In this document: positions 1-64,000 of the stretch, piece by piece | How positions within the stretch are numbered: the stretch's first letter is position 1 | Layout of the letters: every line of letters starts with the position of its first letter | Assembly: GCF_014652795.1 (NCBI RefSeq) | Contig: NZ_BMZM01000001.1 | Coordinates: 310,001-374,000, forward strand | DNA: 64,000 nt | From: Kushneria pakistanensis | GTDB lineage: Bacteria; Pseudomonadota; Gammaproteobacteria; Pseudomonadales; Halomonadaceae | Direction: 5' to 3' | The notes under the pieces: model-generated | Seen by the model: the letters and a program-made list of their open reading frames with translations, nothing else | Told to the model about the DNA's origin: nothing | Database searches by the model: none | Program-made: the position numbers and the translations under genes

Positions 1-3000
1 CGACCATCTTCGACTACTTCAACAAGGGGAGCCAAACCGGCAGAGTTTGCTTGCAACCGCACATTAACCCAACGCGTCCAGTCGGAGAGATAGTCCTTGC
101 TGTTCAGAATATCTTCGAGGTGATGGGCGAGCTCAGACAGTGGAAGTTGTTTTGGGTCCGATTGTGAGATCTGTGCGAAATCTCTGGCACACTCCTCCCA
201 AGCTGATCGCTTTTGCAAAAATAACGTGATCGCATTGCGCAGATCACCCGGCATACGCTGCGCTAGGCTCTGCCTGGATGCCTCCCAGCGGTTTTGATCC
301 GAGACGGCCGGTGCGAGGGCATTCAGTGTTGCCACCAAGCTGCTTGCCTGCGCTATCCAGTCCATCAGTCGATCGGGATCTGTTTCCACGCCCGTGACCA
401 CAGGGCATGGCAGTAATGCATTTTCCTTGATCTCATCCTGGATACGCCTGGCGTCGCTCATTGCGGCAATGTCCTGATCAGGGTTTGCCTGACCACTCTC
501 GGCGTAGGTCTGTAGGAGTTTACGGACCGAAGACTTCGCGAGGATGGAGAACGGCCACATCTTCGTTTGGGCAAGCCGCCAATTCGCGTCCATTTGATCG
601 AGAGGAATCATATCAAGACGGTCCATTGGATAGCGTGCCGAAGCGCGACTTACGGCGTCGTTGTATTTGCCAAGCAGGTCGCACAGGGCCTGTGCCTGGC
701 TCTGCATTTCACCAATGTTGCGTGACAGGGACCAGCTCACGTCTTCGCCGGTTGCGGGTATTTCGGCAACCTGTAGCAAAGTCTCAATTTCTTCCGAGGA
801 ACCAGCTCCATCCCAACCCAGCCCAGATTGACGGGCAAGGGTGTTCGCGGCATCGAATAGCTCCCGCGTCACCGAGGCCAGTGCAGTGGTCCGCTTGAGG
901 AGCTCGGCCTGCCAGCCGAAGGACCAGTCACTTGCTTGAATAAGCGGAAACGTTTTCCGCTCCGCGATGATTTCATTGCATCGCCCCAGTGCTTCGGCCA
1001 ACTTCTTCAATCGCGCATAGCTGTCTGCGTCATGAGCATCCTTGTTGGCGAAAAAGAGGCTGAACGGCTGTGCTTCACCAGATGCTTCTCCAATGGCCTC
1101 AAAGACACTGAAACCCTGAGTTCCTTTCTTATGGAGGGCGGCGACATAAGTGTTCAGTTGATCGCGGGTGATGGAAAGATCGTCGGTAACCTTTATCCAT
1201 TCAGCCTCGGAGCCTCGTGTCGCACGCTCCCAACTGCGCCCGAGTTGCGACAGTACTGATTTGCGATCAGCCTTGTTGGAGTGCAGTTCCAGTACCGCAT
1301 CCCCTAGTCCGTGTGCTGCTAGGCGACGATGGACCACGTCCAGCGCCGCAGATTTCTCGGCGACAAAAAGAACCGTTTTCTGAACTGCAAGACATTGCGA
1401 AATAATGTTCGCAATGGTCTGGCTTTTGCCCGTGCCCGGCGGACCAATCAGTACGAAATCATGCCCTTCCTCGGCCGCCAAAACCGCTGCAAGCTGGGAA
1501 GAATCTGCTGGCAGAGGGGTGAAAAGATCACGAGGAGCAAGACGTCGGTCGACATCTGCAGCATCGGGGAGCCCCGGGCTTCCCTCTGCAAGAAAAGGTT
1601 CGGACGGATTGTCGACCAGATGCCTTACAAGAGCACTTTCGCGCAAGCTATCGGTGCGTTCGACCAGATCTTTCCACATCAGAAATTTGGAAAATGAAAA
1701 GGTTGCAAGTGCAACATCCTCAACAACCTCGAAACCTGCAACATCACGAACCTTTCGTCGCATAATTTCGAAGATTCGAGGCAGATCGAAGCCACTACCA
1801 TCACGTGGCAATTCATCTTCCAGTTCTGGCACCGTGAGATCGAAGTCTCTCTTGAGAAACTCTAAAAGAGTGGTATTAAAGCGAACATCATCTTCGTGAT
1901 TTTCAATGATGAACTCGGATTGCGCGGACTTGCGGGAGATTTTTACGGGAACAAGAAGAAGTGGCGCACGATAGCTTTGGGTGTCGCCTTCCGATTTTTT
2001 CCAGCGCAGAAACCCGGCGGCGAGGAAAAGAGTATTGGTTCCGCCTTCTTGCATATCGCTTTTGGCACGCCGGTGTAGCTCCAGAAGCCGTAGTTCGGTT
2101 TCCTTGCGGGTCAGATTGACTGCCATTTGGCCCTTGGCGAAAGCGTCTTTTGCAACTTCCTCTAAAAGCTTCGGTTCCTCCTTTGTTAGCAGGTCTCTCT
2201 TTCCAACCGGATCTTCGTCCTTCAGTGCCAGCGCACGGAACTTCTTGCCGTCCGCAAGCTGATCTTCCAGCGATGACACATCCGAACAAAAGAATGGCAG
2301 CGTCTGCTTACTATCCTTGAAATTCAATAATCGGTTGCGCAACGAAAGATCCAGCAACTTTCTTTGCCAACGTGAAATCCGATCTGTAGGCGTTGTCGGT
2401 TCTTCTTCGATCAGGTCTTCGGGGAGCAGCCCCCGAGCAAGTGGTTTTGGAAGCGCTGCCGGGCTCGCCGGTATATCTGCTAGTTGCGTTTCTGGTTCGT
2501 TACGATGGCTGGCAAGGGGACGTACCCGTGCTGCACGGGCCCGACGAATGTCTACGGCCATGGTGAAACTGTGTTCATTGCGCTCTGAAGTAAGCTCACG
2601 CGCGCTATCCACTGCTTCTTCGAATCCAATGCTGGGTCGTTTTGTAAGCAGAGTGGTTTCCATACTTACAAACTCCCGGGCATCAAGCGCTTTGCGAACG
2701 GTCATAACGTCCGGTTCGCTTATGGTCCCGAAGTCTCTTTCGGTCAGCCACACCCCTGTCCAAGCATGCCCTTCACAAAACAGAATGGCTGGATTCAGTC
2801 CTGCCGCCTCAAAACAGGCCGCCAAAAAGAGCGCACTGTCGAGACAGGTTGCAAGTCCTTCGGAACGGATGCGTCCCGGATCGCGAATCTTCTGTCCGTG
2901 CAGCTCGAAACTGGCTGGGGGTACGGCATAGGTTAAACCCAGGCCTGTCGCGGCAGACCAGATGGATCCTGCCAGCATCCACGAGCGCGACGGATCTTTG

Positions 3001-3527
3001 GACTGGTATCCATCCATGCTGCCGTTCTGCCCCGTCGCCTCAAGAAGCCGTCCCGCTTCCTTTAGTATTCCGGCAACGACCGTATCGTTGGGAGAGACGA
3101 AGGCTGCCAAAAGATGTGCCATCTCACCAACGCCGCCCCACTCATCGCGTGCAAGCATCTCTATCTGACGACTCTCGGATATCATCTCGACATCGCCCTG
3201 CCGCACTAAAAGCGTTAGCTCACCTCTCTCAGCTTCGTTGAGGCCACCCAGAAGAGCCGTGTCCAGAGGGGTTTCCAGATCATGTAGCTCTTGCTGCTCG
3301 CCTGATGGCAGTCGGTCCAGCTTCCATGTTTTGGGGCGTAACAAGCCTGGCTTGCAAGTCAGTTCGACGGTGAGGTTCTCCAGCGGTTTATCCGTCTGGT
3401 TCTCCAAAACGATCTTTCTGATTACTGAAACACCATTCTGGGAGGAAGCGAAATTCACTTTTTCCGCAGTGATCAAAGTCAGCAAGAGCGACTTCTGGGC
3501 ATCCTCATCAACTGTCTTGAAAGGCAT
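1..3527 (-). CDS. DUF4011-type SF1 helicase, N-terminal 1175 residues (truncated by window edge)
   Basis: An uninterrupted minus-strand frame runs from an ATG at 3527 off the left edge. AGGG lies seven bases before the ATG and an in-frame TAA just upstream, so the start is firm. Residues about 10-100 look like a beta-rich Ig-type domain. Around 217-265 there is a transglutaminase-like pattern: Cys228 in TCLDSA, His254 in GHAW, Asp265. DUF4011 begins near 384 (RWQRKLLDLSLRNRLLNF). Walker A GPPGTGKS is at 695-702, followed by the SF1 motif Ia region (VLFVAEKSAALDVV). The remaining helicase motifs, and any Vsr-like nuclease and DUF3320 domain, would lie outside the window. Known of the family: DUF4011-helicase-Vsr-DUF3320 fusions have been reported as antiphage defence proteins. 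A defence role here is inference. No partner gene is visible on the right. Confidence 0.85.
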   Translation of the reverse strand, partial: MPFKTVDEDAQKSLLLTLITAEKVNFASSQNGVSVIRKIVLENQTDKPLENLTVELTCKPGLLRPKTWKLDRLPSGEQQELHDLETPLDTALLGGLNEAERGELTLLVRQGDVEMISESRQIEMLARDEWGGVGEMAHLLAAFVSPNDTVVAGILKEAGRLLEATGQNGSMDGYQSKDPSRSWMLAGSIWSAATGLGLTYAVPPASFELHGQKIRDPGRIRSEGLATCLDSALFLAACFEAAGLNPAILFCEGHAWTGVWLTERDFGTISEPDVMTVRKALDAREFVSMETTLLTKRPSIGFEEAVDSARELTSERNEHSFTMAVDIRRARAARVRPLASHRNEPETQLADIPASPAALPKPLARGLLPEDLIEEEPTTPTDRISRWQRKLLDLSLRNRLLNFKDSKQTLPFFCSDVSSLEDQLADGKKFRALALKDEDPVGKRDLLTKEEPKLLEEVAKDAFAKGQMAVNLTRKETELRLLELHRRAKSDMQEGGTNTLFLAAGFLRWKKSEGDTQSYRAPLLLVPVKISRKSAQSEFIIENHEDDVRFNTTLLEFLKRDFDLTVPELEDELPRDGSGFDLPRIFEIMRRKVRDVAGFEVVEDVALATFSFSKFLMWKDLVERTDSLRESALVRHLVDNPSEPFLAEGSPGLPDAADVDRRLAPRDLFTPLPADSSQLAAVLAAEEGHDFVLIGPPGTGKSQTIANIISQCLAVQKTVLFVAEKSAALDVVHRRLAAHGLGDAVLELHSNKADRKSVLSQLGRSWERATRGSEAEWIKVTDDLSITRDQLNTYVAALHKKGTQGFSVFEAIGEASGEAQPFSLFFANKDAHDADSYARLKKLAEALGRCNEIIAERKTFPLIQASDWSFGWQAELLKRTTALASVTRELFDAANTLARQSGLGWDGAGSSEEIETLLQVAEIPATGEDVSWSLSRNIGEMQSQAQALCDLLGKYNDAVSRASARYPMDRLDMIPLDQMDANWRLAQTKMWPFSILAKSSVRKLLQTYAESGQANPDQDIAAMSDARRIQDEIKENALLPCPVVTGVETDPDRLMDWIAQASSLVATLNALAPAVSDQNRWEASRQSLAQRMPGDLRNAITLFLQKRSAWEECARDFAQISQSDPKQLPLSELAHHLEDILNSKDYLSDWTRWVNVRLQANSAGLAPLVEVVEDG

Positions 3528-3917
3528 GTTTTAACCCTGATTACATTTTAAATTAGTGGTTTCTAGTCTTGCTGCTGTCAGCGGCCAGAAAAGTGACGTT
3601 GCTGGAATCTCTGCAAGGAATCAGAACGCGTTTTTAGCTATTCAAAGAAAAATTTTTTTAAATAGTTCCCTGCACTTGGCTTAATGTTGCTTAAGGGTAA
3701 ATATTTAGGGTACGGATATTGTGCCAAGCGTGGTTTCGCTTTATCTCGAGAGCATGATGTTATGATCGGCAGGTATATAAGCGATATGTAGAAATTTGAC
3801 AGAAAAAACTCCTGCCTTTTGAGTTTTGAAGCAGAATTAGTAGGCTTTGTTGCTTAGTCGTGTTTCTTATGGCGTATTCGAAGACTGACCAGCATGTTAC
3901 GCCTGCAAAAGAAACTG
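3528..3917. other. AT-rich intergenic gap upstream of the DUF4011 helicase
   Basis: No credible gene on either strand. Base composition is clearly AT-richer than the GC-rich genes on both sides, with runs such as TTTTTTTAAATAG near 3653. It must hold the promoter of the helicase gene and the end of the acetyltransferase transcript. I could not identify an attachment site, an inverted repeat or an IS end with confidence. The composition change is compatible with the border of an acquired segment extending leftwards. Confidence 0.5.
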
Positions 3918-4412
3918 TCAGAAAGCGCCTTCGATCCCTTCCAAGCGCTTCTTCATCTGGAAATTATCCAGCGCCTGCCCCCGCCGCTCTACCTGCCTTG
4001 CCCGAGTGACCACAAACCCCCGCGTCTCAAAAAAGGGCAGGGCAGTCAGGCTGGCATCGGTGGTCAGGCGCGTCATCCCGCGTTGCCGGGCGGCCTGTTC
4101 CACCATGTCCAGTAGCGCACTCGCCACGCCACAGCGTTGATAATCCGGGCTGACAAAGAGCCTGTCGAGATGGCCTTCATTTGTGAGATCAGTAAAACCC
4201 GCCGGCACGTCATCCAGCATCGCGATCCACATGCGCCGTTGCGCATTCACCGCCGCCCAGGTCGGTAACGCGATGCCATCGATCCATGCCTCAATTTGTG
4301 CTGGGGTGTAGTCCCTTGAGGCTATCTCACGCACGGCGCGCTGAAACAGGGCAAGCGTTATCTCGTCATCATCAAGGGTGCAGGGGCGAATGTTCAGGGC
4401 GCTTGTCGACAT
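3918..4412 (-). CDS. GNAT N-acetyltransferase, YafP-like
   Basis: A 164-residue single-domain GNAT protein. The N-terminus (IRPCTLDD...LFQRAVREIASRDYTPAQIEAW) has the layout of E. coli YafP. The acetyl-CoA loop is QRCGVASALL at about 115-124, after the strand LDRLFVSPDY. The C-terminal part carries the family pattern TDASLTALPFFETRGF. The acceptor substrate is unknown; YafP itself is linked to the DNA-damage response and nitroaromatic metabolism, which cannot be assumed here. It is closely similar to the protein at 8858-9340, so the two are paralogues. It is probably monocistronic: the terminator at 4503-4536 separates it from the upstream methyltransferase gene. Confidence 0.85.
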   Translation of the reverse strand: MSTSALNIRPCTLDDDEITLALFQRAVREIASRDYTPAQIEAWIDGIALPTWAAVNAQRRMWIAMLDDVPAGFTDLTNEGHLDRLFVSPDYQRCGVASALLDMVEQAARQRGMTRLTTDASLTALPFFETRGFVVTRARQVERRGQALDNFQMKKRLEGIEGAF

Positions 4413-4502
4413 GCGGTTTTCCGGAGAAGAAGCGGCTGGTGCTGGCCAGCCCGTGAATGATGGGTGTGTGTTCCATCACACCAACATGGCGCCATGGGAT
4501 CG

Positions 4503-4536
4503 AAAAAAGGGCGCCTCACTGGGAGGCGCCCTTTTT
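4503..4536 (-). terminator. Bidirectional-looking rho-independent terminator
   Basis: A perfect 9-bp stem (GGGCGCCTC, 4509-4517, with GAGGCGCCC, 4523-4531) closes a 5-nt loop. It is flanked by six A (4503-4508) and five T (4532-4536). On the minus strand it ends the SpoU methyltransferase transcript, whose stop is 22 bases upstream. Confidence 0.9.
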
Positions 4537-4557
4537 CCAGAGCAACGAATGGGCGAC

Positions 4558-5289
4558 TCAGCGCCGCGGGCGGCTCAGCTCATACGCACACATGTTGACC
4601 GTAGCAGCCAGATTCAATGACTCGATGGCACCGCTCCCGGGGATCGTGAACGGCTGTGCGCCGAGCGCGCCCAGTTGGTCTCGGGGCACACCGCGGGCTT
4701 CGTTGCCGAAAAGGTAGCAGTCACAGCCGCCAAAGTCTGGCGAGTGAAGCGGATCGCCCTGCATATCGAGGCAGGCGATGCGCGTGAAGCGATCGGACAG
4801 TGATGCAAGCGGTACGTCCAGCTCCAGCGGCGCATGGAAGATCGCGCCCATGCTCGCGCGCACGACCTTGGGATTGTAGGGATCGACGCTGCCCGGGCTC
4901 AGCAGGCAGCGAAAGCCGCCGAACCATGAAAGCGTACGCAGGATGGTGCCTAAATTGCCCGGGTCCTGAATTTCATGAAGATAGACCGCACGCCCGGTAC
5001 CGGACGCCTCCGCTGGGGTGTCCGGTATCGGCACCAGAGCAACGATGCCCTGTGGGGTCTTGGTATCGGCGATCTGCGCCATCTGGCGATCGCTGATGAC
5101 GTGTGTCCTGAACGGGCTTTCCCACTGTGCATGCGTCTGGGTGACATACAGCGCCGAGCGCTGAAGCTGCGGGTTGTGCGCTGCCGCTTTCTGCAGCTCC
5201 AGTACCAGATGTTCACCCTCCACCAGGAAGTGGCCAAACTCGGCGCGATACTTCTTCTGGTGGAGTTTCTTGATGTCGTCGAACTTCAT
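4558..5289 (-). CDS. SpoU/TrmH-family (SPOUT) RNA 2'-O-methyltransferase
   Basis: 243 residues: an N-terminal RNA-substrate-binding domain (to about 90, starting with a VEGEHLVLE-type strand), then a SPOUT trefoil-knot domain. All three SPOUT motifs are present: motif 1 EIQDPGNLGTILRT near 125, motif 2 LFGNEARGVP near 192, motif 3 IPGSGAIESLNLAATV near 214. Such proteins use S-adenosylmethionine to methylate ribose 2'-OH in rRNA or tRNA; the target nucleotide cannot be told from sequence. The ATG shares one base with the stop of the upstream FAD oxidoreductase (TGATG), so the two are translationally coupled. A strong terminator follows. Confidence 0.88.
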   Translation of the reverse strand: MKFDDIKKLHQKKYRAEFGHFLVEGEHLVLELQKAAAHNPQLQRSALYVTQTHAQWESPFRTHVISDRQMAQIADTKTPQGIVALVPIPDTPAEASGTGRAVYLHEIQDPGNLGTILRTLSWFGGFRCLLSPGSVDPYNPKVVRASMGAIFHAPLELDVPLASLSDRFTRIACLDMQGDPLHSPDFGGCDCYLFGNEARGVPRDQLGALGAQPFTIPGSGAIESLNLAATVNMCAYELSRPRR

Positions 5290-6935
5290 CAGCTAACAAC
5301 CCGGGCCGGTGCCATGGCGGCGTCCGTGTCAGACAGCAGCGCCTTGGCCAGCGCCTCCGCCACCTTGATGCCATCCACGCCCGCCGACAGGATGCCGCCG
5401 GCGTAGCCCGCGCCTTCGCCGGCCGGGTAGAGGCCACGGGTATTGAGGCTCTGGAATGTGTCGTGATGGCGGGTGATCCGCACGGGTGAGGAGGTGCGCG
5501 TCTCGATACCCGTCAGAATCGCGCTGTCGCGGTCAAATCCGCGAATCTTCCTGCCGAAGGCCGGCAGCGCTTCGCGAATCGCCTCAATGGCGAACGCTGG
5601 CAGGGAAGGGGCAAGATCGCCCAGGCGCACGCCTGGCGTATAGGAAGGCTCCACGTCGCCGAACTCGCTGGACGGCACACCGCGAATGAAGTCGCCCACC
5701 AGCTGCGCGGGCGCGCAATAGTCACTGCCCCCCAGTTCATAGGCACGCTCTTCCAGGCGCTCCTGAAGCTCTACCCCCGCCAATACATGGCCCGGGAAGT
5801 CCTGCTCGGGATTGATGCCCACGACAATACCGGAGTTGGCGTTGCGTTCATTGCGCGAGTACTGGCTCATGCCGTTGGTCACGACGCGGCCCGGTTCGGA
5901 CGTGGCCGCGACCACCGTGCCACCGGGGCACATGCAGAAGCTGTAGACCGCGCGACCGTTTTTCGCATGATGGACCAGCTTGTAGTCCGCCGCGCCCAGC
6001 GCCGGGTGGCCGGCATACTTGCCCAGGCGGGCCTTGTCGATCATGCCCTGCGGATGCTCGATGCGAAAACCGATGGCGAAGGGCTTGGCCTCGATGTGAA
6101 CCCCCTGGCGGTGCAGCATGCGAAAGGTATCGCGCGAGCTGTGGCCCAGCGCGAGGATCACATGACGGCTGCGCAGCGTGTCGCCATTGGCCAGCACGGC
6201 GCCTTCAACCTGACCGTTGTCGATCACCAGATCCGTCACCCGGCTTTCAAAGCGCACCTCACCCCCGAGCGCAATGATCTCTTCACGCATCTTCGCCACC
6301 ACACCCGTAAGGCGGAATGTACCGATATGGGGCTTGTTGACGTACATGATTTCTTCGGGCGCGCCGGCACGCACGAACTCGTGCATTACCTTGCGCGCGT
6401 AGAACTTCGGATCCTTGATCTGGCTGTACAGCTTGCCGTCTGAAAAGAGGCCGGCGCCGCCCTCGCCGAACTGCACATTGGATTCAGGGCTCAGGACCTT
6501 CTTGCGCCACAGTGCCCAGGTGTCCTTCGTGCGGCTGCGCACGTTCTTGCCGCGTTCCAGCACGATGGGTTTGAACCCCATCTGTGCCAGCAACAGGGCA
6601 GCAAACAGGCCACAGGGGCCAAAACCAATCACCAATGGACGCGCTTCAAGACCCTCCGGCGCCTCGGCCACGGGGTAATACCGGGTATCCGGCGCAGGGC
6701 GCACATGCAGGTCGTTGGCAAAGCGTGCCAGGACCTTGCCTTCATCTCGTACTTCCAGATCGATGATGTAGATGAACAGGATGGCGCTGTTCTTCTTGCG
6801 TGCATCGTAGCTGCGTTTGAAGACCGTGAAGTCCAGCAGGTCCGCATCGCGAATCTTCAGGCGCTTGACGATGGCCTGACGCAGTGCGTCGGCAGAATGA
6901 TCCAGAGGCAAAGAGAGTTCGTTGATACGAATCAT
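5289..6935 (-). CDS. FAD-dependent oxidoreductase of the COG2509 type
   Basis: 548 residues from the ATG at 6935. I prefer this start to the longer frame from 7079 because AGGA lies eight bases upstream and the family N-terminus (MIRINELSLPLDHS) begins here. An N-terminal domain of about 90 residues precedes a dinucleotide fold with VIGFGPCGLFAALLLAQMGF near 105-124. Further family blocks are NVQFGEGGAGLFSDGKL and GFRIEHPQGMID, and a C-terminal FAD block contains GLYPAGEGAGYAGGI with LSAGVDGIKVAEAL. Members are called FAD-dependent dehydrogenases, with no settled substrate. Its coupling to an RNA methyltransferase hints at RNA or translation-related work, but that is inference. Confidence 0.85.
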   Translation of the reverse strand: MIRINELSLPLDHSADALRQAIVKRLKIRDADLLDFTVFKRSYDARKKNSAILFIYIIDLEVRDEGKVLARFANDLHVRPAPDTRYYPVAEAPEGLEARPLVIGFGPCGLFAALLLAQMGFKPIVLERGKNVRSRTKDTWALWRKKVLSPESNVQFGEGGAGLFSDGKLYSQIKDPKFYARKVMHEFVRAGAPEEIMYVNKPHIGTFRLTGVVAKMREEIIALGGEVRFESRVTDLVIDNGQVEGAVLANGDTLRSRHVILALGHSSRDTFRMLHRQGVHIEAKPFAIGFRIEHPQGMIDKARLGKYAGHPALGAADYKLVHHAKNGRAVYSFCMCPGGTVVAATSEPGRVVTNGMSQYSRNERNANSGIVVGINPEQDFPGHVLAGVELQERLEERAYELGGSDYCAPAQLVGDFIRGVPSSEFGDVEPSYTPGVRLGDLAPSLPAFAIEAIREALPAFGRKIRGFDRDSAILTGIETRTSSPVRITRHHDTFQSLNTRGLYPAGEGAGYAGGILSAGVDGIKVAEALAKALLSDTDAAMAPARVVS

Positions 6936-7092
6936 GAAGGCATCCTGGCCGGTGACCCCGGCAGAGAAAGGGTAGGGAAGATAATCGATGGGGAAGACAG
7001 TCGATGGCGGATTGTACCCGGCGCCGGTGGGCCTGTCAGGAAATGCCGTCGGTGCCCCGTCGGGGCCACGCGCGTTCACTGTCCGTATCCGC

Positions 7093-7098
7093 TATAAT
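7093..7098 (+). promoter_or_regulatory. Candidate -10 element for rlmE
   Basis: A perfect TATAAT hexamer 72 bases before the rlmE ATG, in the gap between divergent genes. No good -35 hexamer is seen at 16-18 bases upstream, so promoter assignment is tentative. Confidence 0.45.
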
Positions 7099-7169
7099 CG
7101 CGGCCAGTCTGTACCCCGCAGCGCAGCGTCGCGCTCGGGCCTCACCCGATTCTTGTGGTTGGCTCCAAC

Positions 7170-7790
7170 ATGAAACACTCCAAAAGCAGCCGCCGTTGGC
7201 TGGATGAACACGTGAATGACCCCTTCGTCAAACGTGCCCAGAAAGATGGCCTGCGCTCGCGCTCCAGCTACAAGCTGATCGAGCTCAACGAGAAGGACAA
7301 GCTTATCCGCCCCGGTATGCTCGTCATGGACCTGGGTTCTGCGCCGGGCGGCTGGTCGCAGGTCGCGGGCCGAATCGTGGGCGACAAGGGCCGGGTGATC
7401 GCTACCGATATTCTGCCCATGGACGTTCTGGACAACGTTGATTTCATTCAGGGCGACTTCACGGAGGATGACGTCTTTGAGCAGCTTCTTGCTCAGCTCG
7501 ATGGCCGGCAACCCGATCTTGTCGTGTCTGATATCGCCCCCAATATCAGCGGCGTTGGCGCAGCGGATCAGGCCGCGTCCATGTACCTGGTGGAACTGAC
7601 GCTCGACATGGTTCGGCGCGTACTCAAGCCGGGCGGACACTATGCGGTCAAGGTGTTCCAGGGTGAGGGCTCGGATGAGTTTCTCAAGGATGTGCGCACC
7701 TCCTTCGAGAAGGTATTCATTCGTAAACCCGAGGCGTCGCGGCCTCGGTCCCGGGAAGTGTATCTGGTGGGCAAGGGCTTCAAGGGCTGA
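7170..7790 (+). CDS. rlmE: 23S rRNA (uridine-2552) 2'-O-methyltransferase RlmE (FtsJ/RrmJ)
   Basis: 206 residues, the normal length for RlmE. The SAM-binding loop is [12 protein letters not shown] at about 53-64. The catalytic K-D-K-E tetrad is readable as Lys35 (SYKLIE), Asp121 (SDIAPN), Lys161 (VKVFQGEG) and Glu196 (SREVYLV). These align with Lys38, Asp124, Lys164 and Glu199 of E. coli RlmE. It methylates U2552 in the A loop during late 50S assembly. ATG 7170 is chosen over an in-frame GTG at 7155 because homologues start at the lysine/serine-rich segment. Unlike the usual rlmE-ftsH arrangement, a terminator follows and no ftsH is present. Confidence 0.95.
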
Positions 7791-7863
7791 GTCACGGCAA
7801 AAGGGAACAGGTTTATGTTTCCAGACCCGAACATGACGCCACGGAATTGAAAGATTGAAAGAA

Positions 7864-7892
7864 GGGCGCCTCCCTGTGAGGCACCCTTTTTT
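7864..7892 (+). terminator. Rho-independent terminator of rlmE
   Basis: A 9-position stem with one C/A mismatch (7864-7872 with 7878-7886), loop CCTGT, followed by six T (7887-7892). The arms are almost the same sequence as the terminator at 4509-4531. Confidence 0.9.
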
Positions 7893-7924
7893 ATCAGGGA
7901 AACAACCTGTCAGGGCAACAGCGA

Positions 7925-8105
7925 TTACCCGCTGCCCGTTTCCCGCTGGCGCTGCTGTCGCGCCATGCCTTCCACCCCCGGCGGATATCGATGCGACAGC
8001 GTGGTCCTGAAGAAATCCACGACGTAGGCAAACACCTCATTCAGTCCCGGGTCAGCCCTTCGATATCCTCGTTTTCATTCTCAAGCTCGCTGCCCTTGAG
8101 ATCTA
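7925..8105 (-). pseudogene. Possible decayed C-terminal gene fragment
   Basis: This 440-base gene-free stretch (7791-8231) holds, on the minus strand, a readable 3' segment ending at TAA 7927-7925 (NEVFAYVVDFFRTTLSHRYPP...). It is preceded, in another frame, by an acidic segment (LKGSELENENEDIEGLTR). The two join only through a frameshift near 8045, and no start codon or ribosome site is seen. I do not recognise the family. It may be a gene remnant or chance coding-like sequence. The AT-rich part from 8106 to 8160 probably carries the promoter of the next gene. Confidence 0.25.
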
Positions 8106-8231
8106 TCTTAAAAAATAATTAAAGAAGTCCAAAAAATTGTCGTTATTAGACAGGCACTTGCATCGTGGGAGGTGACGCGGTGTTTTCCCCAAGGCCTTCA
8201 AGAGCCTGTCTGTACCTCAAGAGATCATTTA

Positions 8232-8747
8232 ATGAACTTCAAACTTCTTGCCGCCCTGATGGGCACCTGTGCCGCGCTTGGTCTGACCGGTTGTGCTTCC
8301 ATTGTGGGTGATAGTGAGCAGAGCGTGACGATCAACAGCACGCCTTCCAATGCGGCAGTCGTGATTACTGACGAAACGGCCAAACAGGTATTTGCAGGCA
8401 ACACGCCTGCAACGGTGACGCTCAAGAAGTCCGATGGCAGTTATTTCGGTGGCAAGACCTATCATGTTGAAATCAACAAGCCGGGTTATGCAACGCGCAA
8501 GGTAGAGCTGACGACGTCTGCGAACGGCTGGTACATCGGTGGCAATCTCCTGCTGGGCGGGATTATCGGCTGGCTGATCGTTGATCCGTTCAACGGCGGC
8601 ATGTACACCCTGTCTCCGGACGACATCAATGCTGATCTGGGTGATGAAGTCGCCATGCAGGGCGATCAGCAGTCACTCAATCTGGTCATGATCGAAGATG
8701 TTCCGGCTGACATGAAAGACAGGCTGGTCAAGATCGGTCAGATTTGA
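8232..8747 (+). CDS. Lipoprotein with PEGA-like domain
   Basis: 171 residues from ATG 8232, with AAGAGA upstream. The signal peptide ends in a clear lipobox (LTGC, Cys at about 19), so the mature protein is lipid-anchored. Residues 30-90 (VTINSTPSNAAVVITDET...GNTPATVTLKKSDG) follow the PEGA-type beta pattern: small, repeated surface domains often found in envelope proteins. A glycine-rich hydrophobic stretch near 108-122 (YIGGNLLLGGIIGWLIVDPF) could insert in a membrane. No enzymatic motif is visible, and the function is unknown. It stands alone between the rlmE terminator and a downstream hairpin. Confidence 0.8.
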   Translation: MNFKLLAALMGTCAALGLTGCASIVGDSEQSVTINSTPSNAAVVITDETAKQVFAGNTPATVTLKKSDGSYFGGKTYHVEINKPGYATRKVELTTSANGWYIGGNLLLGGIIGWLIVDPFNGGMYTLSPDDINADLGDEVAMQGDQQSLNLVMIEDVPADMKDRLVKIGQI

Positions 8748-8754
8748 TCCATGC

Positions 8755-8776
8755 GAGCCGGGCCCGCGCCCGGCTC
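8755..8776 (+). terminator. Hairpin after the PEGA lipoprotein gene
   Basis: A perfect 9-bp stem, GAGCCGGGC with GCCCGGCTC, and a 4-nt loop begin eight bases after the stop codon. There is no following T-run, so it may pause or protect the transcript rather than terminate it alone. Confidence 0.4.
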
Positions 8777-8857
8777 CTGCTCAGCAATATCATTTCCCTG
8801 TTTCTCTTCCGGTACGCTTTTGAGCTTCAGGCCACATTTCAACGTTCTCCGGCCGAA

Positions 8858-9340
8858 TCAATAGCCTTCAAGCGCTTTCTCCATCCAAAAATTCCTCAGC
8901 ACCTGACCGCGTCGTTTCATTGCCTGCGCCGTCACGACGTCAAACCCACGCGCCTTGAAAAAGGGCAGAGCGGTCACACTGGCCTCGGTGGTTATACGCT
9001 TGATCCCGCGTTGTTGCGCAGTCTGTTCCGCCATGGCCAACAGCGTACTCGCCACGCCGCAGCGCTGGTAATCCGGGCGGACAAACAGCATATCGAGATG
9101 CCCCTTGTCCGTTAGGCTGGCAAACCCTGCCGGGGTGTCATTCGCCATCGCGATCCATGTGGACTGGCGTTCAAGCATCGCCGCCCAGGTAGTCCGATCC
9201 ATGCCGTCGGCCCACGCCTCAAGCTGCGCCGGGGTGTAATCCCTGGAAGCCACCTCAAATACGGCGCGCTGAAAAATAGTCAGCGTGCTGTCGACGTCCC
9301 GTGGGGTATAGTCGCGTCGTCCTGAAGCGCCGATCGGCAC
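8858..9340 (-). CDS. GNAT N-acetyltransferase, second YafP-like copy
   Basis: 160 residues if started at GTG 9340, which is preceded by AGGAGG (9349-9354) at eight-base spacing. An ATG start at 9391 in the same frame would add 17 residues that do not match the family. The domain order equals that of the protein at 3918-4412: SRDYTPAQLEAW, acetyl-CoA loop QRCGVASTLL, then TEASVTALPFFKARGF. The two are clear paralogues. The substrate is unknown. It is transcribed away from the MscS-type gene at 9559, sharing a divergent intergenic region. Confidence 0.83.
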   Translation of the reverse strand: MPIGASGRRDYTPRDVDSTLTIFQRAVFEVASRDYTPAQLEAWADGMDRTTWAAMLERQSTWIAMANDTPAGFASLTDKGHLDMLFVRPDYQRCGVASTLLAMAEQTAQQRGIKRITTEASVTALPFFKARGFDVVTAQAMKRRGQVLRNFWMEKALEGY

Positions 9341-9558
9341 GAGACATCCCTCCTGAACATTATCTTTCCGCCCCCGCGGAGAGGTTTTCATAACCCTCTG
9401 ATACTGCGACAGCCCGGTAACGGTCGGCCCAGGTTTTCTGGTGTCGGGCCGATAGGGCCTGAATCAGGTTTTGACGCGTCACGTATGCACGATGCTGCCA
9501 GCGTACAACGCCCCGGCAGAAACTTTCATGGATGATTCACGCACGCGGTAACACAAAA

Positions 9559-11244
9559 ATGACGACAAAAGGGTGGCGGCGGTGGTGGGTAGTGCTGGCA
9601 ATGCTGGTGCTATCAAGCCTGTGCATGGCGCAGGACAGCGAGGGCGGGGAAGAGGGCTGGTACAAGGTGGATGCGCTGAATGTCGGGCTTGAAGGCGGGC
9701 TTGAAGAGACCAGCCTTCGAACGCCGCGCGAGGCCATGCGGGAATTCAGGCGTTTGACCGAAAGCGGCGACTTCGCGCAGGCAGCGCACATTCTCAATCT
9801 TTCCGATCTGGCAGCGAGCGAACAGCGCGCACGCGGCGAGGAACTGGCCCGGCAGCTGTCCGAGGTATTCCGCCGCGGCAAGCAGCTCAATATCGCCGGG
9901 CTCTCGGCGCGTCCGGATGCCGTAATCGAGGATGTCTCCGGCAAGGACCCGCGGGCGGGCAAGATGCGTCGGGACATCGAGCTGGCTTCTCTCGAGGCCG
10001 GCAGCGATGCCTATGATCTGCGCCTGGGGCGCTATCAGGTGGGCAACGACGAACCGGTCTGGCTGATCACGCCGGAAAGCGTGGCCTCGATTCCGGCGCT
10101 CTATGATCGCTACGGCCCTTCACGCTTTGAGGCCTATATCCCCGAGCCGCTAAAGCAGAGTTTCGGGCTTTTGCGGCTATGGGAGTGGATCGCCATTCCG
10201 GTGGTTATCCTGGCGATCGCTCTGATCGGCAAGAGTGTGCATCTATTGATGGCGGCCATTACGCGCTGGCTGCCTTCCGGCTCGCCGAGCATCTTTTTTA
10301 CCCAGATCAAAAGTCCTGTCGCGCTGATCGTGATGGCACTGGTGACGCAGACCCTGCTCGACTTTGTGGTGTCCTTTTCGGCCGTGGTCGCCACCACGCT
10401 GCGAGTGACGCTCATCGCCGTCATGGCCTGGGGCGTGGGGGTCATCGCGCTGCGTCTGATCGATACCTTCATGCTGCACATGACCCGCCACATGGCCGGT
10501 GAGATCGATGACTCCAAACCCCGTGATGACCGCAAGCTTTTGACCACGCTCTATGCGCTGCGTCGGGTCATCATCCTGATCATGGTCGTGCTGGTGATCA
10601 TCTATGTGCTCGGGCAGGTGCGCCTTTTCGAGACGCTGGGCATGTCGATTCTCGCCTCGGCAAGCGTTCTGGCGGTACTGGCGGGCATCGCCGGGCAGGC
10701 GGTGCTGGGCAACATCCTGTCATCGTTTCAGCTTTCGCTGGCCAAGCCCCTGCGCATCGGTGATCTGGTGATGTTCGAGGGCCAGTGGTGCTACGTCGAG
10801 AGTATCTTTTATACCTACATTCTTCTGCGGGTCTGGAACGAGCGGCGCCTGATCGTGCCGGTGACCTACTTTGCCTCCAAACCCTTCGAGAACCTGTCGG
10901 CCAAAAGCACCATGGAATATCGAAGCCTTGATCTGGTGCTGCACCTCAATGCCGATGTGGCCTGTCTGCGCGAGAAGTTCATGGAGTTTGCCAGGGAAGA
11001 AGAGCACGTCATCGAGCATCACAAGCTGCTGTGCAGTGTCACTGCACAAAGCGCTGCGGCGCAGACCCTTACCTTCTTTTTGATGACGGTGGACCCGCTC
11101 TCCGGCTGGGCGGCCGAGGTCAGCATCCGGGAGAAGCTCATGGCGTTCATTCGCGATAACCATCCCGACTGGTGGCCGCGTCAGGTGGTAGTACTGAGCC
11201 AGCAGGATATCGCCCGCGGTGAAACGGCCACGGATCACGTCTGA
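9559..11244 (+). CDS. MscS-family mechanosensitive channel with periplasmic N-terminal domain
   Basis: 561 residues from ATG 9559; an in-frame ATG at 9532 is possible. A signal peptide ending near SLCMAQ leads into a helical periplasmic domain of about 160 residues. Membrane helices follow at about 215-240, 255-285, 290-310 and 345-365. The MscS pore helix and beta domain follow, with SILASASVLAVLAGIAGQAVLGNILSS (pore-lining Gly/Ala pattern) then IGDLVMFEGQWCYVESIF. It would open under membrane tension to release solutes on hypo-osmotic shock. It is strongly similar to the channel at 28115-30202 but ends without that protein's charged repeat tail. Confidence 0.88.
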   Translation: MTTKGWRRWWVVLAMLVLSSLCMAQDSEGGEEGWYKVDALNVGLEGGLEETSLRTPREAMREFRRLTESGDFAQAAHILNLSDLAASEQRARGEELARQLSEVFRRGKQLNIAGLSARPDAVIEDVSGKDPRAGKMRRDIELASLEAGSDAYDLRLGRYQVGNDEPVWLITPESVASIPALYDRYGPSRFEAYIPEPLKQSFGLLRLWEWIAIPVVILAIALIGKSVHLLMAAITRWLPSGSPSIFFTQIKSPVALIVMALVTQTLLDFVVSFSAVVATTLRVTLIAVMAWGVGVIALRLIDTFMLHMTRHMAGEIDDSKPRDDRKLLTTLYALRRVIILIMVVLVIIYVLGQVRLFETLGMSILASASVLAVLAGIAGQAVLGNILSSFQLSLAKPLRIGDLVMFEGQWCYVESIFYTYILLRVWNERRLIVPVTYFASKPFENLSAKSTMEYRSLDLVLHLNADVACLREKFMEFAREEEHVIEHHKLLCSVTAQSAAAQTLTFFLMTVDPLSGWAAEVSIREKLMAFIRDNHPDWWPRQVVVLSQQDIARGETATDHV

Positions 11245-11267
11245 CATTGTCAGTCTGGCGAGGGACC

Positions 11268-11300
11268 AAAAAAATGCCCCGAGGGTGAACCCTCGGGGCA
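11268..11300 (-). terminator. Rho-independent terminator of the sugar dehydrogenase operon
   Basis: Arms TGCCCCGAGGGT (11275-11286) and ACCCTCGGGGCA (11289-11300) are perfectly complementary; the effective loop is TGAA. Seven A (11268-11274) give the U-tract on the minus strand, 30 bases after the dehydrogenase stop. It may also end the MscS transcript coming from the left. Confidence 0.9.
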
Positions 11301-11329
11301 GGTGTTGCAGCCATGACCGGCAACCAGTA

Positions 11330-12814
11330 TCAGGTCTCGGTAGTGGTCTGTGACTCAGAGGCCGTCGGCTGCGTGTCAGGCGTACCAGCATCGTTCTCGG
11401 GCGTGGCCGGTTCGCTTTCAGGTCTGGCAGCATCATCGGTGGCCGCGTCAGCAGCAGGTGCTGGCGCGTTATCAGCGGCTGACGGTGCGTCATCAGCAGC
11501 CGTGTCCTGCGGCGTGCCGGCATCATCTCGTGTGACGCGCCATACGGCGTTGGTCAGGTCATCGGCAATGATCACGGCGCCGTCAGGGGCGACGGTGACG
11601 CCGACCGGGCGACCCAGTGCGCGGCCATCGTCAGTCAGGAAGCCGGAGACGAAGTCCACGGGGTCACCGGTAGGGTGGCCATTTTCAAAGCGTACAAAGC
11701 TCACCTTGTAGCCCACCGGGTCCTTGCGGTTCCAGCTGCCGTGCTCGCCCACGAAGACACCTTCTGCGTATTCACCGCCCACCTGCGGGGTAGAGAAGGC
11801 AATCCCCAGCGGCGCCACGTGGGAGCCCAGGCTGTAATCCGGTGCGATGGCCGATTCGACCAGTTCAGGGTTTTCCGGCTTCACGCGCGGATCAACATGC
11901 TGCCCCCAGTAGCTGTAGGGCCAGCCGTAAAAACCGCCTTCCTGCACCGAGGTCAGGTAGTCCGGCACCAGGTCGGGTCCCAGTTCATCACGCTCGTTGA
12001 CCACGGCCCATAGGGTGTCGGTGTCAGGCTGAAAGGTCAGTGCGGTGGGGTTACGCAGCCCGGTGGCGTAGGGGCGATGCGCGCCGGTGTCGGCATTGAT
12101 CTCCCACACCTCGGCCCGGTTGACCTCGGCCTCCATGCCGCGCTCGGTGATGTTGCTGTTGGAGCCGATACCAACATAGAGATACTGCCCATCCGGACTG
12201 GCAGTCATCGCCTTGGTCCAGTGGTGATTGATCTCGGCCGGCAGCTGCGTCACGACTTCGGGCGGCCCGCTGGCCCGGGTCTGGCCTTCCTCATAATCAA
12301 AGCGCACCAGGGCGTCCTGATTGGCGACATACAGGGCGTTGTCGATCAGGGCCAGACCGTAGGGCGCATTGAGGTTGTCGGCAAAGACCGTCTGCTCCTC
12401 ATAGGTGCCATCACCGTTGGCATCACGCAGCAGCGTCAGACGATCGCCGCCCTCCACCGAGGACTTGCCCTTTGCCTTGATGATGCCGGCAATGAAGTCC
12501 TTGGGCTTGAGCTTCGGTGCGTTGCCGCCGCTGCCCTCGGCCACCAGAATATCGCCGTTGGGCAGCACCAGTGTCTGGCGCGGAATCTTCAGATCCGTGG
12601 CAATCGCGGTAATCGAGTAGCCGTCGGGCACGGTGGGCTGTCGGTCGCCCCACTCGGCAGGTTCCAGCACCTCCATGTCGGGCAACAGCCCACGCTGCGG
12701 CTCCGGCAGATCAGGGTTGGGGCCGTAGAGCTGCTGTGCTGCCGTGGCACCGGCACTGCCGGCCATCAGCGCGATTGCCAGCGGCGTGGTCAGGTAGCGT
12801 CTGGAAAAATTCAT
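11330..12814 (-). CDS. Periplasmic glucose/sorbosone dehydrogenase-like beta-propeller protein (PQQ type)
   Basis: 494 residues. A signal peptide (first about 26, ending GATAAQQ) is followed by a six-bladed propeller of the GSDH/sorbosone dehydrogenase family: IPRQTLVLPNGDILVAEGSG, VFADNLNAPYGLALI, HHWTKAMTASPDGQYLYVGIGS, GLRNPTALTFQPDTDTLW, EGGFYGWPYSYWG, GVFVGEHGSWNR, RPVGVTVAPDGAVIIADD. These enzymes oxidise sugars in the periplasm with PQQ; the substrate is not predictable. From about 430 the protein is an Ala/Asp/Pro/Thr/Glu-rich, probably disordered tail. It overlaps the upstream DUF2231 gene by four bases (ATGA), implying one operon in which the membrane protein may serve as partner. 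Confidence 0.85.
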   Translation of the reverse strand: MNFSRRYLTTPLAIALMAGSAGATAAQQLYGPNPDLPEPQRGLLPDMEVLEPAEWGDRQPTVPDGYSITAIATDLKIPRQTLVLPNGDILVAEGSGGNAPKLKPKDFIAGIIKAKGKSSVEGGDRLTLLRDANGDGTYEEQTVFADNLNAPYGLALIDNALYVANQDALVRFDYEEGQTRASGPPEVVTQLPAEINHHWTKAMTASPDGQYLYVGIGSNSNITERGMEAEVNRAEVWEINADTGAHRPYATGLRNPTALTFQPDTDTLWAVVNERDELGPDLVPDYLTSVQEGGFYGWPYSYWGQHVDPRVKPENPELVESAIAPDYSLGSHVAPLGIAFSTPQVGGEYAEGVFVGEHGSWNRKDPVGYKVSFVRFENGHPTGDPVDFVSGFLTDDGRALGRPVGVTVAPDGAVIIADDLTNAVWRVTRDDAGTPQDTAADDAPSAADNAPAPAADAATDDAARPESEPATPENDAGTPDTQPTASESQTTTET

Positions 12815-13242
12815 TGTTTCTTCACCTTCACGCCAGTGTTTGAAAAACCGATCCAGGTAGCGACAAGGGCCAGCACCGTCAAGATGATCGACAGAATAAG
12901 GCCGGTGGGCATCATCGCCCAGGCATCCATGGCATGCATCAACGCGTTGATAAAGCCAAGCACAAAGCTCACCAGCAGCAGGGCGACATGGATGAAAGCG
13001 CGACGGCGATCAAAAGCGCCAAACAACCCGATAACGCCACAGGCAAAGGCCAGTCCGTTACACACCAGCGCGCCGGCGATCAGCCAGGAGGCAAAGGTGG
13101 CCCACTGGATCTCATAGCTCGACAGATAGGCGTAGTCGCTCAATGTGGCGCCAAGAAAAAGCACGAAGGTGCCGGCAAGCAGCACCCCATGTAGCGGGTT
13201 CAACCCGCGTCTTCGATAGGTATGTTCGGCAGTAGTGGTCAC
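12811..13242 (-). CDS. DUF2231-type four-helix membrane protein
   Basis: 143 residues with four hydrophobic helices at about 18-36, 46-72, 82-104 and 112-134, and an N-terminal basic segment (YRRRGLNPLHGVLL). This matches DUF2231 membrane proteins, several of which sit beside periplasmic oxidoreductases and may carry electrons. No haem-ligand arrangement can be assigned with confidence here. It is the first gene of a two-gene operon with the PQQ-type dehydrogenase (ATGA overlap). The repeat cluster at 13355-13397 lies about 115-155 bases upstream and may control it. Confidence 0.75.
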   Translation of the reverse strand: MTTTAEHTYRRRGLNPLHGVLLAGTFVLFLGATLSDYAYLSSYEIQWATFASWLIAGALVCNGLAFACGVIGLFGAFDRRRAFIHVALLLVSFVLGFINALMHAMDAWAMMPTGLILSIILTVLALVATWIGFSNTGVKVKKQ

Positions 13243-13354
13243 GATAGGCTCCCCTTGCTGAGCGGCTGAAGGCCTTGCGCCCGAACGATCAGGCCTTCCA
13301 GCGCATTATTGTCATGAGCGTTCAGGTACAGCGTAGTTGGTTTGTGACTGCGTC

Positions 13355-13397
13355 ATTGAAGTACTTTTTATTGGAGTACTTTTTTATTGAAGTACTT
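13355..13397. repeat. Three tandem ATTGRAGTACTTT repeats
   Basis: Copies begin at 13355, 13370 and 13386 (spacing 15 and 16), each containing the palindromic core AGTACT and followed by T-runs. The cluster lies between the DUF2231 promoter region and the 3' end of the LysR gene, in locally AT-rich sequence. The spacing suggests a multi-site operator, but the binding protein is unknown. Confidence 0.6.
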
Positions 13398-13494
13398 TCG
13401 ACCTAAGCCGAACCTGAACGCGTTCTGAATAAAAGCAATGACGCTCCGCCGCGTGAGTGAGCAGAGTGCCGTGTGTTCAGGCCGGGCGGCTGAA

Positions 13495-14394
13495 TCAGGG
13501 CGAGGGCGGCTGTGCCAGCAGATCGACGAAGGCACGCACGCGAGCCGGGCGGTAGCGTGCCGGCGGGAACACGGCGTGAATATCGCCGCGGGGCAGGTGC
13601 CAGTCGGGCAGTATTCTGATCAGTCGGCCGGCGTCGATATCAGGGTCGGCGACAAAGTCCGGCAGCACGGCAAGGCCGGCGCCGGCCAGCGTGGCCTCGC
13701 GGACGGCCAGCGTGGCGTCGAGCATGATCGGTGCCTTCATGGTCACGCTCTGCTGGGTCAGCGCATCGCGATGGAAATGCCAGCGGGTCGGATCGCGCAG
13801 GGCGGTATTGGCCACCATGGGCAGCGCTGCCAGCGCCTGCGGCGAGTCCAGTGATTCGGTGCGCGACTGCCACTGGGGCCCGGCCACCAGCCGCTGCTCG
13901 AAGTGACCGATCAGGCGCGCCGGCAGGTGCTGCTCGGTCAGCCAGCCTACGCGAATGGCCAGGTCCAGCCGGCCATCGCCCAGATCCAGCGTCTGGTCGC
14001 TGAACTGCGCCTCCACCCGACACTGCGGGTAGCGGCTGGCAAAGGTGGTAATGGCCGGCACGACCACGCCGGTGCCGTAATCAAACGGCGCGGTCAGGCG
14101 CAAGATACCGGAAGGCTCCTGGGCCGTTTCGGCCAGCTCGCCGAAGGCGTCCTCGGCCTCCTTGAGGATCAGCGCGCAGCGGTAATAAAACGCCTGTCCC
14201 GCCTCGGTGGTGCGTACGCGCCGCGTGCTGCGAATCAAAAGCGTGGTGCGACAGTCCTGCTCCAGGCGGGCGATCTGCTGGCTGACCACTGCGCGGGTAA
14301 TGCCCAGACGATCCGCTGCGCCGGTAAACGAGCCGGTTTCTACCACGGCCACGAAATAGGTCAGACGATTGAGATTGGCCTGGCTGCTGGACAC
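13495..14394 (-). CDS. LysR-family transcriptional regulator
   Basis: 299 residues, normal for the family. The N-terminal winged helix-turn-helix is at about 8-66 (RLTYFVAVVETGSFTGAADR, then ISQQIARLEQ-like VVSQQIARLEQ). The substrate-binding domain starts near 95 with SGILRLTAPFDYG. It belongs to the group regulating a divergent neighbour; the adjacent target is the DsbA-like gene starting at 14501, separated by 106 bases. The inducer is unknown. Confidence 0.9.
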   Translation of the reverse strand: MSSSQANLNRLTYFVAVVETGSFTGAADRLGITRAVVSQQIARLEQDCRTTLLIRSTRRVRTTEAGQAFYYRCALILKEAEDAFGELAETAQEPSGILRLTAPFDYGTGVVVPAITTFASRYPQCRVEAQFSDQTLDLGDGRLDLAIRVGWLTEQHLPARLIGHFEQRLVAGPQWQSRTESLDSPQALAALPMVANTALRDPTRWHFHRDALTQQSVTMKAPIMLDATLAVREATLAGAGLAVLPDFVADPDIDAGRLIRILPDWHLPRGDIHAVFPPARYRPARVRAFVDLLAQPPSP

Positions 14395-14416
14395 ATCAAC
14401 ACTCCATTGTCAGTTT

Positions 14417-14446
14417 TTGGCATACAGTCGATTTGTATTGTATGTA
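14417..14446 (+). promoter_or_regulatory. Candidate promoter of the DsbA-like gene
   Basis: TTGGCA (14417-14422) and TATGTA (14441-14446) are 18 bases apart in the LysR/DsbA divergent gap. The -10 is a weak match, so this is tentative. Confidence 0.35.
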
Positions 14447-14500
14447 TTTATCCGCTCAAAGGGCGAGGGCATGATGGCGTCATTCCAACAGGAGGCGATC

Positions 14501-15145
14501 ATGCCGACGACCCTGACCTATCTGTTCGACCCGCTGTGTGGCTGGTGCTACGGCGCCAGTGGTGTCCTGCCGACGCTTTTGACCACCACCGGACTGACGC
14601 TGAGCCTGCAGCCGACCGGGCTTTTCTCGGAAGCCGGCGCGCGTGCCATGGACGCCTCATTTGCCGACTACGCCTGGCAAAACGATCAGCGCATCGCGCG
14701 TCTGACCAAACAGACGTTCAGCGAGCGCTATCGCCAGCAGGTGCTTGAGGATCGCAGTCAGATTTTTGACAGCGGCCCGGCTACCGTGGCGCTGACCGCC
14801 GTGCACCTGACCGCCCCCGAGCGCGAGTTCGACGCGCTCAAGGCCATTCAGCACGCGCGCTATGTCGATGGTGACGACATTACCCGCATGGAAACGCTGG
14901 CCCCGCTGCTCAGGACGCTGGGCCTTGATGAAGCCGCTGTCATGCTGGCCTCGCCGCAGGAGCGTCTGCTTCGGGCCAACCGGGAGCGCACCCGCCACGG
15001 TCAGGCGCTGATGAGCCAGGTCGGCGCCCGGGGCGTGCCCACGCTGCTGCTGTCGCAGGAAGGCCGGGACATGCGTCTGCTGGATGCCAGTGCGTTGTTC
15101 TCAAACCCCGACGCGCTGGCCCGTGAGCTGGCCGAGGTTGCCTGA
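14501..15145 (+). CDS. DsbA-family (FrnE-like) thiol oxidoreductase
   Basis: 214 residues. ATG 14501 is chosen because GGAGG lies five bases upstream; the frame is open further 5'. The N-terminal strand leads to the redox motif CGWC (Cys13, Cys16), followed by the helical insertion and a C-terminal cis-proline segment (GARGVPTLLLS near 178). There is no signal peptide, so it acts in the cytoplasm, like FrnE-type or 2-hydroxychromene-carboxylate-isomerase-like members rather than periplasmic DsbA. It is divergent from a LysR regulator that probably controls it. The next gene, an MBL lipoprotein, begins 49 bases downstream and may be co-transcribed. Confidence 0.85.
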   Translation: MPTTLTYLFDPLCGWCYGASGVLPTLLTTTGLTLSLQPTGLFSEAGARAMDASFADYAWQNDQRIARLTKQTFSERYRQQVLEDRSQIFDSGPATVALTAVHLTAPEREFDALKAIQHARYVDGDDITRMETLAPLLRTLGLDEAAVMLASPQERLLRANRERTRHGQALMSQVGARGVPTLLLSQEGRDMRLLDASALFSNPDALARELAEVA

Positions 15146-15194
15146 CCTCATTACCTGTCACCCTTGAGTCGAATTTCATTAAAGGAAAACCCTC

Positions 15195-16115
15195 ATGACC
15201 TTTCCAAAAATGGCACTGTCTCTTTCCGCCGTGGCGCTGGCGGGTGTACTGAGCGCCTGTCACTCCGACAATGGCGACAACGCTGACGTCTCGAGCGCCG
15301 ATTCGCAGGCACCTCTGACCACTCAGGTCTTCAATCCGGGCGAGGACGCCATCTTTGCCGTCGCATCGGTACTGGTCGAAGGCGAGCACGATGCCGTACT
15401 CATCGATGCCCAGTTCTCCGCCGAGCAGGCGCGCAAGCTGGCCGACCAGATCAAGGACAGTGGCCGAGAGCTGACCACGATCTACATCAGCCACGGTGAT
15501 CCGGATTACTACTTCGGGCTGGACACCCTGCATGCGGCCTTCCCGGAGGCGAAGATCGTCGCCACCCCGCAGACCATCGCTCATATCCGCAAGACGAAGG
15601 ATGACAAGCTCAAGGTCTGGGGGCCGCAGCTGGGGGAAAATGCGCCGAAAGAGATCATCATGCCGCAGCCGCTTGAAGGCGACACGATCATGCTCGAGGG
15701 TCACAAACTCGAAATCGAAGGGCTTGACGGCCCGACGCCGGATCGCAGCTATGTCTGGATCCCCTCGATCAAGACCGTTGCCGGGGGCATTCCGGTGCTG
15801 TGGGGCGAGCATGTCTGGATGGCCGACACTCAGACCGAACAGTCACACACCAACTGGCTGACCACGCTGGATGACATCCGCGCGCTGTCGCCGCAGACCG
15901 TCATTCCGGGCCACTTTGCCGGTGACTATCCCGATGGCCTGAAGGCCGTGGACTTTACCGCCGACTACATCCGCGCCTTTGATGAGGAAACCGAAAAGGC
16001 GGCAGATTCTGATGATCTGATCGAGGTGATGAAGGCCCGCTACCCGGATCTGGGCGGCGAAAGTTCGCTGGAGCTGAGTGCGAAGGTCGCCAAGGGCGAG
16101 ATGGAGTGGCACTGA
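15195..16115 (+). CDS. Metallo-beta-lactamase-fold hydrolase, lipoprotein
   Basis: 306 residues with AAAGGA before the ATG. A signal peptide ends in the lipobox LSAC (Cys22), so it is probably lipid-anchored in the periplasm. The MBL metal motif is ISHGDPDYYFG (His100, Asp102, Asp104), a variant of HxHxDH in which the first His spacing is altered. A later metal-ligand block VIPGHFAGDY lies near 238. The family hydrolyses thioesters, lactones and other substrates; none is assigned here. A strong terminator follows, so this gene closes the DsbA-like transcription unit. Confidence 0.85.
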   Translation: MTFPKMALSLSAVALAGVLSACHSDNGDNADVSSADSQAPLTTQVFNPGEDAIFAVASVLVEGEHDAVLIDAQFSAEQARKLADQIKDSGRELTTIYISHGDPDYYFGLDTLHAAFPEAKIVATPQTIAHIRKTKDDKLKVWGPQLGENAPKEIIMPQPLEGDTIMLEGHKLEIEGLDGPTPDRSYVWIPSIKTVAGGIPVLWGEHVWMADTQTEQSHTNWLTTLDDIRALSPQTVIPGHFAGDYPDGLKAVDFTADYIRAFDEETEKAADSDDLIEVMKARYPDLGGESSLELSAKVAKGEMEWH

Positions 16116-16162
16116 GGTACCGAGCACAAGGTACTGATGCCATTGCGCTGATGTACATCCAG

Positions 16163-16191
16163 AGGCGGCCCCACAGGGGGCCGCCTTTTTT
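16163..16191 (+). terminator. Rho-independent terminator after the MBL lipoprotein
   Basis: Stem AGGCGGCCCC (16163-16172) with GGGGCCGCCT (16177-16186), loop ACAG, and T-run to 16191. Confidence 0.9.
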
Positions 16192-16244
16192 GTGAACTGC
16201 TTTTTAATGGGCTGCTTTCAATAGGCTGATGCCGGGGTTTTGGG

Positions 16245-17642
16245 TCACGACGCCCGCGTGGGCAGGGTCATCACGACCCGCAGGCCGCCGCTTTCCCGAT
16301 TGGAAAACCGCAGCCGGCCCTGATGCGCCATCACGATACTGCGCGCAATGCTTAGCCCCAGCCCGTAGCCGAGCGCGCCGGCATTGGTGGGCGTGTCGCC
16401 GCGTTGCCAGGGCTGCACGATCTCATTGAGGCGCGCCTCATCGATGCCGGGGCCGTCATCCTGAATGGCCACCTCGACCCGGTCATCAAGGGTCTGCAGG
16501 CTCAGGCGGGCATTACCGGCATGGCGCAGCGCGTTATCGATCAGATTGTGCAGCACCCGGCGCAGGCTCGGTGCGTGGCCGCAGACCGTGGCCGGTGAGC
16601 TGCCGCTCCAGCGGACATCGCTGCCGGTGTCGACAAATTCGCTGGCCACCTCATTGATCAGCTGGCTCAGATCGAATACGGCGTGACCTTCCAGCGCCGC
16701 GCCCTGGCTTGCAGAATCCAGCAGGGAGGCGATCAGCGTCTCCATCTGATCGATATTGGCAATCAGCTTCTCGCGCAGCAAGGCCTCATCAATGCCTTCC
16801 ACGCGCAGGCGCATGCGGGTCAGCGGAGTGCGCAGATCATGAGAGACCGCCGAGAGCAGCTGGGTACGCTCCCCCATGAGATCGATCAGCTGCTGCTGCA
16901 TGGCGTTGAACGTCTCCGCGGCCTGGCGCATCTCTTTTGGCCCTTCAACGGGCAGCGGCGGCTGGCGGATGTCCTGTCCCAGTGCCGCGGCGGCACGCAC
17001 CAGACGCCGCAGCGGTCGGGTACTCAGCCGTGCCACGAGCAGCGCCACGACAATCAGAGCCAGCGCGCGCAGCAGATAGACACGCATGGCGTAGTCGCCC
17101 AGCACCTCCCAGGCGGGCCGGTCGTTCCAGCCGTGCGGCTGCACGGCCCTGACATGCAGCCACTGGTTTGGTGCCAGCCGCAGCTGAAAATTGAAATGCC
17201 CTACTACAGGGGAAAGGCCAAACAGGCTCGACCAGGTACTGGCCTGGCCGTTCTCGTCGCGGATCTCTACATCCACCAGCGACAGTTGCCGGGCGTCGCC
17301 CACTTCACGGTGCAGGGCGTCCTGCAACAGGCGCTCCACGTTTTTCTGAGCGGTGCTCAGCTGTGCAGTCATGGGCAGCGGCGAGGCGCGCCGCTCGACA
17401 TGGAAGGTGTCGGAGGTCGGCAGCGGCGCTGACGGCGCCTCGTCGAGTTGGCGCATGACGTTGACAGTGCGAAAGATCACCAGCCGCGCCGGCGCCTCCA
17501 GTACCTGGCCAAAGCGCACGTCATACCAGATGCTGCTGAACATCAGCTGGATTGCCAGCCCTGCGATGACCAGGATCAGGCTCAGCTGGGTAAACAGCGA
17601 GTCGGGCCACAGCCGTCGAAGGCCTGTGAGCATGTGTCTCAT
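16245..17642 (-). CDS. Sensor histidine kinase (EnvZ/CpxA type)
   Basis: 465 residues. Transmembrane helices at about 17-37 and 185-203 bracket a periplasmic sensing region of roughly 150 residues. A HAMP linker follows, then the H box AVSHDLRTPLTRMR near 267-280, the N box VLHNLIDNALRHAG, and G boxes DDGPGID and GYGLGLSIA. It autophosphorylates on the H-box histidine and passes phosphate to the partner regulator. The gene overlaps the upstream response regulator by four bases. Location beside a Fur-boxed siderophore receptor suggests a metal or envelope signal, but the stimulus is unknown. Confidence 0.9.
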   Translation of the reverse strand: MRHMLTGLRRLWPDSLFTQLSLILVIAGLAIQLMFSSIWYDVRFGQVLEAPARLVIFRTVNVMRQLDEAPSAPLPTSDTFHVERRASPLPMTAQLSTAQKNVERLLQDALHREVGDARQLSLVDVEIRDENGQASTWSSLFGLSPVVGHFNFQLRLAPNQWLHVRAVQPHGWNDRPAWEVLGDYAMRVYLLRALALIVVALLVARLSTRPLRRLVRAAAALGQDIRQPPLPVEGPKEMRQAAETFNAMQQQLIDLMGERTQLLSAVSHDLRTPLTRMRLRVEGIDEALLREKLIANIDQMETLIASLLDSASQGAALEGHAVFDLSQLINEVASEFVDTGSDVRWSGSSPATVCGHAPSLRRVLHNLIDNALRHAGNARLSLQTLDDRVEVAIQDDGPGIDEARLNEIVQPWQRGDTPTNAGALGYGLGLSIARSIVMAHQGRLRFSNRESGGLRVVMTLPTRAS

Positions 17643-18418
17643 TCGACCGCGTCGGGCAGTTCGAGCAGATACCCTTCGTTGCGAATGGTACGAATGAAGC
17701 GTGGACGGCGAGCATCATCCTCGAGCATCTGCCGCAGCCGGCTGATGCAGACATCAATGGAGCGGTCGTCGGGGTAGTACTCTCGCCCGAAGGCGCGCTG
17801 GCTCAGCGTATTGCGGCTGACGATCCGGTTGGGAACCTCGCTGAGCGCCTTGAGCACCATGAAATCGGAGCGCGGCAGATCAAGCACGCGGTTCCCTGGT
17901 GAGTGCAGTCGGCGGGTCTGCAGGTCCAGACGCCAGCCGGCGAAACATCTTTCGCGCGCTTCATCGGCGGTGTCGGGTTCGGGGGCGCGGTGTTCGCGAG
18001 TCGGGGGCCTGCGACGCAGCACCGCGCGGATGCGGGCCAGCAGCTCACGCGGATCGAAGGGCTTGCACAGGTAGTCATCGGCGCCAATCTCAAGACCGAT
18101 GATACGCTCGGCGCAGGCGCCCCGGGCGCTGATCATGATCACCGGCACACTGCCCTGATGGCGCAGGTCGCGGCACAGGCTCAGGCCATCCTCTCCCGGC
18201 AGCATGAGATCGAGAATGACCAGATCCACGCTGTCATCCATTTGATGCCACATCTCACGCCCGTTGGCCGCCGCCCGGGTACGAAAGCCCATGCCGGTGA
18301 GATAGTCACGGATCAGCTCACGAATCTCGTCATCGTCATCCACCACCAGCACCAGTGGGCCATCATCGTGTTGTTCAGCGCGCAAGGCCTGGTGTGTCGC
18401 ATCACCAATACAATCCAT
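17639..18418 (-). CDS. OmpR-family response regulator
   Basis: 259 residues from ATG 18418; the open frame extends 15 codons further but without conserved sequence. The receiver domain has the acidic pocket VVDDDD (27-30), phospho-acceptor Asp70 (VILDLMLPGEDG) and Lys near 122 (LCKPFDP). The C-terminal winged helix contains FGREYYPDDRSIDVCISRLRQ and ends FIRTIRNEGYLL, typical of OmpR. It is translationally coupled to the sensor kinase. It is transcribed divergently from the TonB receptor across a 106-base gap holding a Fur box, so iron may influence both directions. Confidence 0.92.
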   Translation of the reverse strand: MDCIGDATHQALRAEQHDDGPLVLVVDDDDEIRELIRDYLTGMGFRTRAAANGREMWHQMDDSVDLVILDLMLPGEDGLSLCRDLRHQGSVPVIMISARGACAERIIGLEIGADDYLCKPFDPRELLARIRAVLRRRPPTREHRAPEPDTADEARERCFAGWRLDLQTRRLHSPGNRVLDLPRSDFMVLKALSEVPNRIVSRNTLSQRAFGREYYPDDRSIDVCISRLRQMLEDDARRPRFIRTIRNEGYLLELPDAVE

Positions 18419-18485
18419 TACATATGCCCCACAGAGCCAAAGGTTCTCAGCAAGAGGCGTCAATATAATCGTGGCCCCCAGGATG

Positions 18486-18504
18486 GTAAATGCTAATCAT
18501 TATT
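18486..18504. promoter_or_regulatory. Fur box
   Basis: GTAAATGCTAATCATTATT matches 15 of 19 positions of the classical Fur consensus (GATAATGATAATCATTATC), including the central AATCATTAT. It lies 20 bases before the receptor ATG, where bound Fur with iron would block transcription or initiation. Confidence 0.8.
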
Positions 18505-18524
18505 ATTTTCGTAAAGGGTCATTC

Positions 18525-20837
18525 ATGAACAATCGTGCCGCAAAGGCATCAGGGAACTTTTACGAGCGGTCAGGCAGGCCGCTTGCCGGTGCCATTGCCG
18601 TCACTTTTGGCGGCTGCATGCTCAGTACGGCGGTCCATGCCCAGTCAGCTTCCGACAACAACCAGAACACCACGGAAGTCCAGCTGGCACCCATGACCAT
18701 CGAGGCCTCGAGCTATCGAAGCGGTTTTGCCAGCAGCTATACCGTCCCTGATACGCGCAGTGCTACCGGGCTCGATCTTTCCCCGCGCGAGACGCCGCAG
18801 TCGGTCACGACCATTACCCGTCAGCAGATGGATGACCAGAGGGTGGTCAACGTCGAGGACGCGCTGGCACTCACGCCCGGCATCACTGCCAACAAGTCAG
18901 AAGTCGGTGTGCGGACGTCTTTCAGGGCGCGCGGCTATGACATCAACAACTGGCGGGTAGACGGGCTGCAGTTTCCCGGCGGATCAGGGTTCAGCGGCGG
19001 CGGCAACGCCCTGAGCATGGACATGTACGAGCGCGTTGATATCGTGCGCGGCGCCAACGGTCTGCTGGGCGGTACGGGGGATCCGTCGGCCACGGTCGAC
19101 ATGGTGCGCAAGCGTCCGCAGAAGGCGTTTGGCGGCAGTGCCTACGCCTCCTACGGTCGCTGGGACAAGTCGCGCGTCGGTGCCGATCTCAATCTGCCGC
19201 TCAATGAGGATGGCAGCATCCGCTCGCGGTTTGTGGTTACCGAGCAGGAGGGCGATTCGTTTCGCGATAATGAAACCAATCGCAACCGCGCGGCGCTGGC
19301 AAGCTTCGAGTTCGATGCCGACGAGGACACCACCCTGGGGGTGGGGTATCAGTATGAATACCGCAAGACCCGCGGCGCCGGCTGGGGCGCCAATGTGCCG
19401 GTCTGGTTTGCCAATGGCGAGGAAACCCATCTGTCGCGCAGCACCAACCCGGCACCGCACTGGAGCTACGCGCAGTCAAAGACCAACACCACGTTCGCCT
19501 CGCTGACCCATTCGTTCAACAGCGACTGGCAGCTTGATGTGAGGGTCGCCCAGAGCGACATCGATGCCATCAACCATCTGGCGGTTGCCAAGGTCAATCG
19601 CGGTGCCGATGGCAACTACGCCGGCTACTGGGACCAGGACGGCAGCGGCGCGATTCTCAACGGTCTGCATCAGACCAAAGAGACCCGTCAGCGCTCCGCC
19701 CGGTTTGATTTAAGCGGCAGGTACGATCTGTTCGGACGCCAGCACGACGTGATGTTTGGCTATAGCGAGAGCCGCATGCGTGAACGCTCGCCCGAAGAAA
19801 ACTGCGTGATGACCAGCAGCAGTCGGTCTGTTGAGTCCTCAAACTGCATGTTCCGTCTCAACGGGCTGGCCGTGACCGACTGGCGCCGCGGTGTGGACGG
19901 TGATTTCAACATGGAAAACTCGAAAACCGGTCGCACCCAGGTCGACAAGACGCGCCTGCGCGGTGTGTATGCCGCCACGCGCTTGAACGTGACCGAGCCG
20001 CTGTCGGTGATTCTTGGCGCCCGTGCCAGCTACTACAAGACCGAAAGCCGGGACTACGATGGCGACCGCACCAGCAGCCAGCAGGAAAACGGCGTCTTCA
20101 CGCCCTATGCCGGTCTGGTGTATGACCTATCAAGCAACTATTCGCTGTACGCCAGCTACACCAACATCTTTACGCCACAGACGCGCGAGACCAGCAGCGG
20201 CGACCGGGTCAAGCCGCTTGAGGGCGACAGCTACGAAGCCGGCGTCAAGGGTGAATGGTTCGACGGTCGTCTGAACGCCTCGGCCGCCGTGTTCCGTACC
20301 CGTCAGGAAAACGCTGCGGTGCTGGATGGCGCCAACGAAACGCCCACCGGCGGCCAGGCCTACAAGGCAGGCACCGGTAATGAGACCGAAGGGGTGGATC
20401 TGGAAGTGGCAGGTGCGATCACGCCGAACTGGAACGTTTACGGCGGCTACACCTATCTGCACTTCCGTAAGGTGGACTCTGACGGCCGCAGCGACCCGTC
20501 TCATTTGTTCAAGCTCTCCACGACCTATCAGCCGGCCGGCATGCTCGATCGCTGGACCTTCGGCGGCGGTGTGCGTGCCCAGAGCAACATCGACGCGGTC
20601 TCCAGCCCCGCTGGCCGCCCCACCGATGGCGTCAGCACCGGCTCCTCGCGTGCCAATTGGCCGGGCTATGCGATCTGGAACGCCATGGCGGCCTATGACA
20701 TCACCGACAACACCAGTGTGACGCTCAACCTCGATAACCTGTTCGACAAGCGCTACTACGATAGTTATGGCTTCTATGCCGGCTCCATCTACGGCCAGCC
20801 GCGCAGTGCGACCGTAACGCTGAGCACCTCGTTCTAA
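18525..20837 (+). CDS. TonB-dependent siderophore receptor (FhuE/FpvA-like)
   Basis: 770 residues from ATG 18525 with AAAGGG upstream. A long signal peptide ends near VHAQS. The plug domain starts near 82 (RETPQSVTTITRQQMDDQ) and includes VEDALALTPGI and the plug end GGTGDPSATVDMVRKRP. A 22-strand barrel follows and closes with the TonB-receptor C-terminus NLFDKRYYDSYGFYAGS...VTLSTSF, with terminal Phe. There is no N-terminal STN signalling domain, so it is a transporter and not a transducer. It imports a ferric siderophore, probably a hydroxamate by similarity of layout to FhuE/FpvA. The upstream Fur box indicates induction by iron starvation. Confidence 0.92.
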   Translation: MNNRAAKASGNFYERSGRPLAGAIAVTFGGCMLSTAVHAQSASDNNQNTTEVQLAPMTIEASSYRSGFASSYTVPDTRSATGLDLSPRETPQSVTTITRQQMDDQRVVNVEDALALTPGITANKSEVGVRTSFRARGYDINNWRVDGLQFPGGSGFSGGGNALSMDMYERVDIVRGANGLLGGTGDPSATVDMVRKRPQKAFGGSAYASYGRWDKSRVGADLNLPLNEDGSIRSRFVVTEQEGDSFRDNETNRNRAALASFEFDADEDTTLGVGYQYEYRKTRGAGWGANVPVWFANGEETHLSRSTNPAPHWSYAQSKTNTTFASLTHSFNSDWQLDVRVAQSDIDAINHLAVAKVNRGADGNYAGYWDQDGSGAILNGLHQTKETRQRSARFDLSGRYDLFGRQHDVMFGYSESRMRERSPEENCVMTSSSRSVESSNCMFRLNGLAVTDWRRGVDGDFNMENSKTGRTQVDKTRLRGVYAATRLNVTEPLSVILGARASYYKTESRDYDGDRTSSQQENGVFTPYAGLVYDLSSNYSLYASYTNIFTPQTRETSSGDRVKPLEGDSYEAGVKGEWFDGRLNASAAVFRTRQENAAVLDGANETPTGGQAYKAGTGNETEGVDLEVAGAITPNWNVYGGYTYLHFRKVDSDGRSDPSHLFKLSTTYQPAGMLDRWTFGGGVRAQSNIDAVSSPAGRPTDGVSTGSSRANWPGYAIWNAMAAYDITDNTSVTLNLDNLFDKRYYDSYGFYAGSIYGQPRSATVTLSTSF

Positions 20838-20865
20838 CGCTCGAGCACGATAAGGCCGTTCCTGC

Positions 20866-20904
20866 CATCATGCCGGCTCGGGTCAGCCCCGGGTCGGCAT
20901 GATG
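20866..20904. terminator. Inverted repeat between convergent genes
   Basis: Arms CATCATGCCG (20866-20875) and CGGCATGATG (20895-20904) enclose a GC-rich 19-base loop that can pair further. No T-run is present. It sits between the converging receptor and MFS genes, where a terminator is expected. Confidence 0.45.
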
Positions 20905-20919
20905 CTGCCCGGGCCTCAA

Positions 20920-22254
20920 TCACGTCGGCCGTTGCATGGCGCCATGGGCTGCCGGGTCAGGATGGGCGGTCTCCACCTCAGGCACCACCTGCGAGAGATC
21001 TTCCTGGTGCTCGTGCTCGATCGCGCCCTGCACCAGCGCCTCAGTGACGACCAGCTCCGCGCCGACGGCGGAGTGGGGCGTGTTGGAAGTAAAGGGTGCC
21101 ACCGGCATCGGTGCCGGGCGTCGGCTGCGTCGCCACAGCAGAAACACCATCAAAGCGCTTGCCAGGCTGCCGAGTGCGATAAAAAGTCCCGTATCGCCCA
21201 GATGGTTCATGACGGGTGTGATCAGCGGCGGACTGAAGGTCGCGCCAAGTTCGTTGATCAGCAAAAGCCCCTGACTCATGCGCACCAGCGCCCCTGCCGG
21301 TGCCCGGTCGGAGGCGTGACTGATCGCCACCGGATAGAGCACGAAGGCGCTGCCGCCGATCAAGAACAGCATGCCGGCCATCACAAGGGGGCTGCCTTCC
21401 ATGAACAGTACGCCAAAGCTGAGTGCGCCCAGCGCGGCACTGGTCAGAATCAGCACCATCTGGCGGTCATGGCGATCCGACCAGCGCCCGATCGGATACT
21501 GCAACAGCATCGCGCCCAGAATGACGATCGCCATCATGCGCCCGACATCGGAAAGCTCAAGCCCGATGCGCTGTAGATACAAGGGCAGCAGGCTATAAAT
21601 CGCCGAGATCACCAGCCCTGCCACAAAGCAGCCCACCACGCCGGTCGGTGTCACCGTGATCAACCGCCAGGGGGAGAGCGGCTCGGCATGTTCCACCAGC
21701 GGCGAGACGCGCGGGATCAGGCCCAGCGGCAAGATCGACAGCGCCGCAAGGATGGCGATGATCATGAAGGCCGCCGTGTCATCACCAAAATCGGCCACGC
21801 CCAGCAGCAGCTGACCGATCACACCAGCGCCATAGAGCGCGATCATGTAGAGCGCCAGCAGGCGACCGCGCACCTTCGGGTCCGAGGCGCTCAACAGCCA
21901 GCTCTCGATGACCAGATAGACGCCCAGCGTGGCCCAGCCGCACAGAAAGCGCATGACAAACCAGAACGGTGCGTTCACCCACAGGCCCTGGGCGAGCACG
22001 GTCACCGCCACGAGCGCGCCAAAGCAGGCGTAGGCGCGAATATGGCCGATGCGCAGCAACAGGCGATCACTAAAGAGGGCGCCGATGACCAGGCCGGCGT
22101 GAAAGGCAGACGAGATCCAGCCGATGGTGGTGGCGGATTCACCGGCAGCGTCCAGGCGCACCGTGACCAGTGACATCATGAAGGCGTTGCCGATACCAAA
22201 GATAAAAAGTCCAAGTAATGGCGCAAGGGCCATCGAGAACAGCTGGCGTGACAT
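20920..22254 (-). CDS. MFS transporter, YcaD-like
   Basis: 444 residues with 12 predicted membrane helices. The loop after helix 2 reads DRLLLRIGHIRAY and the helix 4-5 region WATLGVYLVIESWLL resembles the YcaD/UPF0226 branch of the major facilitator superfamily. A hydrophilic tail of about 50 residues follows helix 12. The substrate is unknown. It converges with the TonB receptor and lies upstream of a second MFS gene in the same direction, 154 bases apart. Iron or siderophore export is possible from context only. Confidence 0.85.
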   Translation of the reverse strand: MSRQLFSMALAPLLGLFIFGIGNAFMMSLVTVRLDAAGESATTIGWISSAFHAGLVIGALFSDRLLLRIGHIRAYACFGALVAVTVLAQGLWVNAPFWFVMRFLCGWATLGVYLVIESWLLSASDPKVRGRLLALYMIALYGAGVIGQLLLGVADFGDDTAAFMIIAILAALSILPLGLIPRVSPLVEHAEPLSPWRLITVTPTGVVGCFVAGLVISAIYSLLPLYLQRIGLELSDVGRMMAIVILGAMLLQYPIGRWSDRHDRQMVLILTSAALGALSFGVLFMEGSPLVMAGMLFLIGGSAFVLYPVAISHASDRAPAGALVRMSQGLLLINELGATFSPPLITPVMNHLGDTGLFIALGSLASALMVFLLWRRSRRPAPMPVAPFTSNTPHSAVGAELVVTEALVQGAIEHEHQEDLSQVVPEVETAHPDPAAHGAMQRPT

Positions 22255-22408
22255 GAGGCGTGTTGATCCTGATAGGCGTCGGCGGGCGGGGGAGCCAACG
22301 GGTCTTTCGAAAACAGGACATTCGGCCGGGCGGCCGAAGGCGAGCGCACTATACGCTCGAAATCACGGGAAAAGAAGCGAAATCAATACCGCAATAATGC
22401 CGTAAGCG

Positions 22409-23647
22409 TCATGCGCGCTCATGGGGGGCAAGCGCCGCTCGTCGACGCTCGGCCGAGCGGGCCCGCAGTGCCACGATAGCAGCACCAAGCCCCGCAGCAG
22501 CGGCGACCATCATCGCCCAGCGCGGGCCGGCGTGATCGGCAATCACCCCCACGATGGGGGCACCGATCGGCGTGCCGCCCATGGTCACTGCAATGCGCAG
22601 CGCCATGACGCGTCCGCGCATGGCAGGTGTCGTGGTCAGCTGCATGGTGGCGTTGGAGGCGGTCATGAAGGTCAGCGCAGAAAGCCCGGTCAGCATCAGG
22701 GCGATGGCGAAAAGCCACACGCTGGGCGCCAGCGCAGCGAGGGCACAAAACACCCCGAACGACAGCGACGAGACCAGCAAAAGCCCCATGCGCGGCTGCT
22801 CGCGCCGGGCGGCCAGCAGGGAGCCGGTCACCGAGCCCACAGCCAGACAGGTGGTCAGAAGCCCATACTGGTTCGAGTCACCCTGAAACACGCCCACTGA
22901 CATGGTCGAGATAAAGACCGGGAAGTTGAAACCAAAGGTGCCGATCAAAAAGAGCATGAACATCAGGGCGCTCAGGTCAGGACGCCCCTTGACGTAGCGA
23001 AAGCCCTCGGTCAGCCCGCCGGGACCGCGCGTGGCGCGTTCACCAACATGGAGATCGTTGACGCGCAGCAGACACAGCGCCCCCAGCACGCCGGCAAAGG
23101 AGACCGCGTTAATGATAAAAAGCCAGCCGGTGCCCGTCGCCGCAATCAAAAGCCCGGCAATGGCCGGGCCCACCATACGCGCGGCGTTGAACGAGGTGGA
23201 GTTGAGCGCCACCGCATTGGACAGCAGCTTCTCGCCGACCAGATCATTGACGAATACCTGTCGCGCCGGTGCATCGAAGGCCGTCACGCACCCCAGCGCC
23301 AGCGCGAATAGATAGACCTGCCAGAGCGTCACCGTATCGGTGAGGGTCAGTATTCCCAGCCCCAGCGCCAAAAGCCCCTGCAATGCCTGGGAGAGCATGA
23401 TCAGGCGGCGGCGATCAAAATAATCGACGGCAAACCCCGACAGCGGCAGCAACAACAGCTGAGGCCCGAACTGCAGCGCCATGGTAATGCCCATGGCACT
23501 GGCGTCATGCGCCGTGAGCACGGTCAGCACCAGCCAGTCCTGGGCGATACGCTGCATCCAGGTGCCGATATTGGACACCAGCGCACCGCCAAACCAGAGT
23601 CGATAGTTGTAGACGCTCAGCGAGCGAAAAAGCCGACGATCACTCAT
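22409..23647 (-). CDS. MFS transporter, EntS-like (MFS_3 family)
   Basis: 412 residues with 12 membrane helices. The start SLSVYNYRLWFGGALVSNIGTWMQRIAQDWLV and the block FDAPARQVFVNDLVGEKLLSNAVALNS are signatures of the MFS_3 branch, which includes the enterobactin exporter EntS. The protein probably exports a small molecule by proton antiport. Its position near a siderophore receptor fits siderophore export, but no siderophore-synthesis genes are in the window, so the substrate remains open. Confidence 0.85.
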   Translation of the reverse strand: MSDRRLFRSLSVYNYRLWFGGALVSNIGTWMQRIAQDWLVLTVLTAHDASAMGITMALQFGPQLLLLPLSGFAVDYFDRRRLIMLSQALQGLLALGLGILTLTDTVTLWQVYLFALALGCVTAFDAPARQVFVNDLVGEKLLSNAVALNSTSFNAARMVGPAIAGLLIAATGTGWLFIINAVSFAGVLGALCLLRVNDLHVGERATRGPGGLTEGFRYVKGRPDLSALMFMLFLIGTFGFNFPVFISTMSVGVFQGDSNQYGLLTTCLAVGSVTGSLLAARREQPRMGLLLVSSLSFGVFCALAALAPSVWLFAIALMLTGLSALTFMTASNATMQLTTTPAMRGRVMALRIAVTMGGTPIGAPIVGVIADHAGPRWAMMVAAAAGLGAAIVALRARSAERRRAALAPHERA

Positions 23648-23863
23648 GGTGAGCCGTGCACGCAGGGTCGGGATGTACCATCGGGAAGCGGTCGGTCATG
23701 AAGCGGTCGTGATCGTTGATCCGGGAACAGGAAGCTGCCAGCTCACCTCCGGCGCGCAGGGCGCGTCAGAGGCGGGCTGGCGAATGGACCAATAGTGTAG
23801 GCCTTTTCGGGACCGGGCGCTCTCCGGTGCCCGGCGTCGGATCGGCGCTGGCCGCCCCGGGTA

Positions 23864-24153
23864 TCAGTCGACCGGGAAGGGCGGGGCCGCTTCCACGACA
23901 AACCCCACATCATCCGGCAGCATCAGACGCTGCTCTACCAGACGGTCGGCGTGCTGACGCACGGCCTTGATATAGGCGTCGCTACTGTCATAGCGCGCGT
24001 TGACCGTTGCCCGGCGTCCTTGAAGCGGCGACCCTCGCACATGGGAGTAGTGGACATCACATCGAAGGCTGTGACCCGGGCACTTGCCGAGGTGGGCAGG
24101 AACATGAGCGACACGGCAAGCGTGCTCAGAGACAGGCAGGAAAGGCGTTTCAT
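23864..24153 (-). pseudogene. Alpha/beta-hydrolase-domain protein, remnant with large internal deletion and frameshift
   Basis: From ATG 24153 one frame encodes a signal peptide (MKRLSCLSLSTLAVSLMFLP) and ARVTAFDVMSTTPMCEGRRFKDAG, matching the mature N-terminus of secreted proteins with the alpha/beta hydrolase domain PF20091. Near 24010 the reading must shift frame to continue as ARYDSSDAYIKAVRQHADRL and LVEQRLMLPDDV, the family's C-terminal helix, ending at 23864. Several hundred internal residues, including the catalytic core, are absent. I infer a deletion that joined the two ends out of frame, so no functional enzyme is expected. Family assignment is from remembered patterns, not a search. 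Confidence 0.6.
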
Positions 24154-24233
24154 CAGAACACTCTGGTAAAAAAACGCTCAAGAGTGCGTGATGGCCGGGA
24201 GCTAACGCCATACCCCTTTGGACGAGTCCGGCC

Positions 24234-25445
24234 TCAGGACAGCGGCGAGCGGCTGTCGATGTCATCGGATACCGGGCGGCCGGCAATTCTGGTATCAACG
24301 GAAAGAGGCTGAGCGTACGGGCAGTACACCGCCCGGTTGCGGCCGCTGGATTTTGCCTGATACAGCGCTTCATCGGCGCGCTTTAAAAGATGCGCGCCGC
24401 CGTATCCATGGGCATCGGACGTCGTGTGCGTGATGCTCGATACGCCAACGCTGATGGTAACGCAGGCTCCTGCACCTAGGGATTCATTGGGTATGTTCAG
24501 ACGCTCGATGGCAGTACATAACTGCTGTGCCAGCAACCGCGCTCCGGCTTCATCGGTGTCAGGCAACACAACCGCGAATTCTTCCCCGCCGTAGCGCACC
24601 AGCAGGTCGGAAGCTCGGGAGATCACATTTTTTGCCGCCGCGGCAATCTGCTGTAGACAACGATCGCCCCCATCATGGCCGTATTGATCGTTGAAAGACT
24701 TGAAATGGTCGACATCAAACATGATGACCGAGAGTGCCTGCTGGCGACGCGCAAGGCGCGACCACTCACGCTCCAGGGCAGCATCCAGCGCCCGCCGGTT
24801 CGCAAGGCCGGTCAACGGGTCGGTATTGCTGAGCGTTTCCAGGTAGCGGTTGCTCAGCATCAGCTCCCCTTCGGCGTGATCGATCTGCTGGCGAAAGAGA
24901 TACAGGACAATGCCTGACAGCGTTAGTGCGCCCGCCACACTGCCGGCATACATGATTTCGCTCCACGGTGATGGTACCGGTGTGGCCACGGTCTCGGCCG
25001 TAAACAGGAAATGCGTGAGCGCATACTGCACGCCAAACGACGCCATGATGGCGATATAGATCCGCGAGTGAAGGTGTTCGTAAAGAAACACCAGTATGGC
25101 GGCCAGGGTGAAATAAAACAGGTTCACGCCGGCTTCGGTACCGATGAAAAACGTCACGACAAAGAGCTGACAGCAGCCATTGATCAGCAATACATTGCTG
25201 GCGGTGTTATGCCACCTTTTGTGATTCAGTGGCAGCACTGACAGATACGCTGCCATGAACACCAGGTTGGCGAGAAAGACGCCGCGATACACGGCAAAAT
25301 CGTAGAGACAGTAAAAAAGCTGATAGGGAATTGTCGCGGTGGCACCGAAAAGCCCCAGTTGGTTGCACAGCGCTATTCGACGGCGCACGCCGCGTGGGTT
25401 GCCTGACGTGCCGGGGCGCCAGAGTTGTTTGATCGTATTGATCAT
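24234..25445 (-). CDS. Membrane diguanylate cyclase (GGDEF)
   Basis: 403 residues from ATG 25445, preferred to 25466 because AAGG lies seven bases upstream. Six hydrophobic helices occupy about 28-195. The GGDEF domain starts near 210 with LSNTDPLTGLANRRALD and carries the active-site signature RYGGEEF. A product-inhibition I-site is present as RASD five residues before GGEEF. It should make c-di-GMP from two GTP and be feedback-inhibited. The membrane part, with no periplasmic domain, resembles MASE-type sensors; the signal is unknown. It is monocistronic. Confidence 0.9.
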   Translation of the reverse strand: MINTIKQLWRPGTSGNPRGVRRRIALCNQLGLFGATATIPYQLFYCLYDFAVYRGVFLANLVFMAAYLSVLPLNHKRWHNTASNVLLINGCCQLFVVTFFIGTEAGVNLFYFTLAAILVFLYEHLHSRIYIAIMASFGVQYALTHFLFTAETVATPVPSPWSEIMYAGSVAGALTLSGIVLYLFRQQIDHAEGELMLSNRYLETLSNTDPLTGLANRRALDAALEREWSRLARRQQALSVIMFDVDHFKSFNDQYGHDGGDRCLQQIAAAAKNVISRASDLLVRYGGEEFAVVLPDTDEAGARLLAQQLCTAIERLNIPNESLGAGACVTISVGVSSITHTTSDAHGYGGAHLLKRADEALYQAKSSGRNRAVYCPYAQPLSVDTRIAGRPVSDDIDSRSPLS

Positions 25446-25639
25446 CGACTCGCCTTGTACAGTCATTGAGAGGCATGGGAACGCCTGATGGCTGCAGCCG
25501 TCAGAGGCTCGGATTGTTGTTGTATGAAGGCCCTTTCATGGGCGCTGTCATGAATAAAGATCAACCTGCGTTGAAAAACCGTGTGTGTGACCCGAAAGAT
25601 ATCGGCAGTAGTCTTTTCATTGTAAAGGATTAATAAAAA

Positions 25640-25662
25640 CGGGAATGATTGTTTAATTCCCG
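25640..25662 (-). other. Inverted repeat with minus-strand T-run upstream of yqaA
   Basis: CGGGAAT (25640-25646) and ATTCCCG (25656-25662) form a 7-bp stem with a 9-base loop. Read on the minus strand it is followed by GTTTTTATTA, as in a terminator, yet no minus-strand gene lies just upstream. It may shield the cyclase promoter region from antisense transcription or be a protein site. Confidence 0.35.
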
Positions 25663-25727
25663 GGGCGGGCATCCGGTGAGGCAGGGCCTGCACGCTTGCG
25701 GGGATTTACCCCTGTCAGTGTTTTGTC

Positions 25728-26153
25728 ATGGAGGTATTGTTGCTGGACATCAGTCAGACCGGGCTTTTCCTGTCGGCCTTTCTTTCGGCCACGTTATTGC
25801 CGATGGGGTCGGAGGCCGTACTGGCCACGCTGCTGATCAGGGGCGGCTCGCCTGTCACCCTGGTACTCATTGCCACCATTGCCAACGTGCTCGGTTCGCT
25901 GGTGAACTACGCGATGGGCTACTGGGCCAATCAGGGCTGGCTCAAGCGCCAGAAGCCGGGGCTCATGATCAGCGCCGAGCGGCGATTTCGCCGCTATGGC
26001 CGCTGGTCATTGCTGCTGGCCTGGGTGCCGATTATCGGTGACCCGCTGACGCTGATCGCCGGGGTGCTGCGGGTCAATCTGCTCTGGTTTCTGCTACTGG
26101 TCACCCTGGGCAAGGCGCTGCGCTATATCGTCCTGAGTATCGTGATCCTGTAG
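25728..26153 (+). CDS. yqaA: YqaA-family inner-membrane protein (DedA-like)
   Basis: 141 residues, the same length class as E. coli YqaA. The conserved blocks FLSATLLPMGSEAVL, RRYGRWSLLLAWVPIIGDPLTLIAGVLRV and LGKALRYIVLS are all present; they are typical of the SNARE-associated/DedA branch. Three to four hydrophobic helices. Its function in the membrane is not settled. An internal TTG at 25740 has a better placed GGAGG and gives a length closer to E. coli YqaA, so the true start may be 25740 rather than ATG 25728. Confidence 0.85.
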   Translation: MEVLLLDISQTGLFLSAFLSATLLPMGSEAVLATLLIRGGSPVTLVLIATIANVLGSLVNYAMGYWANQGWLKRQKPGLMISAERRFRRYGRWSLLLAWVPIIGDPLTLIAGVLRVNLLWFLLLVTLGKALRYIVLSIVIL

Positions 26154-26278
26154 GCCGAGCGCCTTGGCTGATGCTTGCCAGGCTGTTGTCGGACTTAACA
26201 AAAGCGAGAGCGGGCGCAGTGTTTCTTTAGGATGGCGCGCTGAAACCCACAGCCAACATCTCTATCGGTGGTTGAATA

Positions 26279-27811
26279 ATGAACAATCAGAGTCAACGAG
26301 TGGGCCTTTTGCAGCGTCTGCTCAATTCCATCGAGCGCACGGGCAACCGCCTTCCTCATCCCGTTACTCTCTTTGCGCTGCTGGCGGCGCTGGTCGCCAT
26401 CATCTCGGCGCTGCTGTCGCTGTTCGGGCTTGAGGTGGTGCCACCGGGTGGCGGTGAGACCGTAACGGTCAATAATCTGCTGTCCGCAGAGGGCATTCGC
26501 TATATCTTTGGTTCCCTGGTCGATAACTTCATCGGCTTTGCACCGCTTGGCGTGGTGCTGGCGACCATGATCGGCATCGGCATGGCCGAGCGCACCGGGC
26601 TGATCAGCGTGCTGCTGCGCGGGTTTATTCTCTCCATTCCCAAATCGCTGATCACCTTCGGGCTGGTATTTGCCGGCATCATGTCAAGCGTCGCCTCCGA
26701 TGCCGGTTATGTGGTGCTGCCGCCGCTGGGGGCCATGATCTTTGCCGCGCTCGGTCGGCATCCCATCGCCGGGCTGGCAGCGGCTTTCGCCGGTGTGTCG
26801 GCGGGCTTTAGTGCCAACCTGCTGCTGTCTGCCACCGATGTCATGCTGGGCGAGCTGACCATTCAGGCGGCTGCGACCCTTGATCCGGCCTACGCCGGGT
26901 CGATCAATCTGGCGATGAATTACTACTTCATCATCGTCTCGACCTTTTTTCTGGCCGTTATCGGCACCCTGATCAGCCAGTTTGTGGTCGAACCACGGCT
27001 GGGGCGCTACGAGGGTGACTACCAGGGGGAGGAGTCCACCACCATTACGGCGCTGGAAAAGCGTGGCATGACATGGGCAGGGATTGCCTTCGTGATCACG
27101 CTGGCGCTGCTGGCACTGTTGATCGTGCCGCCGGGAGCCCCGCTGCGGGGTGAGGATGGCGCTATCGTGCAATCGCCCTTCATGAGTGCGCTGGCGGTGG
27201 TGCTGCTGATTCTCTTTTTCGTGCCCGGACTGGTCTACGGTATCGTCACCGGGGCAGTCAAAAACGATACCGATGTCGCCAACGAACTCTCCAAAACGAT
27301 GGCCGGCATGAGCATGTTCATCATGCTGGCCTTTACCGCCGGTCAGTTTGTGGCCTGGTTCTCCGAGTCCAACCTGGGCACCTTCATGGCGGTTTACGGC
27401 GCAGAGCTTTTGCAGAGCATCAGCCTGACCGGCATCCCCCTGCTGATTCTGTTTGTGCTCATCGTGGGCTTTATCAATCTCTTTATCGGTAGCGCCTCGG
27501 CCAAGTGGGCGATCCTGGCGCCGGTGTTCGTACCCATCATGATGCAGCTGGGCTACTCGCCGGAGCTGACCCAGATGGCCTATCGGGTGGCGGACTCCTC
27601 TACCAATATCATCACGCCACTGATGACCTACTTTGCGCTGATCATCGCCTACGCCCAGCAATATGATCGCGACATTCGCATCGGTTCGCTGATCGCGGTG
27701 ATGCTGCCATATTCGTTTGCCTTCATGATGTTCTGGACGCTGCTGCTGATTGTCTGGATGCTGCTGGGGCTACCGCTGGGGCCTGGTTCCGCGATCCATT
27801 ACGGGGGCTGA
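26279..27811 (+). CDS. AbgT-family transporter
   Basis: 510 residues with about 11-13 membrane helices. The N-terminus LNSIERTGNRLPHPVTLFALLAA, the block GIMSSVASDAGYVVLPPLGAM, and the C-terminal RVADSSTNIITPLMTYFALII are AbgT signatures. Family members import p-aminobenzoyl-glutamate or export sulfonamides and p-aminobenzoate using the proton or sodium gradient. The substrate here is unproven. It stands alone; the 125 bases upstream hold no obvious regulator site. Confidence 0.92.
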   Translation: MNNQSQRVGLLQRLLNSIERTGNRLPHPVTLFALLAALVAIISALLSLFGLEVVPPGGGETVTVNNLLSAEGIRYIFGSLVDNFIGFAPLGVVLATMIGIGMAERTGLISVLLRGFILSIPKSLITFGLVFAGIMSSVASDAGYVVLPPLGAMIFAALGRHPIAGLAAAFAGVSAGFSANLLLSATDVMLGELTIQAAATLDPAYAGSINLAMNYYFIIVSTFFLAVIGTLISQFVVEPRLGRYEGDYQGEESTTITALEKRGMTWAGIAFVITLALLALLIVPPGAPLRGEDGAIVQSPFMSALAVVLLILFFVPGLVYGIVTGAVKNDTDVANELSKTMAGMSMFIMLAFTAGQFVAWFSESNLGTFMAVYGAELLQSISLTGIPLLILFVLIVGFINLFIGSASAKWAILAPVFVPIMMQLGYSPELTQMAYRVADSSTNIITPLMTYFALIIAYAQQYDRDIRIGSLIAVMLPYSFAFMMFWTLLLIVWMLLGLPLGPGSAIHYGG

Positions 27812-28114
27812 CATTTACCTGAGCGTCCGAGCCAGCGCCTGGGTATGGCGGACCAGCGGTGGCCTTGCCTGAGTGCGAGGCGAAAATGAACACAATGAGC
27901 GGCCGTCGAGTTCCGGTAATCGATGGTCGTTTTACTTTTTGATCGATCATGACGCTTTATCAACACAGGTCAGGGACTGACGTGACCACAATGGCTACGC
28001 TGTACCTCGACCCGTCTCTCGCCCGGGGTCTGGTTGCCGCTGTTGCCTGATCGACAAGGATCCGGCAGGTGGCATACGGGGAGGTTGTTTCATCCAAAGG
28101 GATATAGAACACGC
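27812..28114. other. Gene-free stretch upstream of the second MscS gene
   Basis: 303 bases without a credible gene. It is locally AT-rich around 27925-27965 and contains ATCGAT and GATCGATC sequences. It probably includes the promoter for the channel gene, but I cannot place -35 and -10 elements with confidence. Confidence 0.4.
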
Positions 28115-30202
28115 ATGAAGGCAAAGGGTTTATGGCGACTGTGGCTATCGGCGGCAGTGATACTCCTGTTTTCCAGCCTGTGTATGGCACAGGTGCAGGA
28201 AGACGAGGACACGCGCTGGTTTTCAGTCGATGCGCTCAATACCGGCCTGAGCGAGCCGCCCGATGATGTTCGGCAGAAAACGCCACGCGAGGCGATTCGC
28301 AGCCTGATGGAGCTGACCGAAAAGGAAGATTTCGCTGCCGCCGTTCATATCCTCAATCTTTCCGAGCTGAGTCCTGCAGAGCAGCAGGAAAAGGGTGAAA
28401 GGCTGGTCCGTGAACTGGGCGTAGCGCTTCGACGTGGCGAGTGGTTAAGCATGTCCGGGTTATCCGGGCGTCAGGATGCCGCCATCGAGGATCCTTCGGG
28501 GCAAAACCCCCAGGCCGGTGTGCCACGGCGCAATCTCAAGCTGGCCTCCTTTCAGGAGGATGGCGAAACCTATGACGTTCGTCTGGCCCGATATCGGGTC
28601 GGTGATGAAGAGCCGGTATGGATGATCATGCCGGAAACCGTGTCATCGATCCCGCTGTTGTATGAGATGTACGGCCCCTCCAGGTTCGAAAGCTATATTC
28701 CCGATCGTTTCAAGGGCTCCCTTGGCATGCTCAAGATATGGGAGTGGGTGGTCATTCCCATCATTCTGGCGGTGATCGGCCTGTTGGGATGGGGCGTCTA
28801 CAGCCTGGCAGGCCTGATATCGCGCTGGTTGCCTGAAGGCTCGCGAAGCCTTTTCACCGGCCGAATCAGGGGGCCCCTGGCGTTTATTGTCATGTCGCTG
28901 GCCATCCAGGTACTACTGGATTATGTGGTGTCCTTCTCGGCGGTCATCACGTCGACGCTGCGCGTGGTGTTGATGGTTGTGCTGGGCTGGAGCGCCGGCA
29001 CGATTGCACTTCGTCTGGTCGATACCATCATGGTACGCATGATGCGGCGGCTGGTGGGTGAAATCGATGACACCAGCCCCAAGGAAGAGCGCCGGCTGCT
29101 GACCTCGCTTTATGCGCTGCGCCGGATTGTCATCCTGATCATGGTGACGGGGGTGTCGGTCTATGTGCTGAGCCAGATTCAGATCTTTGAGACGCTGGGG
29201 CTGTCCATTCTGGCGTCGGCGAGCGTGCTGGCGGTGCTGGTAGGTATCGCAGGGCAGGCGGTGCTGGGCAATATCCTCTCGTCTTTTCAGCTATCGCTGG
29301 CCAAGCCTATCCGCATCGGTGACCTGGTGATGTTTGAAGGTCAATGGTGTTACGTGGAGGGCATCTTTTACACCTTTATCCGGTTAAGGGTCTGGAATGA
29401 ACGTCGTTTGATCGTGCCGGTCACCTACTTTGCCTCAAAAGCGTTCGAGAACATGTCTGCCCAGAATACCCAGGAGTACAGAAGTCTTGAGATGAAGCTT
29501 CACCTGAGTGCCGATATTGCCTGTATTCGTGAGAAGTTCATTGAGTTCGCCAAGGAAGAAGACAGCGTTATCGAGCACGACAGGCTCCTGTGTTATGTGA
29601 CCGGGCAGACCGATATGGCGCAAACGATTGCCTGCTACCTCATGACCACTGATCCAATGAGTGGCTGGACGGCGGAAATGCTGATCCGGGAACGGCTGAT
29701 GGCCTTTGTGCGTGACAACCATCCCGAGTGGTGGCCCAGAGAGGTCATGGCGATTGGTCGCCATGATATTGCGCTGGGCAATGCACCGGCCACTCGTGAG
29801 GCATCGGCAGGCAGTGACAGCGAGCAGGGCGATAGTGAAGAAGGTTTCAAAAAGGATGCCAGTGAAAGCCCTGAAAGTGGCGAAAAGGACGACCAGGAAA
29901 GGAACGACGAGGAGAACGCCGAGAATGGCGGAAAAGGCGCCAATGATGGCGCTGACGAAGACGTTGATGAAAATAATGAAAAGGGTTTTAAAAAGGACGC
30001 CAGCGAAAGCCCCGAAAGTGGTGAAAAGGACGACGAAGACGACGAGGATAACGTCGAAAAAGGCGCCAGGGGTAACGCTGATAAAGGCGCTGAAAAGGGC
30101 TTTAAAAAGAACGCCAGCGAAAGCACCGAAAGTGATGAAGAGGACGACGAAAAAGGCGCCGAAGAGACCTTCAAAAGGAACGCCAAAAAAGGCGATGCCT
30201 GA
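28115..30202 (+). CDS. MscS-family mechanosensitive channel with charged repeat tail
   Basis: 695 residues from ATG 28115; the longer frame from 28034 lacks conservation before MKAKGLWRLW. Residues 1-550 mirror the channel at 9559-11244: signal peptide ending SLCMAQ, periplasmic helical domain, membrane helices, pore segment SILASASVLAVLVGIAGQAV, and IRIGDLVMFEGQWCYVEGIF. From about 560 to the end a Glu/Asp/Lys/Ser-rich tail is added, built on repeats starting GFKKDASESPESGEKDD (residues 577, 624, 662 and a shortened 685). The tail is hydrophilic and probably disordered on the cytoplasmic side. The channel would release solutes on osmotic downshift; the tail's role is unknown. Confidence 0.88.
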   Translation: MKAKGLWRLWLSAAVILLFSSLCMAQVQEDEDTRWFSVDALNTGLSEPPDDVRQKTPREAIRSLMELTEKEDFAAAVHILNLSELSPAEQQEKGERLVRELGVALRRGEWLSMSGLSGRQDAAIEDPSGQNPQAGVPRRNLKLASFQEDGETYDVRLARYRVGDEEPVWMIMPETVSSIPLLYEMYGPSRFESYIPDRFKGSLGMLKIWEWVVIPIILAVIGLLGWGVYSLAGLISRWLPEGSRSLFTGRIRGPLAFIVMSLAIQVLLDYVVSFSAVITSTLRVVLMVVLGWSAGTIALRLVDTIMVRMMRRLVGEIDDTSPKEERRLLTSLYALRRIVILIMVTGVSVYVLSQIQIFETLGLSILASASVLAVLVGIAGQAVLGNILSSFQLSLAKPIRIGDLVMFEGQWCYVEGIFYTFIRLRVWNERRLIVPVTYFASKAFENMSAQNTQEYRSLEMKLHLSADIACIREKFIEFAKEEDSVIEHDRLLCYVTGQTDMAQTIACYLMTTDPMSGWTAEMLIRERLMAFVRDNHPEWWPREVMAIGRHDIALGNAPATREASAGSDSEQGDSEEGFKKDASESPESGEKDDQERNDEENAENGGKGANDGADEDVDENNEKGFKKDASESPESGEKDDEDDEDNVEKGARGNADKGAEKGFKKNASESTESDEEDDEKGAEETFKRNAKKGDA
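29843..30199 (+). repeat. In-frame repeats encoding the charged tail of the MscS paralogue
   Basis: Copies of a unit encoding GF(K)K(D/N)ASES(P/T)ES begin at 29843, 29984, 30098 and, in shortened form, 30167. Spacing is 141, 114 and 69 bases. Synonymous differences between copies show they are not freshly duplicated. Confidence 0.8.
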
Positions 30203-30211
30203 GAAGGCCGG

Positions 30212-30245
30212 CCGTCAGGCGCTGGTAAAGGCCAGCGCCTGACGG
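30212..30245 (+). terminator. Long hairpin after the second MscS gene
   Basis: A perfect 14-bp stem, CCGTCAGGCGCTGG (30212-30225) with CCAGCGCCTGACGG (30232-30245), and a 6-base loop. It lacks a proper T-run and lies between converging genes. Confidence 0.55.
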
Positions 30246-30296
30246 TCCTTGATGTCCTCGCCCGCGGTGGATTCGCTGCGCTGCCCGCCTCCAGCG

Positions 30297-30674
30297 CTAT
30301 TTCCGGTCCGTCGCATAGCGCCTGCGCGCGACGACGATGTCGCGGTGATGGCTATCGGCCCAGGTGATGAGCTGCTGCATGGGTGCCAGAAACGAGTGTC
30401 CCAGCTCGGTCAGGGTATATTCCACTCGCGGAGGCACTTCAGGGTAGAGCGTGCGGGTAATGAAACCGTCCTGCTCGAGTTGCTTGAGCGTGCGCGACAG
30501 CATTTGCCTGGAAATATCACCAATCTCGCGCATCAGGGCATTAAAGCGCAGGGTGCCCGGTGACAGCGCTTCCAGAATCAACAGACTCCATTGATTACCG
30601 ATCCGATCGAGCACGTCACGAATGGGGCAGGGCTGGTCGAAAACGATCTCTTCACCATCAGACATCGCTGTCAT
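30297..30674 (-). CDS. HxlR-family transcriptional regulator
   Basis: 125 residues. The family pattern is complete: CPIRDVLDRIGNQWSLLILEAL with the conserved Cys, then FNALMREIGDISRQMLSRTLKQLEQDGFITR, the wing PPRVEYTLTELG, and a short C-terminal helix. HxlR proteins often sense electrophiles or oxidants through the N-terminal cysteine. It is divergent from the oxidoreductase gene at 30846; the perfect palindrome at 30720-30739 between them is the likely operator. Confidence 0.9.
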   Translation of the reverse strand: MTAMSDGEEIVFDQPCPIRDVLDRIGNQWSLLILEALSPGTLRFNALMREIGDISRQMLSRTLKQLEQDGFITRTLYPEVPPRVEYTLTELGHSFLAPMQQLITWADSHHRDIVVARRRYATDRK

Positions 30675-30719
30675 GATCTCTCCGTCAAGGGTGTTGTTTA
30701 TTGCTCGCCAGGGTAGCAG

Positions 30720-30739
30720 CGGTCACATTGATGTGACCG
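30720..30739. promoter_or_regulatory. Perfect palindrome, candidate HxlR operator
   Basis: CGGTCACATTGATGTGACCG has 9-base arms and a 2-base centre. It is 46 bases before the HxlR ATG and 107 bases before the oxidoreductase, in the divergent gap. Confidence 0.65.
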
Positions 30740-30845
30740 TGTCAGGTGCAGATGACTTCTTGCGCCGTCAGGGGAACTCACATAAGTTTATCTCACGGTC
30801 TGTCTTTTAGACCATGGGGACAACATGAACTCAAGGAGGTAGCTC

Positions 30846-31457
30846 ATGGCACATGTAGCATTGATCGGGGCATCGGGTGATGCCGGGTCACGAATTCTGG
30901 CCGAACTGTCCGAACGCGGGCATCAGGTGACGGCCATTGCGCGCAATGCGGACAGGATTGCGTCGCTGCCGGGCGTGACGGCAAGGCAGGGTGATGCCGA
31001 TGATCAGCAGGCGCTGGCCGCACTGCTCAAGGGTCATGATGCTGTCATCAGCGCAATACCCTTCAAGACCAGCAACGTTAAAACGCTGGTGGGTGCGGTG
31101 CGGGATGCCGGTGTCACGCGCTATCTCGTCGTCGGCGGTGCCGGCAGTCTCGAGGTGGCTTTTGAGGAGAAGCTCATCGATCAGCCGGACTTCCCCGAGG
31201 CCTACAAGCCTGAAGCGCGCGCCGGGGGCGAGTTTCTGGACTTTCTGCGCGGCGTGGAAGATCTCGACTGGACATTCCTGTCACCGTCGGCAGAGTTCGG
31301 ACCCGGCGAGCGCACCGGCAAATTTCGCCTTGGCCAGGACCAGCTGCTGATCAATGACGAGGGCTCCAGCATTTCCTTTGAAGACTACGCCATCGCGATG
31401 GTGGATGAGCTTGAAAAGCCCATGTACATGCGCCAGCGCTTTACCGTCGGCTATTGA
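30846..31457 (+). CDS. NAD(P)-binding oxidoreductase (NmrA/YwnB-like atypical SDR)
   Basis: 203 residues. The Rossmann motif is at the extreme N-terminus (VALIGASGDAGSRILAEL), followed by RNADRI and GDADD, and YLVVGGAGSLEV near 96. This is the NAD(P)H-binding domain of NmrA-like and YwnB-like proteins, which are often redox sensors or quinone/aldehyde reductases; the substrate is unknown. GGAG lies before the ATG. It is the first gene of a run with an NTF2-like protein and an SDR, under probable control of the divergent HxlR regulator. Confidence 0.85.
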   Translation: MAHVALIGASGDAGSRILAELSERGHQVTAIARNADRIASLPGVTARQGDADDQQALAALLKGHDAVISAIPFKTSNVKTLVGAVRDAGVTRYLVVGGAGSLEVAFEEKLIDQPDFPEAYKPEARAGGEFLDFLRGVEDLDWTFLSPSAEFGPGERTGKFRLGQDQLLINDEGSSISFEDYAIAMVDELEKPMYMRQRFTVGY

Positions 31458-31502
31458 TTCCCTGACCGTTTTAACCGTTCCAATCGTTACCGGAGTGTTG
31501 GC

Positions 31503-31970
31503 ATGTCGTTATTGAAATCCCTGGGCGTCGTCACGACGGCGCTGATGCTGGCTGTCCCTGCCGTATCCTTTGCTCAATCGGAGCGTGATGTTGGGAAGGA
31601 AGAGGCGAATCGCGAACTGGTCGTCGATTTTTACAACCAGTTCTTCAACGATCACGAAACCGAGCAGAGCGGCAAGGTGCTGGCCGAGGACTACATCCAG
31701 CACAATCCGGAAGTGCCGGACGGCAAGGCGCCCTTCGTGGATTATTTCGCGGGCTACTTCAAGGAAAATCCCGAGTATAAAAGCGAGATCGTGCGCAGTG
31801 CCGCCGATGGCGATCTGGTCTGGCTGCATGTTCACTCGACCAACGGCGACCAGGATCAGGGTGAGGCCGTGGTGGATATCTTCCGCGTCGCTGACGGCAA
31901 AATCGTCGAGCACTGGGACGTGATCCAGTCGGTCCCGGAAGAGTCCGCCAACGACAACACCATGTTTTAA
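31503..31970 (+). CDS. Exported NTF2-like (SnoaL-type) protein
   Basis: 155 residues. A signal peptide ends near VSFAQS. The remainder is an alpha+beta NTF2-like fold with the SnoaL-type pattern DYIQHNPEVPDGKAPFVDYFAGYF, then VHSTNGDQDQGEAVVDIFRVADGKIVEHWDVIQ. Such proteins bind or isomerise small cyclic molecules; no catalytic residue is assigned here. It starts 45 bases after the oxidoreductase and is followed 40 bases later by an SDR, so the three probably form one operon. Confidence 0.83.
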   Translation: MSLLKSLGVVTTALMLAVPAVSFAQSERDVGKEEANRELVVDFYNQFFNDHETEQSGKVLAEDYIQHNPEVPDGKAPFVDYFAGYFKENPEYKSEIVRSAADGDLVWLHVHSTNGDQDQGEAVVDIFRVADGKIVEHWDVIQSVPEESANDNTMF

Positions 31971-32010
31971 GACAGATTGGCCTTGCACCAGATGATGTCA
32001 GGGAGGTGAC

Positions 32011-32730
32011 ATGACCGGTAGTGCATCCGTTGAACATACCCCGCGCCGGGCACTGGTGGTCGGTGCCTCCCGCGGAATCGGGCTGGGACTGGTGCAGGTA
32101 CTGCTTGCGCGTGGCTGGCAGGTGACTGCCACGGTGCGCGACAGTGCCCGCACGCCGCAGGCGCTGTCAGATTTGCGGGAGCAGCATGACAACGCGCTTG
32201 AGATCATGGAGCTTGATCTGGCGCAGTCGCCTGCCGGGCTTGCCGCATCGCTCGGGCCGAGGGCGCTGAATCTGCTGGTGATCTCGGCCGGCATCATGGG
32301 GCCGGATCACCAGCGTGCCGAGCAGGCGAGTCGCGATGAGGTCGGTGAGCTGTTCGATCTCAACGCCATGGCACCACTGCGACTGGCCCGTGCGCTGCTA
32401 CCGGCCATGGCACCCGAGAGTGTGATCGGCTTTCTGAGTTCGCGCATGGGTAGCGTGTCGCTCAACGACTCGGGCGATCGTGAGCTCTATCGGGCCAGCA
32501 AGGCTGCGCTCAACAGTCTTACCCGCGGTTTCGCCGTCAACGAGGCGATTCCGGCCGGGGTGGGCGTGCTGAATCTGCACCCGGGCTGGGTGCAGACCGA
32601 CATGGGGGGGGATGACGCCCCGGTGACGGTCGAGCAGAGCGTGACCGGTCTGGTCAGCGTGCTGGAAGGCGCCCTCGGGCGAGTCGAGCAGCGCTTTGTG
32701 GATTTCGAAGGGCAAACGCTGACCTGGTAG
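32011..32730 (+). CDS. Short-chain dehydrogenase/reductase
   Basis: 239 residues, with GGAGG before the ATG. The classical SDR pattern is present: cofactor motif VGASRGIGLGLVQ at about 14-26, LVISAGIMG (the NNAG-type block) near 90, and the catalytic Tyr-Lys as LYRASKAALN near 160. Substrate unknown; NADP use is suggested by the Arg after the glycine motif. It is the last gene of the HxlR-linked cluster and is followed by a terminator. Confidence 0.88.
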   Translation: MTGSASVEHTPRRALVVGASRGIGLGLVQVLLARGWQVTATVRDSARTPQALSDLREQHDNALEIMELDLAQSPAGLAASLGPRALNLLVISAGIMGPDHQRAEQASRDEVGELFDLNAMAPLRLARALLPAMAPESVIGFLSSRMGSVSLNDSGDRELYRASKAALNSLTRGFAVNEAIPAGVGVLNLHPGWVQTDMGGDDAPVTVEQSVTGLVSVLEGALGRVEQRFVDFEGQTLTW

Positions 32731-32762
32731 AACGTCAAATCGCCGACAGTGTCTGACGATAG

Positions 32763-32788
32763 AAATGGCCCATCAGGGCCATTTTTTT
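32763..32788 (+). terminator. Rho-independent terminator of the SDR cluster
   Basis: AAATGGCCC (32763-32771) pairs with GGGCCATTT (32776-32784) around loop ATCA, with a run of seven T ending at 32788. Confidence 0.92.
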
Positions 32789-32801
32789 AAACCATGACAA
32801 G

Positions 32802-32819
32802 CTACCTACCGGTAGGTAG
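32802..32819. promoter_or_regulatory. Perfect palindromic TetR operator
   Basis: CTACCTACCGGTAGGTAG is an uninterrupted 18-bp palindrome, 83 bases before the TetR gene. This size and symmetry are typical of TetR-family operators, implying autoregulation of the tetR-MFS operon. Confidence 0.8.
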
Positions 32820-32902
32820 TTTTTAGGGCTAGAATGCACCACCTGACGCCTGTAGCGGTAGGGCAGGTGTTATCGATCCCCTTGTTTTCTGGAGCAGAAC
32901 AT

Positions 32903-33505
32903 ATGACATCCACAACACCGGCGCTCAAGCGGGTGCTTGATGCTGCGGTGGTTCAGTTTGCCCGGCATGGCTATGAGGGCGCTTCCCTGGCTGATATCGC
33001 GGCTGACGCCGGGATTCGCAAAGCGTCTCTGTATTCGCACGTCAAAAACAAGGATGCGCTGTTCATGGCGGTCTTCAGGGATGCCCTGCAGATCGAAGAG
33101 GCCTTTGCCAGAGCGTGCTTCGCCGGCCCTGATGACGACCTGCCGGGGCAGCGCTACTGCGAATCCCTGCTGGCACGCTACAGCGAATCCGAGCACTTTC
33201 GCTTTCTGCTGCGCACCTCCTACATCTCGCCCGAGCCGCTGTTTGACGCGATTCAACAGGGCTATGAAGAGTTCATGCAGCAGCTGCTGGTGGATTTCAC
33301 CAGCGCACTGCGTCGTCGCCTTGGCGACTTGCTGACCGATCAGGATGCCGAGGTCATGGGTCATGCCTGGATGGGCATGGTCGACAGCCTTCACGTGGCA
33401 CTGATCTACATCGGCCAGGCGCGTTTTGAAGCGCGTCTCAACGCCCTTGAGCGTCTCATGGGCGACAGCATCGCAAGAATTGAAACAACAGGAGAAACAT
33501 CATGA
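32903..33505 (+). CDS. TetR-family repressor
   Basis: 200 residues from ATG 32903, with GGAGC upstream; the frame extends 23 codons 5' without conserved sequence. The helix-turn-helix is at about 10-55 (AAVVQFARHGYEGASLADIAADAGIRKASLYSHVKNKDALF). The C-terminal ligand domain is not diagnostic. It overlaps the downstream MFS gene by four bases (ATGA), so repressor and pump share one transcript, and the palindrome at 32802-32819 is the likely binding site. Confidence 0.92.
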   Translation: MTSTTPALKRVLDAAVVQFARHGYEGASLADIAADAGIRKASLYSHVKNKDALFMAVFRDALQIEEAFARACFAGPDDDLPGQRYCESLLARYSESEHFRFLLRTSYISPEPLFDAIQQGYEEFMQQLLVDFTSALRRRLGDLLTDQDAEVMGHAWMGMVDSLHVALIYIGQARFEARLNALERLMGDSIARIETTGETS

Positions 33506-34731
33506 CGGAGCAGACGGCTCGGGCCGGTGTACAGCAGGGCACCATGGGAATGGCGCTTGTCATTCTGCTGGCACTTTTGACCGCACTGGATGCCATGGCC
33601 ATCGACATGTATCTGCCCGGCATGCCGATGATCGCCGAGGACTATGGGATTTCGGCCGGCAGCGTACAGCAGACGCTGTCCGTCTTTCTGGCAGGCCTGG
33701 CGCTGGGCCAGTGCCTCTACGGCCCGTTGCTGGAGCGCTACGGTCGCCGCCTGCCGCTCATGGTGGGGCTGGTCATCTTTGTGGCCGGTTCGGTAATGGC
33801 TGCCCTGGCGCCCACGCTTGAGTGGCTGCTGGTGGCGCGTTTTGCCCAGGCCATCGGCGCGGCTGCCGGACTGGTGGCCCCGCGCGCCATCGTGGCCGAT
33901 GTCTGCGACGTCAAAAGCTCGGCGAAAATCTTTTCGCTGTTGATGCAGGTGATGATGATCGCCCCGGTGGTAGCCCCCATGATGGGCGGCTTCATGCTGA
34001 CGCATGGCGGCTGGCGGGGCATTTTCTGGGTGCTGGCGGTGTTTGGTGCCATCGGACTGATCTGGAGTCTGATGGCCATTCCGGAGTCGCTGGCGCCCGA
34101 GCGTCGCGTGGCGCTGAGTGTGGGCGGCGTGGTACGTGGCTATCTGAGGCAGTCGCGCCGCCGGGTCTACATGGCCTACACGGCCGCCGGAGGGTTCGTG
34201 CTGGGCTCGCTTTTTACCTACATCAGCGCGTCTGCATTCGTCTTCACCGACTACTTCGGCATGACGCCGACCCATTTCAGCTATCTGTTTGCCGCCAACT
34301 CGGTCGGGCTGATTCTGGGAGGTACGCTGGCCAACGTGCTGGCCGGGCGCGGCATGACGCCGGCGCAGGTCACCTACATCGGTCTGGGCGTGCACGCCGT
34401 GGCCGGCGGGCTTTTGTATCTGGCAGTGACGGCCGGCATGGCGAGTCTTGAGGTCTATGTGGCGCTGCTGGGGCTGGCCATCGGCGCACTCGGCCTGGTG
34501 TTTGGTAACCTGACCGCGCTGACCATGAATCACGGCGGGCCACAGGCGGGCGTTGCCTCGGCGCTGATGGGTACGCTGCACTATCTGCTGGCGGCATGCG
34601 TGGGCTATGTGGTGAGTTTGGCCACCCAGGGGCCCGGCCTGATGCCGTTGACCATTGCTGTCTGCGCTGTGCTTGCCATCGTCATGTGCGTGCTGGCCGG
34701 GCGATTGATTCGCCATGACGCCAGTGAATGA
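33502..34731 (+). CDS. MFS drug-resistance transporter, Bcr/CflA family
   Basis: 409 residues, 12 membrane helices. Family blocks: ALDAMAIDMYLPGMPMIAEDY at helix 1, the motif LYGPLLERYGRRLPL after helix 2, and RFAQAIGAAAGLVAPRAIVADV in helix 4-5. These match Bcr/CflA pumps that export drugs such as bicyclomycin or chloramphenicol in exchange for protons. The actual substrate is not predictable. It is translationally coupled to its probable repressor. Confidence 0.9.
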   Translation: MTEQTARAGVQQGTMGMALVILLALLTALDAMAIDMYLPGMPMIAEDYGISAGSVQQTLSVFLAGLALGQCLYGPLLERYGRRLPLMVGLVIFVAGSVMAALAPTLEWLLVARFAQAIGAAAGLVAPRAIVADVCDVKSSAKIFSLLMQVMMIAPVVAPMMGGFMLTHGGWRGIFWVLAVFGAIGLIWSLMAIPESLAPERRVALSVGGVVRGYLRQSRRRVYMAYTAAGGFVLGSLFTYISASAFVFTDYFGMTPTHFSYLFAANSVGLILGGTLANVLAGRGMTPAQVTYIGLGVHAVAGGLLYLAVTAGMASLEVYVALLGLAIGALGLVFGNLTALTMNHGGPQAGVASALMGTLHYLLAACVGYVVSLATQGPGLMPLTIAVCAVLAIVMCVLAGRLIRHDASE

Positions 34732-34822
34732 ATACGACGGTCGCTGGTTGTTCGTTAAGCCGCTATCTTTTTTGTGACGTCGGGTGCCGGGCACCCACAC
34801 GCAAGCAACAGGGAAACGACCC

Positions 34823-35689
34823 ATGAGTGATCAGGAATACACACCGCCCACGGTCTGGGAACCGAAAGAGAGTGGCGGCAAGTTTGCCAGCATCAACCGT
34901 CCGGTGGCCGGGCCTACCCATGACAAGGCACTGTCAGTGGGCAAGCATCCGTTTCAGCTCTACTCGCTGGCCACGCCCAACGGCGTAAAGGCCTCGATCA
35001 TGCTCGAGGAGCTGCTGGCACTGGGCCATGAGGGCGCTGAATACGATGCGTGGCTGGTCGATATCGGCGAGGGGGATCAGTTCGGCAGCGGCTTTGTCGA
35101 GATCAACCCGAACTCCAAGATCCCGGCGCTGGTGGATCACACCACCGAGACGCCTACGCGGGTATTCGAGTCCGGTTCGATCCTGCTCTATCTGGCGGAT
35201 AAGTTCGGCGAGCTACTGCCAGGTGAACACAGAGCGCGTACCGAAACCATGAACTGGCTGTTCTGGCAGATGGGCAGCGCACCGTTTCTGGGCGGTGGCT
35301 TCGGCCACTTCTACGCCTATGCGCCGGTGAAGCTCGAGTACCCGATCGATCGCTACACCATGGAAGCCAAGCGCCAGCTCGACGTGCTCAACCGTCATCT
35401 GGCTGACAACCGGTACATGGCAGGCGATGAGTACACCATTGCCGATATCGCCATCTGGTCCTGGTATGGTCAGCTGGTGCTGGGGCGTTTGTATGAAGCC
35501 GCGGCGTTCCTGCAGGTGCACACCTACGATCACGTGGTGCGCTGGGCCAAGGAGATCGACGCTCGCCCGGCCGTACAGCGTGGCCGCATGGTCAATCGCA
35601 CCTTCGGTGAGCCGGAAACCCAGCTCCATGAGCGCCATGATGCGAGCGACTTCGACACGAAAACGCAGGATAAGGTCGGTCAGAACTGA
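34823..35689 (+). CDS. yghU: YghU-like glutathione S-transferase/disulfide-bond oxidoreductase
   Basis: 288 residues from ATG 34823 with AGGGA upstream. The N-terminal extension YTPPTVWEPKESGGKFASINRP, found in YghU/YfcG-type GSTs, precedes a thioredoxin-fold domain with TPNGVKASIMLEEL. The residues INPNSKIPALVD and FESGSILLYLAD bind glutathione. The C-terminal helical domain contains the YghU block GGGFGHFYAYAP. The family reduces disulfides using two bound glutathiones. It is monocistronic, with a strong terminator. Confidence 0.9.
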   Translation: MSDQEYTPPTVWEPKESGGKFASINRPVAGPTHDKALSVGKHPFQLYSLATPNGVKASIMLEELLALGHEGAEYDAWLVDIGEGDQFGSGFVEINPNSKIPALVDHTTETPTRVFESGSILLYLADKFGELLPGEHRARTETMNWLFWQMGSAPFLGGGFGHFYAYAPVKLEYPIDRYTMEAKRQLDVLNRHLADNRYMAGDEYTIADIAIWSWYGQLVLGRLYEAAAFLQVHTYDHVVRWAKEIDARPAVQRGRMVNRTFGEPETQLHERHDASDFDTKTQDKVGQN

Positions 35690-35713
35690 TCGTCCCTGGT
35701 GTTGAACGACAAG

Positions 35714-35739
35714 AAGCCCGGCCCCGTGCCGGGCTTTTT
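35714..35739 (+). terminator. Rho-independent terminator of yghU
   Basis: AAGCCCGGC (35714-35722) pairs with GCCGGGCTT (35728-35736), loop CCCGT, T-run to 35739. Confidence 0.92.
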
Positions 35740-35866
35740 GATGTCTACAGCCTGAATGCGCACGCTGGCGGCAACGTGTCGCGTGTCAGCTGTCGCCCGA
35801 AAAGACGTCGCTGCGTATGCTGTGGTGATACAAGGCGCACGGATGAACCACGCAGGGGAAGCAGCA

Positions 35867-37258
35867 ATGGAAGAGGGCAGCGTGAAGGACGAGATCCACG
35901 ATGTGGTCGTGATTGGCGGCGGGGCGACAGGCCTTGCGGCTGCGCGCACTCTGGCGCGGCGCGGCAGGCGGGTGGTGCTGCTTGAGCGCGAAGCGCGCGT
36001 CGGCGGCAATATCAGCACCCGGCAGGATGGAAAGTGGCAGACCGAGATCGGCCCCAACACGCTGATCATGAAACCGCCGCTCTACCATCTGCTTGAGGAG
36101 ATGGGTTTGCTCAAGGAGGTACAATCGGCCAATGCATCGGCACAGAAGCGTTTTGTGGCGATGGATGGCCATCCGGTGGCGCTGCCCACCCACCCGCTGC
36201 GCGCCCTGAATAACCCCCTGATCGGGCGCGAGGGCTGGTCACGGATCGTGCGTGAACCCTTCGTCAAGCGCAGCAGCGCGCCCGAGGAAAGCCTGGCCGG
36301 CTTTGTCGAGCGTCGCCTGGGGCGTCGGGTGCTGGAACGCATGGTCGATCCGTTTGTTTCGGGTGTGTATGCCGGTGATCCGCAACGGCTCTCGGCGCAG
36401 GCCGCCATGCCGCGTCTGGTCGCCATCGAGCGCGAACACGGCTCGTTGATTCGCGGCGGCCTGACCCGGCTCTGGCAGTCGCGCCGGGCCACTCCCGAGA
36501 TGCCCGCCGAGTGGCGCGGCAAGCTGGTGAGCTTCCCGGGCGGGCTTGAGCGTCTGGCCGAGCGGCTTGGCGAGGAGATCACGACCCACGGCGGCGAGAT
36601 CCAGTGTTCGTGCGAGGTGAGCACCATCAGCAAAATGGATGATGGCTGGGAGATCACCGACAGCACCGGGCGTCGCTTTCGCACGCGTGAGCTGGTACTG
36701 GCCGTTTCTGCCCCCGTAGCGATCCAGCTTCTGACGCCGCTGGATGAAGCGCTGGCGGCGCCACTTGAAGAGATCGCCTATCCGCCGGTCAACGCCGTCG
36801 CACTCGGCTTTCGCCGCGAGGACATCACGCATGCCCTTGATGGTTTCGGCGTGCTGATCCCCAGCATCGAAAAGCGCCGCACGCTGGGAGCGCTGTTCTC
36901 CTCGACCATCTTTGAAGGCCGCGCGCCCAGCGGACACTGCCTGATCAATGCCTTTATCGGCGGGCGGCGTCAGCCCGAAGCCGCCGAAGGCAGCGATGCC
37001 GATCAGGTCCAGCAGGTGCTCTACGACCTGCGCGACCTGCTGGGTATTCGCGGCGATCCGGTCTGGCAGCAGGTCAGCCGCTGGCCGCGGGCGATTCCGC
37101 AGTATGAGCTGGGCCATCTGGAGCGCATTGCACGACTGGATAGTGCGCTTGAACGCCACGCCGGGCTGCATCTGGCCGGCAACTGGCGTGACGGCATTGC
37201 GGTGGGGGATTGCCTTGAAAACGGTCGCAAGCTGGGGGAGCGACTGGCCGCGGGGTAG
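35867..37258 (+). CDS. hemG: Protoporphyrinogen oxidase, oxygen-dependent HemY type
   Basis: 463 residues from ATG 35867, preceded by AGGGG at eight-base spacing; ATG 35843 with AAGG is an alternative. The FAD-binding motif VVVIGGGATGLAAARTLARRG is at about 9-30, with the second glycine segment RVGGNISTRQ. A central block SGVYAGDPQRLSAQAAMPRLVAIE matches the PPOX family, and the C-terminal FAD block is LAGNWRDGIAVGDCLENG. It oxidises protoporphyrinogen IX to protoporphyrin IX in haem synthesis. The symbol is shared with an unrelated flavodoxin-like enzyme in E. coli. It has no haem-pathway neighbours here. Confidence 0.85.
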   Translation: MEEGSVKDEIHDVVVIGGGATGLAAARTLARRGRRVVLLEREARVGGNISTRQDGKWQTEIGPNTLIMKPPLYHLLEEMGLLKEVQSANASAQKRFVAMDGHPVALPTHPLRALNNPLIGREGWSRIVREPFVKRSSAPEESLAGFVERRLGRRVLERMVDPFVSGVYAGDPQRLSAQAAMPRLVAIEREHGSLIRGGLTRLWQSRRATPEMPAEWRGKLVSFPGGLERLAERLGEEITTHGGEIQCSCEVSTISKMDDGWEITDSTGRRFRTRELVLAVSAPVAIQLLTPLDEALAAPLEEIAYPPVNAVALGFRREDITHALDGFGVLIPSIEKRRTLGALFSSTIFEGRAPSGHCLINAFIGGRRQPEAAEGSDADQVQQVLYDLRDLLGIRGDPVWQQVSRWPRAIPQYELGHLERIARLDSALERHAGLHLAGNWRDGIAVGDCLENGRKLGERLAAG

Positions 37259-37299
37259 TCATTCAGCCGTCGAGCGCGCTGCGTACTGATCAGACACGT

Positions 37300-37317
37300 C
37301 TGTCGTCTTCCTGTCAC
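37300..37317 (+). promoter_or_regulatory. Pho box
   Basis: CTGTCGTCTTCCTGTCAC consists of two CTGTCAY-like 7-mers with an 11-base period (one mismatch in the first). A third half-site TTGTCAT at 37333-37339 is exactly 22 bases on, in phase. It lies about 95 bases before phnD, the expected place for PhoB activation. Confidence 0.75.
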
Positions 37318-37410
37318 ATTTGTTGCCCAGGATTGTCATCTGTCAGCCACATCACACTGACCAGCCCTCCACGCTGGTCAGCGACAGAACATTTCAGGGA
37401 AACGATCCTC

Positions 37411-38370
37411 ATGCGTATGAAGACCTGCGGTGCGCTCGCCGCATTCCTGCTGGCCCTGCCACTGGCACAGACGGCACAGGCCGAGTTTCAGCTGAGCAGC
37501 CGTTACAGCGATAACGACGGTGACATGGTCGCGGATATCCCCACCGATTCGTCTCAATGGCGTGACCCGAGCACCCTGATCTTTGCCTATACCCCGGTCG
37601 AGGACCCGGCCATGTACGCCGATGTGTGGTCGGATTTTCTCGACCACATGAGCGAGGTGACCGGCAAACGGGTGCAGTTCTTCCCGGTGCAGTCCAACGC
37701 GGCCCAGATCGAGGCGATGCGTGCCGGGCGGCTGCACGTGGCCGGTTTCAGCACCGGCACCACGCCGCTGGCGGTTGCCTGCGCGGGGTTTCGTCCCTTT
37801 ATCATGATGGCCGCCGACGACGGCTCCTTTGGCTATGAAATGGAGATCATCACCTGGCCGGGCTCCGGCATTGACGATGTTGCAGGTCTCAAGGGCCGCG
37901 AAATGGCCTTTACCTCCGAGACCTCCAACTCGGGCTTCAAGGCGCCGTCGGCCATTCTGGACGCCGAGTTTGGTCTCAAGGCCGGGCGCGACTACAAGGC
38001 AGTCTTCTCGGGCGCGCATGACAGCTCGATTCTGGGAGTGGCCAATCATGACTATCCGGCTGCAGCGATTGCCAACTCGGTGCGCGATCGCATGCTCGAG
38101 CGCGGCGTGGTCAAGGCTGATCAGTTGACCTCGCTTTATACGTCACAGACTTTCCCCACCACCGGCTACGGCGTGGCCCATGACCTGAACCCCGAGCTGC
38201 AGGAGAAGATCCAGGAGGCCTTCAGGACCTTCGACTGGCAGGGCTCCGGTCTCGAGAAGGAGTTTGGACCCGGCGGTGAGGCGCAGTTCATCGACATCAA
38301 CTTCAAGGATGACTGGGCCGTGATTCGCACCATCGATGAAGCCAACGGCGTGAGCTACGAGTGCGGCTGA
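37411..38370 (+). CDS. phnD: Phosphonate/phosphite ABC transporter substrate-binding protein PhnD
   Basis: 319 residues. A signal peptide ends near TAQAEF. The mature protein is a class II periplasmic binding fold of the PhnD type: [17 protein letters not shown] (first lobe), [21 protein letters not shown] (ligand loop), [20 protein letters not shown], and hinge segment [12 protein letters not shown]. It captures a phosphonate, phosphite or related oxyanion and delivers it to PhnE. It heads the operon phnD-phnC-phnE-phnE, preceded by a Pho box. Confidence 0.9.
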
Positions 38371-38434
38371 TGTTTTTCATGCGGCTATCCCGGCCGGGCG
38401 ATGGGCGCCCGGCTGTCACTCACGGAGACTTGTC

Positions 38435-39250
38435 ATGCTGACCATCAAGGGACTCTCCAAGACCTATCGCACCGGCGATAGCGCCCTGAAAAACGTCTCT
38501 CTCACCGTGCCCGGCGGTCAGATCATCGGGCTGATCGGACCCTCGGGCGCCGGCAAGTCCACACTGATTCGCTGTATTAACCGGCTGGTCGAGCCCACGT
38601 CCGGTCAGGTGCTGCTGGGCGATATCGACCTCACCCGGCTGGGCGGGGCAGGGCTGCGTGTCCAGCGCCGGCGTATCGGGATGATCTTTCAGGAATATGC
38701 CCTGGTCGAGCGCCTGACCGTGATGGAAAACGTGCTTTCCGGTCGGCTTGGCTACGTGCCGTTCTGGCGCAGCTGGACGCGGCGCTTTCCGGGCGAGGAC
38801 ATTCAGCGTGCCTGGGCGCTGCTTGATCGCGTGGGTTTGATGGATCACGCCAACAAGCGCGCCGATACGCTTTCCGGCGGTCAGCGCCAGCGGGTCGGTA
38901 TTGCCCGGGCACTTGCCCAAGCGCCGGAGCTTTTGCTGATCGATGAGCCCACTGCCAGTCTTGATCCGCGCACCAGCCGACAGATCATGCGCCTGCTGAC
39001 CGAACTCTGCGCCGAGCGACAGCTGCCGGCCATCGTCAACATCCACGATGTACCGCTGGCCAGGCAGTTCGTGCAGCGCCTGATCGGCCTGCGCGCCGGT
39101 GAAGTCGTGTTTGACGGGCCGCCCGAGGCCCTTGATGAGGCCATGCTGACGCATATCTATGGCGAGGAAGAGTGGCAGACAAATGCACCGGAAGAGGATG
39201 ACGCGCCGCCTGCACCCGCCATGCCCGAAGCACGGGCGCTGGCCTCATGA
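38435..39250 (+). CDS. phnC: Phosphonate ABC transporter ATPase PhnC
   Basis: 271 residues. Walker [10 protein letters not shown] near 37-45, Q loop [18 protein letters not shown], the signature [15 protein letters not shown] near 147, Walker [13 protein letters not shown], and switch His in [11 protein letters not shown]. The block [13 protein letters not shown] is characteristic of PhnC. It powers import through the two PhnE permeases. The first permease gene overlaps its end by four bases. The last 30 residues form an extra Pro/Ala/Glu-rich tail. Confidence 0.93.
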
Positions 39251-40053
39251 GCGCCTTGAACTATCCGCGTCACTGGAAGCGCCCGCCGCAGATCATTCAT
39301 CACCCCGGCTGGCGAAGGGCCTTAAGCGTGGCGGCTGTCGTCTATCTGGTACTGGCGATCGGCTCGCTGGAGGTCGACTGGCAGCGGGTCAGCATCGGCC
39401 TTGAGCGTGGGCAGCGCTTTGTGATGGGCTTTCTGCAGCCGGATTTTGTCAGCCGTCAGCGCGATATTGTCAGTGGGCTGAGCGAAAGTTTGACCATGAC
39501 GCTGACCTCGACCGTGGTCGGTATTCTCATCTCGATTCCGATCGGCATCGGCGCGGCGCGCAACCTGACGCCGCGGCCGGTCTATCTGATCTGTCGCTCG
39601 ATCATCGCCGTCAGCCGCTCGCTGCAGGAGATTATCATCGCCATTTTTCTGGTGGCGATGTTCGGCTTTGGCCCCTTTGCCGGCTTTCTGACGCTGGCCT
39701 TTGCCACCATCGGCTTTCTGGCCAAGCTTCTGGCCGATGACATCGAGGAGGCAAGCAGCACACAGCTCGAAGCGATACGCGCCACCGGCGCCTCCTGGTG
39801 GCAGATGATCAACTACGCCGTTGAGCCGCAGGTGCTGCCGCGGCTGATCGGGCTGTCGCTCTATCGCCTGGACATCAATTTTCGTGAAAGCGCGGTGATC
39901 GGCATTGTCGGTGCCGGCGGCATCGGCGCCACGCTCAATACCGCCATCGATCGCTACGAGTACGACAGCGCCGGCGCGATTTTGCTGATCATCATCGCCA
40001 TCGTGATGGTCTCGGAGTACGTCTCGGGTCTGGTCAGGAAATGGGTGCAATGA
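39247..40053 (+). CDS. phnE: Phosphonate ABC transporter permease PhnE (first)
   Basis: 268 residues, six hydrophobic segments. The permease EAA loop is readable as [31 protein letters not shown] at about 175-205, and [21 protein letters not shown] is the PhnE C-terminal signature. It starts inside the phnC stop region (ATGA). It pairs with the following permease, either as a heterodimer or as a second homodimer. Confidence 0.92.
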
Positions 40054-40877
40054 ACGAGCCACAACACCACTCGCCACAACACTACTCGCAGCTCTGGCAG
40101 TGGCGCACGCCACGCACGAAGCTGCTGCTCTGGGCCGGCTGGCTGGCGCTGGTGGCGCTGTTTGTCTGGTGCTGGCAGGTGATGACCCAGGACACCATCT
40201 GGATGTTTGTGCAGGATGCACCGTCCCAGGCCGCCGACATCGGCAGTCGTATGGTGCCGCCGCGCTGGAGTTATCTGCCGGAGCTTTTAAAGCCGCTGTG
40301 GGACACGCTCAACATGGCCACCCTGGGCACGCTGGGCGGCGTGATCATGGCCGTGCCGGTCGCCTTTCTGGCCGCGCGCAACACCACGCCGAGTGTGGCG
40401 CTGGTGCGCCCGGTGGCGCTTTTCATCATCGTGACCTCGCGCTCGATCAACTCGCTGATCTGGGCGCTGCTGCTGGTGGCCGTCATCGGTCCGGGGCTGC
40501 TGGCCGGCATCGTGGCGATTGCGCTGCGCTCGATCGGCTTTGTAGCCAAGCTTTTGTATGAGGCGATCGAGGAGACCGACGCCCGCCAGATCGAGGCCAT
40601 TACCGCCACCGGTGCCGGGCGCGCTCAGGTCCTCAACTATGGCTACCTGCCGCAGCTGCTGCCGGCCTTCTGCGGCATCTCGGTCTTTCGCTGGGACATC
40701 AACATCCGCGAGAGCGCCATCCTCGGGCTGGTCGGCGCCGGCGGTCTTGGCCTCAAACTGCAGGCCTCACTCAATGTACTCGCCTGGCCGCAGGTCACCA
40801 TGATTCTTTTGTTGATTCTGGGCACGGTGGTGGTGAGTGAGTGGGTCTCGGCGCGAGTGCGGCGGGCGATTATCTAG
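40050..40877 (+). CDS. phnE: Phosphonate ABC transporter permease PhnE (second)
   Basis: 275 residues from ATG 40050, giving an ATGA overlap with the first permease like the other joints in this operon. A start at 40041 is in frame too. Six hydrophobic segments, EAA loop EETDARQIEAITATGAGRAQVLNYGYLPQ, and C-terminal RWDINIRESAILGLVGAGGLG. A long periplasmic loop lies between the first two helices. A hairpin follows 36 bases after the stop. Confidence 0.92.
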   Translation: MNEPQHHSPQHYSQLWQWRTPRTKLLLWAGWLALVALFVWCWQVMTQDTIWMFVQDAPSQAADIGSRMVPPRWSYLPELLKPLWDTLNMATLGTLGGVIMAVPVAFLAARNTTPSVALVRPVALFIIVTSRSINSLIWALLLVAVIGPGLLAGIVAIALRSIGFVAKLLYEAIEETDARQIEAITATGAGRAQVLNYGYLPQLLPAFCGISVFRWDINIRESAILGLVGAGGLGLKLQASLNVLAWPQVTMILLLILGTVVVSEWVSARVRRAII

Positions 40878-40912
40878 CGTTAAACCTTATCCGGCAGGCA
40901 GGGCAATGATCA

Positions 40913-40942
40913 GCGCCCCGGTATTTCCCGATACCGGGGCGC
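40913..40942 (+). terminator. Hairpin terminator of the phn operon
   Basis: Perfect 12-bp stem GCGCCCCGGTAT/ATACCGGGGCGC with loop TTCCCG. The following sequence is TATTGGTTG, so the T-tract is poor. Confidence 0.65.
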
Positions 40943-41157
40943 TATTGGTTGCAGCCAAGTGGTTGATACCCGGGAATCACGACGCTTTGGTATCAACTAT
41001 TCTTTTAAGGAATAAATACATGCTTTCGTGTCGTACTTTTTTGCCCGCACGTTAATGGCATAATCCCCGCCCAAAGCAGCGCGGCCGTCTGTCGGACTGC
41101 GCCTGGCGCGCTATGGTGTCGCGGTCGAGGCTTGTTTCTCCTCTTCAAGGATGTCTG

Positions 41158-42435
41158 ATGAAAACCCTGTTTCATGCCTATTTAAAGGCTTCCCTGATCC
41201 TGCGCGTGACGCTGGCGCTGGTGCTGGGTGTGGTCGCCGGTCTTTTCGGCGGTGAATACGTGACCTGGCTGTCGCCACTTGGCGATCTGCTGCTGCGCCT
41301 TCTGCAGTTTCTGATCGTGCCGATCGTGCTCTTTACTCTGATGGTCGGTATCAATCAGGCCGATGTGGGCAGCATGGGGCGGATTGGGCGCAAGGTGCTG
41401 CTCTATTACGTGGTGACCACGGCGCTGGCGATCATGGTGGGGCTGGCGGTGGCCACGCTGTTTAATCCGGGGCAGGGCCTGACACTGGACACCGATGCCA
41501 GCGTCAGCGTGCCGGAAAACCCGGGGCTGGTGCAGGTGCTTTTGAATATCGTGCCCAGCAACATCGTCTCGGCGTTTGCCGAGCCCAACCTGCTGGGGAT
41601 TATCTTTACCGCGGTGGTGTTTGGCCTGGCGCTGTTGTTCATGCGCAGCAGTGACGCGCAGCGCGAGCTGGGCGATCACCTCTACCGTCTGCTGGAAGGG
41701 CTCAATGCCGTGACCATGAAGGTCATGGCCGGTGTGCTGCATGTAGTGCCGATCGGCGTGTTTGCGATCGTGGCCAATACCGTCAGCCAGCAGGGGCTTG
41801 CAACCATCCTGTCGCTGGGTGACATGGTGATGGTGCTCTATATCGCGCTCGGCGTGCACCTGCTGGTCTACTGCGTATTGATGAAGCTTTTCGGCGTACG
41901 GCTGCGGGATTTCTTTCGCGAGGCGCGCACGCCCATGGCGACGGCCTTTGCGACCCAGAGCAGCACCGGCGTGCTGCCGTTGAGTCTCAATGCCGCCAAT
42001 CGCATGGGACTGCCGCAGTCGCTCTACGGCTTCAGTCTGCCGCTGGGCGCGACCATCAACATGGACGGTGCGGCGATTCGTATTGCCATCTCGGCGGTAT
42101 TTGCTGCCAACGTGATGGGCACGCCGCTGGATATTGCCACCATGGCGCAGATCGTGCTGATCGGCACGCTGATCTCGATCGGCACCGCCGGGGTGCCGGG
42201 GGCAGGCATCGTGATGATCGCGACCGTCTTTTCCCAGGTCGGCCTGCCGATCGAAACCGTGGCACTTCTGACCTCGATCGATGCGCTGGTGGGCATGGGC
42301 TGCACCGCGCTCAACGTCACCGGTGATCTGGCCGGTACGGCGCTGATCGCGCGCAGCGAGCGCAAGGGCCGGAAGACGTCCGGCAGAAGGAAAAGCGCTC
42401 CCGTCGAGTCCAGCAAGATGGAGCCGCGGCTGTGA
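41158..42435 (+). CDS. Dicarboxylate/amino acid:cation symporter (DAACS family)
   Basis: 425 residues from ATG 41158, preceded by AAGG at seven bases. Eight membrane helices and two re-entrant loops are expected. The serine-rich loop is seen as ATQSSTGVLPLSLNAANRMG near 265. The ion-binding helix is PLGATINMDGAAIRIAISAVF (the NMDG motif) near 300. The second hairpin is IGTAGVPGAGIVMIATVF. It imports glutamate, aspartate, serine/threonine or C4-dicarboxylates with Na+ or H+; this branch resembles GltP/SstT-like carriers. It shares four bases with the downstream oxidase gene. Confidence 0.9.
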   Translation: MKTLFHAYLKASLILRVTLALVLGVVAGLFGGEYVTWLSPLGDLLLRLLQFLIVPIVLFTLMVGINQADVGSMGRIGRKVLLYYVVTTALAIMVGLAVATLFNPGQGLTLDTDASVSVPENPGLVQVLLNIVPSNIVSAFAEPNLLGIIFTAVVFGLALLFMRSSDAQRELGDHLYRLLEGLNAVTMKVMAGVLHVVPIGVFAIVANTVSQQGLATILSLGDMVMVLYIALGVHLLVYCVLMKLFGVRLRDFFREARTPMATAFATQSSTGVLPLSLNAANRMGLPQSLYGFSLPLGATINMDGAAIRIAISAVFAANVMGTPLDIATMAQIVLIGTLISIGTAGVPGAGIVMIATVFSQVGLPIETVALLTSIDALVGMGCTALNVTGDLAGTALIARSERKGRKTSGRRKSAPVESSKMEPRL

Positions 42436-43595
42436 CCGCCACCGCCATCGATTATCTGATCATCGGCGCGGGCAGCATGGGGCTTTCGACCGCGGACTGG
42501 CTGGCCCGCCACAGTGGGGCCCGCGTGCAGCTGCTGGATGCCTTTAGTCCGCCTCATGACCAGGGTGCGCATCATGGCGAGACGCGTCTGCTGCGTCAGG
42601 CCTACGGTGAGGGCAGCAGCTACGTGCCGCTGGCCCGGCGCGCGCTTGAACTCTGGAAGCAGCTTGAAAGGGAGAGCGGCGAAACGCTCTTTCTGCCCAC
42701 CGGCGTGCTCAACGTCGGCCCGCCCGAGGCGCCCTTTATTGGCCAGGTCGAGGCCAGCGCGCGCGAGCATGGCCTGGCGCTCGACAGCCTGACCGGTGAT
42801 CAGGCCGCCCGGCGCTGGCCCGGCTGGGCGCTGGACGCCACCATGCACGGTGGTTTCGAGCGTGATGCTGGCGTTTTGTATGTGGAGCGCATTCTCAAAT
42901 GCTGGCGCGAACGCGTTGCGCGTAGCCCGAACGTGTCGCTGGCGACCGGTGCTCAGGTGGTTCGGCTCGAGGCCGGCGAGCAGGGCGGCTGGGAAGCGGT
43001 CTGCGCCGACGGCCGACGCTTTGCGGCCGAGCGCGTGCTGCTATCGAGTGGTCAGCATCTTGCACCGCTGATGGCGGGGCTGGGGATCGAGCTGCCGCTC
43101 ACCCGGGTGCGCAAGACCTTTGCCTGGTATGAGAGCGATGCGCGCTACGCGCTGGGTGACTTCCCGGGCTTCAGCCTGACCACACCATCAGGTGCCATCT
43201 ATTACGGCTTTCCCGATATCGACGGCGCCGGCTTCAAGATCGGCCGCCACGATAGCGGCCAGCCGCTGCCGTCCGGCGAGACGATGGCGGCCTTTGGCGC
43301 TTGTGAGGATGATGTGGTCGAGCTTCAGCAGGTCGTGGATCGTTATTTTCCCGGTGTTGGGGCACTTCGATATGGGGCGGTGTGTCAGTACATCCGCACG
43401 CCTGATGAGCATTTTTTGATCGATGAGCTGCTGCCCGGACTGCTGGTGGCCGGAGGCTTTTCCGGTCACGGCTTCAAGTTTGCCAGCGCTCTGGGCGAGG
43501 CGCTTGGCATCTGGCTGGACCAGAACCGTCGCCTGCCGGAACTGGCCCTGTTCGCAATGACGCGCTTTTCATCGTCAGAAGGTCACCTTTCATGA
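42432..43595 (+). CDS. solA: SolA-like FAD-dependent amine oxidase (MTOX/sarcosine oxidase family)
   Basis: 387 residues with a GTG start overlapping the symporter stop (GTGA). The FAD motif LIIGAGSMGLSTADWLAR is near 9-26. The family block GAHHGETRLLRQAYGEGSSYVPLARRA contains the Arg/His positions that cover the flavin. A covalent FAD cysteine is expected, and GACEDDVVELQQ plus AVCQYIRTPDEHFLID matches the SolA C-terminal segment with Cys. It oxidises N-methyl amino acids to the amino acid, formaldehyde and peroxide. Coupling to an amino-acid-type symporter suggests that the pair imports and demethylates a substrate. The exact amine is not known. Confidence 0.82.
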   Translation: MTATAIDYLIIGAGSMGLSTADWLARHSGARVQLLDAFSPPHDQGAHHGETRLLRQAYGEGSSYVPLARRALELWKQLERESGETLFLPTGVLNVGPPEAPFIGQVEASAREHGLALDSLTGDQAARRWPGWALDATMHGGFERDAGVLYVERILKCWRERVARSPNVSLATGAQVVRLEAGEQGGWEAVCADGRRFAAERVLLSSGQHLAPLMAGLGIELPLTRVRKTFAWYESDARYALGDFPGFSLTTPSGAIYYGFPDIDGAGFKIGRHDSGQPLPSGETMAAFGACEDDVVELQQVVDRYFPGVGALRYGAVCQYIRTPDEHFLIDELLPGLLVAGGFSGHGFKFASALGEALGIWLDQNRRLPELALFAMTRFSSSEGHLS

Positions 43596-44431
43596 GCATC
43601 ATGCCGTTTACCACGCTGACCTGTCCGCTGGAGGGTGAGCCGCTGTCACGCACCGACGGTGGCTGGCGCTGCCCGCAGGGCCACACCTTTGATGTGTCAC
43701 GTCAGGGCCACGTCAATCTGCTGCCGGTACAGAAAAAGCGCTCGCTGGACCCGGGTGACAGCAAGGCCATGATTGCTGCCCGCCGGCGCTTTCTGGAGGC
43801 CGGGCACTATCAGGGCATTGCCGAGGCCGTCAGCCGCCGCGTGCTTTCTCACGGTCTGGCGCATGAGTCGCTTGCCATACTCGATGCCGGCTGCGGTGAG
43901 GGCTACTACCTGCGCGCACTGGCCGGCGTCGAGTCTGCTCGCAGGCTGTCACTGCTGGGGCTGGATATCTCCAAGTGGGCGGTGCAGGCCGCCGCCGGAC
44001 GTGACAAGCGCATGCAGTGGGTGGTCGGCAGCAATGCAGCGCTGCCGGTGCCGGATCAGTCTCTGGATGTGGTGCTGTGCATGTTCGGATTCCCGACGCC
44101 TGCCGAGTTTGCCCGTGTGCTGAAACCGGGTGGACTACTGCTGGAAGTCGAGGCCGGGCCCGATCATCTGATTGAGCTGCGCGAAATCATCTATCCAACG
44201 CTCAAGGCGCCGCGTGAAACGCGCCAGGCGCCAGCGCCAGGCTTTGCGTTTGATACCTTTGATGCCGTGCGCCATGAACGCTCGCTGGGGAGTGCCGAGC
44301 AGATTGCTGACCTGCTGGTCATGACGCCACATCTCTATCGGGCAAGTGCCGAAGGGCGGGCGAAGGCCTCGGCGCTTGCCCGTCTTGATGTCACGGTGGA
44401 TGTGCAGCTTCGAAGCAGTCGGCGTCTTTAG
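43592..44431 (+). CDS. rlmA: 23S rRNA (guanine-N1)-methyltransferase RlmA
   Basis: 279 residues. The N-terminal zinc-binding module, then the RlmA signature GHVNLLPVQKKRSLDPGDSKAM near 38-60 and the SAM motif ILDAGCGEGYYLRAL near 96. The family uses SAM to methylate G745 of 23S rRNA (G748 in Gram-positive RlmAII). In E. coli RlmA zinc is held by Cys5, Cys8, Cys21 and His25; here the aligned positions are Cys11, Glu14, Cys27 and His31, so one cysteine is replaced. The ATG overlaps the oxidase stop by four bases, making it third in an overlapping set. Confidence 0.88.
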   Translation: MSIMPFTTLTCPLEGEPLSRTDGGWRCPQGHTFDVSRQGHVNLLPVQKKRSLDPGDSKAMIAARRRFLEAGHYQGIAEAVSRRVLSHGLAHESLAILDAGCGEGYYLRALAGVESARRLSLLGLDISKWAVQAAAGRDKRMQWVVGSNAALPVPDQSLDVVLCMFGFPTPAEFARVLKPGGLLLEVEAGPDHLIELREIIYPTLKAPRETRQAPAPGFAFDTFDAVRHERSLGSAEQIADLLVMTPHLYRASAEGRAKASALARLDVTVDVQLRSSRRL

Positions 44432-44461
44432 CGGCGTCTTGACAGAGTCGTATCTCGCAAA

Positions 44462-44485
44462 ACAGCCCGGCCATGGCCGGGCTGT
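44462..44485 (-). terminator. Hairpin between convergent rlmA and cyoD
   Basis: ACAGCCCGGC (44462-44471) pairs perfectly with GCCGGGCTGT (44476-44485), loop CATG. On the minus strand it is followed by TTTTGCG, a short U-tract that fits termination of the cyo operon. Confidence 0.7.
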
Positions 44486-44517
44486 CCTGTATCGAGTGCG
44501 CGTTTTACGGCGCTTTC

Positions 44518-44865
44518 TCAGGGCATCATGCCGGGCAGCATGCGCTGGTAAAGATCAAACAGAATCCACAGCGTCCCGCCACACATGATCACCAGAATCA
44601 GCACGGTGAAGAGGATCAGCAGCAGATCCTCGCGCTTGTTTTTGGCCAGCGTGATGTGCATGAAAAAGCGCAGATGCACGATGACCTGGGCCAGTGCGCA
44701 GCCCCCGATCGTGATCCACAGCGTCATGCGCTCGATATCAATGAAGGCGACCAGCCCAAAGGGGATCAGCGTCAGCACCAGCGCCAGCCCAAACCCCCAC
44801 AGATAGTTTCGCTGCTCGGTTTTGCACTCGCGGGCTTCCTGCTCATTGAGCGTGCGTCTGCTCAT
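44518..44865 (-). CDS. cyoD: Cytochrome bo3 ubiquinol oxidase subunit IV (CyoD)
   Basis: 115 residues with three membrane helices, typical for CyoD. The block GFALVLTLIPFGLVA with ERMTLWITIGGCALAQVIVHLRFFMHI matches the family, which stabilises the Cu(B) site during assembly. It is the last gene of cyoABCD. No heme O synthase gene (cyoE) follows; a terminator comes next. Confidence 0.92.
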   Translation of the reverse strand: MSRRTLNEQEARECKTEQRNYLWGFGLALVLTLIPFGLVAFIDIERMTLWITIGGCALAQVIVHLRFFMHITLAKNKREDLLLILFTVLILVIMCGGTLWILFDLYQRMLPGMMP

Positions 44866-45506
44866 GACAGCCCTCCCAGATAGACCAGTGAAAAAATGCC
44901 GATCCAGACGATATCCAGAAAGTGCCAGAGGATCGCCAGGCGCAGAATGCCGGTCTTGACCGGAGCGTCCAGCCCGTGGACGGCCATCTGACCCAGCAGC
45001 GCCACCAGCCAGATGCAGGCCGCGGTCACGTGCAGGCCATGCAGCGGCACCAGCGAGAAAAATGCCGAGAGATAGCCGCTTCGACTGGGCACGCCGCCCT
45101 TGTCGAACATGCTGTGAAAGTCCTTGAGCTCAAAAAAGAGAAACGCAAGGCCAAGCGCCAGCGTGACCAGCAGCCAGACCACCAGCCGCACCCTGTCTTC
45201 CCGGTACTTGAGTGCCAGGGAGGCCATGCCAAAGGTGAAGCTGCTGACCAGCAGGATCATGGTCTGGATAAAGGCGCTCTTAAGCTCGAAAAGCGCCTGT
45301 GGCCCCGGCCCGCCGGCGGTGCCGCCCAGCATGGTGACGTAGGTGGCAAACAGCAGACCAAACAGGATCAGGTCGCTCATCATGAATACCCAGAAACCGA
45401 ACACCATTTCCTCGCGGGTGTCCTCTTCCTGAGCGTGCGCGGCCCCCAGATTGAGACCGGGATGGCGACTGTTGCCTTCAAGCGCGTGAGTGTCGGTTGA
45501 GCTCAT
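44862..45506 (-). CDS. cyoC: Cytochrome bo3 ubiquinol oxidase subunit III (CyoC)
   Basis: 214 residues, five membrane helices. FGFWVFMMSDLILFGLLFATY near 35 and the C-terminal SLVPLHGLHVTAACIWL with LAILWHFLDIVWIGIFSLVYL are haem-copper oxidase subunit III patterns. It overlaps both neighbours by four bases, as is usual for this operon. Confidence 0.94.
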   Translation of the reverse strand: MSSTDTHALEGNSRHPGLNLGAAHAQEEDTREEMVFGFWVFMMSDLILFGLLFATYVTMLGGTAGGPGPQALFELKSAFIQTMILLVSSFTFGMASLALKYREDRVRLVVWLLVTLALGLAFLFFELKDFHSMFDKGGVPSRSGYLSAFFSLVPLHGLHVTAACIWLVALLGQMAVHGLDAPVKTGILRLAILWHFLDIVWIGIFSLVYLGGLS

Positions 45507-47608
45507 TGCACGGCTCCCTCGATGGGTGGCACGGGTCGACCGTGATTGGCGGTGGTCTGCTCCAGTGAGCGGTCGATCGGGTTGGTCCGCCTGACCTGTT
45601 CCAGCCAGTGCTCATGGCTGCGCTGCACTTCATGGGCAGGAATGGTGCGGGTCGTGCTGCGCACAAAGCCGCGGGCGATCACGGCGACCAGCGTCACCAG
45701 GCCCGCACCAATCACCAGCCACCACATGTACCAGACCAGACCAAACGCCATGGCAAGACCGGTGATGCCAATGATCACGCCCATGGTGCTGTTGGCCGGC
45801 ATCTCGATATCGACATAGTGGTCAGGCGCCTGCCAGCCCTGGCCGCGGTCCTTCTCGGTCATGAAGGCATCGATGCTGTAGATCTCGGGAAGCACCGGGA
45901 AGTTGTACTCCGGCGGTGGCGCGGAAACGGCCCATTCCAGCGTTCGGCCATCCCAGGGATCACCGGCAAAGACGTTGTTGGCGTGGCGGTCGCGGATGCT
46001 CACCCACAGTTGCATCAAAAGGCACAGCAGCGCGCACAGGATCACCATTGCCCCGATACCCGCCGTAATCATCCAGGGGAGATATTGCGGTTCAAAATAC
46101 GCCACCGAACGGCGCGGCATGCCCATCAGCCCCAGCACGTAGAGCGGGAAGAAGGTCAGCATGAAGCCGATGATCCAGCAAAAGGCGGCCCGGTAGCCCC
46201 AGCGCTCTTCCAGACGAAAGCCGGTAGCCTTGGGGAACCAGAAGTTGGTGGCGCTGAGCATGCCGAACAAAAGCCCCGGGATCAGCATGTTGTGGAAGTG
46301 GGCAATCAGAAACAGCGAGTTGTGCACCTGATAATCCACGCTGGGGGTGGCCAGGATAATGCCGGTCATGCCGCCCAGCACGAACAGCATGATAAAACCG
46401 ATGGCATAGACCATGGGTACCGACAGCCGGATACGTCCGCGGTACATGGTCAGCATCCAGTCATAGACCTTCACGCCGGTGGGAATGCCGATCAGCATGG
46501 TGGCGATACCGAAGGCGGCGTTGATGTGCGCACTCTGGCCCATGGTGAAAAAGTGATGCAGCCAGACGGTAAACGAGAGCACCGCAATGCACATGGTGGC
46601 AATGACGAGGATCCTGTAGCCGTAGATGCGCTTGCCCGAGAAGGTGGCAAATATCTCGGAGAAGATACCAAAGGGCGGCAGGATCAGGATGTAGACCTCG
46701 GGGTGACCAAAGGCCCAGAGCAGATTGACGTAGTTCATCATGTTGCCCCCCAGATCGGTGGTGAACATGTGAAAGTCGAGATAGCGATCCAGCGCCAGAA
46801 GGCCCGTGGCGACCGTCAGCGGCGGCATGCCAAAGATCATCAGGATGGCTGTACACAGCGCCGTCCAGGTAAAGAGCGGCATGCGAAAGAGTTTCATGCC
46901 CGGCGCGCGTTTCTTGAAGATGGTGACGGCGAAGTTGATGCCGGTCAGCGTTGAGGAAAGCGTGGAGAGCGTGACCGCCCAGAGCCAGTAGTCGACGCCT
47001 GCGCCCGGGTTATAGGCAAGCTCGGTGAAGGGCGGGTAGCCGGTCCAGCCGCCGGTGGAAAAGGGCGCCAGCACCAGGGAGATCATCACCAGCGCTGCCC
47101 CTGCTGCCGTCAGGCCAAGGCTTACCTGATTCATGACAGGGAAGGAGAGATCCCGCGCGCCAATCTGCAGCGGCATCACGTAGTTGATGATGCCGGTCAG
47201 AAACGGCATCGCCATGAAAAAGATCATGATGGTGCCGTGGGTGGTAAAGAGCTCACCGAAGTGCTCGGCGGTCAAGAAGCCGCCATCAAGTCCGAATGTC
47301 TGCTGGACCCGCATGAGCACGGCCTCAATGATGGCGCGTGACAGCATCACCAGGGCAATGACAATGAACATGATGCCGATCTTCTTGTGATCGGGACTGG
47401 TCAGCCACTCGGACCACAGGTATTTCCACTTGCCAAGCCAGGTCACCAGCACGATGGCCGCAAGCGCCCCCAGCACCACCATGCCGGCGGCGCCGGTGGC
47501 GATCACGCCATTGATGACGGTCATGGGGGAGTGATCGTGCAGCATGCTCCAGAAGGGCAGCGCGTCCCAGCCAAGCCGGCCAAAAATCAGGCTTGTTGCA
47601 TCACTCAT
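45503..47608 (-). CDS. cyoB: Cytochrome bo3 ubiquinol oxidase subunit I (CyoB)
   Basis: 701 residues, about 15 helices. The low-spin haem and binuclear-centre ligands are visible: FTTHGTIMIFFMAMPF, WAFGHPEVYILILPPFG with the cross-linked His-Tyr pair, SFTVWLHHFFTMG (two Cu(B) histidines), and LIAHFHNMLIPG (haem o3 and b histidines). IPTGVK carries the K-channel lysine. It reduces oxygen to water with electrons from ubiquinol and pumps protons. Order cyoA-B-C-D is standard. Confidence 0.96.
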   Translation of the reverse strand: MSDATSLIFGRLGWDALPFWSMLHDHSPMTVINGVIATGAAGMVVLGALAAIVLVTWLGKWKYLWSEWLTSPDHKKIGIMFIVIALVMLSRAIIEAVLMRVQQTFGLDGGFLTAEHFGELFTTHGTIMIFFMAMPFLTGIINYVMPLQIGARDLSFPVMNQVSLGLTAAGAALVMISLVLAPFSTGGWTGYPPFTELAYNPGAGVDYWLWAVTLSTLSSTLTGINFAVTIFKKRAPGMKLFRMPLFTWTALCTAILMIFGMPPLTVATGLLALDRYLDFHMFTTDLGGNMMNYVNLLWAFGHPEVYILILPPFGIFSEIFATFSGKRIYGYRILVIATMCIAVLSFTVWLHHFFTMGQSAHINAAFGIATMLIGIPTGVKVYDWMLTMYRGRIRLSVPMVYAIGFIMLFVLGGMTGIILATPSVDYQVHNSLFLIAHFHNMLIPGLLFGMLSATNFWFPKATGFRLEERWGYRAAFCWIIGFMLTFFPLYVLGLMGMPRRSVAYFEPQYLPWMITAGIGAMVILCALLCLLMQLWVSIRDRHANNVFAGDPWDGRTLEWAVSAPPPEYNFPVLPEIYSIDAFMTEKDRGQGWQAPDHYVDIEMPANSTMGVIIGITGLAMAFGLVWYMWWLVIGAGLVTLVAVIARGFVRSTTRTIPAHEVQRSHEHWLEQVRRTNPIDRSLEQTTANHGRPVPPIEGAVQ

Positions 47609-48648
47609 GGCTGCGCCTTCCTGTGCTGATGTGAGGACGATGCCGCCTCGGAAGAGGAGGATGTGTCATCGTTTGAGGGATTTTGAATCACGCTGGTACG
47701 GGTAGTGCCCAGCTGTGGCGGTGAGACGTCAAGCGCCGACCAGTCGATGGGTGAGCCGTCCATGATGGTGTGAAAGAGCCCGTTCGGTACCGAGGACAGG
47801 CGAATCACCGCGTCACTGTCACGCGTATCAAGCCCGAGGGCGCGCGCGACATCACGATTGTCACCCTTTTGGGCGATGATCTCGTAGGTGTCCTGATCCA
47901 GCGGCCGACCCTGCTCGCGGGTACGCTGAACAAACTCGGCAAAGGTATCGTCATCGACGGCGCGGGTGATAAAGCGCTGGCGGTGAAAGCCTTCGCCGTT
48001 GTACTGCATGTTCTTGCCTTCAAAGCGGCCCGGGTGATCCGCCTTGAGGTGCAGCCGGGTCACCATGCGGTTCATGACATCGATCTGACTCCCCAGCGCC
48101 GGAATAAAAAATGACTGCAGGACAGAGGCCGAGGTCAGTGAAAAGGAGATCGGGCGATCCACCGGGATGACCAGCTGGCCCAGCGTGGCGATCCCCTGGT
48201 CGGGGTAGATGAAAAGCCACTTCCAGTCATACCCCACGATCTGTATTTCCAGCGGCGGCTGGTCGCCGGCAATGGGGCGGTAAGGGTCAAGCTCCTGGGT
48301 CTGGCGCCAGACATAAACGCTCAGAATGGCCACAATCAGAATGGGTACCGCCCACATGGTGATGTCCAGCCAGCGCGACATGTACCATTTCGGACGATAG
48401 ACCGCGTGGCCGCGATAGCGATAGCGCCAGAGAATCAGCGGCGTCTGTATGATGACCGGGATGACCACGAGCATCACCAGCGCAATGACGATCCAGAAAT
48501 GGTAACGCTGTGCCTCGGCGACCTGACCCTGTGGGTTCATGAAGCCGGGCATGTCAGCGCCGCAGCCCGACAGCAATACCAGCAAAACGAGCAGGACATA
48601 TCGGTTGCCCTGCCGGAAAAAGTATCTTGTGCGTCCTGTCACGGACAT
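47605..48648 (-). CDS. cyoA: Cytochrome bo3 ubiquinol oxidase subunit II (CyoA), lipoprotein
   Basis: 347 residues. Lipobox LLSGC near 29, two membrane helices at about 50-72 and 90-112, then a cupredoxin domain (VGYDWKWLFIYPDQGIATLGQLVIPVDRPISF, SFFIPALGSQIDVMNRM). The Cu(A) Cys/His ligands are absent, as expected for a quinol oxidase. A Ser/Asp-rich tail of about 35 residues closes the protein. First gene of the operon; overlaps cyoB by four bases. Confidence 0.94.
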   Translation of the reverse strand: MSVTGRTRYFFRQGNRYVLLVLLVLLSGCGADMPGFMNPQGQVAEAQRYHFWIVIALVMLVVIPVIIQTPLILWRYRYRGHAVYRPKWYMSRWLDITMWAVPILIVAILSVYVWRQTQELDPYRPIAGDQPPLEIQIVGYDWKWLFIYPDQGIATLGQLVIPVDRPISFSLTSASVLQSFFIPALGSQIDVMNRMVTRLHLKADHPGRFEGKNMQYNGEGFHRQRFITRAVDDDTFAEFVQRTREQGRPLDQDTYEIIAQKGDNRDVARALGLDTRDSDAVIRLSSVPNGLFHTIMDGSPIDWSALDVSPPQLGTTRTSVIQNPSNDDTSSSSEAASSSHQHRKAQP

Positions 48649-48751
48649 ATCTCCTCAATCCTTGATGCGAGATAGTTCCCGACACCTCGACGTGTTCCGG
48701 GTCGGGCACCACTATAGCCAGGCATTGTCGCTTAAGCATTACTGAAGGTTG

Positions 48752-48778
48752 CAGTCGGGACGTTTCAGGTCCCGACTG
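48752..48778. other. Hairpin in the gap between cyoA and the deaminase gene
   Basis: CAGTCGGGAC (48752-48761) pairs with GTCCCGACTG (48769-48778), 7-base loop, no T-run. It lies 35 bases before the deaminase ATG and also upstream of cyoA, so it may sit in either 5' leader or be a protein site. Confidence 0.4.
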
Positions 48779-48812
48779 ACACGTCTCAATATCAGCGAAG
48801 GAAGCGCATCAA

Positions 48813-49343
48813 ATGATCAATGAAGAGGCTTGCAAGCATCTTGAACGCTGTGTGGTGCTGGCGCGCGAGGCCCTTGAGGCCGGCGACGACCCCTTTGGCA
48901 GTGTGCTGGTCGATGACAGTGGCAAGGTGCTTTGTGAGGCGCGCAATCGGGTGGTGACAGGAGATGCCACCGAGCACCCGGAGCTGGTGCTCGCACGCTG
49001 GGCGGCGGCCAACATGACGCCCCAGGCGCGCGCCCGCGCCACGGTTTACACCTCGGGCGAGCACTGTCCGATGTGCGCTGCCGCCCACGCCTGGGCAGGG
49101 CTCGGGCGTATTGTCTTTATCAGCTCATCAAGGCAACTGAGCGAGTGGATTGCGCAGTTCGGGGCGCCGGCATCACCTGTTGCCATGCGTCCGATAGGAG
49201 AGATCGCGCCCGGGGTGGCCGTGGAAGGGCCGGTCGAGGCACTGGTGGACGCCGTTCGGGCGCTGCATGAAAGACGTCATCGCACGCCTCACAACACACC
49301 CTACAAGAGAGTCCTGCCGTTTACCGGGTCGTTTGAGCGCTAG
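48813..49343 (+). CDS. Cytidine/guanine-deaminase-fold nucleoside deaminase
   Basis: 176 residues. The zinc site is HPEL near 50 (His and catalytic Glu, in TEHPELVLARWA) and GEHCPMCAAAH near 84-94 (two Cys ligands). The first motif is HPE rather than the usual HAE. The C-terminus resembles nucleoside or guanine deaminases more than TadA. Substrate uncertain. It converges with yejK, overlapping it by four bases. Confidence 0.85.
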   Translation: MINEEACKHLERCVVLAREALEAGDDPFGSVLVDDSGKVLCEARNRVVTGDATEHPELVLARWAAANMTPQARARATVYTSGEHCPMCAAAHAWAGLGRIVFISSSRQLSEWIAQFGAPASPVAMRPIGEIAPGVAVEGPVEALVDAVRALHERRHRTPHNTPYKRVLPFTGSFER

Positions 49344-50338
49344 CCGCGCTGGTCGCGAATCTGCGCCTTGAGCTTGTCGGGTACCTTCTTGATGATCAGC
49401 CGATCCTGCGCCTCGTTGTATTCAATGCTGTCGCCGAGCAGGTGGGAGTCAAAGCTGATCGACATGCCACTGGCGCGCCCGGTAAAGCGGCGAAACTGCT
49501 GCAGGGTGCGCTTGTCCGGGGGGATCTCGGGCGAAAGGCCGTAGTCCTTGTTGCGGATATAGTCATAAAAGGCGTCGGGTCGCTCCTCATCCACCAGGCT
49601 TGAGAACTCCTCAAGGGTAATCGACTCGCCGCGTTTGGACTGATCGCTGGCGTAGTCGATCACCACGTCGGTCTTCTCACGACTTTGTGTTTCATCCATC
49701 GATTCGCTTTCGACATAGTCGCTGAAGGCCTTGAGCAGGGTGCGGGTCTCGCTGGAGGCGTCCACGCCCTCGGTACAGCCCAGCAGTGCCTGGAAATCCT
49801 CGCTGAGCTTCTTGCCGCCGCGGTCACGAGTAAAGGCGATGTACTGTTTCGACTGGCCTGCCTGCCATTGGGTCAGATCAATGCGTACGGCCAGCGTCAT
49901 CTGGCTCAGATTGAGCTGACGGCCTGTGGTGACATTGAAATGTTCATCCAGCGTGAAGCCTTCCCGGTAGTGCAGCAGTGCCACGGTCAGAAATTCGGCC
50001 TCGCCCTGACGGGCATGCACAAACAGTAGGGGCCCGCCGGTAGAGAGGTGCTCATCAATCAGCGTGCGAAAGCTCTCGGCGGCCTGCTGCGTAAAGGCGA
50101 CAAAATCACGGTTGCCGGCCAGATAGTCGCTCAGGCCCTGAGCAAACGGGCTTTGCGCCTCGACGCCATTGAAATGGCCCCAGCCCTTGGTCTTGCCATT
50201 GAAGGTGGCATTAAAATGATTGAGCAGCGCTTCCATGGCGTCCGAGCCTGCCATGGGGGCCGACGTGCAGCTCAGCGTGGCGCTCTGGTCGTCAGCGGAT
50301 TTGTCGAGATAATGAACAATGCTTTGAACAATCGGCAT
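49340..50338 (-). CDS. yejK: Nucleoid-associated protein YejK (NdpA family)
   Basis: 332 residues from ATG 50338, with GGA eight bases upstream; ATG 50347 is also possible. The family layout is clear: short basic start, HFNATFNGKTKGWGHF, LLFVHARQGEAEFLTVALL, NLSQMTLAVRIDLTQW, YIAFTRDRGGKKLSEDFQALLGCTEGVDA, and C-terminal FRRFTGRASGMSISFDSHLLGD. YejK is a nucleoid-associated protein reported to contact topoisomerase IV. It is diverged from the E. coli copy but full length. Confidence 0.88.
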   Translation of the reverse strand: MPIVQSIVHYLDKSADDQSATLSCTSAPMAGSDAMEALLNHFNATFNGKTKGWGHFNGVEAQSPFAQGLSDYLAGNRDFVAFTQQAAESFRTLIDEHLSTGGPLLFVHARQGEAEFLTVALLHYREGFTLDEHFNVTTGRQLNLSQMTLAVRIDLTQWQAGQSKQYIAFTRDRGGKKLSEDFQALLGCTEGVDASSETRTLLKAFSDYVESESMDETQSREKTDVVIDYASDQSKRGESITLEEFSSLVDEERPDAFYDYIRNKDYGLSPEIPPDKRTLQQFRRFTGRASGMSISFDSHLLGDSIEYNEAQDRLIIKKVPDKLKAQIRDQRG

Positions 50339-50442
50339 GACAGCCATCCGGCAGAAAAGTGTGGGGCGATGATAACGCGCCAGCCGGTTCGGGGGCAGGG
50401 CTTCCCGTTGAGTGTCGTGGCTGGACACAACAGGATTACCTC

Positions 50443-50916
50443 ATGATGCATTCTTCTGTTCGCCCTTACCGGTGCGATGATTTTGTCGCGTTTGTCGCGC
50501 TGTATCAGCGCAGCAAGGGTGATGAATTCCGCTTTGAAACCAACGGGCCTGATCGATTTGAAGTTATACCGTTACCTTCGGATGAAGCACGTTTAAAATC
50601 TTTCAGCATATCCGAAGTACGGGTAATGGAAGATGATCAGGGCATGACCGGTGCCATCTACTGGCAGGGGAGTCACATTGTCGGCCTGCTGGTGGATCCG
50701 CGAGCGCGGGGCAGGGGGCTTGGGCGGGCCTTGATGGCAGCGGCCCTTGCGCGGATGGAGAAGACGGTCACTCTCGATGTGGTGGCCTCCAATGCGCCGG
50801 CGATCAGGCTGTATGAATCCCTACGCTTTCAGGGAGTGGGTCAGCGCGAGGGATTCTATCAGGGGGTACCTGTCATGCTGCTCAGGATGAAGCGCGAACC
50901 GAATGATCACGCCTGA
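50443..50916 (+). CDS. GNAT N-acetyltransferase
   Basis: 157 residues from ATG 50443 (AGGA eight bases upstream). Unrelated in detail to the YafP-like pair. The acetyl-CoA motif is LLVDPRARGRGLGRALMAAALARM near 84-107, and the C-terminal strand-helix is VVASNAPAIRLYESLRFQGVGQREGFY, as in RimI-like and YhfO-type acetyltransferases. The substrate cannot be assigned. It diverges from yejK. Confidence 0.85.
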   Translation: MMHSSVRPYRCDDFVAFVALYQRSKGDEFRFETNGPDRFEVIPLPSDEARLKSFSISEVRVMEDDQGMTGAIYWQGSHIVGLLVDPRARGRGLGRALMAAALARMEKTVTLDVVASNAPAIRLYESLRFQGVGQREGFYQGVPVMLLRMKREPNDHA

Positions 50917-50976
50917 CAGCAGCACTGCCTTTTCCATGCACCTTCAGCGCTCATCGCGCCCTTGTGATACTGGCGC

Positions 50977-51144
50977 TCAGATTCGCGCGTCGTTCTGTCG
51001 AGCCGCCTCGTTACGAGGCTGGCCATCCATCAGGGTGGAATGAGATTGCTCGGCTCTGGAGAGCGAAGGATTGCCAGCGAAGACCAGGCCGTAGATCAGC
51101 AGGATGGCAACGGCTATCGCAAGGAATTTGTCAGTCAATGTCAT
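50977..51144 (-). CDS. 55-residue single-helix membrane protein
   Basis: A small minus-strand gene: ATG at 51144, GGGAGC about ten bases upstream, TGA at 50979-50977. The product starts MTLTDKFLAIAVAILLIYGL, one clear membrane helix (about 6-24), followed by a polar tail ending QNDARI. No known family recognised. The good ribosome site, hydrophobic helix and charge distribution argue for a real protein. It lies between a GNAT gene and the YSC84 gene and is divergent from the latter. Confidence 0.6.
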   Translation of the reverse strand: MTLTDKFLAIAVAILLIYGLVFAGNPSLSRAEQSHSTLMDGQPRNEAARQNDARI

Positions 51145-51246
51145 GATGGTAAAGCTCCCGATCCCGAGTCATGTGATAAGCCCTGATCACGCTGCAGTGA
51201 TATCGTGACTGTTTCATGACAACGACGGTCGAAAGAAAAAAGCGTC

Positions 51247-51277
51247 TTTATATAGGCATTTTTATAAGGGCATTTTT
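51247..51277 (+). repeat. Short AT-rich direct repeat upstream of the YSC84 gene
   Basis: Two imperfect copies of ATA(AG)GGCATTTTT follow each other about 115-145 bases before the gene, each including a TATA-like hexamer. They may be part of the promoter. Confidence 0.35.
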
Positions 51278-51392
51278 CGGATACGCCGGCCGAGACGACG
51301 TTTCTGGTCTATAACTCAAGGCTGGTGCTGCGAGCTTTTAATATCGCCGTAAGGTTTGCACCAGCGCATTTTCCATGGAAGGAGGTCAGTCT

Positions 51393-51983
51393 ATGTCACG
51401 TTTTTCTCGCTTTACCCGCACCGGTGCCCTGGTGCTTGCCGCCGTACTGGGCGCCACCACGCTGTCTGCCTGTACCACCACCAGCCCGTCCGATCGCCAG
51501 AGTCAGGTTGCCAAGCGCGCCGAGCTTGATCAGGGCGTGCAGGAAACGCTTGATCGTCTTTATCGTACGGCGCCCCAGGCGCGCAGCCTGGTGCAACAGG
51601 CCAAAGGCGTGCTGGTCTTCCCGGGTGTGCTCGGAGCAAGCTTTGTATTTGGTGCCAGTCACGGCGATGGCCAGCTGCTGATTGATGGCTCAGATGCCGG
51701 CTACTACACCACGACCAGCGGTTCGATCGGGTTTCAGGCCGGTGCCCAGTCCCAGGCCGTGGTCTATCTCCTGATGTCCGACCAGGCACTCAATCGCGTA
51801 CGCAGCGACAACGGCTGGTCGATTGGCGCCAACGCCGGTGTTGCCGTGGCTGATGTGGGTGCCAACGGTCAAATCACCAACAATACCGCCAATCAGGAAG
51901 TCATTGCCTTTGTCATGAACAATCAGGGCATTCAGGGCGGGGTGTCGCTGGAAGGTGCGAAGATCTCCAAGTCCAGTCCGTAA
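51393..51983 (+). CDS. YSC84-domain lipoprotein
   Basis: 196 residues; ATG 51393 has a strong AAGGAGG upstream. Signal peptide with lipobox LSAC (Cys near 27). The rest is the YSC84/Ysc84-actin-binding-like domain: RTAPQARSLVQQAKGVLVFPGVLGASFVFGASHGDGQL, TTSGSIGFQAGAQSQAVVYLLMSD, and SIGANAGVAVADVGANG. In bacteria these are envelope proteins, possibly lipid-binding; the eukaryotic actin role does not apply. Terminator follows. Confidence 0.88.
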   Translation: MSRFSRFTRTGALVLAAVLGATTLSACTTTSPSDRQSQVAKRAELDQGVQETLDRLYRTAPQARSLVQQAKGVLVFPGVLGASFVFGASHGDGQLLIDGSDAGYYTTTSGSIGFQAGAQSQAVVYLLMSDQALNRVRSDNGWSIGANAGVAVADVGANGQITNNTANQEVIAFVMNNQGIQGGVSLEGAKISKSSP

Positions 51984-52000
51984 CAGTATTTTCTGACACA

Positions 52001-52028
52001 AAAAAACCCACCGGCTGGTGGGTTTTTT
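52001..52028. terminator. Bidirectional rho-independent terminator
   Basis: AAAAAACCCACC (52001-52012), loop GGCT, GGTGGGTTTTTT (52017-52028). Symmetrical A and T runs serve both the YSC84 gene (plus) and the YeeN-like gene (minus). Confidence 0.93.
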
Positions 52029-52045
52029 CATGAAAAGATCTGCGG

Positions 52046-52774
52046 TTACGCGTTTTCCGGCAGCTCGGCGTTGTGGAAGACGTTCTGCACGTCATCCAGG
52101 TCGTTGAGCATGCCCAGAAACTTCTCGAGTTGCGCGACATCGTCACCCTCGACCGGGGCCGTGGTCTGCGGCACGAACTGGATTTCATCGGTTTCAAAAT
52201 CCATCTCGCCGAAGGCATCCAGCAGCGCCTGCTTGGCCCTGGCATACTCGGTGTGCGGCGCAAAGACCGTCAAACGGCCATCCTCGTTTTCGATGTCGGT
52301 AACATCGACATCGGCTTCCATCAGGGCTTCGAGAACAGCGTCTTCATCCTCACCCTTGAAAGCGAAGATAGCGCTGTGATCAAACATGTGGCTGACGCTG
52401 CCCGGCGTGCCGATCTTGGATTTGGTCTTGGTAAAGCAGCCGCGAACGTCACCGAAGGTACGGTTGGGGTTATCGGTCAGACAATCGACGATCACCATGC
52501 AGTTGCCGGGACCAAAGCCTTCATAGCGTGCCGGTGAGAAGTCCTCGCCGCCGGCGCCATTGGCCTTGTCGAGAGCCTTTTCGATCACGTGTGAGGGTAC
52601 CTGATCCTTCTTGGCCCGCTCGATCAGACCGCGCAGGCTCAGATTGCCCGAGGGGTCCGTGCCGCCTGACTTGGCACATACGTAGATTTCACGCCCATAC
52701 TTGCTGTAGACCTTGGTCTTGGCGTCGGCCGTTTTGGCCATGGATTCCTTGCGGTTCTGGAAAGCCCTGCCCAT
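52046..52774 (-). CDS. YebC/PmpR-family protein, YeeN-like
   Basis: 242 residues. It opens [20 protein letters not shown], then [39 protein letters not shown], the hallmark [23 protein letters not shown] and [17 protein letters not shown], ending [14 protein letters not shown]. The architecture and N-terminal AKT...[11 protein letters not shown] fit the YeeN branch more than YebC proper. Family members bind nucleic acid; recent work links YebC proteins to translation of proline-rich stretches. The exact role of the YeeN branch is not settled. Confidence 0.9.
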
Positions 52775-52984
52775 ATCGAATTCCGTTCCTTGATTACCAG
52801 TATGCGACGATTTTACTTTAACCCCGCAGGGGGCGAATAGCGTTATTTAAAACGACCCGGGCCAGGGCATGAAAGACGCAGGTCCACGGATATTGCGCAT
52901 CTGCTCTGTTATGCTGCGCGCCCTGCACCTATTGCCTGGCATGACGGGCAGTTCCTCATCTACAGCCTACAAGGATTTGTCCTC

Positions 52985-54397
52985 ATGTCGAATGATGCTT
53001 CCAGCGCTGCACGTTCTACCGACTTTGCCACGCTGACGCTGCCCCCTGAGCTGGCAGATAACCTGGCAACGCTGGGCTATCACGTCATGACGCCCATTCA
53101 GGCCGAAAGCCTGCCGTTGATGCTGGCCGGGCGTGATGTGATCGGGCGCGGGCGCACCGGTTCCGGCAAGACAGCCGCGTTCGGACTGGGCCTGCTGGCC
53201 CGTCTGGACGTCAAGCGCTTTTGCGTGCAGACACTGGTGCTGTGCCCCACACGTGAGCTGGCCGATCAGGTTGGCGAAGAGATCCGGCGCCTGGCCCGCG
53301 GTCTTCATAACGTCAAGGTGCTGACGCTGTGTGGCGGCGTGCCGATCGGGCCACAGCGCGAATCGCTTTATCACGGTGCCCATATCATTGTAGGCACGCC
53401 CGGCCGTATTGATGATCATTTGCGTCGCGGCTCGCTGAGTCTTGACGCTCTTGAAGTGCTGGTACTCGATGAAGCAGACCGCATGCTCGACATGGGGTTT
53501 CAGGACGCGCTGGATGCGATCATTGAGGTGATGCCGCGCCGCCGCCAGACGCTGCTGTTCAGTGCGACCTGGAGCGAGGCGCTGGCGCCGGTGGCGGCCC
53601 GGGTCATGCAGGACCCGGTCACGATCGAGGTAGACACCGATCACGACGAGCAGAGTATTCGTCAGCATTTTTATGGCGTTGAAAGTGACGGCGCACGCCT
53701 TGATGCCCTGAGGCGACTGCTGCTCAAGTTTCGTCCGTCTTCAAGCGTGGTGTTCTGCAATACCCGCCGCGACGTACAAATGGTCAGTGATGCACTCAAT
53801 GATCACGGTTTTGATGCCGTCGCGCTGCACGGCGATATGGAGCAGCGCGACCGCGACCGTACGCTGATCCTGCTGGCCAATGGCAGCGTTTCGATTCTGG
53901 TAGCCACGGACGTGGCCGCCCGCGGGCTGGATATCGAGGCACTCGATGCCGTGTTCAACTACCAGCTGGCCCATGATATGGAAACGCATGTCCACCGTGT
54001 CGGGCGCACCGGACGGGCCGGCGGGCAGGGCACGGCCCATAGCCTGGTCGGTGAGCGCGAACGGGGGCGGCTGTCGCTTTATGAAACGCAGCAGGACGAG
54101 ACGATCACGCTTGAGCCGTTGCCGGCATCGAGCGTGCTTGAGCGCACGCCCTTCAGACCGATGATGGCCACGCTGATGATTGACGCCGGCAAGAAGCAGA
54201 AGATTCGCCCGGGCGATATCGTGGGCGCGCTGACCGGCGAGGCCGGTATTGATGCCGCTCAGGTAGGGAAGATCAAGGTACTGGAGCGCAATGCCTGGGT
54301 AGCAGTGCATCGTGATGTGGCAGATGTTGCACTGACCCATTTAAACAACGGACGCCTGAAGGGGCGCAGCTTTCGCGCGCGTCGGGTGTCACGCTAA
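52985..54397 (+). CDS. dbpA: DEAD-box RNA helicase DbpA
   Basis: 470 residues. Q motif near 33-40 (MTPIQAESLP), Walker A GRTGSGKTAAF near 56, PTRELADQV, GTPGRI, DEAD (VLDEADRMLDMGF near 165), SAT, ARGLDIE, and HRVGRTGRAGG. The C-terminal 75 residues (MMATLMIDAGKKQKIRPGDIVGALTGEAGIDAAQVGKIKV) are the DbpA RNA-recognition domain, which binds hairpin 92 of 23S rRNA. It acts in 50S assembly, around the same A-loop region methylated by RlmE. It stands 100 bases before the RIO kinase. Confidence 0.95.
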   Translation: MSNDASSAARSTDFATLTLPPELADNLATLGYHVMTPIQAESLPLMLAGRDVIGRGRTGSGKTAAFGLGLLARLDVKRFCVQTLVLCPTRELADQVGEEIRRLARGLHNVKVLTLCGGVPIGPQRESLYHGAHIIVGTPGRIDDHLRRGSLSLDALEVLVLDEADRMLDMGFQDALDAIIEVMPRRRQTLLFSATWSEALAPVAARVMQDPVTIEVDTDHDEQSIRQHFYGVESDGARLDALRRLLLKFRPSSSVVFCNTRRDVQMVSDALNDHGFDAVALHGDMEQRDRDRTLILLANGSVSILVATDVAARGLDIEALDAVFNYQLAHDMETHVHRVGRTGRAGGQGTAHSLVGERERGRLSLYETQQDETITLEPLPASSVLERTPFRPMMATLMIDAGKKQKIRPGDIVGALTGEAGIDAAQVGKIKVLERNAWVAVHRDVADVALTHLNNGRLKGRSFRARRVSR

Positions 54398-54496
54398 TCA
54401 TCCGGTATCAGACGCAGGGGCATATGCCTTGGGTCTATACGGTCATCATGACAGTTGTGCCAGACTGGTCATGACAGGAGTGGACAAAGAGGTCGC

Positions 54497-55369
54497 ATGA
54501 AAATTCCCAAACGATTACAGCCGCTGGTGGATGACGGGCTGATCGATGACATCGTGTTTCAGCTCCAGAGTGGCAAGGAAGCCCAGGTCTACGTGGTGCG
54601 CTGCGGCAGCGAGCTTCGCTGTGCCAAGATTTTCAAGGAGGCCAGCAAGCGCAGCTTCAAGCAGGCCGTGCAGTATCAGGAAGGGCGCCAGGTTCGCAAC
54701 AGTCGACGGGCCAGGGCCATGTCCAAGAAAACGCGCTATGGCCAGCGCGAGCAGGAGTCTGCCTGGCTCAATGCCGAGGTAGAAGCCCTGTATCGGCTTT
54801 CGGATGCCGGCGTACGCGTGCCCGAGCCGCACGGCTTTGTTGATGGTGTGCTGCTCATGGAGATGATCGTTGACGGTGAGGGTGACCCGGCCCCGCGCCT
54901 TGACGATATCAGGCTCAGCGAGGCTCAGGCGATCGAGTATCATCACCGCATCGTGGTTGATGTGGCGCGCATGCTGTGTGCCGGGCTGGTTCATGGTGAT
55001 CTGTCGGAGTTCAACGTACTGATCGGGCGTGAAGGGCCGGTCATCATTGATCTGCCCCAGGCCGTTGACGCGGCCGGCAACAACAATGCGCCGCGCATGC
55101 TGCTGCGAGACGTGGACAACATGCGTCGCAGCTTTGGCCGCTATGCGCCGTCGCTTTTGAACACCGACTATGGTCTGGAAATCTGGTCACTGTATGAGGC
55201 CGGAGAGCTTTATCCCGACTATCCGCTCACCGGCACCTTCGATCGCGACAACGCCAGCGTGGATGTCAGTGATCTGCTGGAAGTCATCGAAGACGTGCGC
55301 GAAGAGGAAGAAGAGCGCCGGCGTCGCGAGCAGGAGCAGGATGAGGAGGATCGGGACATCAGTCAGTGA
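54497..55369 (+). CDS. Bacterial RIO-family serine kinase
   Basis: 290 residues from ATG 54497 (AGAGG four bases upstream). ATP-binding segment SGKEAQVYVVRCGSELRCAKIFKE near 26-49, with the RIO flexible loop rich in basic residues (NSRRARAMSKKTRYG). Catalytic loop LVHGDLSEFNVLIG near 170 (Asp, Asn), metal-binding IIDLPQAVD. A Glu/Arg-rich coiled tail closes the protein. RIO kinases in eukaryotes and archaea mature ribosomes; bacterial substrates are largely unknown. Location after dbpA fits ribosome assembly. It converges with the GGDEF-EAL gene, overlapping 11 bases. Confidence 0.9.
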   Translation: MKIPKRLQPLVDDGLIDDIVFQLQSGKEAQVYVVRCGSELRCAKIFKEASKRSFKQAVQYQEGRQVRNSRRARAMSKKTRYGQREQESAWLNAEVEALYRLSDAGVRVPEPHGFVDGVLLMEMIVDGEGDPAPRLDDIRLSEAQAIEYHHRIVVDVARMLCAGLVHGDLSEFNVLIGREGPVIIDLPQAVDAAGNNNAPRMLLRDVDNMRRSFGRYAPSLLNTDYGLEIWSLYEAGELYPDYPLTGTFDRDNASVDVSDLLEVIEDVREEEEERRRREQEQDEEDRDISQ

Positions 55370-57278
55370 GAGGCTGATGCGGATGTGCCGGTATCGCACT
55401 CGAATGCAGCAGTGTTGTCATGTCGGCCTCGCTGATGGGTCGTCCGAAGTGATAACCCTGCAGGCAGTGCGTCCCGAGTTCACACATGATGTGCGCAACC
55501 TCGGCGGACTCCACACCTTCTGCTGTCACATCAAGGCCGCAGGCACGGGCGATCTGAATGATCGCCCGCACAATCGTGATATCACGCCCTGAGTGCGCTT
55601 CGGCAAGCTTGAGCACAAAGCTCTTGTCGATCTTGAGAATGTCCAGTGGCATCCACTGCAGATAGCCCAGCGCGCTGTAGCCGGTACCAAAGTCGTCAAG
55701 GGCCAGCCTGACACCCAGCGCTCGTAGCCGGGCCAGACGCTCAAGCACCGGTTTTTCGTCACTGATATAAAGACTTTCCGTAATTTCGAGAATCAGGCAG
55801 TGTGCCGGCAGGCCGCTCTCCTTCAGGGCGGTCGTCACATGCGTGACGAAGGCTTCTTCACGCAGCTGCACCGGTGAGACATTGACCGACAGGCTTTCAA
55901 ATGCATACCGTTCTCGGCGCCATCGTGCGGCGGTATGGATGACGTCATGCAGCATCTGCCGACCCACCTCGCGGATAAGTCCCTGTTCTTCCAGAAAGGG
56001 GATGAATTCGGCGGGTCCGGGGGCATTGGTGGTTTGCCAGCGCAGCAGTGCTTCGGCGCCCACGATCTGGAAGTCGCGAGAGACAATGGGCTGAAAGAAT
56101 GCCACGAACTCCTGGCGGGTCACTGCCTGGCGCACGCGCAGGGCCAGCTGTTTGCGTCGCTCGATCTGTTCGGCAATCTCACTGTCAAAGCGGCGCAGGC
56201 TGTTGCTGCCGTGTTCCCGGGCATGGCTCAGGGCAATGTCGGCGGCATAAAAAAGGGCATGACCATCGCTGGCATCATCAGGATAGACGGCAAAACCCGT
56301 ACTGAAGGCCGGTACAATGCTGTGGTGATCCAGTACCAGAGGCCGGGCCAGATCGGCCAGCAGTGCCTGGACCACGGGTTCGGCATGCAGGGAATCGGGC
56401 AGCGTCAGCAGCAGCACGAATTCATCGCTGCCCAGGCGGGCCACGCTGCGACTCAATGGCTCGTTTTCAAGGCGCCGCGCGATCTCGAACAGATAACGGT
56501 CGGCAATGTCATGGCCGTACTCTTCATTGATGTCTCCAAATCCGTCCAGGTCGATGTACAAAAGCGCCAGCGGCTGTGTATCGATGGTAATGGTTTCGAG
56601 ATCGCGAAAGAATGCGGCCCGATTCAGGGCACCTGTCAGGGCGTCACGCCAGACCATGCGCTCGATGGCATGACGGTCACGTTCGCTCTTGTAGACATGC
56701 GCCAGTTCGCGCACCAGTGCCAGTACCAGCTCCTGGCTGAACGTAATGTCTTCATCTTCGGTGTAGGAAAAAAGCTCCAGTGCGCCCATGCACTGCTCGC
56801 CAATCCCGATACTGCAGAGAAAACGTCGGGGCATGTTCTCTGGCCAGCGCTTCTCATGAATGAGGCGCTCATCTGTCATGAACTCGAGCGGGCTTGCCTG
56901 TTCAAGCCATGCGCGTGCCGACGCGGTCAGACTGTCGCCGGGGCGGGTCAGCGGGTTTTCGCCTTCACACAGGGCGGATACACGCACTGGTGGAATGATG
57001 TCATCAAAAGGCTTGTACACCACGCGGCAGTAACGCCAGGCGGTATGTTGCAGGAGCGCCTTCAGGGCTACCTGGGTAGCCTTGCGAAGGCGCATGCCAT
57101 CATGGGCGTGGGTGGCTACCTGAGAAACGGCCTGAAGTTTTAGCTGCTCACGATAAAGGCGGCGTGTACTGGTCTCGGCAATATGTTCTGCTTCCTGACG
57201 TGCCTGACGCTCACGCGAAAGCTGCCTTTCCAGGCGCTCGATGATAGCGGGGAGACTTTCCGAGGGAGATCTTTTCAT
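55359..57278 (-). CDS. GGDEF-EAL protein with GAF-like sensor, coupled to H-NOX
   Basis: 639 residues: N-terminal coiled coil (10-50), GAF-like domain (about 55-200), GGDEF domain (about 215-365), EAL domain (about 390-630). The GGDEF signature is RLGSDEF, so the second Gly is Ser and cyclase activity is doubtful. The EAL domain has the full catalytic set: GAEALLRW, NVSPVQL, EITES, DDFGTGYS, KIDKSFV, TAEGVES; it should hydrolyse c-di-GMP. No membrane helix. The ATG overlaps the H-NOX stop (TGATG). In Legionella and Shewanella H-NOX proteins bind and regulate adjacent c-di-GMP enzymes, so regulation by the upstream sensor is likely. Confidence 0.92.
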   Translation of the reverse strand: MKRSPSESLPAIIERLERQLSRERQARQEAEHIAETSTRRLYREQLKLQAVSQVATHAHDGMRLRKATQVALKALLQHTAWRYCRVVYKPFDDIIPPVRVSALCEGENPLTRPGDSLTASARAWLEQASPLEFMTDERLIHEKRWPENMPRRFLCSIGIGEQCMGALELFSYTEDEDITFSQELVLALVRELAHVYKSERDRHAIERMVWRDALTGALNRAAFFRDLETITIDTQPLALLYIDLDGFGDINEEYGHDIADRYLFEIARRLENEPLSRSVARLGSDEFVLLLTLPDSLHAEPVVQALLADLARPLVLDHHSIVPAFSTGFAVYPDDASDGHALFYAADIALSHAREHGSNSLRRFDSEIAEQIERRKQLALRVRQAVTRQEFVAFFQPIVSRDFQIVGAEALLRWQTTNAPGPAEFIPFLEEQGLIREVGRQMLHDVIHTAARWRRERYAFESLSVNVSPVQLREEAFVTHVTTALKESGLPAHCLILEITESLYISDEKPVLERLARLRALGVRLALDDFGTGYSALGYLQWMPLDILKIDKSFVLKLAEAHSGRDITIVRAIIQIARACGLDVTAEGVESAEVAHIMCELGTHCLQGYHFGRPISEADMTTLLHSSAIPAHPHQPLTD

Positions 57279-57811
57279 CAGGTCGTGATATGAAAAAGGC
57301 AGCGCTCATCACCGCGGTGACGACACTGTGTATGGTCGATACCCACGGTTTCGTTGAAATAATCGCTGCAACCCTGCATGAGCCCGTGAGCAAAGCTGCA
57401 GATACCACGTGCCGAACAATATTCCATCACCATGCTGTCGGTACCAACCTCGTAATAATGAAAGACCGGCACGATGGCGTCGGGGTGAAACCTGACCACC
57501 TCGGGATGAATGACATTATTGAGCGCCTTGAGCATGGAAAATGTATTCTGGAAGCGTTCAAGCATGCCCGGATAAATGCCGCCAAGGCGCGGCAGCATTT
57601 CCCGCCCCAGCCATTGCAGACATTCCTGCGGCGTCATGCCCATGTGGTGGCCGGCAGCGCCCACCAGCGCGAACATGTCATGATCATCATAGTTGCCAAG
57701 CGAGGTATAGGCACCATCGACTCTGGCATGCCCGAGTATCTCCTCCCAGGTCTGTTCATCAAAACGACTGACCACAATGTCGTTGAACATATTAAAAATG
57801 ATGCCTTTCAT
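57278..57811 (-). CDS. H-NOX haem-nitric oxide sensor
   Basis: 177 residues from ATG 57811 (AGGG nine bases upstream). The N-terminus MKGIIFNMFNDIVVSRF is the family hallmark. Proximal haem ligand His102 (NVIHPEVV) and propionate-binding Y131-x-S133-x-R135 (YCSAR) fall at the same numbers as in the Thermoanaerobacter tengcongensis H-NOX. Residue 140, the distal Tyr that lets the Thermoanaerobacter protein hold oxygen, is Phe here. That predicts NO binding with oxygen excluded. Soluble, cytoplasmic. It is coupled to the GGDEF-EAL gene and should turn NO into a change in c-di-GMP. Confidence 0.93.
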   Translation of the reverse strand: MKGIIFNMFNDIVVSRFDEQTWEEILGHARVDGAYTSLGNYDDHDMFALVGAAGHHMGMTPQECLQWLGREMLPRLGGIYPGMLERFQNTFSMLKALNNVIHPEVVRFHPDAIVPVFHYYEVGTDSMVMEYCSARGICSFAHGLMQGCSDYFNETVGIDHTQCRHRGDERCLFHITT

Positions 57812-58269
57812 GTTCTGAGCCCTTTCATGACCATCCACCTCTGATCATACGCTGTCTGCGTCACCATATCGGCTAAACAACAGGAGTCTGAAGCGCTGTC
57901 AAGGCGCTTGTGTTGCAAGGTATTTATTCCGGATCGTGCGGTGCTTCAAGTATCCAGGGCAAGAATAGGGCGAGTATGCGGGATACGAATAACAAAAGGC
58001 GGTGTCGTTAACGTCTGCAGGGAAGCCTCTGGCGTGACTACTTAGGATGCCATCAAGGGCAGATTGTGATGTGGGGCAGTCTTTTAGGCTTGACGTTCAG
58101 CAGTCGGCACCATGGCGCAAAAGGCATTGGCAGAAAGATGATCACATACAAGGATCATGGTCGACAGCCTTGAGCGTCCTTTAAACAGGCAGGAAGTGAA
58201 GTATTGAAGGGGAGTAAATGACGCTGCGCCCGTGAGGGGCGCAGCGAACAAGGCAGGTCAGGTGACGTT
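57812..58269. other. Intergenic region between DUF4142 and H-NOX genes
   Basis: 458 bases with no credible gene. It must contain the promoter of the H-NOX operon. Near its left end for the DUF4142 gene, a perfect stem CGCTGCGCCC (58222-58231) with GGGCGCAGCG (58237-58246) lies 24 bases after the DUF4142 stop on the minus strand and probably ends that transcript, though the T-tract is weak. No clear NorR, NsrR or FNR site was recognised. Confidence 0.5.
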
Positions 58270-58851
58270 TTACTGATCGCCGCTCTGCTGCTGCAGTGCC
58301 TTTGCCATGTCAAGATGTTCCTGAAGGCCCGGCAGTGCTTCGGTTGCAAACTGCTTGAGCTCTACATCATCAAGGGTTTCAGAAGCGCGCTTGAAAAACG
58401 CGATGGCTTCTTCATGCGCTTCGACCTGAAGGTCGGCAAAGCTTGAGTCAAACGAGCTGCCATCCTGAACCATCAGCTTGGGTGCGCCGGCCAGGGCGGT
58501 CATGTTGGCCGTGGAGGAAAGATCGAGATCCTTGCTTTCGGCAATGGACTTCAGCTTTTCCTGAACCTCGGTATGATCCTTTTGAATGCGCTCGGCCAAC
58601 TGGCGGGTTTCAGGCGAGATATCGTCCTTGTCCAGCGCCATTTCGGCGGCGTCAAGTTCACCGCTGTTGATGGCAGAGGCACCATCAACAAAGTTTTCCG
58701 GGGTCATCTCTTCCTGATTCTGTTGCTCGACATGGTCTTGCTGCTGATCCATGTCCTGGCTTTGGGCATCCTGTGCCTGGGCGAGCGGAACAGTGGCGCC
58801 AAAAACAAGTGCCAGTGTGCCGGCAAACAAAACGTTGCGCTGGTTGATCAT
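58270..58851 (-). CDS. DUF4142 periplasmic protein
   Basis: 193 residues from ATG 58851 (AAGGAG upstream). Signal peptide ends near PLAQAQD. A Gln/Asp-rich linker leads to the DUF4142 ferritin-like four-helix pattern: NFVDGASAINSGELDAAEMALD, LAERIQKDHTEVQEKLKSIAE, SFDSSFADLQVEAHEEAIAFFKRAS, LKQFATEALPGLQEHLDMAKAL. Conserved His residues in the helices suggest metal binding. Common in bacteria, linked to stress; function unknown. Confidence 0.87.
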   Translation of the reverse strand: MINQRNVLFAGTLALVFGATVPLAQAQDAQSQDMDQQQDHVEQQNQEEMTPENFVDGASAINSGELDAAEMALDKDDISPETRQLAERIQKDHTEVQEKLKSIAESKDLDLSSTANMTALAGAPKLMVQDGSSFDSSFADLQVEAHEEAIAFFKRASETLDDVELKQFATEALPGLQEHLDMAKALQQQSGDQ

Positions 58852-59220
58852 GTCAGTCTCCTTGACGTTGTGACATTCCCTGTAATCGAGGGTCAAAATA
58901 AGGCCAGAGATCAAACCGTTGCCTTATGTGACTGCCTTCAGACTTGTTCAATAATGTTCATGTGTCAACGTTGTGAAAGTCGATATCGGGGCGTTACCTG
59001 CCAATCTTGATATGGATTAATCGGTTCCGACCCTGTTCCCCTGTTCAAAAAAAGGATTGGCAGGGCAAGCGAGCAGCACAACAATGGCTGGCATATCGTT
59101 TTTTGATCAAGAATCTGCAGGCAGGTGGCACCGACTGCCATCCCCCCTTAAAGTGATCGCCATACCCGTTTGCGTGGTTATCACGCCGTATCAATATCCA
59201 TCCGTTCAAGAGAGCCTGCA
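58852..59220. other. Divergent intergenic region between DUF4142 and DUF3817 genes
   Basis: 369 bases without a gene that I can support. A 61-codon minus-strand frame crosses it but has no ribosome site or conserved look. The promoters of both divergent genes must be here; AT-rich segments occur around 58940-58960 and 59045-59115. Confidence 0.45.
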
Positions 59221-59577
59221 GTGAATACACCTGATCTGATTCATACCCGCATGAAGCGACTTCGACTGGTGTCGATACTGGAGGGCACCACGCTTTTACT
59301 GTTGCTGGTGGTGGCCGTACCGCTCAAGCATGTGGCGAACATCCCTCTGGCGGTGTCTCTTTTGGGCCCCGTGCATGGCGTTGCCTTTCTGCTTTATCTG
59401 TCGGTGGTCTTTCGTGTGGTGTCCATGGGCGGCTGGAACGGACTGGATATTGCTCGCATGATTCTGGCGGCCTTCATTCCCTTTGGTGCCTTCATTAATG
59501 CGCCTTTCATGCGCCGTAAGGAGGCTGATCTGGTGCGAATATTCAATGAACGCACGCCCGGTCATCCGGCGCGTTAA
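59221..59577 (+). CDS. DUF3817 membrane protein
   Basis: 118 residues from GTG 59221; ATG 59251 would give 108 residues. Three hydrophobic segments, with the DUF3817 pattern RLRLVSILEGTTLLLLLVVAVPLKH, LLGPVHGVAFLLYL and a C-terminal AAFIPFGAFINAPFMRRKEADL. Small inner-membrane protein of unknown function, often annotated YdzA-like. It converges with the AraC gene, overlapping four bases. Confidence 0.8.
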   Translation: MNTPDLIHTRMKRLRLVSILEGTTLLLLLVVAVPLKHVANIPLAVSLLGPVHGVAFLLYLSVVFRVVSMGGWNGLDIARMILAAFIPFGAFINAPFMRRKEADLVRIFNERTPGHPAR

Positions 59578-60485
59578 TTGCCGAGACGCTGATCACCTGC
59601 CGGCTGGATGCCGAAGTAACGCTTGTACTCCCGGCTGAACTGAGAGGCGCTCTGATAGCCCACGGCGCTGGCAGCACTGCTGACGTTGTGGGTTCTGGCG
59701 GCAATCATGGCGCGGGCCTTTAAAAGGCGAATGCGCTTTTGATACTGCAGTGGGGACAGGCGGGTAAAGCGCTTGAAGTGATGATGAAAGGCCGAGGGGC
59801 TCATGTTGACCTTTTCGGCCAGTGTCTCGACAGACAGCGGCTGCGTGTAGTCGCGATGAAGGGTCTCAAGCGCCCGACCGATGCGCCCATACTGGGTCTG
59901 TTGTTGTAAAAGCTGACGCAGCGACTCGCCCTGCGGTCCCCTGAGGGCTTCAAACAATACTTCACGGATACGTTGCCGACCCAGGGCGCGGCGCATGACC
60001 TCGTCGTGCAGACACTCCAGCAGATGGACCACGCCATGCCCCATGGCGGGGGTCAGCGTCACGGCGGTCATGGGGTCAGGCGGTGTGACATTGTCGGCGG
60101 CGGTCGGCATGACCTGGATCAGTTCGCCGAGCATGATCATGTCGATACCGATCAGAACCCCCAGCATTGGAGCCTGTGGTGTGGCGTACGTCTCGCATTC
60201 AAAGGGCACCGGCATGGCCTGTACCAGATAGTGTCCGGCGCCGTAATGGATCACCCGTTCTCCCAGATATCCTGTCTTTTCACCCTGAGCAATAATGATC
60301 AGCCCCGGTTCGTAGACCAGCGGCGTGCGCGGATGGCTACCATGCAGTGCCATGAGCTGTACGCCATCAAGGGCTGTCGGCATGTAGCCATCCCGATCAA
60401 TCAGTGGTGTGATCAGATCACACATATGCTCAAGCAGGGCATCCTGGGCAGTGTCGTTGGGAGCATGAAGCAGGACATCAGACAT
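59574..60485 (-). CDS. AraC-family regulator of the YqhC type
   Basis: 303 residues from ATG 60485; the open frame starts 58 codons earlier but that part is not conserved. N-terminal AraC_N cupin-like domain (YEPGLIIIAQGEKTGYLG, YLVQAMPVPFECETYATPQAPMLGV), then two helix-turn-helix units near 200-295 (LSVETLAEKVNMSPSAFHHHFKRFT; VSSAASAVGYQSASQFSREYKRYFG). The layout matches E. coli YqhC, which senses aldehydes and activates yqhD. It is divergent from an alcohol dehydrogenase gene, its likely target. Confidence 0.9.
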   Translation of the reverse strand: MSDVLLHAPNDTAQDALLEHMCDLITPLIDRDGYMPTALDGVQLMALHGSHPRTPLVYEPGLIIIAQGEKTGYLGERVIHYGAGHYLVQAMPVPFECETYATPQAPMLGVLIGIDMIMLGELIQVMPTAADNVTPPDPMTAVTLTPAMGHGVVHLLECLHDEVMRRALGRQRIREVLFEALRGPQGESLRQLLQQQTQYGRIGRALETLHRDYTQPLSVETLAEKVNMSPSAFHHHFKRFTRLSPLQYQKRIRLLKARAMIAARTHNVSSAASAVGYQSASQFSREYKRYFGIQPAGDQRLGN

Positions 60486-60572
60486 GAGAGGAAAACATCC
60501 GTTATTCGTGGCAGTCCGGGCATGGTGCGAGCAATGGCCGGATTGTGCATATAAAAAGCGAAAATAATACCT

Positions 60573-60591
60573 TGTAACGAGTAATGTTGCA
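60573..60591. promoter_or_regulatory. Candidate AraC operator
   Basis: TGTAAC (60573-60578) and GTTGCA (60586-60591) form an inverted repeat with one mismatch in the AraC/dehydrogenase divergent gap, just beside an AT-rich -10-like region. Confidence 0.3.
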
Positions 60592-60722
60592 GGAATAGGC
60601 AAGGACAAGGCAGGACCGTGTATGGCGTAACAGTGCCCCCGGGGCCAGACTGATGGCACTTGAAGGTACCCGCGCGAATGTGGGTATCCGGTTTTGACGC
60701 GTCATGCGCAGGAGAAGTATTC

Positions 60723-64000
<3,278 letters not shown>

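Follow-up and report, generated by a model that had tools for sequence, protein, structure and literature searches.

At the left edge of the 64,000-nucleotide stretch of Kushneria pakistanensis DNA analysed here (the window, G000:C1:310001-374000) lies a gene that by sequence belongs to the ProA family over its full length, and is hence a known, widespread kind of defence gene. It occupies window positions 1..3527 on the minus strand, with its ATG start at 3527..3525, as the single long frame that the sequence-only reading had described (3527..3 and onward beyond the left edge, to G000:C1:307672). The complete gene (G000:C1:307672-313527) encodes 1951 aa with no internal stops; the window holds codons 1-1175, its first 60%, so that ~40% lies to the left rather than the two thirds previously supposed. 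The protein scores 2093.1 bits, against a cut-off of 1500, with the NCBIfam equivalog model NF058533 ('anti-phage protein ProA', antiphage_ProA), in an alignment of residues 25-1930 to the whole profile (positions 1-1903 of 1903). PADLOC model PDC-S37 matches residues 382-1944 with 1212 bits, and Hhe (NCBIfam NF042953, PADLOC PDLC02194) reaches 793.7 bits, below its cut-off of 2000. The nearest named genomes with relatives belong to Kushneria. The anti-phage activity of this predicted defence protein rests on the NCBI family name, for which no primary description was found in the literature searched; a tie between ProA and the DefenseFinder system 'Prometheus' would be a guess, and we make no claim of one.

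The domain order is beta-sandwich, transglutaminase-like, DUF4011, SF1 helicase, Vsr-like nuclease (MTES_1575) and DUF3320, and the predicted active-site motifs are intact in all three enzymatic parts. DUF4011 (PF13195; Pfam 7.9e-47, 159.6 bits) spans residues 390-558 (window 1854..2360, minus strand; G000:C1:311854-312360); the domain had been recognized from the letters, but with its start at residue 384. The Walker A of SF1 helicase motif I, GPPGTGKS (residues 695-702; 1422..1445, minus strand), likewise placed at 695 beforehand, is invariant in 27 homologues, as is DEAS (1312), while QGDERD (1512) is nearly so. Pfam recognizes the helicase in pieces (AAA_11, AAA_12), and by sequence the enzyme is of the SMUBP-2/Dna2 type. 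One of the checks proposed with the sequence-only reading, extension of the sequence beyond the left edge of the window, yields an intact SF1 helicase, the Vsr-like nuclease (REase_MTES_1575, residues 1613-1710) and DUF3320 (residues 1805-1852). In the nuclease, D1640, E1657, D1659 and H1664 are invariant in the 27 homologues, and W1691 is invariant or nearly so.

The other proposed check, structure prediction and fold comparison of the N-terminal region, points to a transglutaminase-like fold, through matches that are individually weak. The AlphaFold2 model of residues 1-385 (pLDDT 84.7) contains an Ig-like beta-sandwich at residues ~14-125 (3153..3488, minus strand; pLDDT ~90, mostly strands) followed by a catalytic domain at residues 126-340 (2508..3152, minus strand), which was also modelled by itself (mean pLDDT 95.6, pTM 0.93). 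Searched alone against the PDB with Foldseek, the latter matches PNGase, Rad4/XPC, a putative Parabacteroides protease, TglA, PeiP, menin and CPR-C4. The best of these solved structures has an E-value of 4.9e-3, none falls below E 0.001, and TM does not exceed 0.40; we nevertheless assign residues 126-340 to the transglutaminase-like fold because nearly all the top matches converge on one superfamily, not because of any single score. The domain is probably a cysteine peptidase. No Pfam model, including any transglutaminase model, reaches the N-terminal 385 residues; isolated weak matches appear in single homologues (DUF553, 0.0088; Transglut_core, 0.18), and a sequence search of the PDB with an N-terminal profile returned no matches. 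With the 1-385 model, Foldseek matches mostly beta-sandwich proteins. The best match of this search, Transglutaminase 2 (E 2.8e-4, ~119 columns), disappears when the catalytic domain is searched alone; it probably came via the beta-sandwich, and we set it aside as evidence for the catalytic fold.

We aligned the N-terminal domain in sets of 26 sequences and of 45 sequences spanning the Pseudomonadota, with identity down to ~37%. Cys228 (ATCLD; codon 2844..2846, minus strand), the presumed nucleophile, and His254 (GHAW; codon 2766..2768, minus strand) stand where they had been noted before, and both are invariant in all 45. In the model, Cys228 opens the helix 228-241 and His254 opens the strand 254-260; because of this placement, together with the invariance of both residues, we regard the pair as more than a chance resemblance. 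The acid that had been read with them, Asp265 (codon 2733..2735, minus strand), is rejected as the catalytic acid on conservation: it sits in a modelled loop, and the 45 homologues have D in only 25 cases, E in 10, S in three, A in two, and G, H, T, Q or C in the rest. The third residue of the predicted triad is instead likely to be Glu290 (ETT; codon 2658..2660, minus strand), which is present in 45/45 and directly follows the modelled strand 286-289. Gln212 (GQK), Thr292 and Asp326 are also kept in every aligned sequence. Against a Cys228-His254-Glu290 triad, a glutamate is less usual than an aspartate at the third catalytic position, and against an active hydrolase, the same fold serves as an inactive scaffold in several relatives (Rad4/XPC, menin).

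The transglutaminase-like domain is an optional part of the family. The full ProA form scores over the cut-off in 11 of 275 genomes of the host's family, and several genomes of the same family carry a form of ~1600 aa that starts at about profile position 345 and does not include the domain; one such relative scores 1438.7, just under the ProA cut-off. Six aligned relatives of ~1600 aa lack residues 1-385 and keep the helicase and nuclease, with no separate neighbouring gene supplying the absent domain within the flanks examined. DUF3320 is absent from three aligned Halomonadaceae copies, and other copies show the same profile range. Because relatives without one or the other exist, we regard DUF4011-helicase-nuclease as the core, with optional ends. 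Mean pairwise identity is 62% in the transglutaminase-like domain, similar to DUF4011, compared with 42% in the helicase insert (791-1295) and 27% in the linker at 1713-1800; the variable parts are thus this insert and the C-terminal parts. Conservation of the domain alongside variability elsewhere would therefore fit a conserved target, with recognition residing in other parts of the protein.

The gene is also, by sequence, a mosaic, and its ancestry is one of horizontal movement and recombination. Identity with a sister Kushneria copy is 97.7% in the transglutaminase-like domain and 85.8% in the DUF4011 segment (window 1854-2360), which is nearer to a Rhodobacteraceae copy (92.9%). Outside Kushneria, the first set of relatives retrieved is headed by Rhodobacteraceae proteins of 67-76% identity, from a different class.

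The ProA gene ends ~85 bases from the convergent guaA, and comparison of gene content indicates that the guaA 3' end is a variable defence hotspot in Kushneria-like genomes. The region downstream of guaA varies among ten genomes of the genus (G119-G127, corresponding to L050-L058, among them): ProA is found there in two, and a broken ProA lies ~10 kb off in a third, whereas other genomes contain a type I restriction-modification (RM) system with a PrrC-like gene (G125), a dGTPase (G126), a PDC-S33 gene with a RelA/SpoT domain (G123) or a tyrosine recombinase, that is, an integrase (G119). A decayed second guaA tail ~0.9 kb downstream in G121 is a probable mark of an old integration, and genomic islands such as GIsul2 are known to integrate at the guaA 3' end (PMC9376610). 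This context and the family match bear out the suggestion made from the letters that this is a defence gene. GC content is 48-57% across the ProA gene and 58-64% on most flanks. A search for attachment repeats revealed no second copy of the guaA 3' tail next to ProA, and a mobile element therefore could not be bounded at the locus. In Kushneria avicenniae (L014; L051 in G120), a break near residue 800-840 leaves ProA in two frames, ~10 kb from guaA, and this decayed copy indicates that the gene is dispensable; the ProA frame in L005 is interrupted too. Elsewhere in the window lie two paralogous GNAT acetyltransferase genes, 4.4 kb apart (3918-4412 and 8858-9391, both on the minus strand), and a member of the same family occurs, in differing positions, in the region downstream of guaA in several congeners.

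Of 398 Pseudomonadota genomes sampled, 28 (~7%) carry the transglutaminase-like domain. ProA copies adjoin TniQ/TnsB transposition genes in four loci (L004, L009, L013, L015) and type I RM-like genes, identified by eye from translations and not by family search, in two (L093, L101); on plasmids, 66 records span at least 80% of the protein. In six of the 37 loci with flanks, an SbcD/Mre11-like phosphoesterase and an SbcC/Rad50-like ATPase are encoded near ProA (L101:13166-16959 (-), L092:15904-18561 (+) and L006:15858-19649 (-); also L012, L016 and L017), and in three of these six the pair directly adjoins it. Locus L101 has an apparent operon SbcD-SbcC-ProA; in L092, SbcD starts 3 bases past ProA, and the SbcC-like match falls into two parts on either side of IS21 genes. 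None of the PADLOC system models matches the SbcCD-like pair well. In two loci (L004:15850-21540, L013:11777-17467 (+)), a 1896-aa protein that joins a DpdF/PsyrT-like DEAD helicase to a UvrD/GajB-like one (as typed in L004) is encoded on the same strand, its frame overlapping the end of ProA within a TniQ-bearing region; it is possibly a partner of ProA or a separate defence gene. The transglutaminase-like domain is matched in part at G662:C1:4167700-4168092 and G425:C14:88267-88899, within frames (538 and 413 aa) that are too short to hold the helicase and may be free-standing relatives. A gut record labelled 'Bacteriophage sp.' (MT836269.1:10326-11270) encodes the N-terminal domain at 33% identity and could be a mislabelled bacterial fragment.

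We consider it reasonably probable that the protein is a single-protein anti-phage helicase-nuclease in which the transglutaminase-like Cys228-His254-Glu290 domain acts as a second effector or regulator, and not as a sensor of phage proteins. The DUF4011/helicase/nuclease core would engage foreign or abnormal phage DNA and move along it with ATP, and the Vsr-like nuclease would cut, with DUF3320 and the variable helicase insert (791-1295) aiding recognition. With the helicase engaged, the transglutaminase-like domain, as an optional effector or regulator, would cut a conserved host or self protein; such cleavage may be a suicidal fallback, as opposed to a means of sensing fast-changing phage proteins. 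More tentatively, and with low confidence, the domain could have C-H-E peptidase activity, triggered by the helicase on phage DNA, and cleave one conserved host protein, working with the SbcCD-like pair in some lineages. Within the same family, it could conversely be catalytically idle, a Rad4/XPC-like scaffold for binding DNA or a partner, leaving the protein to act only as a helicase-nuclease. The presence of Rad4/XPC and menin among the structural matches is consistent with such a scaffold, as is the persistence of the ~1600-aa relatives without the domain, yet a scaffold needs no invariant Cys, His and Glu, and these three are kept in 45/45 sequences down to ~37% identity; we therefore think this unlikely.

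The sequence-only reading had been right in placing a transglutaminase-like domain beside the helicase, as the fold model and the conserved Cys and His indicate; the sensing role that it offered is not favoured. A domain that recognises or cleaves a phage protein, and thereby switches on the helicase-nuclease, could well be N-terminal and absent from some relatives, as this one is, since it could then set specificity. It would also be expected to vary, yet few parts of the protein are better conserved than this domain (mean pairwise identity 62%; 97.7% with the sister copy), and we judge a sensor to be quite improbable. Least credible is a DNA-repair or housekeeping helicase that lies near guaA by chance. 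The SMUBP-2/Dna2-type helicase would suit such a role, SbcCD-like repair genes adjoin some copies, and a DUF4011 gene belongs to the core genes of P. aeruginosa, where it flanks the defence hotspot cDHS1 (PMC10250203). Against this stand the patchy distribution (11 of 275 genomes of the family have the full form), the broken copy in a sister species, the plasmid and transposon-associated copies and the close relatives in a different class, which make a housekeeping function very hard to credit.

Protease-nuclease fusions in bacterial immunity raise the question of whether DNA sensing is coupled to protein cleavage; were the domain an active C-H-E peptidase, ProA would couple a DNA-sensing protease arm with a restriction-like nuclease in one protein. 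What this analysis adds is a corrected triad, a hotspot at guaA in the genus, a domain that is optional yet conserved and the recurrent SbcCD-like neighbour pair. Glu290 and this pair are small leads, the former giving experimenters a residue to mutate in place of Asp265. In guaA we have a further housekeeping gene that flanks a defence hotspot.

The Kushneria gene had been put forward as the best candidate in the window for an unusual system, but it matches ProA at the equivalog level, with the same domain order over the whole length of NF058533, and we found nothing that sets this copy apart. The fusion architecture was itself published in 2013, when giant proteins with HEPN, a transglutaminase-like peptidase, an SF1 helicase, a Vsr DNase and wHTH/DUF3320 were described (Anantharaman et al., PMC3710099). 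These were proposed to act without modification genes, with HEPN as a suicidal RNase, and their transglutaminase domain was suggested to cleave protein as a further line of defence (PMC3710099). Like them, the Kushneria protein has a transglutaminase-like domain, an SF1 helicase, an MTES_1575 nuclease and DUF3320; unlike them, it has no HEPN, as judged from Pfam, and residues 14-125 model as a beta-sandwich. Hhe has DUF4011, the SF1 helicase and a Vsr-like nuclease in common with it, and the best-matching stretch covers part of the Hhe profile only. The match to PDC-S37, a candidate single-gene defence system, begins at residue 382; that model is thus without the transglutaminase-like domain, and the ~1600-aa relatives represent this short form. 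Within the transglutaminase-like superfamily (PNGase, Rad4/XPC, TglA, PeiP, CPR-C4), the predicted domain shares the arrangement of a Cys at the start of a helix, a His on the next strand and an acid after the following strand, and differs in that its presumed third residue is Glu, not Asp.
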